A stretch of DNA of 32,288 nt. Origin: an uncultured Bacilli bacterium. Its GTDB lineage: Bacteria; Bacillota_I; Bacilli_A; RF39; UBA660. Within the stretch, counting starts at the first letter, position 1. Each line of letters starts with the position of its first letter. This document shows, piece by piece, positions 1 through 32,288 of this stretch. A program made the position numbers and the translations under genes. The stretch covers positions 1-32,288 of the forward strand of contig CALVON010000036.1 in NCBI GenBank assembly GCA_944350315.1, given 5' to 3'. The notes under the pieces were generated by a model. It was not told the origin of the DNA and searched no databases. It saw only the letters and a program-made list of their open reading frames with translations.

Positions 1-2
1 AC

Positions 3-167
3 TTTACTATTATTGAAAATGATAAAGGTCATAATATAAAATTAGCTTTCAAGTGGATAGATTTAAAAGAAATAAATAATTATGATATTAGACCTAGTTT
101 TCTTAAACAAATTTTAGAAGATGAAAAACTTGAATTTAATCATTTGATTTTTAATGAATTAGATTAA
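3..167 (+). CDS. NUDIX hydrolase, C-terminal end only (partial)
   Basis: The 54 codons from base 3 are open and end at TAA; the gene begins before the window. The tail contains FKWIDLKEINNYDIRPSFLK, the pattern seen at the end of many NUDIX proteins (an aromatic-x-W-I motif followed by a D-x-R-P-x-F-L-K segment). The family hydrolyses nucleoside diphosphates linked to another group. The Nudix box itself (GX5EX7REUXEE) lies outside the window, so substrate and activity cannot be judged. No clear terminator follows directly; the next strong hairpin is about 280 bases downstream. Confidence 0.55.
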   Translation, partial: FTIIENDKGHNIKLAFKWIDLKEINNYDIRPSFLKQILEDEKLEFNHLIFNELD

Positions 168-631
168 GTGCATTATTCATATAAAAAACTTTTGATTATA
201 AATTTAAGTGATATAGTTACTATGAAAGATTTTTATAAAAAAATAATAGAGCTATATACAAATAGAATAATTTTTGGATTTTATATAACTATTTAAAAGA
301 TTGAATTAGGTAATAATTAGGTAATATTTTTTTAGATTTTTCTTAATTATATTTAATTTTCTTTAATATAATTTAAACAAGAAAGGTTGGAAAATAAGAG
401 AAAAGTGAAGTTATAAAATAAAAAGTAATTAAACAATTTCGCCCCTGAAGGCTACCGAAAGGTAGCCATTTTTGTTTATTTATAAAAAATCATGATAGCT
501 CAAAATATTTTAGATGGTAATTGGATGATATTTTTAGATTAAAATATTATATGTTGAATATGTTACCAATATAAAATAAAAACAATCCCATTCTGATATA
601 ATTAAGTTAAAGACAAAAATTATACGAAAGG
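168..631. other. Gene-free decaying stretch
   Basis: No open frame of useful length is seen. The stretch holds two adjacent copies of TTAGGTAATA (306-315 and 317-326), one strong hairpin at 450-467, and otherwise AT-rich sequence. It lies between a NUDIX gene and transposase remnants, which suggests eroded mobile DNA (inference). Confidence 0.5.
450..475 (+). terminator. Strong GAAA-tetraloop hairpin, probable terminator
   Basis: GGCTACC (450-456), a GAAA loop and GGTAGCC (461-467) form a perfect 7-bp GC-rich stem followed by ATTTTTG. The GC content stands out against the surrounding sequence. It could end transcription from the NUDIX side or be the 3' end of a small RNA whose 5' end I cannot define. 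Confidence 0.6.
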
Positions 632-730
632 GTGGTATCTACGAAAATTATAACAGATGAAATGATATTTAGAAAGAGATTATGTGAATTTGCGTTAAAT
701 AATGGTCTAGATAAATTAATCATATGTTAA
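632..730 (+). pseudogene. Transposase N-terminal fragment (helix-turn-helix type), broken
   Basis: After AAAGGG (627-632) an open frame of about 30 codons includes ITDEMIFRKRLCEFALNNG and then stops at TAA 728-730. The RKRLCEFA segment resembles the start of helix-turn-helix transposases of IS481/IS3-type elements, but the rest of the helix-turn-helix and the whole catalytic domain are missing. It is too short to be an intact gene. Family assignment is from memory of the motif and is tentative. Confidence 0.35.
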
Positions 731-763
731 TTTTGGGTTCCGGTAAAATTTAAAAATAAATTA

Positions 764-804
764 AAAAAAGTAAATTTGCTTTATCAACAGATTTACTTTT
801 TTCT
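764..804 (+). terminator. Hairpin with U-tract
   Basis: AAAAAAGTAAAT (764-775) and ATTTACTTTTTT (791-802) are perfectly complementary, separated by 15 bases; the 3' arm supplies the T-run. Weak because the stem is AT-rich, but its shape is that of a bidirectional intrinsic terminator between the two transposase remnants. Confidence 0.5.
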
Positions 805-814
805 TTAAAAATAA

Positions 815-1790
815 GGTAAACATTCCTAAAATTTATTATAATATAAAAAAACAAACAGTGAAAAAATATTCACTGAGCAAAAATAAAGGAGATGTTTACA
901 TGAATAATTATATTATAGATTGTTATAAATTGAAAAGGGATATTTTAAATTTTTGAAGATTTAGATAGAGTTATAGATGCACCAAGTCAAAATAAATAGG
1001 TTGTAAATGGATATCATGTATGTGAAGCAATAATTTTAGGGAAAAATGAAAAATAACCATTTAGTGTATATAGCGAAATATATTCTTGTAAAAGTAAGAG
1101 ATTTATAAGTATGAATAAATATACTAAAGATAGTATTGATGTAGTAAAAAAAATACTTAATAGAAAATGTAATAGAGGTACAACGATAATAAAATAACAG
1201 ATTATGTTGATAAAAAACAGAGATTACTTAGTTATAAAAAGACATTTTTATTTAAAGGAAAAATGCTTATGAAGAAGCACTTAAAAGAAAAGGTAAAGCA
1301 AAAATGGTTTTATGGTTTGAAGATGAAAAATATGAAGTAAGCCTATCACATACGAAAGTGACATTACCTTATAATAAAAAGGATTATGAATTAGTAATTG
1401 TATATGGTTTAAGTGAAGAGAGACCACTAATATTATTAATAAATAGATCAATATATAGTTAAGAAGAAATTATAAAAGCAGTTAAATTATATTTTTATAG
1501 ATGGCGTGTAGAAGAATACTTAAGGCAATCAATAATTTAAATTTAATGCTTATGATACATATGGGACATTTAGGAATGTTTATAGAAGATATGAATAAGA
1601 AATTACTTACCATAAAAATAATAGAAAGTAGTAAATCTTTAAAAAATAAAATGCTTGTATGGTTTTATCAGGTAACAAGAGGAATAAAGGAAATACTTAA
1701 GTATGTCAAAGAAGGAATAAAAACATTTGAGAGAATAAAAATACAAACAATTAGAACTTAACTTTAAATAAATTTTAACTGAATATTACC
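815..1790 (+). mobile_element. Degenerate insertion sequence, IS4-type
   Basis: The element surrounds the broken transposase at 900-1761. Possible terminal inverted repeats are GGTAAACATTCCTAAAA at about 815-831 and, at about 1773-1790, a segment whose reverse complement reads GGTAATATTCAGTTAAAA. The two align imperfectly, as expected for an old copy. No target-site duplication could be identified. Ends are approximate. Confidence 0.5.
900..1761 (+). pseudogene. IS4-type DDE transposase, multiply broken
   Basis: A gene-like start (GGAG ribosome site, ATG at 900) opens a frame that hits TGA after 18 codons. Recognisable pieces then follow in shifting frames with several in-frame stops: VIDAPSQNK, FSVYSEIYSCKS, KYTKDSIDVVKKIL, KAKMVLWFEDEKYEVSLSHT, VIYGL-type and LLINRSIYS segments, KLYFYRWRVEEY, then KAINNLNLMLMIHMGHLG and SKSLKNKMLVWFYQVTRG. 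The Y-R-W-x-V-E-E segment matches the YREK-type C-terminal signature of IS4-family DDE transposases. The segment that should carry the middle catalytic Asp (after KKILNRKC) seems to be deleted. The open frame 1501-1761 is only its C-terminal end. Not functional. Confidence 0.75.
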
Positions 1791-2139
1791 CTAAAAAAAG
1801 AACATTTAGCGATGTTCTGCGTCAGCGTGCAGTAAAATAATAAAAAAATCAAATTTCATAGCATTCTTTCATTTTCATGCCATAGTTGTTAAAAAGCTAT
1901 AGTTTTTCTGTAAAAAACCGAAACTCAAATATGGTTGCATTTTTATAAAAATTGTGATACATTATTAATAGGAAAGAGTGTCAAGCAGTATTAGACCTTT
2001 TATCTTAATGATGGTTTTTTTCTGCTCATCAGTTAATCGTATTATTATGAAAATACCATCTAGAATGTAGGTGGTATTTTTAGTTAAAATTTATATTTAT
2101 TCTTTAATTCAGAGGGTAAAAAAATTAAGGAGGTTCTAT
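1762..2139. other. Gene-free stretch after the insertion sequence
   Basis: It contains the right end of the insertion sequence, a 7-bp hairpin (AGAACAT 1799-1805 with ATGTTCT 1812-1818), and a terminator-like hairpin at 2050-2081. No coding frame is seen. Confidence 0.5.
2050..2083 (+). terminator. Intrinsic terminator-like hairpin
   Basis: AAAATACCA (2050-2058) pairs perfectly with TGGTATTTT (2072-2080), followed by more T. It sits about 60 bases before the protease gene. It could terminate transcription from either side or act as an upstream attenuator. Confidence 0.45.
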
Positions 2140-2898
2140 ATGAACAAAAAAATTTTATTATTATTTACTGCCGTTATTTTTATGATGTTAACATCAAATG
2201 TTAGTGCTTCAGAAAGATGCGGAGTTTATACAGAGGAAGATTTAGCGTTTTATGAATCTTTAAATAGGCCAGACATTTATGATTTAAGTTGTTCTAATGG
2301 CACACCATTTACGGATGAATATTTAGAAACTTTAAATCAAGATTCTAATCTAATGGCACGTAGATATTTTACTAATAAAATAGATGTCCCAGCTTTTGAA
2401 CAATTACCAGATTATTGTGGACCGGCTTCAATGAAACAAGCAATACATGCTATTAGAGGTACTTCTAGTTCTCAAGAATATTATGGAACATTAGTTGGTA
2501 CAAATACATCATCTGGTACTGATCAAAGATATATTGCAGGTGCTATGAATTCAGAATTAGGTATATCTAACTATACTTATGTATGGACTAGTACTTTGAC
2601 AAATAGTCAATTTTATAATATTGTAAAAAGAAGTATTGACTTAGGTTATCCACCAATTATGCACATTAGAATGGAAGAAATGCCTGCGTATAATTATAGT
2701 AATTCAGGAGGACATTTTGTAACAATAAGTGGACATACAATTACTGGAATTATTGGTGATGACTATAGTCCAATAAATATATATTATGTTGATCCTAATA
2801 GAGCATATAATAATGGCTCTGCTTTTGGAGAAAAAATGGTTTCTTTACCTATTATAAAAAATGCAGGATATGCTGGTGTCCTTGTATACGCAGTTTAA
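2140..2898 (+). CDS. Secreted C39-like cysteine protease
   Basis: The protein has 252 residues when started at ATG 2140, which has a good AAGGAGG site just upstream; an earlier in-frame GTG at 2071 lies inside a hairpin and is rejected. Residues 1-24 form a signal peptide (KK, hydrophobic core, S-A-S-E), so it is exported. The rest matches the peptidase C39-like (C39_2) fold: catalytic Cys93 in DYCGPASMKQ, His192 in SGGHFVTISGH, and Asp218 in YYVDPNRAY. C39 peptidases act on leader peptides or cell-surface proteins; the substrate here is unknown. There is no transporter domain, so it is not a bacteriocin exporter. A small membrane protein follows 29 bases later and may be co-transcribed. Confidence 0.8.
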   Translation: MNKKILLLFTAVIFMMLTSNVSASERCGVYTEEDLAFYESLNRPDIYDLSCSNGTPFTDEYLETLNQDSNLMARRYFTNKIDVPAFEQLPDYCGPASMKQAIHAIRGTSSSQEYYGTLVGTNTSSGTDQRYIAGAMNSELGISNYTYVWTSTLTNSQFYNIVKRSIDLGYPPIMHIRMEEMPAYNYSNSGGHFVTISGHTITGIIGDDYSPINIYYVDPNRAYNNGSAFGEKMVSLPIIKNAGYAGVLVYAV

Positions 2899-2927
2899 TA
2901 TGTTTTTATTAATAAATGGAGTAAAAA

Positions 2928-3434
2928 ATGAAAAATATAAAGAATATAGTGATTGTTGTTTTATCATTGATTGTAGTATTGCTAATATTTTTTGTAGTTA
3001 AATTAAAAATGGATTCAAATATAGAACAAAAAAATAATACGAATAATGATATGACTGAAAATGAATTAGAGCAGAAAGAATATGACTGTAGTTTTACACA
3101 AACTTATAGAGTGATAGATAAAATAGATTATCCTTTGGCAGCGGATGGGGTATCTTATATTGTTGTTGATACTTATCAAGGTTATGATCCATTTGTTGTG
3201 GCAATTCCATCATCTACAGATAATTTAGAAACATATAAGTATTATGAGTTTACCTATCATTTGAAAGGAAAGGGATTAATAAATAATTTTAAACAACTAA
3301 ATTCTTATTTAATTCCTTCATTGTTTAACAAATATAATGGTAATAATTCATCAGGAACAGTATATGTTGAATTAGATATTGTTGAGACATCGAAAAAAGG
3401 TGTTGAACAAATACAAGAAGACATATGTAAATAA
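2928..3434 (+). CDS. Small membrane-anchored extracellular protein, unknown
   Basis: 168 residues from ATG 2928 with a GGAG site. Residues 7-26 (IVIVVLSLIVVLLIFFVVKL) form one N-terminal membrane span, followed by an Asn/Glu-rich linker and a soluble domain of about 110 residues presumed outside the cell. I do not recognise the domain; it contains two Cys residues (CSFTQT near 55 and EDICK at the end). It lies directly downstream of the secreted C39-like protease and is followed by a terminator, so the two form a likely two-gene unit. Confidence 0.7.
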   Translation: MKNIKNIVIVVLSLIVVLLIFFVVKLKMDSNIEQKNNTNNDMTENELEQKEYDCSFTQTYRVIDKIDYPLAADGVSYIVVDTYQGYDPFVVAIPSSTDNLETYKYYEFTYHLKGKGLINNFKQLNSYLIPSLFNKYNGNNSSGTVYVELDIVETSKKGVEQIQEDICK

Positions 3435-3504
3435 TAATTGAAACTAGAGTAATTTAAAGTAATATTTATCTTAGTTCTTGACATTTGAGTATGGAGCAAA
3501 TTCC

Positions 3505-3538
3505 AAAACTTCACACCTATTTGGTGGGGAGTTTTTTT
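3505..3538 (+). terminator. Intrinsic terminator
   Basis: AAACTTCACACC and GGTGGGGAGTTT form a hairpin with loop TATTT and one A-G mismatch, followed by a T-run ending at 3538. It ends the protease/membrane-protein unit. Confidence 0.75.
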
Positions 3539-3727
3539 CACATAATTACCTAAAGATAGACAAATTAGGACTAGGCTGTCCTATGAATAAGTAAAAAGGC
3601 TACATTTTTATTTATATGAAATTATATCAAAAGATATTGTTAAATTATTTTGTAGTAATAAATGACTGCTATTAATTTGTTATTAAAATAGTAATTATTA
3701 TCAACTAAGTATTTACAATAAAATAAA

Positions 3728-3755
3728 TTGAAAATTAAAATAAAGATGGTATAAT
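3728..3755 (+). promoter_or_regulatory. SigA-type promoter of the redox operon
   Basis: TTGAAA (3728-3733), 16-bp spacer, TATAAT (3750-3755). The expected start is near 3762, giving a leader of about 37 nt before the ATG at 3799. Confidence 0.6.
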
Positions 3756-3784
3756 ATTATTATAAATAAATTTTTTATTTATAA
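3749..3784 (+). promoter_or_regulatory. Palindromes over and after the -10, candidate PerR-like operator
   Basis: GTATAAT (3749-3755) and ATTATAA (3759-3765) form an inverted repeat resembling PerR half-sites but with a 3-bp instead of 1-bp centre. A second perfect 11-bp inverted repeat has arms at 3760-3770 and 3774-3784. Position over the promoter of an oxygen-defence operon fits repression, but AT-rich DNA yields such palindromes by chance. Confidence 0.3.
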
Positions 3785-3798
3785 AAAAGGAGGTAACA

Positions 3799-4512
3799 AT
3801 GGCAAAATACGTATGCAGTGTGTGTGGATTTATTTATGACGAAGAGGAAGGAATACCTGAAAAAGGTATTAAACCAGGAACAAAATTTGAAGATTTACCA
3901 GAAGATTTTGAGTGCCTATGGTGCGGTGCTTCAAAGGATGCTTTTGATATAGACAATGATCAGGGAGATAAAAAAGAAGAAAATGAACAGAAAGATAAAA
4001 ATGTAGAGGTAGAAGATGAGAATATAGTTAAATCTGAAGATGGAGATTTATTAAGCAAACTATCTTACGAACAGATGAGTGCATTGTGTTCTAATTTAGC
4101 TAAAGGTTGTGAGAAACAATATTTGACTGAAGAATGTACATTATTTTTAGAATTAGCAAAGTATTATAAAGACAAGGCAAAAAAGGTTGAAGATTGTAGC
4201 TTTGAAGAAATGGAAAAATTATTAAAAAGTGATATTGAAAAATATAAGGATGCTAATGAAATTGCTATTAAATATGAAGATAGGGGAGCTTTAAGATCAA
4301 TAGTATGGAGTGAAAAAGTTTCTAAGATGATTAATTCTATATTAAAACAATATAACGATGATAAAGAGAAATTTTTAAATGGTAAAAATATATATGTTTG
4401 CGAAATTTGTGGATTTATATATGTTGGAAATGAATTACCAAAGGTTTGTCCTGTATGTAAGGTAACAAATAAAAAACTTCATAAAATAGAAGGCGGTGTT
4501 ATTAATGAATAG
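3799..4512 (+). CDS. Rubredoxin / helical domain / rubredoxin-like fusion
   Basis: 237 residues, GGAGG site. Residues 1-52 are a full rubredoxin ([15 protein letters not shown] and [11 protein letters not shown] give the four Fe-binding Cys). An acidic linker (53-85) leads to a helical middle domain, roughly 90-195, placed where a rubrerythrin would carry its di-iron four-helix bundle. It contains no histidine, so ExxH iron ligands are absent, although it has four extra Cys. Residues about 200-225 are a second, short Cys4 ribbon ([10 protein letters not shown] and CPVC) as in the rubredoxin domain of rubrerythrins. Likely an electron carrier serving the downstream ferredoxin and superoxide reductase. 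It overlaps the next gene by 8 bases, implying translational coupling. Confidence 0.75.
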
Positions 4513-5023
4513 ACAGAGTGAATTTCATGCTTATAGGGACATAGAAAAATGTACTAAAGATTGTATTTGTTTATATGTTTGTCCAACAGGAGCAACAGAT
4601 ACAGAAACTGGACAAGTAGATTTTGATAAGTGTATAGGGTGCGGAGCTTGTATAAATGCATGTCCATCTAGGGCATTATTATTACTTCCAAGAATATATC
4701 CAGAACAACAACAAAAAAAAGAACCAGTTTTAAATGTAGTAAGGAGTTTGGCACAAAGTAAAGTTGAACAAGAAAAAATAATGGATAACATTGTAAAAAA
4801 TGCCAATACGGACGCTGAATTAATTTTAGCAAAAGCGATTTCTAAGTCTAATAGAATTATGGCCGAGGATTTGATGCGAGAGGGAGGATTTTTATTACCT
4901 CAAAGTAATAAAGTAAGAGAGTTTTTAGAGGATATTTCTAAAACGAATGATGAATTTTCAGTACAAATTGCTAAAAAATTAATGAATTTATTAAAAGTAA
5001 GCAATGATGAAAAGAAAAAATAA
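4505..5023 (+). CDS. 4Fe-4S ferredoxin-type protein with helical tail
   Basis: 172 residues from ATG 4505; the start is set by AAGGCGG about 8 bases before it, and an in-frame GTG at 4496 is rejected because it lies within that site. The N-terminal 60 residues carry two cysteine clusters, a compact [12 protein letters not shown] and a canonical [12 protein letters not shown], consistent with one or two 4Fe-4S clusters. The C-terminal ~110 residues are helical and unrecognised. Encoded within the rubredoxin-desulfoferrodoxin operon, it probably passes electrons between reductant and rubredoxin (inference from context). Confidence 0.75.
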
Positions 5024-5136
5024 AATTTAAAAATATTTTATGGATGAATGATAGATATCTATGAAAAAAAATGAAACATATTATTAAAAAGTACTTAAAT
5101 TGTAAAGTATTAAAAAAATATTGGGAGGTTATTTAT

Positions 5137-5511
5137 ATGAAATTATATATTTGTAAACATTGCGGTAATATTATAAGTTATGTAAAAGAATCAGGAGTAG
5201 ACGTTATGTGTTGTGGTGAAAAAATGGAAGAGATCATTCCCTCACAAACAGATGCTTCTAATGAAAAACATATACCTATAGTAAAAAAACAGGGAAATAA
5301 AATTATTGTTGAAGTGGGCGAGGTTGAACATCCAATGACGGAAAATCATCTTATTGAATGGATTGCGATTGAGACAAAAAGTGGTGGTCAAAAAGTTAAA
5401 TTATGCTATACAGATAAACCAAGAGCAGAATTTTTGATTAATGATAATGATGAGATAATATCAGCTTATGCATATTGTAATTTACATGGTTTTTGGAAAA
5501 GTATAGATTAG
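5137..5511 (+). CDS. dfx: Desulfoferrodoxin (superoxide reductase)
   Basis: 124 residues from ATG 5137, chosen for the GGGAGG site just upstream over an in-frame ATG at 5071 with no site. Both iron centres are visible. The desulforedoxin-like centre I has Cys6, Cys9, Cys25 and Cys26 (CKHC and CC). The catalytic centre II has His45 (EKHIP), His65 and His71 (HPMTENH), then Cys114 and His117 (CNLHGFW). The enzyme reduces superoxide to hydrogen peroxide without making oxygen, using electrons from rubredoxin, which is encoded upstream. It ends the likely operon. A hairpin with a T-run follows at 5603. Confidence 0.93.
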   Translation: MKLYICKHCGNIISYVKESGVDVMCCGEKMEEIIPSQTDASNEKHIPIVKKQGNKIIVEVGEVEHPMTENHLIEWIAIETKSGGQKVKLCYTDKPRAEFLINDNDEIISAYAYCNLHGFWKSID

Positions 5512-5602
5512 TAGAATGCATATTGAAAAACGACTATATATTTTAAAGGTTATTTTTGATGAATGCATTAAATTTGAATATTTAGTTGATAATTTGTAAT
5601 TT

Positions 5603-5656
5603 AAGAATTATGCTTGATAATTAGTGAAATCTTTTTATTAGCTAATTCTTTTTTTA
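5603..5656 (+). terminator. Possible terminator of the redox operon
   Basis: AAGAATTA (5603-5610) pairs with TAATTCTT (5643-5650) followed by a T-run; a shorter alternative stem AATTAG/CTAATT lies inside. The loop is long (32 nt), so strength is uncertain. Confidence 0.4.
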
Positions 5657-5724
5657 CTTTTAGTTAAATTGTTAAAAATATTGATTTTAATTTATTTTAA
5701 ATACTCGTATTTTTAATTACTATT

Positions 5725-5776
5725 TTATTTATTATATTCAAAATGTCGTTTATTAAGCGACCATTATAATAAATAA
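5725..5776. repeat. Nested inverted repeat (cruciform-like)
   Basis: Outer arms TTATTTATTATA (5725-5736) and TATAATAAATAA (5765-5776) are perfect 12-bp complements. Inside them GTCGTTT (5745-5751) pairs with AAGCGAC (5755-5761) around an ATT loop with one G-T pair. Confidence 0.55.
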
Positions 5777-6021
5777 TAATTGTATTATGTAATCAAGAAC
5801 GAAGTATTGGACATAAATAATAACGCTTTGTTAATAAAAATAAAAACTTCGTAGATAATTATATAAAGATTAATTATGGATTGCTTTTTTATGATGATAT
5901 TATTAATAGATGACTATAAAGTAGCGATATACTAAAAGTTTAAAAACGGGGGAACAAAGATTTTAAAAATAAAGTGATTAAATTAAAATAATATATGTGT
6001 TAGTAGTTTAAGGAGGAAAAT

Positions 6022-7101
6022 ATGGGATTAACAATGAAAAAAATATTAAATGAATTTAGTGAGTGTGATATGTTTTCGCTTACTGGAAGAATTTTAAAAT
6101 ATGATATAAATCTACCAAAAGAAGAATTAGAAAGAGAGATGGAGAAATTAAGCTTAAAGGATAGAAAAAAGTATTTAGAACAATATATCGTTAATTATAG
6201 AGTTACTGAAGAAGAAATAATAGATGCATTAAATAAAGTTGAGGATTATTGTAAAGAAGAAAAAAGAAAAATATATGAAAATAGCAAAGATAAATTTGTA
6301 AACTATCCTAAATTTGATGATTTATATGAAGAAATAAAAAAGGAATGTTATGAATTTAATTCAAAGGGGGAAGGTAGATTTATTGCCGACTGTGTTGGCA
6401 GTAAAACTAAGTATGGTAATGAACATAGAGGATTTTTTTATAGCCTTTATCATGATATATCAATGAACATTGAACGTCAAAAAGATAAAGATAAATATTG
6501 TAATAAAGATGGTATGGATCCATTAGAACAAATTCCTGATGAGATAAAAGACGAATTTTTATATTATGAAATATCATATTTTAATTCTGTTACGGTAAGT
6601 AGTGTACCTATGATTAATTATTATTTTAAATTAAATGATAAAACTAAAGATTATTTGCTTAAATTTAGAAATGATTTTTGCTTGGATGAATTAGAAGATT
6701 TAACTTTTTATAAAGATGGTGAAATTAAATTCTTTTCTTGTACACACGAATTGTTTAATTCAATAAATTTTAATTATAAAAATATGTCTAGTGACGATAT
6801 AGTTGATTTTATAAATGATGAATATTATGAAGAAGATAATAATAAAATTATTGATACAGTTAATAAATTAATTATTATGAAACCAGGTACTAAATTCTCA
6901 TTTAAAGAAATTATGGTAAATGATGATGGATTGATGAATAAAGTATGCTTAATATGTGATAAAATAAATCTTGTTTTAATATCAGAAAATAATAATTCTT
7001 ATGGATGGTCTATGATAGATAAAAATTGTAATTTAAAAAAAGCAAACCAAATACCAGCAATACTTTGTAATATAAATGATATAATTGAAAAGAAATATTA
7101 A
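6022..7101 (+). CDS. Cytoplasmic protein of unknown function
   Basis: 359 residues, started at ATG 6022 behind a strong AAGGAGG. No signal peptide or membrane span. The N-terminal ~100 residues are charged and helical (KEELEREMEKLSLKDRKKYL), with an ITD-like helical repeat region; the middle and C-terminal parts are mixed with many acidic and aromatic residues. I recognise no catalytic motif or family. It stands between a structured intergenic stretch and another unrecognised gene, which has its own promoter-like sequence, so the two are probably adjacent units rather than one operon. Confidence 0.65.
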   Translation: MGLTMKKILNEFSECDMFSLTGRILKYDINLPKEELEREMEKLSLKDRKKYLEQYIVNYRVTEEEIIDALNKVEDYCKEEKRKIYENSKDKFVNYPKFDDLYEEIKKECYEFNSKGEGRFIADCVGSKTKYGNEHRGFFYSLYHDISMNIERQKDKDKYCNKDGMDPLEQIPDEIKDEFLYYEISYFNSVTVSSVPMINYYFKLNDKTKDYLLKFRNDFCLDELEDLTFYKDGEIKFFSCTHELFNSINFNYKNMSSDDIVDFINDEYYEEDNNKIIDTVNKLIIMKPGTKFSFKEIMVNDDGLMNKVCLICDKINLVLISENNNSYGWSMIDKNCNLKKANQIPAILCNINDIIEKKY

Positions 7102-7188
7102 GGCGATATTTTATATAATCTAAAGATAATAATTTATTTAATCAAATAACTAAACTTTTTTATTAGAAACATTAATATTATAATAAAA

Positions 7189-7215
7189 TTGGATAATAAC
7201 TTTTTGTGTTATAAT
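7189..7215 (+). promoter_or_regulatory. Possible SigA-type promoter
   Basis: TTGGAT (7189-7194) and TATAAT (7210-7215) with a 15-bp spacer, which is shorter than ideal. The expected start near 7222 gives a leader of about 16 nt with GGAGAG in front of ATG 7238. Confidence 0.4.
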
Positions 7216-7237
7216 TATAGTATGGAGAGTAGTATAT

Positions 7238-9163
7238 ATGGATAGAGAAAAAATAATTAATGAATATTCTAAAGGCGAATTTATAGATTTTTTAGAGCAA
7301 GATACTGAGGGGTTAATATTAATTCTTTTTAATGATGAAGGAATTAGTGCTCTTAAAAAAAGTAAATTAAGAAAAGATAGAATTAATTATATATTGACTT
7401 TTTCTTTGTATAAGAATGAATTGTTTTTAAATTCTTCTTTTTTAGATATAGTATTAGATACTGATATTTCTTATTATTATGCAACGCTTTGTAATTTAGA
7501 AGATGATGTATGTGATAAGATGTTAAAAAGATGTATTGAACTTGATAAAAGTTCTGTTATGTTTGCTAAGTTATTTAGTTACTTTGATATGAAATATAAA
7601 TTAAAAGTTTTAGATAATTGGCCATACTCTACTGAATCGTTGTATGAGTTATTAAAAATGGATGAACCTCAAGTAGTACAAAAAATTATTTCTACTTATA
7701 ATATTGATTTATTAAGTCATGATATTAATTTGATTAGTTTTTTTAATAGTGTTAAAAATGCTAATTTAAAAGCAAGAGCAAAAAGGTATTATGGTGAAGA
7801 TGATATTTGTGAAATACAAATTCCTTCTTATATGATAACCAAAGATATGGCAAATAAATTATGGGAAAATTACGATATCTTTCGGATAAGGGCAATTATA
7901 AATGATGCAGAATATAGTACGGATTTTTCTTTAGTAAATAATATTATTAAGAAAAAAGAGAAATGGTTAATTGATAATTATAATAATTTAGGTATGTTAT
8001 CCCCTTTTAAAGAAATATATGAGTTATATATGAATTTAAAAGAAGAAGAGGAAAAAGTAATATCAGGGGTAGATGATGTCCCTTATTATAAAAAAAGAAT
8101 GGAGTTTTTAAGATTTGCTAGAAGATACATTCCTGTAGACTCTTTTGCAGACTCTTTTGCAGACTATAATGTATTAAACATAATGTATCATGATCATGGA
8201 ATAGAAAAAATTTATGAATATTTTAGGAAATTGAGTGAAAATAGTCTATCTAATTATATAATTGATTATTTATTTGAAGAAAATTATCATAATATTATAA
8301 TTGATGTAAGAGAGTTATTAGGTTTTTATTATAGGGGTAATATAGCCCTTCCTAAAGTACGTGTAGAAATATATCAAAGAATATCTGAAATTGATTTATT
8401 AACGGTAGAAGAGAAATTAGAATTATTTAATGAATTAAAACAACTTAATATGATAGAAATTTTTTATGATGATATGGCAATGGCTAGATACATAGTAGGT
8501 GAAGCTATCAAAGATTATTCGTTAACTTCAGAGACAATAAAAGAATATAGAGATTTAGAATTATCAAAAAAATATGGAGTAGATGTTTACAATATGAAAG
8601 ATAATTATTTTTTTGGAATTGTAAAATCAGGAGGACAAAAGCCAAATCACTTACCTCAAGGGCATTCATATTCTTTAATTGGCAATAATTGTTTAACGAC
8701 ATTTGATTATCCAGAAGATTCGACTACTTTTTTATATGATGCTGACGATGTAAATCCGAATCAGATAATTCATGTTTTTCCTTTTGATTCTTTTACAAAG
8801 TATAGTCCTTTCGAATATTCTCAAAAACCTACTACTCGTGTAAATACTTTATTTATGCCAGACGAATTAACTAAGGCATCTCAAGCTTATAATGAAATTT
8901 TATTGTTAGAAAGAGGAGACAGGGAGGTGGGAATTGAAGATTCAATTCCTAAGTTAAGAAAAATAGCATTATATTGTTTAAATGAAATAAAAGAGAAAGA
9001 TGTAGAGGTAGCTAAAGAAAATGACGTAGGAATTATATTAATTGATTCTAAAAGATGTAGATTAGATGATGAATATAAAACTAATATATTTCAACATGAT
9101 TTATATGGTTATGATTATTTTAATGATATACACGATAGGGAAAAATTTGAATCAACAAGATAG
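7238..9163 (+). CDS. Large protein of unknown function
   Basis: 641 residues from ATG 7238 with GGAGAG. No signal peptide. Residues 1-430 are almost entirely helical with short repeated-looking hydrophobic helices, reminiscent of an alpha-solenoid. From about 440 the character changes to a compact domain: FFGIVKSGGQKP, then HSYSLIG (His476), FLYDADDVNPNQIIHVFP, and a TTRVNTLFMPDEL segment leading to YNEILLLERG (Glu553). This His-Ser-Tyr ... Asn-Glu arrangement vaguely recalls ADP-ribosyltransferase-like folds, but that is speculation. A 12-bp tandem duplication (8138-8161) duplicates four residues (DSFA). I do not recognise the family. Confidence 0.7.
   Translation: MDREKIINEYSKGEFIDFLEQDTEGLILILFNDEGISALKKSKLRKDRINYILTFSLYKNELFLNSSFLDIVLDTDISYYYATLCNLEDDVCDKMLKRCIELDKSSVMFAKLFSYFDMKYKLKVLDNWPYSTESLYELLKMDEPQVVQKIISTYNIDLLSHDINLISFFNSVKNANLKARAKRYYGEDDICEIQIPSYMITKDMANKLWENYDIFRIRAIINDAEYSTDFSLVNNIIKKKEKWLIDNYNNLGMLSPFKEIYELYMNLKEEEEKVISGVDDVPYYKKRMEFLRFARRYIPVDSFADSFADYNVLNIMYHDHGIEKIYEYFRKLSENSLSNYIIDYLFEENYHNIIIDVRELLGFYYRGNIALPKVRVEIYQRISEIDLLTVEEKLELFNELKQLNMIEIFYDDMAMARYIVGEAIKDYSLTSETIKEYRDLELSKKYGVDVYNMKDNYFFGIVKSGGQKPNHLPQGHSYSLIGNNCLTTFDYPEDSTTFLYDADDVNPNQIIHVFPFDSFTKYSPFEYSQKPTTRVNTLFMPDELTKASQAYNEILLLERGDREVGIEDSIPKLRKIALYCLNEIKEKDVEVAKENDVGIILIDSKRCRLDDEYKTNIFQHDLYGYDYFNDIHDREKFESTR
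8138..8161 (+). repeat. 12-bp tandem duplication inside a gene
   Basis: GACTCTTTTGCA occurs twice head to tail and keeps the frame, adding one DSFA unit to the encoded protein. Confidence 0.8.
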
Positions 9164-9315
9164 TGATTGTAAAATAAAAGAATATTTAATTTTTAGAATT
9201 TATCAAAAATTAGTGAAATATATGATGTTTTGTGAAGTAGAATATTTAATTTCATGATAATTTATAATTAAAAATGAATTTTATATGATTCTTTTTTTCT
9301 TTTTGATGAAAAAAC
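9164..9315. other. Short gene-free stretch with direct repeats
   Basis: AGAATATTTAATTT occurs twice, about 60 bases apart (near 9179 and 9239). Nothing else recognisable; short frames here are not supported by ribosome sites. Confidence 0.4.
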
Positions 9316-9344
9316 TTGCTAAAGATGAACATTTGATGTATAAT
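9316..9344 (+). promoter_or_regulatory. SigA-type promoter of the HTH gene
   Basis: TTGCTA (9316-9321), 17-bp spacer, TATAAT (9339-9344). Transcription would start near 9351, leaving an unusually long leader of about 115 nt for this window. Confidence 0.65.
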
Positions 9345-9350
9345 AACAGC

Positions 9351-9465
9351 ACAATTTAGATATTTAATGTATTTTTTACAATATTAATTTATTTGACCTT
9401 GGAAAAGTTAAATCTTGGACGTTTAGTTTGGGCTGAAAGGTGTTCAGTTTAAGGAGGTCAATCGT
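9351..9465 (+). promoter_or_regulatory. Leader that can sequester the ribosome site
   Basis: TTGACCTT (9393-9400) can pair with GAGGTCAA-type sequence at 9454-9461 (eight pairs, one G-U), covering part of the AAGGAGG site (9451-9457). Between the arms CTGAA (9433-9437) and TTCAG (9443-9447) form a small hairpin. The fold would hide the site of the gene at 9466; no known riboswitch class is recognised. Confidence 0.4.
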
Positions 9466-9834
9466 ATGGAATACGAAATAAGTAAATATTTAAATTGTAA
9501 TAAATCAAAGAGTTTTAATGAAGTACTTTTTTCATTTATTGATAAAAGTGGTTATAAAGACTCTGAGATATACAAAAAGGCAGATATAGATAGAAAATTA
9601 TTTTCTAAAATAAGATGTAATAGTAATTATATTCCTAGAAGAAATATTATAATTAAATTATGTATGGCTTTAAGGTTAGAAAAAAATGATTTTAATAAAT
9701 TATTAAATTCTGCTGGTTATTCTTTAAGCAATAATAAGTTTGATCAGGTTATATCTTATTGTTTAGATAATAATGTTTATGATTTATCTTCGATAAATGA
9801 TTATTTATATACTTTTTGTAGTGCTTCATTGTAG
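9466..9834 (+). CDS. Small XRE-like helix-turn-helix protein
   Basis: 122 residues with an AAGGAGG site. Residues about 15-95 read like an XRE/Cro-type helix-turn-helix: FNEVLFSFIDKSGYKDSEIY, KADIDRKLFSKIR (recognition helix region), NIIIKLCMALRLEKNDFNKL, then LLNSAGYSLS. The last 35 residues (FDQVISYCLDNNVYDLSSIN) are a conserved-looking tail seen with this type of regulator in Firmicutes. It is probably a transcription regulator, possibly controlling its own leader or the nearby RNA ligase gene (inference). Its stop codon lies within the loop of the terminator that follows. Confidence 0.65.
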   Translation: MEYEISKYLNCNKSKSFNEVLFSFIDKSGYKDSEIYKKADIDRKLFSKIRCNSNYIPRRNIIIKLCMALRLEKNDFNKLLNSAGYSLSNNKFDQVISYCLDNNVYDLSSINDYLYTFCSASL

Positions 9835-9845
9835 GCACTTTTTTT
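9820..9845 (+). terminator. Terminator overlapping the end of the HTH gene
   Basis: AGTGC (9820-9824) and GCACT (9835-9839), then a T-run. The TAG stop lies at 9832-9834, in the loop. A second weak hairpin (GTCAC / GCGAC near 9846-9864, followed by C and six T) comes right after. Confidence 0.65.
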
Positions 9846-9970
9846 GTCACTTTTATAGCGACCTTTTTTATTATGAGTGTTATATAATTATTTTAGCAAA
9901 TGTCTTAATGTAAAAAATGACAATAAGCATAAATTAAAGTATATTTAATTTATGAAAAGGGGATGTTATT

Positions 9971-11176
9971 ATGAAAAATTTAAAGGTATTTACAAAAAAT
10001 ATTGATGATAAGGCAATTGAACAGATTAATTTATTATTAGAACAAGATGCTTTTAAAAATAGTAAAATAAGAATTATGCCTGATGTTCATGCTGGCAAAG
10101 GGTGTGTGATAGGATTTACTGGGGATTTAGGAGATAAAGTTATTCCTAATATTGTTGGAGTAGATATTGGATGCGGAATGTTTTGCACTAATTTAGGTAA
10201 AATAGATATTAATTTTAAAAAGTTAGATGATTTTATTAATAATAATATACCAAGTGGCATGAATGTTAATGATAAAAGAGTAGCTTTATTTGATATTAAA
10301 AGATTATATTGTTATAGTAAACTAAAAAATTATCAATGGATTGAAAATTCAGTTGGTTCATTGGGAGGTGGCAATCATTTTATTGAAATAGATATAGCAG
10401 ACGATGGAGAGAAGTATTTAGTTATTCATACTGGTTCAAGAAACTTAGGTTCACAAGTTGCTGATTACTATCAAAATCTAGCAGATAAAATATGTAATTA
10501 TGGTTTGTTAGAATATGAAAGAAAAAGGAAAGAAATTTTATCTACATATAAAAAATTAGGAAAAGAAAAGGAAATTCAGAGAGATTTAATTAGTTTGAAA
10601 AAAGAATTAGAAGTTAATAAAAACAATATACCATATGATTTAGCATATTTAGAAGGCGAACAAAGAGATGCATATTTACATGATATGAGAATATGTCAAG
10701 AATTTGCTGTTTTAAATAGATATACGATAGCTAGACGTATTGCTGATTATATGGGATGGAATATTGATAATTATTTTGAATCAGTTCACAATTATATATC
10801 TTTTGAAGATAATATAGTAAGAAAGGGAGCTATTTCTGCCAAAAAAGGAGAGAAGGTAATTATTCCTATTAATATGAGAGATGGCTGTATTATTGGAATC
10901 GGTAAAGGAAATGAGGATTGGAATAATTCTGCTCCTCATGGAGCTGGAAGAGTTATGTCTAGGTCAGAAGCAATGAAAATGATTAATTTGGATGATTATA
11001 AAAAATCAATGGAAAATATTTATACTACTTCGGTAACGGAAAATACAAAAGATGAAGCACCTTTTGCTTATAAATCAATTAAGGAAATTTTAGAGCATAT
11101 TATTCCAACTGTGGAAGTAGTAACGGTTATAAAACCAGTATATAATTTTAAAGCTTCAGAATCGTCTGAAATTTAG
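9971..11176 (+). CDS. rtcB: RNA-splicing ligase RtcB
   Basis: 401 residues, AAGGGGA site. RtcB joins RNA 2',3'-cyclic phosphate (or 3'-phosphate) ends to 5'-OH ends with GTP and Mn2+. Family motifs are present in order: PDVHAGKGCVIGFT (31-50 region), VGVDIGCGM with metal-binding Cys68, GGGNHF with His136, HTGSRNLG with His153, SVHNYI with His273, and SAPHGAGRVMSR with His323, the residue that takes the GMP. Length and motifs suggest the shorter bacterial RtcB type. No archease gene is seen nearby. It has its own terminator at 11193. In bacteria the role is RNA repair after damage or stress; the actual target is unknown. Confidence 0.95.
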   Translation: MKNLKVFTKNIDDKAIEQINLLLEQDAFKNSKIRIMPDVHAGKGCVIGFTGDLGDKVIPNIVGVDIGCGMFCTNLGKIDINFKKLDDFINNNIPSGMNVNDKRVALFDIKRLYCYSKLKNYQWIENSVGSLGGGNHFIEIDIADDGEKYLVIHTGSRNLGSQVADYYQNLADKICNYGLLEYERKRKEILSTYKKLGKEKEIQRDLISLKKELEVNKNNIPYDLAYLEGEQRDAYLHDMRICQEFAVLNRYTIARRIADYMGWNIDNYFESVHNYISFEDNIVRKGAISAKKGEKVIIPINMRDGCIIGIGKGNEDWNNSAPHGAGRVMSRSEAMKMINLDDYKKSMENIYTTSVTENTKDEAPFAYKSIKEILEHIIPTVEVVTVIKPVYNFKASESSEI

Positions 11177-11192
11177 TTACATTTAAATATTT

Positions 11193-11237
11193 AAACTATT
11201 AGCAAGATAAAATATAATTTTGTTAATAGTTTTTTTA
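11193..11237 (+). terminator. Terminator after rtcB
   Basis: AAACTATTA (11193-11201) pairs with TAATAGTTT (11224-11232) followed by T-rich sequence; a CAA/TTG extension lies inside the loop. Confidence 0.6.
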
Positions 11238-11350
11238 AATCAATTTAGTTTTTAAAATAAACAATTTTATATGTAAATAATTATATATTTTTTGAAATGT
11301 ATTTACTTATTTTAATATTACTGATATATTTATTATTGGATGGTGATTTT

Positions 11351-12112
11351 ATGAATAAATGGAAAATTTATAGTATTGTAGTTAGCGTAATATTATTAAT
11401 CTTAATTGTTTTATTTTTGGTTTATAGCTTTATTTTTAAAGCTAAGATTACTAAGGATGAAGCGAAGAATATTGCTTTTGAGTATGTTAATTTAGATGAA
11501 AGTGATGTTAAATTATTATCAATTAAAAGAGATTTTGGTGATAGAGAATATGAGATTAAATTTTATGATGGATTTTATGAATATGAAATTGATATTAATT
11601 ATGTCAATGGAAGAATAAATAGTTTTGAAAAAGATATCATTAATAATGTAGGTAATAATATAAATGATAATATTTCTATGACTGAAGAAGAAGCTAAATC
11701 TATAGCTATTAAAGCAATTGGAATACCTAATACAAATGACGCAATTTTTAGATACGTAAGGGTTGATCGTGAAAACGGAAAGACTGTTTATGAAGTAGCA
11801 ATAGAATATGAAAGTAAAGAGTATGAGGTTTTAATTGATGTAGATAGCAAGGAAGTTATAAAATATAGTCAAAATAATTTGGGTGAAACAAATCAATCTT
11901 CTAATAATTATATTGGAGTTGATAGAGCAAAAGAAATAGTTTTAAATCATGCAAATCTTACTACGAATGATGTCGTATTTAAAAAAGTAGAGTTAGATGT
12001 TGATTATGGTATAGCAACTTATGAGATTGAATTTTATAATAATTTTATTGAATATGATTATGAAGTGGATGCTATAAGTGGGAGTATTTTAAAATTTGAG
12101 AAAGATAAATAA
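11351..12112 (+). CDS. Membrane-anchored protein with three PepSY domains
   Basis: 253 residues from ATG 11351, chosen for the GGTGA site; an upstream ATG at 11297 lacks one. Residues 5-30 form a membrane span, so the rest is extracellular. Three PepSY-type repeats follow: about 33-92 (ITKDEAKNIAFEYVNL, then EYEIDINYVNGRI), 103-165 (MTEEEAKSIAIKAIG, then YEVLIDVDSKEVIKY) and 185-252 (VDRAKEIVLNHANL, then YEVDAISGSILKFEK). PepSY modules are thought to inhibit or modulate peptidases at the cell surface. Possible partners are the C39-like proteases encoded nearby, though no direct link is shown. It stands alone with its own terminator. Confidence 0.8.
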   Translation: MNKWKIYSIVVSVILLILIVLFLVYSFIFKAKITKDEAKNIAFEYVNLDESDVKLLSIKRDFGDREYEIKFYDGFYEYEIDINYVNGRINSFEKDIINNVGNNINDNISMTEEEAKSIAIKAIGIPNTNDAIFRYVRVDRENGKTVYEVAIEYESKEYEVLIDVDSKEVIKYSQNNLGETNQSSNNYIGVDRAKEIVLNHANLTTNDVVFKKVELDVDYGIATYEIEFYNNFIEYDYEVDAISGSILKFEKDK

Positions 12113-12121
12113 TAACTTATG

Positions 12122-12160
12122 AAAAAAAGAATAATAACGAAAATTATTATTCTTTTTTTT
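12122..12160 (+). terminator. Terminator, perfect 16-bp stem
   Basis: AAAAAAAGAATAATAA (12122-12137), loop CGAAAA, TTATTATTCTTTTTTT (12144-12159). The flanking A and T runs make it usable in both directions, serving the plus-strand PepSY gene and the convergent minus-strand operon. Confidence 0.8.
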
Positions 12161-12270
12161 AAATGTCAACAGGAGGTACATAATATTTAATTACTTTTTA
12201 TTTTATATAAATTAGTAAAAAGAATACTATGATAATTTGTTATTAAGCATTTTGAAAGCTAATCTTTTGT

Positions 12271-13026
12271 TTATTTTTTTCTTGTTATTCCTAAAAAAAT
12301 GTAATTATTATTATTATCTAGTTTTTTAAATTCATACTCATAAAGGCTACCTTTATCAATATAATTATTGATATCAATATTACTATTGTCATTTTCTTTT
12401 TCTATGTAATCAATGATATTTTTCATATCATTATTATCAAAAATAGAAATTTTATTGTAGTTATTATTAAAATCAAATGTTGCATAAAACATTTTTTCTC
12501 TTATGTATAAACGATCATTTTTTATATAGGCAGAAACAATTTTTCGATAATATTTAGAATCTGCCGTTCCACCACATCCACCTTTATCTTCATAACGGTT
12601 TAATTCTTCATTATAATTATAACCGCAAATATCATCATCTAATATGAATACATCTTGATTTTTATATTCTATATTTCCTAATATTAATTTTATATTTTTT
12701 TGAACATCTTCCGCAGGAATATATGTTTTTGGACCGTATGTATTTTCTAAGTATTCAATAGATATGGGTTCATTATTTTTTAAATAATTGCTTATTCCCA
12801 TTGCAATAATATACTGATTTGTTAATTTATCACTATAAAGTTCATCAAGTAATTTTGAATCGTTACTTGGATTAGCCATTTCATATAAATTTTGAACTAA
12901 TTCTGAGTTTATATCAATATCAGTAACAGATGTTTCTGTTTTTTTATTAGATATTATCAATAGAAAAACGCCTAAAATGGTAGCTAAAATTGTTAAAATA
13001 ATTAAAATTATATTTTCTTTTTTCAT
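12271..13026 (-). CDS. Membrane-anchored extracellular protein, unknown
   Basis: 251 residues; start ATG at 13026 with AAGGAGAG. One N-terminal membrane span (ENIILIILTILATILGVFLL), then a soluble domain of about 220 residues with no family I recognise. It contains a conserved-looking IPAEDVQKNI segment, a DDDICGYNYN motif and GGCGGTADSKYYRK with two closely spaced Cys. It lies 14 bases after the Ig/C39 protease gene and should share its promoter. Single-span proteins next to surface proteases could be partners or substrates (inference). Confidence 0.7.
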   Translation of the reverse strand: MKKENIILIILTILATILGVFLLIISNKKTETSVTDIDINSELVQNLYEMANPSNDSKLLDELYSDKLTNQYIIAMGISNYLKNNEPISIEYLENTYGPKTYIPAEDVQKNIKLILGNIEYKNQDVFILDDDICGYNYNEELNRYEDKGGCGGTADSKYYRKIVSAYIKNDRLYIREKMFYATFDFNNNYNKISIFDNNDMKNIIDYIEKENDNSNIDINNYIDKGSLYEYEFKKLDNNNNYIFLGITRKK

Positions 13027-13040
13027 TCTATCTCTCCTTT

Positions 13041-14390
13041 TTAATTAGCATAATATATAGCTCGGTTACCAAACAAATTATAAATTTTATTAAATTGTTG
13101 GCGATTATATTTTTCAATATTCCCTGTATACGAATCAGAAACATAAACATAATTTGAATTAAAACCGACAATAACCACACTATGCAAATTACGTATCCAC
13201 TTTATTTTTTCTCCTGTTGGCTTATAGATCCAAGTTGTACTTACTTTAGTATCTTCAACGCCAATAGAAACCCAAACTTGGACAGGAATTTTATTTTTTA
13301 CAAGTTCTAGTACTTGATCTAATGAGTGCCCAGTATAATCAATAATACCACTTTTAAATTTGTTAGCAACTTCAATTATTGGTTTTTGATATACGCCATA
13401 GCCGTTATTAGCACATGGGTTACCAACAAATTCAATTTCGGGATTTCCACCATAAAGTATATTATTTTCTAGATAAGGTCTGTCTCCTTTTTTTAAATTG
13501 TTAACAATATCATATGGGCTAACATTCACTTTATAATATTTTAATAAATTATATAATGCAATTGATTCACAACCATTAGGAAAATTAGGATATTGATTAT
13601 AAGTCGGGAAGTTATTAATCATATATGTAACATCAGGAGTTTTAATTGTTATTTTTCTTGTTTCTGTAGTTTCATTTCCAAGTTTATCACTTGCCTTATA
13701 ATATATGATGTAATTACCTGCTTGATTATAATTGACTTTAGAATCATCAACATTAAATTCTACATTACCAAAGTGTTCATCAAATGCCAATACATTTTTT
13801 TTCAAATCTATTTCTTCACCCTTAAATATACTTATATCAGAGAGCCCAGAGAATTTTGGCGGTTCTTTATCTTCTTTGATTTTTAAATTTGCTTTTTTTT
13901 GCGTTTTATTATTATATTTATCTTTAGCTGTTATTTTAACTTCATGTGTTCCTAATGTTTTTTCTATTTCGATTGGTTCAAGTGTTGCTTTTGATAAATC
14001 GTTTAAGCTAACTACAAAGTCATCTGCTTTTGGTAATTCTTCATCTATGTATATTTCTAAATTTTTAACTTCTAAGGTTGGGGGAGTAGTATCTTTAATT
14101 TCAATTGTTACCATAAATTTTTCACCATTTAAATCTAATTCAACTTTATATTTACCAACATCAGTTAATGTTTTCAAACTAGGTGAAATTTTAATTTTAT
14201 CAGTCCCATTTTTTCCTTTTAAAATATCATCAATAGTAATTATTTCTCCATACTCTATAATAATATTTTCTCTAATATTTTGGCTAATATTATTTCTTAT
14301 ATAAGATTTATATATTATTAAGCATATAAAAATTAAACAAATGAATATTAAAATAAAAATTAAAGTTATTTTTAAAGCCTTGCCTCTCAT
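13041..14390 (-). CDS. Membrane-anchored Ig-domain protein with C39-like protease
   Basis: 449 residues. Residues 7-27 span the membrane. Two or three Ig-like (DUF5011/bacterial Ig) repeats follow: about 45-100, 103-173 and 177-250, each ending with the typical KIKE or KITIK strand before a D-x-x-P-P junction. The C-terminal ~195 residues are a C39_2-type peptidase domain with Cys274 (PNGCESIAL), His403 (NLHSVVIVGF) and Asp419 (YVSDS). So the enzyme is displayed on the outside on a stalk. It differs from the free secreted C39 protein at 2140. Promoter-like sequence lies just upstream, giving a leader of about 15 nt. Confidence 0.85.
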   Translation of the reverse strand: MRGKALKITLIFILIFICLIFICLIIYKSYIRNNISQNIRENIIIEYGEIITIDDILKGKNGTDKIKISPSLKTLTDVGKYKVELDLNGEKFMVTIEIKDTTPPTLEVKNLEIYIDEELPKADDFVVSLNDLSKATLEPIEIEKTLGTHEVKITAKDKYNNKTQKKANLKIKEDKEPPKFSGLSDISIFKGEEIDLKKNVLAFDEHFGNVEFNVDDSKVNYNQAGNYIIYYKASDKLGNETTETRKITIKTPDVTYMINNFPTYNQYPNFPNGCESIALYNLLKYYKVNVSPYDIVNNLKKGDRPYLENNILYGGNPEIEFVGNPCANNGYGVYQKPIIEVANKFKSGIIDYTGHSLDQVLELVKNKIPVQVWVSIGVEDTKVSTTWIYKPTGEKIKWIRNLHSVVIVGFNSNYVYVSDSYTGNIEKYNRQQFNKIYNLFGNRAIYYAN

Positions 14391-14411
14391 ATTTTACACC
14401 TACCTAAAAAT

Positions 14412-14440
14412 ATTATATACTAATAGCACACTAATGGCAA
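14412..14440 (-). promoter_or_regulatory. SigA-type promoter of the Ig/C39 operon
   Basis: On the minus strand TTGCCA (14440-14435), 17-bp spacer, TATAAT (14417-14412). Start expected near 14405. An 11-bp perfect inverted repeat, AAATAATATAT (14444-14454) with ATATATTATTT (14460-14470), lies immediately upstream and may be an operator. Confidence 0.65.
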
Positions 14441-14564
14441 AAAAAATAATATATATCAAATATATTATTTACAGGTTGTTGACACAGAATTAATAACCAT
14501 TTCTTTTTATTAAAATATAATATATAAAATTAGTAATTTATGATAAAATAATAATGGTGATATA

Positions 14565-17138
14565 ATGAATGATGCATATAAAAAAGATATTGAAGAATTA
14601 TTAAATGAATTAGATACTTCTTTAAAGGGAATTAAACATGATAAAGTTAAAAAATTACAAAAATTGAATGGAAAGAATGTTTTGATCGAAAAGAATAAAA
14701 AGACAAGACTAGAGATTTTTTTAGGTCAATTTAAAAATATTATGATTATATTACTACTTATTGTAGGCTTTTTATCTTTAGGATATGCAATTGTCAATAA
14801 AAGTGATTTTTTAGAGCCAATTGTTATACTGGGAACAACTTTAGTTAATTGTTTTATGGGATTTTTGCAAGAATCAAAGGCCGAGGATGCAATAGGAAAA
14901 TTAAAAAAATATTCAGCTAATTATGTTACTGTTAAGAGAAATAATAAATATAAAAATATCGATTCTAAAAATTTAGTTGTAGGTGATTATATTACTTTAG
15001 AATCAGGGGATAAAATACCAGCAGATGCAAGGATTGTTAAAAGTTATTATGCTAAAGTAGATGAGTCTATATTGACTGGAGAAAGTGAAAATGTTTTAAA
15101 AAATGAAGATACAATCCATGAAGATGTTTTAATTTCAGATAGAAAAAATATGGTTTATTCGGGAACAGTATTAGTGACAGGTAAAATTGAAGCTATTGTA
15201 ACTGCTATTGGAATGAATACGGAGTTAGGGAAAATAGCAGATGCTATTAATACTGAGGATGAACCATTAACGCCTTTACAAGTAAAAGTTAAAAAAATTA
15301 GTAAGTTTATTTTGATTGTTTCATGTGTTTTAATAAGTTTTGTTTTAGTTTATGGAGTTATTAATAATTATGATATTTTGACTTTAGCAATGCTTTGTAT
15401 TTCGATGATTGTAGCAAGTGTTCCAGAATGTTTGCCAATAGCAATTACGGCAACTTTATCAATAGGTGTTAGTCAAATGGCTAAGAAAAAATCAATCGTA
15501 AGGAATCTAGCGGCAATAGAAACTTTAGGAGCTACTGAGGTTATATGTACTGATAAAACTGGTACTTTGACTTTAAATAGAATGGAAGTTGTTAAAGTTT
15601 TTAGTTCTTTAAAAGAGAATAAGCAAATAGATGGTATTTTTAAGAAAATAGTTGGTTATTGTAATACAGCTGTTTTAAATGAAGATGGAATTTATATCGG
15701 GGATTCAGTTGATGTAGCTTTAAAGAATTATTTAAAAGAAGAAGGTAATGATAAAAAAATTGCTGAATTACCTTTTGACTCTGATAGGAAGATGATGAGT
15801 GTAGTATATGAATCAGATAACAATGTTATGTTATATGCAAAGGGAAGTTGCGATTCAATAATTAATAAAAGTAATTGGGTATTAATAGATGGAAAAATTA
15901 TAAAGTTAGATAAAGAATTAAAGAAAAAATACAAAGAAATAGAAAATTTAATGTCTAGTGAGGCTTTGAAAGTATTAGCTTTTGCTTATAAGGAAACTAA
16001 ACTTAAAGATAATTATTTAGATGAAGAAAATGATTTAGTATTGGTGGGGTTAATTGGACTTAGAGATCCTGTTAGAAGTAATATTAAAGAGTCTATTAGT
16101 GATTGTTTAAATGCTGGAATTAGGCCAATAATGTTAACTGGTGATAATTTGGTTACGGCATATCAGGTTGCTAAGGAAGTTGGAATTTGTAAAAATGAGG
16201 AAGAATGTATTAATGCCTCTTTATTAGATGATATTTCACAGCAAGAATTAATCAAATATATAAAAAAATATTCTGTATTTGCGAGAGTTAGTCCTGATAA
16301 TAAATTACAGATTGTTAAAGCGATTCAAAAAATGGGAAAAGTTGTAGCAATGACAGGGGATGGAGTGAATGATGCTCCAGCAATCAAGTTAGCAAATGTT
16401 GGTATTGGAATGGGTAAGAGTGGGACGGATGTTACAAAAGATACTTCTGATATTATATTACTAGATGATAGTTTTAATACTATTACAGTTGCTATAAGAG
16501 AGGGAAGAAGAATATATGATAATGTAATAACGAATATACTATATAATCTGTCTAGTAATTTTACAGAAATAGCTATTATTATATTTGGAATGTTGACTGG
16601 AAATACAATTATTACAGCTGTTCATGTTTTATATATTGATTTAGTTGCTGATACTGTTCCGTCGATAACTTTAGCTTTTGAAGAAGGATCTAAAAATATT
16701 ATGAAAAGAAAACCTAATGGTTTAAATAAGAGAGTATTTACTAATTATTTTAGTGCATTTTTAATCATTTCAGTTATTTTAGAGACACTAATTAGTTTAT
16801 ATGTATATTATCATTTTATTAATTTAGGTAGCGATATAGCACAAACTTTGGCACTTCTTAGTATTGTTATTAATGAATTTGTTTTTGCTTATAATTGCCG
16901 TTCTTTAAAGGAACGAATCCATAAAAGAGGATTATTTAGTAATAGATATTTAAATATAGGAATTCTCATTTTGTTTTTAGTACAATTATTAGTATTTTTT
17001 ACACCAATAGGAAGAATTTTTGGATTAAAGATGATAAATATAAATCAACTAGTATTTGTAGTAGTGGTAAATTTATTATCTTTTGCAATAATTGAAATAA
17101 TAAAACCATTGATAGTTAAATTATTTAAAGATGAATAA
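14565..17138 (+). CDS. Calcium-type P-type (P2) ATPase
   Basis: 857 residues, GGTGAT site. Cation-pumping ATPase of the inner membrane. All core motifs are present: actuator TGES (171-174), phosphorylated Asp330 in DKTGTLT, KGSCDS nucleotide-binding segment near 430, TGDNL, and hinge TGDGVNDAP (597-605). The N-terminal domain and C-terminal M7-M10 spans fit the SERCA/PMCA-like group. In M4 the canonical P-E-G-L-P is P-E-C-L-P, and in M6 the usual N-L-V-T-D is I-D-L-V-A-D, so one Asn becomes Asp and one Thr becomes Ala. Calcium is the best guess, but these ligand changes leave ion specificity open. The following gene starts within 17 bases. Confidence 0.88.
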   Translation: MNDAYKKDIEELLNELDTSLKGIKHDKVKKLQKLNGKNVLIEKNKKTRLEIFLGQFKNIMIILLLIVGFLSLGYAIVNKSDFLEPIVILGTTLVNCFMGFLQESKAEDAIGKLKKYSANYVTVKRNNKYKNIDSKNLVVGDYITLESGDKIPADARIVKSYYAKVDESILTGESENVLKNEDTIHEDVLISDRKNMVYSGTVLVTGKIEAIVTAIGMNTELGKIADAINTEDEPLTPLQVKVKKISKFILIVSCVLISFVLVYGVINNYDILTLAMLCISMIVASVPECLPIAITATLSIGVSQMAKKKSIVRNLAAIETLGATEVICTDKTGTLTLNRMEVVKVFSSLKENKQIDGIFKKIVGYCNTAVLNEDGIYIGDSVDVALKNYLKEEGNDKKIAELPFDSDRKMMSVVYESDNNVMLYAKGSCDSIINKSNWVLIDGKIIKLDKELKKKYKEIENLMSSEALKVLAFAYKETKLKDNYLDEENDLVLVGLIGLRDPVRSNIKESISDCLNAGIRPIMLTGDNLVTAYQVAKEVGICKNEEECINASLLDDISQQELIKYIKKYSVFARVSPDNKLQIVKAIQKMGKVVAMTGDGVNDAPAIKLANVGIGMGKSGTDVTKDTSDIILLDDSFNTITVAIREGRRIYDNVITNILYNLSSNFTEIAIIIFGMLTGNTIITAVHVLYIDLVADTVPSITLAFEEGSKNIMKRKPNGLNKRVFTNYFSAFLIISVILETLISLYVYYHFINLGSDIAQTLALLSIVINEFVFAYNCRSLKERIHKRGLFSNRYLNIGILILFLVQLLVFFTPIGRIFGLKMININQLVFVVVVNLLSFAIIEIIKPLIVKLFKDE

Positions 17139-17154
17139 AGGAGAGAGATGTAGG

Positions 17155-17799
17155 GTGAAAAAAATTTTTTATTTGATGATATTATTATTTTGTTTTGCTC
17201 TGCTATTGACTTCTGGGTTAGTAATTTTTAATAGCTATAGTAATAAAATAGTTAGTTATTTATCAGTTGATATTAATCCAAGTTTTATGTTAGGATTAGA
17301 CAGAAATAATATTATCAAAGAAGTAGAATGTTTAAATAATGATGCCGACAAGCTACTAGATAATAATTCTATAATTGATAGTAATATTTCAGATGGATTA
17401 GAATTGATAGTGGATCTTGCCATAGAAAGAGGGTATGTTAATGATGAAGATATGGTACTATTATCTGTTTATTGTGATAATGATAAGTATCGAAAAAATT
17501 TAGAAAAGAAGGTTAATGATATAGTAGATAGCGGTTTAAACTTAAAGGGAATTGGTGCTTTGATAACTGATGAAGAGTTAACTTTGGAAGATGCACAAAA
17601 AGCAAATGAATATGGGGTTAGTGAAGCTAAAATTTTGTTTGTTAAGAAAGCTCTTGAAGATAATCCTGATTTAAAATTTGAGGACTTAATATATTTGCCA
17701 TCAAGAGAAATTGCTAAATATATTGATGAATATGAAGAATTAATTTCTAATGGTTCTCAGGGAAATAAATATGGGCAATCTAATGGTAATGGAATGTAG
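17155..17799 (+). CDS. RsgI-like membrane protein (without anti-sigma domain)
   Basis: 214 residues from GTG 17155, chosen because AAAGGAGAG lies 9 bases before it; the in-frame ATG at 17131 has no site and would put charged residues before the membrane span. One N-terminal span (about 3-25), then the RsgI middle-domain signature SYLSVDINPSFMLGLDRNN followed by I-x-E-V-x-x-L-N-x-D-A. The C-terminal part is acidic and helical and ends in a Gly/Asn tail. The cytoplasmic RsgI_N anti-sigma segment is missing and there is no SigI-like gene beside it, so signalling to a sigma factor is unlikely in the usual way. The close spacing suggests co-expression with the P-ATPase. Confidence 0.7.
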   Translation: MKKIFYLMILLFCFALLLTSGLVIFNSYSNKIVSYLSVDINPSFMLGLDRNNIIKEVECLNNDADKLLDNNSIIDSNISDGLELIVDLAIERGYVNDEDMVLLSVYCDNDKYRKNLEKKVNDIVDSGLNLKGIGALITDEELTLEDAQKANEYGVSEAKILFVKKALEDNPDLKFEDLIYLPSREIAKYIDEYEELISNGSQGNKYGQSNGNGM

Positions 17800-17804
17800 T
17801 ACGG

Positions 17805-17838
17805 AAAATAATAATTATTTAATAGTTATTATTTTTTT
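17805..17838 (+). terminator. Terminator after the RsgI-like gene
   Basis: AAAATAATAA (17805-17814) pairs with TTATTATTTT (17826-17835), followed by further T. Confidence 0.65.
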
Positions 17839-17841
17839 ATA

Positions 17842-17885
17842 TATATTTAGCAATCTATATTGACAATTGCTAAATATAGTGCTAA
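17842..17885 (+). promoter_or_regulatory. CIRCE-like (HrcA) operator before htpG
   Basis: A perfect 13-bp inverted repeat with arms at 17842-17854 and 17866-17878 contains TTAGCAATC-N9-AATTGCTAA, matching the CIRCE consensus TTAGCACTC-N9-GAGTGCTAA at 15 of 18 positions with exact spacing. A further half-site TAGTGCTAA (17877-17885) matches 8 of 9. It overlaps the promoter. Confidence 0.6.
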
Positions 17886-17888
17886 ACT
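17860..17888 (+). promoter_or_regulatory. SigA-type promoter of htpG
   Basis: TTGACA (17860-17865), 17-bp spacer, TAAACT (17883-17888). The -35 lies inside the CIRCE-like repeat, so repressor binding would block polymerase. Confidence 0.65.
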
Positions 17889-17925
17889 ATCTTTGTAATC
17901 AAAAGATTATAGAAAGAGTGATAAT

Positions 17926-19782
17926 ATGTCAAAGAAACAATTTAAAGCTGAATCTAAAAAATTATTGGATATGATGATAAATTCTATATATACAAATCCA
18001 GAAATATTTTTAAGAGAACTTATTTCTAATGCTAGTGATGCAATTGATAAATTATATTATAGATCACTTACTGATAAAGAAATAAAAATAAAGAAAGATA
18101 AATTAGAAATATGGGTTATTCCCGATAAAGAAAAAAGAACCATTACAATAACTGATAATGGTATTGGAATGAGTAAAGAAGAACTTGAAGAAAATTTAGG
18201 TACTATTGCTAAAAGTGGATCTGAGTTGTTTAAAGAAAATAATGATAAGAAAAAAGATATTTCTATTATTGGACAATTTGGAGTAGGCTTTTATTCATCC
18301 TTTATGGTAGCTAAAGAAGTAGAAGTAATGAGTAGGAGTATCGACAGTGATAAGGGATATGTATGGAAATCATCTGGTGCTTCTGGGTATACAATAGAAG
18401 AATGTGATAAAGAGGATGTTGGTACTAAAATTATTCTTTATTTAAAAGATGATAATGATGAAAATAATTATTCTGAATATTTAGATGATTATAAATTAAT
18501 GAATATAATTAAAAAATACTCTGATTATATTAGATATCCTATTAAAATGAATGTTCAAGAAGATGGTAAAACTACTGAAAAAACTATTAATAGTATGATT
18601 CCTATATGGAAGAAAAAACAAAAGGATGTTAAAGAAGAAGAATATAATGATTTTTATACTGATAAATTTTATGATTATGAAAAACCTTTAAAAGTAATTA
18701 AGAGTGATGTTGAAGGGTTAACTAGTTATTCTGCTTTATTATTTATTCCTAGTCATGCTCCATATAATTATTACACTAAAGAATATGAAAAAGGATTACA
18801 GTTATATTCTAAAGGGGTAATGATTATGGATAAATGTAGTGAAATATTACCAGACTATTTTAGCTTTGTAAAAGGATTAGTAGATTCTGAAGATATTGCT
18901 CTTAATATCTCAAGAGAAACAATGCAAAGTAATCATCAGATTAGATTAATTGCCAAGAATATTGAAAATAAAATTCAAAAAGAACTTACTGATATGTTAA
19001 ATAATGAAAGAGATAAGTATGTTGAATTTTATAAAAATTTTGGTATGCAATTTAAACATGGAATATATGCTAGTTATGGAATGAATAAAGATAAGTTAGA
19101 AGATTTATTGCTATTTTATAGTTCTAAAGATGACAAATATATAACTTTATCAGAGTATGTATCTAGAATGAAAGAAGATCAAAAAGAAATTTATTATGCT
19201 AGCGGTGAAAGTATTGATATAGTTAAAATGCTACCACAAGTTGAAATGGTTACTGACAAGGGATATGAAGTTTTGTATTTAACTGAATATTTAGATGAAT
19301 TTGTAATTAAAGTACTTGGTAGTTATAAAGAGAAAACTTTTATAAATGTATGCGATAAAAATATTGATGTAGACACTGAGGAAGAAAAAGAAGAAATAAA
19401 AAAGATTAATGATGATAATAAAGAAATTTTAGAGAAGATTAAAGATAGTTTGGGTGATAAAGTTAAAGAAGTCAGATTTACAAATAAACTTAAGAATCAT
19501 CCAGTATGTTTAACTAGTATTGGAGAATTGTCTACATCGATGGAAAAGGTTATTAATACTATGCCAAATCAGGGTGATATGGTCCATGCTGAAGTAGCAT
19601 TAGAAATAAATAGTAATCATGATATAAGCAAAAAGTTAAAAGAGTTATATGATAATTCTCAATATAATGAAATAGAAAAATACAGTAAGATACTTTATAA
19701 TCAAGCTAGATTAATATCAGGCCTTGACATTGAAAATCCAAGTGATCTTACAAATATAATATGTGAAGTTATATCAAAATAG
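17926..19782 (+). CDS. htpG: Hsp90-type chaperone HtpG
   Basis: 618 residues, typical HtpG length. ATP-dependent cytoplasmic chaperone of the GHKL fold. N-terminal ATP-binding motifs are visible: ELISNASDAIDKL, DNGIGMSKEEL, and GQFGVGFYSSFMVA. The middle domain carries the ISRETMQ loop with its catalytic Arg, and the C-terminal dimerisation part is present. No disulfide or signal features. It is a single-gene unit: CIRCE-like operator and promoter before, terminator over its stop codon. This predicts heat-shock control by HrcA (inference from the operator). Confidence 0.97.
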   Translation: MSKKQFKAESKKLLDMMINSIYTNPEIFLRELISNASDAIDKLYYRSLTDKEIKIKKDKLEIWVIPDKEKRTITITDNGIGMSKEELEENLGTIAKSGSELFKENNDKKKDISIIGQFGVGFYSSFMVAKEVEVMSRSIDSDKGYVWKSSGASGYTIEECDKEDVGTKIILYLKDDNDENNYSEYLDDYKLMNIIKKYSDYIRYPIKMNVQEDGKTTEKTINSMIPIWKKKQKDVKEEEYNDFYTDKFYDYEKPLKVIKSDVEGLTSYSALLFIPSHAPYNYYTKEYEKGLQLYSKGVMIMDKCSEILPDYFSFVKGLVDSEDIALNISRETMQSNHQIRLIAKNIENKIQKELTDMLNNERDKYVEFYKNFGMQFKHGIYASYGMNKDKLEDLLLFYSSKDDKYITLSEYVSRMKEDQKEIYYASGESIDIVKMLPQVEMVTDKGYEVLYLTEYLDEFVIKVLGSYKEKTFINVCDKNIDVDTEEEKEEIKKINDDNKEILEKIKDSLGDKVKEVRFTNKLKNHPVCLTSIGELSTSMEKVINTMPNQGDMVHAEVALEINSNHDISKKLKELYDNSQYNEIEKYSKILYNQARLISGLDIENPSDLTNIICEVISK

Positions 19783-19808
19783 CTATAAGTTATTGCTTAT
19801 AGCTTTTG
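19781..19808 (+). terminator. Terminator overlapping the htpG stop codon
   Basis: AGCTATAAG (19781-19789), loop TTATTG, CTTATAGCT (19796-19804), then TTTGTTT. The first stem bases are the last two bases of the TAG stop. Confidence 0.8.
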
Positions 19809-19809
19809 T

Positions 19810-19838
19810 TTGACAAAATAAAATTTTTATGTTAAAGT
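19810..19838 (+). promoter_or_regulatory. SigA-type promoter of the PP2C gene
   Basis: TTGACA (19810-19815), 17-bp spacer, TAAAGT (19833-19838), directly after the htpG terminator. Leader of about 20 nt to ATG 19864. Confidence 0.65.
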
Positions 19839-19863
19839 ATTCGTCGAAAAAAGGGGGAGTGTT

Positions 19864-20745
19864 ATGAGTAAAATATCTTTTATAACAGAAATTGAAAAAA
19901 TAAGTCGAGATAAAATAACTTTAGAAAAGAATTATTGTAGGGATTTTAAATTAGTGGATGGTAGTGAAGTATTTATATCGTCTACAGTTGGATTAAGAAG
20001 AAAAACGCAACAAGATAGTTTGGCTTTCGTAGCAGATGATAACCATGCAATGTTTTTAGTAGCAGATGGTATGGGGGGAATGAGTAGTGGAGAAAGAGCA
20101 AGCTACATTGTTGCTAATACTTTTAAAGATTTTTTTGAAACGGAAAAATTTGATAGTCTAAATTTAGTAGATATGAGAATTTTTGGTGAAATAGTAAAAA
20201 TGTTAATTGGGAATTGTTTACCTGATATTACTTTTAATTCAGGAACGACTTTAGCATTGGCAACAGTATTGAGAGAGAAAACTTTTATTGTTAATGTTGG
20301 AGATAGTAGAATTTATAGTATGTTAAATGGTAAGACAAGACTTGAAACATATGATCATTCAGTAGCATTTGAAAAATTTAGGCCAATAAGCCAATGCGAT
20401 AGGGATATACTTAGATTTTATGAACATAATAATGTTATAACTAATGGAATTATTCAAGGGAATGATGTTAGTTTTGATATTAAAGCAATTCCAAATAATA
20501 GTTATGATTCATTATGTGCTGTAACTGACGGGGTTAGCGATATTTTAAAAGAGAGAGAAATAGGAGAAACAATTTTAAGCAATAATCCAGCTTATCAGCT
20601 TACACAAATGTCTAAAACTAAAAAAAGAGAAAGATTAGAACCAAAAGCAATTGCTTTTTATAAAGATTTTGATTTTGTTCCATTTATTTATCATGGTAAA
20701 GATAATGCTAGTGCTATTGTTTATAAAAAGAAAAGAGTGAAGTAG
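19864..20745 (+). CDS. PP2C-family Ser/Thr protein phosphatase
   Basis: 293 residues with GGGGGAG site. Metal-dependent phosphatase acting on phospho-Ser/Thr proteins. Motifs in order: R-x-x-Q-Q-D-S with Asp51, LVADGMGGM with Asp68 and Gly69, SGTTL (126-130), VGDSRIY (145-151), Asp222 in VTDGVSD, and Asp280-Asn281 near the end (GKDNASAI). All metal ligands of the PP2C core are present. No membrane span and no sensor domain; the first ~38 residues precede the catalytic core. Neighbour recX overlaps its stop by one base, so the two are co-translated. No partner kinase is in the window. Confidence 0.9.
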   Translation: MSKISFITEIEKISRDKITLEKNYCRDFKLVDGSEVFISSTVGLRRKTQQDSLAFVADDNHAMFLVADGMGGMSSGERASYIVANTFKDFFETEKFDSLNLVDMRIFGEIVKMLIGNCLPDITFNSGTTLALATVLREKTFIVNVGDSRIYSMLNGKTRLETYDHSVAFEKFRPISQCDRDILRFYEHNNVITNGIIQGNDVSFDIKAIPNNSYDSLCAVTDGVSDILKEREIGETILSNNPAYQLTQMSKTKKRERLEPKAIAFYKDFDFVPFIYHGKDNASAIVYKKKRVK

Positions 20746-21353
20746 TGGATATAGTTAAATTTGTTAAAAAAGGAAATAATAATTATCAAATAGTATTTGA
20801 TAATGGGAAAAGTGTTAATGTTAGTGAAGATATAATAATAAAGTATAATTTATTGTATAAAAAACAAATAGATAGTGATCTGTTAGATAAATTAATTTTG
20901 GAAAATGAAAAATATGATATATATAACAAATGTGTTAAATATATTGGAGTAAGACTTAGAAGTATTAATGAAATGAAAGAATATATGAAAAGAAAAAATA
21001 TTGATCAAGAAACAATAGATAATGTTATAATCCGTCTTATAAGTAATAAATTATTAAATGATGAAGTATTTGCAAAAGCTTTTATAAATGATAAGTTAAA
21101 TTTTACTACGATGGGTCCTTATAGAATAGAACAAGAATTAAAAAAACATAAAATAGATAATAATATTATTAAAAAATATATTATGAATATTGATATGGAT
21201 ACTGTTAATATGAAAATTAATAAACAAATAAATAAAATTATTAAAAGTACAAAGAATAAAAATAATTTAAAAAACAAGATATATAGTAAACTAATGTCTT
21301 TAGGATATCCAGGAGATTTAATTTTAGATAATTTAAGTAAATTTGATTTTTAG
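20745..21353 (+). CDS. recX: Regulatory protein RecX
   Basis: 202 residues from GTG 20745, which shares its G with the TAG stop of the PP2C gene (GAGTGA ribosome site just before). RecX binds and modulates RecA filaments in recombination and the SOS response. The three-helix repeats typical of RecX are recognisable: YIGVRLRSINEMKEYMKRK, NVIIRLISNKLLNDEVFAKA with F-I-N-D-K-L, then GPYRIEQELKKHKIDNNI, and a final LMSLGYPGDLILDNL. The N-terminal ~55 residues are a variable extension found in Firmicute RecX. recA is not in the window. Length lies between the short proteobacterial and long Bacillus forms. Confidence 0.85.
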   Translation: MDIVKFVKKGNNNYQIVFDNGKSVNVSEDIIIKYNLLYKKQIDSDLLDKLILENEKYDIYNKCVKYIGVRLRSINEMKEYMKRKNIDQETIDNVIIRLISNKLLNDEVFAKAFINDKLNFTTMGPYRIEQELKKHKIDNNIIKKYIMNIDMDTVNMKINKQINKIIKSTKNKNNLKNKIYSKLMSLGYPGDLILDNLSKFDF

Positions 21354-21397
21354 TATAATTTTAAATATTTGATAGATAATAGTAATAGGTGATAATA

Positions 21398-21895
21398 ATG
21401 AAAAAAATATTTTTACTTATTACTATAGTTTTATTGATAGCTGGATGTTCAATATATAATACTCCTACTTCTAAAGTAGAAGATTTACTTATGAAATATC
21501 AAAAATTAGATAATGATATATCAATTGATATTGATAATGTAATTGATGAGCAAAATTTAACAGAAGAACATAAAGATAGATATCGAAAGTTATTAGAGAA
21601 TCAATATAAAAATTTATCTTATGAAATAAAAGATGAACTAATAGATGGTGATGAGGCTACTGTATTAGTAGAAATTGAAGTAATAGATTATAAAAGAGCT
21701 ATTGGAGATTTAACTTTTGATAGTAGTATATATACTAAAGAAAGTTATGATGAAGAGAAATTAAATAGATTGGAAAAGGCTAAAGATAAGGTTAAATATA
21801 CTTTAGAAATTAAATTGACAAAAGATGATGATGGTAATTGGAAGTTAGATGCTCTAACAAATGAACAAATAAAGAAAATACAAGGAATGTATTAA
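21398..21895 (+). CDS. Small lipoprotein, unknown
   Basis: 165 residues from ATG 21398 (AGGTGA site; an in-frame GTG at 21389 falls within it). Residues 1-17 are a lipoprotein signal with lipobox LIAGC, so the mature protein is tethered outside by a lipid on Cys17. The mature part has the feel of an NTF2-like small domain: a helical start (KVEDLLMKYQKLDNDI), then strands (ATVLVEIEVIDYKRAI), and a KYTLEIKLTKDDDGNWKLD stretch, but the assignment is not certain. It ends in a terminator that overlaps the last codons. Confidence 0.7.
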   Translation: MKKIFLLITIVLLIAGCSIYNTPTSKVEDLLMKYQKLDNDISIDIDNVIDEQNLTEEHKDRYRKLLENQYKNLSYEIKDELIDGDEATVLVEIEVIDYKRAIGDLTFDSSIYTKESYDEEKLNRLEKAKDKVKYTLEIKLTKDDDGNWKLDALTNEQIKKIQGMY

Positions 21896-21913
21896 TAGTA
21901 CATTCTTTTTTTA
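21885..21913 (+). terminator. Terminator overlapping the lipoprotein stop
   Basis: GAATGTA (21885-21891), loop with the stop codon, TACATTC (21899-21905), then a run of T. Confidence 0.75.
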
Positions 21914-21942
21914 TAGTAAATAATAGCATGTCTATATTTTTG

Positions 21943-21970
21943 TGATATATTTTTAGATAGTTCATATAAT
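21943..21970 (+). promoter_or_regulatory. Candidate SigE-type promoter of spoIIIAH
   Basis: TGATATA (21943-21949), 13-bp spacer, CATATAAT (21963-21970), close to the SigE -10 CATACANT. A SigA reading (TATAAT 21965-21970) is also possible, so the assignment depends on context. Confidence 0.35.
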
Positions 21971-21991
21971 TATACTAGAAAAGAGGAAATT

Positions 21992-22477
21992 ATGGTAAAT
22001 AAAAAGAATTTATGGTTTTTAACATTATTTAGTTTAGTATTAGTTTTAAGTGTTTATTATATTACAATGCCATCAGAATTGTTAATGACAAATAATGGAA
22101 ATACTGAAGCAAATATTGATGTTGATATTGAAGAAGCAAGTATTATTGAAACTTTAAAACAAGAAGATGATAATAATACATTAGATGAAATTAATAAATA
22201 TAAAGAAACTATTAGTGATAGTGAGTCAACAACTGATGATAAAAATGAAGCTTTTGATGCAATTAAGATGCTTAATCAAATAAGTAGTAAAGAGGAGCTT
22301 TTAGAAGAAAAAGTTAAGACTACTCACAATTTAGATTCTTTTATTAAGATAGATGGTGATCAAATAAGGGTTGTTATTGATAGTGATGATCATTCTAGTA
22401 GTTTGGCAAATGATATAATGAGGACAATTCAAAGTAATTTTGATACTAAACAATACATTTCAATTCAATTTAAATAA
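21992..22477 (+). CDS. spoIIIAH: Stage III sporulation protein SpoIIIAH-like
   Basis: 161 residues with GAGGA site. N-terminal KKNLWFLTLFSLVLVLSVYYI is the characteristic SpoIIIAH membrane segment; YYITMPSE follows as in the family. The extracytoplasmic part has the helical region (EAFDAIKMLNQIS-KEELLEEK) and the C-terminal strand region (QIRVVIDSDDHSSSLANDIM) of the ring-building fold. In Bacillus the protein sits in the mother-cell membrane, binds SpoIIQ of the forespore and builds the channel between the two cells. Here it is outside any spoIIIA operon and somewhat short (Bacillus form about 218). Confidence 0.85.
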   Translation: MVNKKNLWFLTLFSLVLVLSVYYITMPSELLMTNNGNTEANIDVDIEEASIIETLKQEDDNNTLDEINKYKETISDSESTTDDKNEAFDAIKMLNQISSKEELLEEKVKTTHNLDSFIKIDGDQIRVVIDSDDHSSSLANDIMRTIQSNFDTKQYISIQFK

Positions 22478-22495
22478 AAATAGTTAAATGCTCTC

Positions 22496-22522
22496 ACTTA
22501 AAAGTTAAAATGGCATAAAATA
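22496..22522 (+). promoter_or_regulatory. Candidate SigK-type promoter of gerE
   Basis: AC (22496-22497), 16-bp spacer, CATAAAATA (22514-22522), an exact fit to the SigK pattern AC-N16-CATANNNTA. gerE is SigK-dependent in Bacillus subtilis. The pattern is short and this DNA is AT-rich. Confidence 0.45.
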
Positions 22523-22566
22523 TTATGAATAATATAAAGCCACCCAAAAGGGGAAGTGAGGTATTT

Positions 22567-22773
22567 ATGGATAAGTATATATTAACAAAAAGAGAAAAAG
22601 AAATATTTACATTATTAGTTAAAAATATGAATACTAAAGATATAGCTGATGAGCTTGGTATTAGTGAAAAAACGGTACGTAATCATATATCAAATGCAAT
22701 GCAAAAATTAGGGGTAAAAGGAAGAGCACAAGCGGTTGTAGAATTACTTAAAATGAAAATAATTAGTATTTAG
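22567..22773 (+). CDS. gerE: Sporulation transcription factor GerE
   Basis: 68 residues from ATG 22567 (GTGAGG site; the upstream ATG at 22525 has none). A LuxR/FixJ-type helix-turn-helix with no receiver domain, the GerE arrangement. TKREKEIFTLLVKN and ISEKTVRNHISNAMQKLGVK are nearly identical to Bacillus GerE, including the recognition helix, followed by GRAQAVVELL. In Bacillus, GerE acts late in the mother cell to switch coat genes. It lies just after spoIIIAH and before gerM. Its stop overlaps a terminator, so it is a single-gene unit with a SigK-like promoter. Confidence 0.95.
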   Translation: MDKYILTKREKEIFTLLVKNMNTKDIADELGISEKTVRNHISNAMQKLGVKGRAQAVVELLKMKIISI

Positions 22774-22791
22774 CCACATAGTGGCTTTTTC
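22772..22791 (+). terminator. Terminator overlapping the gerE stop
   Basis: AGCCAC (22772-22777), loop ATA, GTGGCT (22781-22786), then T5. The first stem bases belong to the TAG stop. Confidence 0.8.
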
Positions 22792-22819
22792 TCATATATT
22801 TAAAATAATTACATATTAT
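22792..22819 (+). promoter_or_regulatory. Candidate SigE-type promoter of gerM
   Basis: TCATATA (22792-22798; 6 of 7 to KMATATT), 13-bp spacer, CATATTAT (22812-22819). The same -10 followed by A/T-ATTG occurs in front of the spoVID-like gene. Confidence 0.4.
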
Positions 22820-22834
22820 TAATTGGGTGATGTC

Positions 22835-23788
22835 ATGTTAAGGAGAATGCTATATAGAAAATTAGCGGTAGCAACATCTATTTTACTTGTTATATTTATG
22901 ATGTATTTAATTCCCAATAATAAAGAAGAAATTGAAATAGAACAAAAATTAGAATATGTTTATCCGAATGATTTAGAAGTTATATATTTACTTGATAGTT
23001 ATGATAATGTATCAAGAACTGTACTTAGTGTTAATATGCAAGATGAAATAACAAAATCAAAAGATTTAATAGATGGATTAACAATTGGGGGAAAAAAACA
23101 GGATAAATTACCAAATGGATTTAAGGGATTATTACCTAGTGAAACAAAACTTCTTGATATTAGTTTAACTGATGGAATTCTTAAATTAAATTTTTCAAAA
23201 GAATTTAATAATGTTAAAGAAGAATATGAAGAAAAGTTGGTTGAAGCACTTACATATACTTTAACTAGTATAGATGGGGTAGATAAAATAGAGATATATG
23301 TAGATGGTAGTAAATTAGAATATTTACCAAATAGTAAGAAAAAGTTACCAGATAAATTAGATAAAAACTATGGAATAAATAAGCAATATGAAATGACTAC
23401 GTTAAATGATATATATTCATATACAGTATATTATGTTATGAATTATAATGATGCTACCTATTATACTCCAGTAACAAAGTATGTTAATAATAATAATCAA
23501 GATAAAGTAAAAGTAATTATTGATGAATTGGCAACATCTTTATCATATGAGAGTAATTTGATGAGTTATTTAAATAGTAATGTTAAGTTATTAGATTATG
23601 AGATCATTGATGATACTGTCAAATTAGAATTTAATGATTTAATATTATCTGACATTACTAATAATTTAATTTTAGAAGAAGTTATATATACAATAGGGCT
23701 ATCTTTGTGTGACGAATTAGATGTTACAGAAGTAATATTTATGGTAAATAGTCAAGAAATTTCTACTTTTTCTTTGAGTGATATTTAG
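22835..23788 (+). CDS. gerM: Germination/sporulation protein GerM
   Basis: 317 residues from ATG 22835 (GGGTGA site). One N-terminal span (KLAVATSILLVIFMMYLI), no lipobox cysteine, so it is membrane-anchored rather than a lipoprotein as in Bacillus. Two GerMN domains follow, at about 45-160 (KLLDISLTDGILKLNFSKEF, then ALTYTLTSIDGVDKIEIYVDG) and 190-315 (VKLLDYEIIDDTVKLEFND, then EEVIYTIGLSLCDELDVTEV). In Bacillus GerM is made in the mother cell and helps SpoIIQ and spore assembly; the SpoIIIAH gene nearby belongs to the same channel complex. A strong terminator follows. Confidence 0.9.
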   Translation: MLRRMLYRKLAVATSILLVIFMMYLIPNNKEEIEIEQKLEYVYPNDLEVIYLLDSYDNVSRTVLSVNMQDEITKSKDLIDGLTIGGKKQDKLPNGFKGLLPSETKLLDISLTDGILKLNFSKEFNNVKEEYEEKLVEALTYTLTSIDGVDKIEIYVDGSKLEYLPNSKKKLPDKLDKNYGINKQYEMTTLNDIYSYTVYYVMNYNDATYYTPVTKYVNNNNQDKVKVIIDELATSLSYESNLMSYLNSNVKLLDYEIIDDTVKLEFNDLILSDITNNLILEEVIYTIGLSLCDELDVTEVIFMVNSQEISTFSLSDI

Positions 23789-23816
23789 TATTAATATTAA
23801 AAAATTATATAAAAAA

Positions 23817-23850
23817 GGCCTTTAAGCAATTTACTTAAAGGTCACTTTTA
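23817..23850 (+). terminator. Terminator after gerM
   Basis: GGCCTTTAAG (23817-23826), loop CAATTTA, CTTAAAGGTC (23834-23843), then ACTTTTATT. One G-U pair. Confidence 0.8.
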
Positions 23851-23970
23851 TTATGTATAGATTATAACATATTCATAATATTTTTGCCTATATTTAAATT
23901 ATCAAAACATTTTAATTTGCTTTTTCATTTTCCGAAATTAACAATATTTTAAAATTTTGTTAAAAAGTAT

Positions 23971-23999
23971 TGAAAATTAGATTGAAATGTTATATAATT
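23971..23999 (+). promoter_or_regulatory. SigA-type promoter of the tRNA gene
   Basis: TTGAAA (23971-23976), 17-bp spacer, TATAAT (23994-23999). The transcript would begin near 24006, about 20 nt before the mature tRNA. Confidence 0.65.
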
Positions 24000-24025
24000 A
24001 ATTAGCAGTTGAGAAATTGCTAATT

Positions 24026-24102
24026 GTCCTCATAGCTCAGCTGGATAGAGCACACGCCTTCTAAGCGTGCGGTCGAAGGTTCGAATCCTTCTGGGGACGC
24101 CA
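24026..24102 (+). tRNA. tRNA-Arg (anticodon UCU)
   Basis: 77 nt including encoded CCA. Acceptor arm GTCCTCA pairs with TGGGGAC (one G-U), discriminator G. D-arm AGCTCAGCTGGATAGAGC, anticodon stem CACGC/GCGTG around loop CTTCTAA with anticodon TCT, and T-arm with TTCGAAT. It reads AGA, the main Arg codon here. A 6-bp terminator follows. Confidence 0.97.
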
Positions 24103-24113
24103 TTATAAATATT

Positions 24114-24140
24114 AGCCACGTAAGTGGTTTTTTTCTTTTT
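24114..24140 (+). terminator. Terminator after the tRNA
   Basis: AGCCAC (24114-24119), loop GTAA, GTGGTT (24124-24129) with one G-U, then a long T-rich run. Confidence 0.75.
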
Positions 24141-24200
24141 TATTTTTAATTATTTAGTATTAAGTATAAAATAGTGATAATAATAATGATAGGTGATATC

Positions 24201-24689
24201 ATGATAAAGAGTAAGGGAATAATTATTAGTGTTTTAATTATATTGTTAGTCTTTTTATCAACTATTGCTGTTACATATTCAGTGGTTATTAATGTGGTAT
24301 CAAATAATGAAATTTATGAGATAGTTAATGTTATTAGAATAAGGGATTTGATGACTGATAATAATGGTAATTATAATAGTGCATATTATAATGTTAAAAA
24401 CAAGTTGAATATTAGCGATGATGAAGCTAATTTATTAATGGAGTCTTCTAAATTAAATGAATCTTTAAAAATTGTTCTTAATAGTATTGTTTCATATAAA
24501 GTTGATAATGATTTGGATAGTAAGATGAGTAATGATGAATTATATAATTTAATAGTTAGTTCAGTTAATGAAGATGATAATATTAGTAATAATCTTAAAA
24601 ATAAGGTAATTGAAAATAGTAAAATATATATTAATGATATATCGAAATTCTTATATGATATAGATGTTTCTTTGTTAGGTAATAATTAA
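24201..24689 (+). CDS. Small single-span membrane protein, unknown
   Basis: 162 residues from ATG 24201 (AGGTGAT site; an in-frame GTG/ATG string upstream at 24174-24188 has none). One N-terminal span (GIIISVLIILLVFLSTIAVTY) and an Asn/Asp/Ser-rich helical extracytoplasmic part. No cysteine, no recognised family. The next gene starts on its stop codon (TAATG), so both proteins are probably made together. Its position between gerM and the spore-coat genes could mean a sporulation role, but nothing in the sequence proves it. Confidence 0.65.
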   Translation: MIKSKGIIISVLIILLVFLSTIAVTYSVVINVVSNNEIYEIVNVIRIRDLMTDNNGNYNSAYYNVKNKLNISDDEANLLMESSKLNESLKIVLNSIVSYKVDNDLDSKMSNDELYNLIVSSVNEDDNISNNLKNKVIENSKIYINDISKFLYDIDVSLLGNN

Positions 24690-25003
24690 TGATAGGATAT
24701 ATATTATATGGAATAATTTTAGCTATAGTAATAATATTAATTATTAAGATAAATAATGAATTACTTATAATTAAGATATTTAGTATATTATCATTTTTAT
24801 TATCTTTTAGTGTATTTTTTATTGGTTATTTAATTAAGATAATAATAGATAATAAAATAAATTTTATTAATAGTATAGTTATTAGTAATTTTATATTTAA
24901 TAAGTTTATAGCAATAGGGTTTATAAATTTGATTATAGGTCTATTATTTGCTATTTTGTATATTTTACTGATTATAATATATAAAAAAAGAGTTAATAAA
25001 TAA
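24689..25003 (+). CDS. Small polytopic membrane protein, unknown
   Basis: 104 residues, very hydrophobic, with about three membrane spans (1-20, 28-52, 75-98) and a positive C-terminus (YKKRVNK). Start ATG overlaps the preceding TAA by one base; AGGTAA lies upstream. It overlaps the 3' end of the convergent NlpC/P60 gene by 11 bases. No recognised family. With the preceding gene it forms a two-gene membrane unit. Confidence 0.6.
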   Translation: MIGYILYGIILAIVIILIIKINNELLIIKIFSILSFLLSFSVFFIGYLIKIIIDNKINFINSIVISNFIFNKFIAIGFINLIIGLLFAILYILLIIIYKKRVNK

Positions 25004-26006
25004 CTCTTCTATAGGTTTTTGCTCCTGAAAATATTGGGGCTATAGTAATTCCTGTTTGACTGGTTCCGGCATGAACCATCAGACCGTTTCCAACATATAT
25101 ACCAACATGTCCATAGTAATATACGACAAGGTCTCCTGGTAATAAAGCGGATTGTGGAATTTCAATACCTATATAAATTTGACTAGTAGAAGATCTTGGT
25201 AATTTATAACCAAAATTAGCATAAATGCTCATTGTAAAACCTGAACAATCAGTACCATTAGTTAATGATGTTCCTCCATAAACATATGGGTTTCCAATAA
25301 ATTGCTTTGAAAATTCTACTATATTATTTCTTAAATTAGTCTTTTCTTCTTCTGAGAGAAGGCTATTTTTTTGATTATTAAATTGATTCATTTGTTCAAT
25401 ACTAGCATTGTAGTAAAAATTATATACAGGCTTGGGTTTTTCCTCGATTGTAATATTAGTAGTAATATAACTTTTATTGTTGTTTCCATCTGTTGCGATG
25501 ATTGTTACTTCTTTTTCACCACTTGTTGTACTATCAATTTTTTCATCTAGGGTTAATGTGCACCCAGATAGGTCGTAGCAAGTTGCAATATCTTCAGCTT
25601 CTACGTCACTATTATATTTAAATTTATTATTTTCTTTAATTGTAATTACTGGATTAATTGTATCAATAACGGTAATTGTGGATTTAACATTTGTCATTTT
25701 GCTAAATAGATAAATAGGGTCATTGTATACTAAATAGTAAGAAAATACACCAGTTTTTTCAATATTTCCTAGTTTATCAGTTGGAGCATTCGTTTCTATA
25801 TTAAAATTTTCATCATTTAATATTTTCAAATAACCGTATACTTCATCTGGAATTGGGTTACCAAGTTCAATGGTTATTTCCTCTAATTTATAATAAATAT
25901 TCCTTTCATAATATGCTCCAGTTAAGAATGTTAAACACATTATAATTACCATTGTATGAATACATAAATCAACAATTTTCTTTAATTTACACCGTTCACT
26001 TTTCAT
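24993..26006 (-). CDS. NlpC/P60 cell-wall peptidase with Ig-like domain
   Basis: 337 residues from the ATG at 26006. Longer frames start at 26012, 26024 or 26051, but a promoter (TTGACT/TATTAT) overlaps the last two, so transcription begins inside them. Residues 11-31 span the membrane. About 45-115 and 116-187 look like DUF5011/Ig-type strands (TINPVITIKENN). The C-terminal ~120 residues are an NlpC/P60 hydrolase: Cys254 in GTDCSGFTMS, His300 in YYGHVGIYVG, His312 in MVHAGTS. These enzymes cut peptide bridges in peptidoglycan. It is a surface-anchored wall hydrolase, lying divergently from the spore-coat genes. Confidence 0.9.
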   Translation of the reverse strand: MKSERCKLKKIVDLCIHTMVIIMCLTFLTGAYYERNIYYKLEEITIELGNPIPDEVYGYLKILNDENFNIETNAPTDKLGNIEKTGVFSYYLVYNDPIYLFSKMTNVKSTITVIDTINPVITIKENNKFKYNSDVEAEDIATCYDLSGCTLTLDEKIDSTTSGEKEVTIIATDGNNNKSYITTNITIEEKPKPVYNFYYNASIEQMNQFNNQKNSLLSEEEKTNLRNNIVEFSKQFIGNPYVYGGTSLTNGTDCSGFTMSIYANFGYKLPRSSTSQIYIGIEIPQSALLPGDLVVYYYGHVGIYVGNGLMVHAGTSQTGITIAPIFSGAKTYRRVIY

Positions 26007-26022
26007 ATGCATCACGTTATCC

Positions 26023-26051
26023 ATAATAACACAATCAAAAATTAAAGTCAA
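26023..26051 (-). promoter_or_regulatory. SigA-type promoter of the NlpC/P60 gene
   Basis: Minus strand TTGACT (26051-26046), 17-bp spacer, TATTAT (26028-26023). The start near 26016 leaves only about 10 nt before the ATG at 26006, with GTGAT as ribosome site. Confidence 0.65.
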
Positions 26052-26114
26052 ACATTTTTACATTTTGATTTACATATATAAGTAATCATATATAATAATT
26101 TTAAATTTAAAAAG

Positions 26115-26142
26115 GTATTTTTTTTATTATATATCATATTAT
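26115..26142 (+). promoter_or_regulatory. Candidate SigE-type promoter of the spoVID-like gene
   Basis: GTATTTT (26115-26121), 13-bp spacer, CATATTAT (26135-26142). The -35 is weak; the -10 and following TTATTG resemble the gerM promoter. Confidence 0.35.
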
Positions 26143-26161
26143 TTATTGAAAGGATGATTAT

Positions 26162-26935
26162 ATGAAAAAAATAGTGCCATTTAATAATATTTTAGAGTTT
26201 AATACTGATGTATGTGAGATAACATCAATATCTTTAGAGCATAAATTAGATGTTAGTGATGATATGATTAGTGGGGTATTCTATATAACAGGTGAATATA
26301 AAATAACAGATGGGCAATTAGAGAGGGACAAGTTTTCTTTTGAATTACCTTTTGATATAGCTTTGGGTAATAGTTATGATAGGGATACCTTAGTTATTGA
26401 TATTGATGATTTTAGATATGATATTGTAGATAATAATAAATTGAAAGTTAATATAGATTTATATATTGATGGAAAAGAAGTTGTTATTGATGAAGACAAA
26501 GATAAAGATGAAAATTTAAATTCTTCAAATCTTGAAAAAGCAGAAACATCTGAAGAATTAGAAATGACTGATAATGTATTAAGAGAGGATGAAAAAACAA
26601 GTGACGAAATTATAGAGCCAATGATAATTCCTTCAAAAGAAAAAATTACTTTACTTGATGAAATGTTAGATGAAAATGAGGAGAAAATAGAAATGAAAGA
26701 TAATATTGATATTGATAATAATAATGAAAATAATAATGAAAATGTAAATATTTTTAATAGCTTTGAAAATGAAGAAAAATATGTAACTTATAGAGTATAT
26801 AAAGTAATAGATGGGGATACTGTTGATAAAATAATTGAAAAATATAATGTTAGTAAGGAAGAGTTAGAGAAATATAATAATATTGCTGATATTAAGATTG
26901 GGGATAATTTGATTATACCTGCTAATGATAAATAA
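26162..26935 (+). CDS. spoVID: SpoVID-like spore coat assembly protein (LysM)
   Basis: 257 residues, AAAGGATGAT site. The N-terminal ~105 residues match the SpoVID/SPOCS-type domain: FNTDVCEITSISLEHKLDV, then GVFYITGEYKITD and SFELPFDIAL. A long acidic, Asn/Glu-rich linker (110-205) follows, and a C-terminal LysM (207-257; TYRVYKVIDGDTVDKIIEKY, then IKIGDNLIIP). In Bacillus SpoVID encases the forming spore and recruits coat proteins. The next gene is a YsxE-like protein, as in Bacillus (spoVID-ysxE). It is less than half the Bacillus length, mainly in the linker. Confidence 0.85.
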   Translation: MKKIVPFNNILEFNTDVCEITSISLEHKLDVSDDMISGVFYITGEYKITDGQLERDKFSFELPFDIALGNSYDRDTLVIDIDDFRYDIVDNNKLKVNIDLYIDGKEVVIDEDKDKDENLNSSNLEKAETSEELEMTDNVLREDEKTSDEIIEPMIIPSKEKITLLDEMLDENEEKIEMKDNIDIDNNNENNNENVNIFNSFENEEKYVTYRVYKVIDGDTVDKIIEKYNVSKEELEKYNNIADIKIGDNLIIPANDK

Positions 26936-27776
26936 AATTACAGTTAAAAATGGCGTTAGGATAATTAATGATGAGTATGTAATAAAAAAGAAAAAAAAAG
27001 ATATAGAAAATATTTATAATTATTTATTATCTAGATCTTTTGATTATTTTCCAGAGATATTAAAAGAAGAAAATGATAATATTTATTATAGATATATTAA
27101 AGATATTGATGAACCTAAAGAGCAAAAGATGGTTGATTTGATAAATTTGACTAGTTTACTTCATAATAAGACTACTTTTTATAAAGAAGTAGATATTGAT
27201 TATTATAAATATTTATATGAAAAAGTTAATAATGATATAGATAGTGTTTATAATTATTATAATGTTATTATGGATAATATTGATAATGAAGTGTATATGT
27301 CTCCTTCTAATTATTTGATAGCTAGGAATATATCTATTATATATAATTCACTTAGATATGCAAAAAATAGTATTAGTAAATGGTATATGATGAATGAAAA
27401 TAATAGAAAAATAAGAGTAGTAATGAATCATAATAGATTAGGACTAGATCATTATATAAAAAATGATAAGCCATATTTAATTAATTTTGATAAAGCAAAT
27501 ATAGATATGCCAGTATTTGATATAGTATATTTATATAAAAAGCATTATTTGGAATTTGAATTTAGTGATTTGTTTAAAATATATTTATCAAAATATCCTT
27601 TTAATAAGAGTGAAATGACATTATTTTTAACTTTAATATCGATACCTGATAGAATTTATGAAAAAGATACTGAATATAAGAGAGTATTAGAAATTAGAAG
27701 AATAATAGATTATATTTATAAAAGTTCTAGTTTAGTAGCAGAATATGAGATAAAAGAGCAAACTAATAAAAGTTGA
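26925..27776 (+). CDS. YsxE/CotS-family spore coat protein (kinase-like)
   Basis: 283 residues; ATG overlaps the spoVID-like gene by 11 bases and has no ribosome site of its own, so translation is coupled. The fold is that of the CotS/YsxE aminoglycoside-phosphotransferase-like proteins: N-terminal lobe with VIKKKKKDIENIYNYLLSR, YRYIKDIDEP hinge, LINLTSLLHNKT, and the catalytic-loop region VVMNHNRLGLDHYI followed by LINFDKANIDMPVFDI. The catalytic motif has Asn and Asp equivalents but is not a full H-x-D-x-x-x-x-N, so activity is uncertain. It is likely a coat constituent or coat-assembly enzyme. Confidence 0.75.
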   Translation: MINKITVKNGVRIINDEYVIKKKKKDIENIYNYLLSRSFDYFPEILKEENDNIYYRYIKDIDEPKEQKMVDLINLTSLLHNKTTFYKEVDIDYYKYLYEKVNNDIDSVYNYYNVIMDNIDNEVYMSPSNYLIARNISIIYNSLRYAKNSISKWYMMNENNRKIRVVMNHNRLGLDHYIKNDKPYLINFDKANIDMPVFDIVYLYKKHYLEFEFSDLFKIYLSKYPFNKSEMTLFLTLISIPDRIYEKDTEYKRVLEIRRIIDYIYKSSSLVAEYEIKEQTNKS

Positions 27777-27935
27777 AAATTCACAAAATAGAACCAAAAC
27801 GTTTAAAAAACATGGTAATATTAATGTAATAATAAATTGATAAAAAATAATAATTACTAGGGCTATTGTAGCAAGTAAACATAAAAATTTTAGACCTACG
27901 AAAAATCTGAAAATATTAAAAAAATTGTTTAACAT
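27732..27935 (-). CDS. Possible small hydrophobic protein
   Basis: 67 residues, mostly hydrophobic, with about two membrane spans (FLCLLATIALVIIIFYQFII and LILPCFLNVLVLFC). AGGTGAT lies 3-9 bases before the ATG at 27935, the site type used elsewhere here. A SigK-like pattern (AC-N16-CATAATTTA on the minus strand, 27976-27950) lies upstream, but it would start transcription within the ribosome site. It overlaps the ysxE-like 3' end by 45 bases on the opposite strand. AT-rich DNA often gives such frames by chance. Confidence 0.35.
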   Translation of the reverse strand: MLNNFFNIFRFFVGLKFLCLLATIALVIIIFYQFIITLILPCFLNVLVLFCEFSTFISLLFYLIFCY

Positions 27936-27978
27936 AGGATCACCTAGTATAAATTATGCAAAAAAAAAATATTTGTGC

Positions 27979-28007
27979 TTGACAAAATGATTGATATGTA
28001 ATATAAT
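27979..28007 (+). promoter_or_regulatory. Consensus SigA promoter of the infC operon
   Basis: TTGACA (27979-27984), 17-bp spacer, TATAAT (28002-28007): a perfect match at both hexamers, the strongest promoter of the window. Start expected near 28014. Confidence 0.85.
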
Positions 28008-28008
28008 T

Positions 28009-28149
28009 TTTACCGAGAAACGGAAAGTAGATGTATTTATCTCACCTGATTAGATATAGCTAATAGGTAAACAGCCATATACATATAATATTTTATTATG
28101 ATAATGTGTTGGGTTTGGTGAATACAGAAAGTTTCTGTATTCATTTTTT
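28009..28149 (+). ncRNA. L20-type autoregulatory leader of infC-rpmI-rplT
   Basis: TTTACC (28009-28014) can pair with GGTAAA (28066-28071), enclosing AGAT/ATCT (28029-28042) and a bulged 8-bp hairpin (28045-28067) that partly competes with it. An intrinsic terminator follows at 28119-28149. In Firmicutes, L20 binds this leader and causes premature termination. The class is recognised by position and layout, not by a full consensus match. Confidence 0.55.
28119..28149 (+). terminator. Attenuator before infC
   Basis: TGAATACAGAA (28119-28129), loop AGT, TTCTGTATTCA (28133-28143), then six T. It ends right where the infC ribosome site GGAGGTG (28152) begins. Confidence 0.85.
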
Positions 28150-28164
28150 ATGGAGGTGTTATTT

Positions 28165-28686
28165 ATAACAAAGGAAAGGGAAAATCCAATTAATGAAGAG
28201 ATAAGGGCAAAAGAGATGATGGTTATTGGGCCGAATAGAGAACAGTTAGGGGTTAAATCTAAGGAAGATGCTTTAACTTTAGCTAAATATGCTGGTTTTG
28301 ATTTAGTGCTTATGAGTGATAGTGGTGATATACCAGTATGTAAGATTATGGACTATAATAAATTTAAATATGAGAAAAAAAAGAAGGCAAAAGATGCTTT
28401 AAAAAAACAAAGAGAGACTATTGTTGAGATAAAAGAATTTAGATTATCAATAACAATTGATGTTCATGATTTTAATACTAGGGTAAAAAATGCTCGAAAG
28501 AACTTAGAAAAAGGTGCAAAAATTAAAGCAAGTATTAGATTTAAAGGTCGACAAATATCCCATCCAGAACTTGCCAAAGATGTGCTTCTTAGATTCAGTA
28601 ATGAACTTTCTGATATTGCAGATATAGAAATTATGCCTAAATTAGAAGGCAGAAGTATGTATATGCAATTAACACCAAAAAAATAA
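28165..28686 (+). CDS. infC: Translation initiation factor IF-3, AUA start
   Basis: 173 residues. IF-3 N-domain: NPINEEIRAKEMMVIGPNRE, EQLGVKSKEDALTLAKYAGF, LVLMS; linker of KKKKAKDALKKQ; C-domain: IKEFRLSITIDVHDFNTRVK, ARKNLEKGAKIKASIRFKGR. The protein blocks premature joining of the ribosomal subunits and checks start codons. The only ATG in this frame (28150) lies at the terminator's end and its second base runs into the ribosome site GGAGGTG. The correctly spaced start is ATA at 28165, giving the usual N-terminus. Non-AUG starts are typical for infC and permit feedback control by IF-3. Confidence 0.9.
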   Translation: MTKERENPINEEIRAKEMMVIGPNREQLGVKSKEDALTLAKYAGFDLVLMSDSGDIPVCKIMDYNKFKYEKKKKAKDALKKQRETIVEIKEFRLSITIDVHDFNTRVKNARKNLEKGAKIKASIRFKGRQISHPELAKDVLLRFSNELSDIADIEIMPKLEGRSMYMQLTPKK

Positions 28687-28700
28687 AAGGAGATTTAGTT

Positions 28701-28904
28701 ATGACAAAAGTTAAAAAAAATAAGATGAAAACTCATAAAGGTATGAAAAAAGTATTTAAAGTAAGAAAAAGTGGTAGTATTTCTATGTCTAAGCAAGGTG
28801 TTTTACATAATACTGGTAAAAGAACTGCTAAAACTAATAGACAAAAGAGAAATGGTAATGAATTACATAAATCAGACTACAAAAGAATTAAAGATTTAAT
28901 ATAG
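28701..28904 (+). CDS. rpmI: 50S ribosomal protein L35
   Basis: 67 residues, AAAGGAGA site, 14 bases after infC. The Lys/Arg-rich L35 pattern is clear: [39 protein letters not shown]. Second gene of the conserved infC-rpmI-rplT operon. The protein is part of the large subunit. Slightly longer than the usual 64-66. Confidence 0.95.
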
Positions 28905-28914
28905 GAGGACGAAA

Positions 28915-29454
28915 ATGACAAGAGTTAAAGGTGGAACAATAGCACGTGCTAGAAGAAAAAAAGTATTAAAAGAAGCTAAAGGTTATTTTGGAAGTAAACA
29001 TAGATTATATAAGACAGCTCATGAGCAATTAATGCATTCTGGACAATATGCATTTAGAGACAGAAGACAAAATAAGAGAAACTTTAGAAAATTATGGATT
29101 ACAAGAATTAATGCTGCATGTAGAGAAAATGAAATTAGTTATTCTAAGTTTATTAATGGTTTAAATAAAGCAGGAGTTACTATTAATAGAAAGATGTTAT
29201 CAGAGATTGCAATTGATAATAAAGAAGCGTTTAGTGATTTAGTAGTTATTGCAAAAGATGCTTTAGCTGGTAAGGCTTATACTCCAAAAGAAGTATCTTT
29301 GGTAAAGGAAGAAAAAGTAGTAGAAAAAAAGCCTGCTGCTAAAAAAAGTACTTCTACTGTAAAAAAGACTACTACTGCAAAAAGTGAAACAGTTAAAAGT
29401 AATACTACAAAGAAGACAACAGTAAAAGCTAAAACAAAAACTGAAGAAAAGTAA
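28915..29454 (+). CDS. rplT: 50S ribosomal protein L20 with long Lys/Thr-rich tail
   Basis: 179 residues, AGGAGG site, 10 bases after rpmI. The first ~119 match L20 throughout ([60 protein letters not shown]). The remaining ~60 are a low-complexity extension of Lys, Thr, Ala and Ser with [11 protein letters not shown] and [14 protein letters not shown]. Standard L20 is about 118. L20 is needed early in large-subunit assembly and represses its own operon through the leader. A terminator follows. Confidence 0.95.
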
Positions 29455-29466
29455 TATATGTTAACG

Positions 29467-29494
29467 GAAGATAGTGTTTTATCTTCTTTTTTTA
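29467..29494 (+). terminator. Terminator after rplT
   Basis: GAAGATA (29467-29473), loop GTGTTT, TATCTTC (29480-29486), then T7. Confidence 0.8.
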
Positions 29495-29526
29495 TGATAA
29501 AAAATTTAAAAAATAGTGTTTTTAAA

Positions 29527-29555
29527 TAGACATATAACTATAAATTTGTTATAAT
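29527..29555 (+). promoter_or_regulatory. SigA-type promoter of the surface-protein gene
   Basis: TAGACA (29527-29532), 17-bp spacer, TATAAT (29550-29555). Leader of about 29 nt to ATG 29591. Confidence 0.6.
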
Positions 29556-29590
29556 TAAGTTAATGATAAGATAGTCGACGGAGGCATATT

Positions 29591-32288
29591 ATGTTTAAAA
29601 ATAAAAGAATTATTATATATAGTATTATTTTAATTATGTTAATTGCAATTATTGGAGGAACATTCTCGTTTTATACTTGGAATTCTTTAGAATCCCAAAA
29701 AACAGAAATAAGTTTTTCAGCAACCGGTGGTTTTTCATGTTCAGCAAGAGGTGTTAGTACAATTGACAGTACTGGGGTTTCATTAATCCCAACAGATTGT
29801 ACTAATCCTGAAAATAAAGATCATGTTATAATGAAAGAAATTACTACTACTGTATCTAATTCTACAGGTAGTAATGCTTATATGAATATGTGGTTGGAAG
29901 TAAAAAAATTAGGAAATTATTTATCTGACTCAGAAAATTTTAAGTATGCCTTAACAACCTCTTCCGAGAGTTGTGCAAGTGGCTTAGTATCTACTGGTAA
30001 TTTTAATCAGTTAGCCGAAGGAGAACGTGTTTTACTTCTTGAAGAAAACAAATATTCTTCTTCTAAAGAAGAAACATACTATTTATGGATATGGTTAGAC
30101 AGTGAGGAGACAGAAATTCCTCCAATGGATGAAGATTCTAGGTCATTTGAACTTTCATTAAATGGCGAATGTAGTGATAAAGAAGTAATAGAAAATTTTG
30201 TTATTACTGATAAGAATACTAATTATCAATCAATAAGTGTCACAGCTACAAATACGATTAGAAATATAAATGCTTATGCTGTTATTCCAGAGACTATTGA
30301 AGGAGTATCATATGATATTAGTAATCCAAATTTATCAGGATTAAATTATAAAGATGATATTAATAATATTATGTTATTAAGTAATGAGCCAACTGAAGAT
30401 GATTGGATTGAAATAACTGATGAAATAGGTAAAACATATACTTTAAAATATGAAGTATCTGAGCCTGGTGTTTATTATGTATGGTTTAGAGATACTTCAG
30501 GAAATACTGTTAGTGATAGTGTCGAAGTAAGTAATTTCGATACAACTAAACCAAGTTGTATTTGGAGTGCTCCAAGTAAAAGTGTTTTACAAGCAAATGA
30601 GGAAGCTGCAATAACATTAACATGTACTGATAATGAATCAGGAATTGATAATAGTGTTAAATTAAATGTTAATGATATTAATTTATCAACTAATTCAATT
30701 GAAGTAAAAAGTATAACTGAAGAACAAATAACAAATGGATATAAATATGTAGTAACAATAAAACAAAGAAGAGATAACGGAAGTGTTACCTTAACTATTC
30801 CCAATAATAAAATTAAAGATATTGCCGGAAATGGTAACGATGAAGTAACATCTTCTGAAATAGAAATGTCTAGATCTTACAATATTAGCTATAAAGACGT
30901 AGGTAATTTAGAATTTAGTGGAGTACATGAAGAAGGATATCCAGTTTCTTATAGTTCAGGATTAGTAACAATATTAGATATGCCTATCAAAAAAGGATAT
31001 AGTTTTTCAGGATATTATTTAGATAACGCTGGTGAAGGCGATGTAATAACAAGTATTAGTGAAACGCAAACAGGAGATATTATCTTATATGCAAAATTTA
31101 TAGATAATATAGCGCCATATGGAGTAGCTAATTTATCACTTAATGATGGAGTATTTACATTATCATTATCAAATTATGGAGATGAAGGATCTGGATTAGT
31201 AAACACCTACGGATATGCAATATCTACATCAAGTACATGTAGTGGGGTAAGTTATATTGAATCTAATGAATTATCTATGGAATTTAATGATACGTATGAA
31301 TCAGACACAAAATATTATGGATGTATAAAACTAACTGATAATGCGGGTAATGTTGGATATATAGTGTCAGGAGGAATAGAATATAAATCAAATGAAATAG
31401 AAGAAATATATACTACTTCTGGTACTTATACATATGTAATTCCTCAAACAGGGATTTATAAATTAGAAGCATGGGGTGCGCAAGGTGGGACTTATAGTAA
31501 TTATTTAGGGGGATATGGAGGATATTCAGCAGGTAATATCTTTTTAACGAAAGATGATACACTATATATTAATGTTGGTGGGATTGGCGGTTCAAACAAC
31601 ACAGTGACAAATGTTGGAGGTTATAATGGTGGTGGTTATTCAGGAAATAATTCTGGTGCAAAGTCTTATGGTGGCGGAGGTGCCACTCATATTGCTATAT
31701 CCTCAGGATTGCTATATACATTTTCTTCAAAAATAGATGAAGTCTTGATTGTAGCTGGAGGCGGCGGAGGTGCCACCTCAGGTAGTACAACTCAAGCAGG
31801 CCATGGAGGAGGTCATATAGGAAATAAGGGAACGTCATCTAATTCTGCTTATAACAATAGTACATATTTGCCTGGTGGTGGTACACAAAATGGACCTGGG
31901 TATGCATATGAAGGAACAACTAGGCAAGGAACGTTTGGACGTGGAATATTGTCTAATACAAGAGGCTGGGGCGGTGGAGGTGGCGGTGGATACTATGGCG
32001 GATCCAATGGTCACGGAACAACAGGAGCTGGCGGTTCAGGATACATTGGCAATTCTTTATTAACAGATAAGTATATGTACTGTTACAATTGCACGACGTC
32101 TGATGAAGAAAGTACCAAAACATATACAACTACTAATGTATCAGAGGAACCAATATCTAACTATGCAAAGAAGGGTAATGGAGCAGCAAGAATAACGTAT
32201 GCTTCTAGTATAGATGGCAGCACAATTACTATTAATTACAATAACAATAACGGAAGTGGTTGTTATAGTAAATCAGTTACTACTGGAG
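29591..32288 (+). CDS. Large cell-surface protein with Ig-like, InlB-type and glycine-rich regions (partial)
   Basis: The frame is open for 899 codons and runs off the window; GGAGG site before ATG 29591. The N-terminus (KRIIIYSIILIMLIAIIGGT then FSFYTWNS) resembles SipW-dependent export signals of the TasA/camelysin type, with a short domain of about 180 residues after it. Next are Ig-like strands (about 200-415, e.g. DTTKPSCIWSAPS, PNNKIKDIAGNGN), then an InlB/Listeria-Bacteroides-type repeat (YNISYKDVGNLEFSGV, KKGYSFSGYY, LYAKF), another Ig-like part (DNIAPYGVANLSL), and a glycine-rich domain from about 610 to 825 (GTYTYVIPQTGIYKLEAWGA, then GGGGGATS and GWGGGGGGGYYGGS). It looks like an adhesin or matrix protein. 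Anchor and C-terminus are not visible. Confidence 0.8.
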   Translation, partial: MFKNKRIIIYSIILIMLIAIIGGTFSFYTWNSLESQKTEISFSATGGFSCSARGVSTIDSTGVSLIPTDCTNPENKDHVIMKEITTTVSNSTGSNAYMNMWLEVKKLGNYLSDSENFKYALTTSSESCASGLVSTGNFNQLAEGERVLLLEENKYSSSKEETYYLWIWLDSEETEIPPMDEDSRSFELSLNGECSDKEVIENFVITDKNTNYQSISVTATNTIRNINAYAVIPETIEGVSYDISNPNLSGLNYKDDINNIMLLSNEPTEDDWIEITDEIGKTYTLKYEVSEPGVYYVWFRDTSGNTVSDSVEVSNFDTTKPSCIWSAPSKSVLQANEEAAITLTCTDNESGIDNSVKLNVNDINLSTNSIEVKSITEEQITNGYKYVVTIKQRRDNGSVTLTIPNNKIKDIAGNGNDEVTSSEIEMSRSYNISYKDVGNLEFSGVHEEGYPVSYSSGLVTILDMPIKKGYSFSGYYLDNAGEGDVITSISETQTGDIILYAKFIDNIAPYGVANLSLNDGVFTLSLSNYGDEGSGLVNTYGYAISTSSTCSGVSYIESNELSMEFNDTYESDTKYYGCIKLTDNAGNVGYIVSGGIEYKSNEIEEIYTTSGTYTYVIPQTGIYKLEAWGAQGGTYSNYLGGYGGYSAGNIFLTKDDTLYINVGGIGGSNNTVTNVGGYNGGGYSGNNSGAKSYGGGGATHIAISSGLLYTFSSKIDEVLIVAGGGGGATSGSTTQAGHGGGHIGNKGTSSNSAYNNSTYLPGGGTQNGPGYAYEGTTRQGTFGRGILSNTRGWGGGGGGGYYGGSNGHGTTGAGGSGYIGNSLLTDKYMYCYNCTTSDEESTKTYTTTNVSEEPISNYAKKGNGAARITYASSIDGSTITINYNNNNGSGCYSKSVTTG

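Follow-up and report, generated by a model that had tools for sequence, protein, structure and literature searches.

The htpG gene described here most probably stands under the control of HrcA and forms part of a co-evolved, specificity-shifted HrcA/CIRCE pair, in which a changed wing of the repressor would be the cause of the changed operator. From the sequence comparisons set out below, we put the probability of this reading at about 0.7. The gene lies in the window, the whole 32,288-nt stretch of DNA from an uncultured Bacilli bacterium that was analysed. The novelty is the lineage-specific variant form of HrcA/CIRCE and not the membership of htpG in the regulon, as htpG has already been reported as an HrcA/CIRCE target in Clostridium acetobutylicum (PMC3828012, accessible portion).

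Judged from the sequence, a CIRCE-like operator overlaps the -35 hexamer of htpG with near certainty (Table 1). Direct reading reproduced what the preliminary description had reported for this promoter, namely a perfect 13-bp inverted repeat, its enclosure of the TTGACA hexamer, and a likeness to CIRCE (TTAGCACTC-N9-GAGTGCTAA) at 15 of 18 positions with the N9 spacing exact. It departs from the consensus at position 7 of both arms and at the right half's innermost base. A promoter scan gave a spacing of 17 nt between TTGACA and TAAACT, with TG ahead of the second hexamer. When up to three mismatches to CIRCE were allowed, the window held one match, compared with a shuffle mean of 0.02 (2 of 100 shuffles had one), and the whole host genome (G000; 1.18 Mb in 46 contigs, 94.9% complete) held two places including the htpG site, with none in the backward-read control. 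The htpG product itself scores 679.6 bits against NCBIfam NF003555 (cut-off 371).

Table 1. Features of the htpG operator and promoter (window coordinates)
Feature	Position	Strand	Basis
Perfect 13-bp inverted repeat holding the operator	17842-17878; arms 17842-17854 and 17866-17878	none	read directly
Left half-site of the HrcA operator, TTAGCAATC, A and not C at position 7	17847-17855	+	sequence reading, CIRCE pattern searches
Operator spacer, 9 bases	17856-17864		
-35 hexamer TTGACA, overlapping the operator spacer and the first right-arm base	17860-17865	+	
Right half-site of the HrcA operator, AATTGCTAA	17865-17873	+	sequence reading, CIRCE pattern searches
Supposed third half-site TAGTGCTAA, re-read as extended -10	17877-17885	+	letter counts
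Extended -10: TG 17880-17881, C, TAAACT 17883-17888	17880-17888	+	GTGn kept in relatives
htpG (HSP90), 618 aa, regulated gene	17926-19782	+	NCBIfam NF003555, Pfam PF00183

Several neighbouring features of the window were recorded. Just upstream of htpG, a P-type cation ATPase gene (14565-17138) overlaps an RsgI-like gene with an anti-sigma central domain (17131-17799). The latter is followed by an AT-only inverted repeat and a T run (17800-17840), noticed by eye and missed by the terminator scan, which requires G-C pairs. Sporulation and germination genes of the SpoIIIAH-like (21992-22477) and GerM-domain (22823-23788) types are also present in this 1.2-Mb genome.

The promoter architecture is alike in relatives. 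Among 80 htpG loci of other genomes, 63 have a CIRCE match of at least 15/18 within 250 bases before the gene; one more stands at 14/18 and sixteen at 11 or below, one of these with only 56 bases searchable. The 63 loci are titled Clostridia, Oscillospiraceae and uncultured Bacilli/Tenericutes, and at those of the last group the site lies over the -35 exactly as in the window.

The preliminary description had placed htpG in the HrcA regulon, and a search of the host genome found hrcA on another contig (G000:C40), where it heads hrcA-grpE-dnaK-dnaJ. Its product is a 331-aa protein with a winged-helix N-terminus (PF03444) and the HrcA C-terminal domain (PF01628), scoring 289.4 bits against TIGR00331 (cut-off 197.2). 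The form of the htpG operator recurs twice in the hrcA promoter: TTAGCAATT-N10-CATTGCTAA lies over the -35, and TTAGCAATT-N9-GATTGCTAG is close to the start codon. The second CIRCE-like place in the genome lies between the divergent clpB and hsp20 genes. Common to the htpG, clpB/hsp20 and hrcA-grpE-dnaK-dnaJ promoters is TTAGCAAT...ATTGCTAA, with A for C at arm position 7. This lineage form, TTAGCAAT-N11-ATTGCTAA (the A7 form), stands at every chaperone promoter found, and a whole-genome pattern search gave no site nearer the standard CIRCE consensus anywhere in the host. At three mismatches the A7 pattern matched 33 places in the host genome and 21 in the backward control, and matches beyond one mismatch were not used. 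Given the presence of hrcA and of the htpG operator form at the dnaK-operon and clpB/hsp20 promoters, htpG can be assigned to the HrcA regulon, as had been proposed. The outcomes named beforehand as refuting this, a genome lacking hrcA or dnaK sites with a different sequence, did not occur.

The clpB product (709 aa) is without the N domain and scores 1121.8 bits to TIGR03346, below the cut-off of 1232.1. A 548-aa open frame (L002, G000:C12:9557-9799) gave a further, weak match to the C-terminal domain of HrcA. A pair of CIRCEs separated by about 47 bp is the general arrangement upstream of hrcA in the family and class (L001, L100-L148 and others); in many genomes, the host included, the distal CIRCE measures 28 bp (N10) and not 27 bp.

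In some Gram-positive bacteria, clpB and hsp20 are controlled by CtsR. That the inverted repeat is bound by another regulator of this kind gains something from such cases (compare CtsR and hsp18 of C. acetobutylicum in the accessible portion of PMC3828012), but the CIRCE architecture and the co-variation of the site with HrcA make it extremely improbable. A CtsR search matched 0 of 60 genomes, although the same search missed B. subtilis and its control matched only in Lactococcus.

The evidence for a changed repressor comes from the family comparison. HrcA was detected in 183 of 193 family genomes, and the A7 form occurs with no mismatch in 14 of the 193, compared with none in the backward control of all 193. 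Among the matches listed, it stands at promoters other than that of hrcA in ten genomes (G000, G001, G018, G022, G076, G103, G144, G160, G203 and G210); target genes in relatives were assigned by eye from their initial residues, and Pfam was used to check two of them. Nine of these ten genomes have a detectable HrcA, and all nine proteins carry the wing H[FY]ASGR (HFASGR or HYASGR) in place of the ordinary H[TIVLS]S[SA]GR. The same wing is found in G216, the genome of locus L020, which has the same htpG operator, and in none of the 131 other HrcAs aligned. The alignment comprised 141 proteins: 111 from the family, 16 from the class and 14 others from a further search that found 15, the fifteenth (G210) being counted within the family. 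The 111 were drawn from the 183 genomes with a match and include every one of the 13 with an A7 site as well, score being the main basis on which the others were taken; 72 family genomes with an HrcA match and the class matches G039, G041, G042 and G051 were left out.

Within this alignment, residue 59 is F in nine and Y in one of the ten clade proteins, compared with T (70), I (48), V (8), L (3) and S (2) outside, and residue 60 is A in all ten compared with S in all 131 others, a serine criterion that derives from the present alignment and not from publication. These two residues are adjacent, lie in the wing within the DNA-binding domain, and are the only ones of 331 positions at which the clade residues are absent from all of the other 131 HrcAs; five further positions (57, 147, 261, 285 and 289) overlap by less than 10% between the clade and the others. 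The variant HrcA with A60 still scores above the family model cut-off. At the hrcA operators, whose arms are not independent, position 7 is A in 33 of 40 clade arms and in 50 of 434 elsewhere, and C in 2 of 40 and 313 of 434, respectively; seven of the 40 clade arms are thus not A. Residue 59 alone was rejected as the cause. As V, I, L, S and T at that position all occur with C7 sites, only the F/Y-A pair accompanies A7. Four genomes (G131, G141, G158 and G164) combine an ordinary wing with a single A/A site, which lies before hrcA, and therefore ordinary HrcA may tolerate an A/A operator.

On these comparisons, the three mismatches of the htpG site are read not as decay but as a shared, lineage-wide change. 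HrcA on the htpG operator would cover the -35 and block RNA polymerase, and heat would inactivate HrcA so that the extended -10 promoter could fire. Arm position 7 would have passed from C to A at htpG, hsp20, clpB and hrcA-grpE-dnaK-dnaJ while H[FY]ASGR replaced H[TIVLS]S[SA]GR in the wing; the likeliest reason is that the wing takes part in reading or fitting the position-7 base pair. We give somewhat better than even odds to a fuller account, in which residues 59 and 60 together would determine which base is read at CIRCE position 7, the pair would have rewritten all chaperone operators, and an arriving htpG would have taken the new operator, all in cells without GroEL.

A simpler explanation, that CIRCE drifted to A:T in a low-GC genome while HrcA acquired no new preference, is improbable. 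The window is indeed 25% GC, and position 7 is somewhat variable family-wide, as the counts for the hrcA-site arms of other HrcAs indicate. However, GC at the hrcA loci is equal in the clade and the non-clade family (means of 0.279 and 0.286, p 0.54), and of 102 non-clade family genomes, 74 do not exceed the clade GC maximum, yet C mostly persists in them (185 of 252 arms). Moreover, the clade change is specifically to A and recurs at all target genes among the matches listed. Base composition does not account for A7, and drift to A:T is not supported as its cause.

In the HrcA tree, the ten changed proteins form one clade on one stem with a support of 1.0; the wing and the operator perhaps changed together in a single event, since the ten group in this way. 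An artefact of the wing columns was dismissed, as a tree built without residues 55-64 keeps the ten together (support 0.999). The HtpG tree gives a different picture. The eight HtpGs of A7 genomes, a test group chosen after inspection of a first FastTree, are not one clade (log-likelihood 114 lower if constrained, p-AU 2.15e-06, IQ-TREE). This tree has four label changes, at least three of which are forced by well-supported branches, and HtpG of the window's genus groups (100/99) with L023, L025, L026, L027 and L029, whose htpG operators are C7. The htpG operators are A/A in six of seven changed-wing genomes, the seventh (G001) being A/G, compared with 0 of 19 ordinary-wing genomes; that of G203, in which HrcA was not detected, is also A/A. 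Three to four independent contrasts can be drawn on the HtpG tree, three of them on well-supported branches and none contrary, which are too few to reach significance (sign test p 0.25). One of the two, htpG or the hrcA operon, moved between lineages, and whichever it was, the operator type at htpG follows the resident HrcA.

GroEL is the usual modulator of HrcA. It was not found in the host genome, at 94.9% completeness, nor in any of 11 A7 genomes, compared with 14 of 14 control genomes in which it was. The host thus offers no groE site with which the htpG operator could be compared. A search of 37 family genomes (G000-G036) gave no GroEL match in 29, while HrcA is kept in 35. Several of the family GroELs score low and have no CIRCE upstream. 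In the locus scan, CIRCE was found before GroEL in G016, the only match in G035 was a poor one beginning at base 2 of its locus, and none was seen at the loci of G020, G021, G024, G027, G032 and G034. A literature search, mostly of open-access papers, gave no match for GroEL in RF39. GroE helps HrcA in B. subtilis and Campylobacter jejuni, and in the latter HrcA is also a heat sensor in its own right (PMC8533110, accessible portion). As no GroEL was found here, HrcA activity in this lineage is probably governed by DnaK or by the heat sensitivity of HrcA itself and not by GroE titration.

These findings could suggest that the wing change serves heat sensing or stability without GroEL, the operator change having arisen as a by-product or having fallen on the same branch by coincidence. 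The absence of a GroEL match in all 11 A7 genomes and the placement of both changes on one stem branch speak for this explanation, which we nevertheless regard as unlikely. The two unique residues sit in the DNA-binding domain. Furthermore, only four of the 29 GroEL-less family genomes are members of the A7 clade and most keep the ordinary wing; the loss does not track the wing and is not the cause of its change.

The preliminary description had also noted a third half-site, TAGTGCTAA, and proposed two alternative spacings of half-sites. The element is present and ends inside the -10, but its role as an operator does not hold, and letter counts favour an extended -10. At 24 non-hrcA clade promoters (overlapping loci counted once by sequence; one, L289, actually belongs to an hrcA locus), the bases ahead of the -10 are G20/A4, T23/G1 and G21/A3, followed by A7, T7, C8 and G2. 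At 28 other non-hrcA promoters, which include loci also lying before hrcA such as L224 and L235, they are G22, T22 and G17, followed by T10, G7, C6 and A5. GTGn ahead of the -10 is what we take to be an extended -10, the TRTGn motif of Gram-positives. Since a half-site needs C, yet the fourth base varies freely while GTG is kept, the third half-site is best read, on these counts, as an extended -10. A working third half-site at which HrcA would use two alternative spacings is accordingly very improbable: TAGTGCTAA matches the CIRCE half-site at 8 of 9 positions, but it keeps the canonical AGTGC with the old G:C form, whereas the real operators of the same genome have moved to ATTGC. As an operator element, it was ruled out by the counts at both promoter sets. 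The hsp20 promoter (L003, 1501-1575) has AAGTGCT at the -35 and again just before the -10, about 22 bp apart, and this pair stands beside the operator common to clpB/hsp20.

The system resembles the class I HrcA/CIRCE systems of B. subtilis and C. acetobutylicum in its 9-9-9 inverted repeat over the promoter and in the hrcA-grpE-dnaK-dnaJ target, and the latter organism also in the htpG target. Unlike them, the present lineage has A throughout at arm position 7 and the wing HFASGR/HYASGR, no GroEL was found as target or modulator, and clpB and hsp20 are also targets. The Mollicutes (Mycoplasma, Spiroplasma and Acholeplasma) are similar to this lineage in having reduced genomes and HrcA with CIRCE, which is located at dnaK, clpB and lon (PMC5138195 and PMC7737663, accessible portions), and Acholeplasma oculi has likewise lost GroEL and kept hrcA (PMC4221730, accessible portion). 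However, the Mollicutes site is described as extremely conserved or decaying (PMC5138195, accessible portion), whereas here it is replaced by a coherent new form.

In some Oscillospiraceae-like genomes (L066, L069, L094 and L095; HrcA loci L310-L313), a G7 CIRCE, TTAGCAGTC-N9-GACTGCTAA, stands before htpG and the wing is PHVSAGR, which is possibly a second, independent retuning. As in the present lineage, position 7 is altered, at several sites in both arms, and residue 59 is altered too, here to V in contrast to the T of the other clostridial HrcAs examined. The variant differs in having G and not A at position 7 and in that residue 60 is still S, and the link is weaker, as V59 elsewhere accompanies ordinary C7 sites.

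No retuned CIRCE with a changed HrcA wing was found in the HrcA/CIRCE literature, subscription papers being mostly outside the scope of the search. Few repressor-operator pairs in bacteria are as conserved as HrcA and CIRCE, and, since no DNA-bound HrcA structure was found, little is known of the way in which HrcA recognizes its operator. The GroE titration model cannot, in its present form, hold for HrcA systems in which no GroEL was found. A coherent natural change of one operator base and two unique adjacent repressor residues would provide a direct and small test system.
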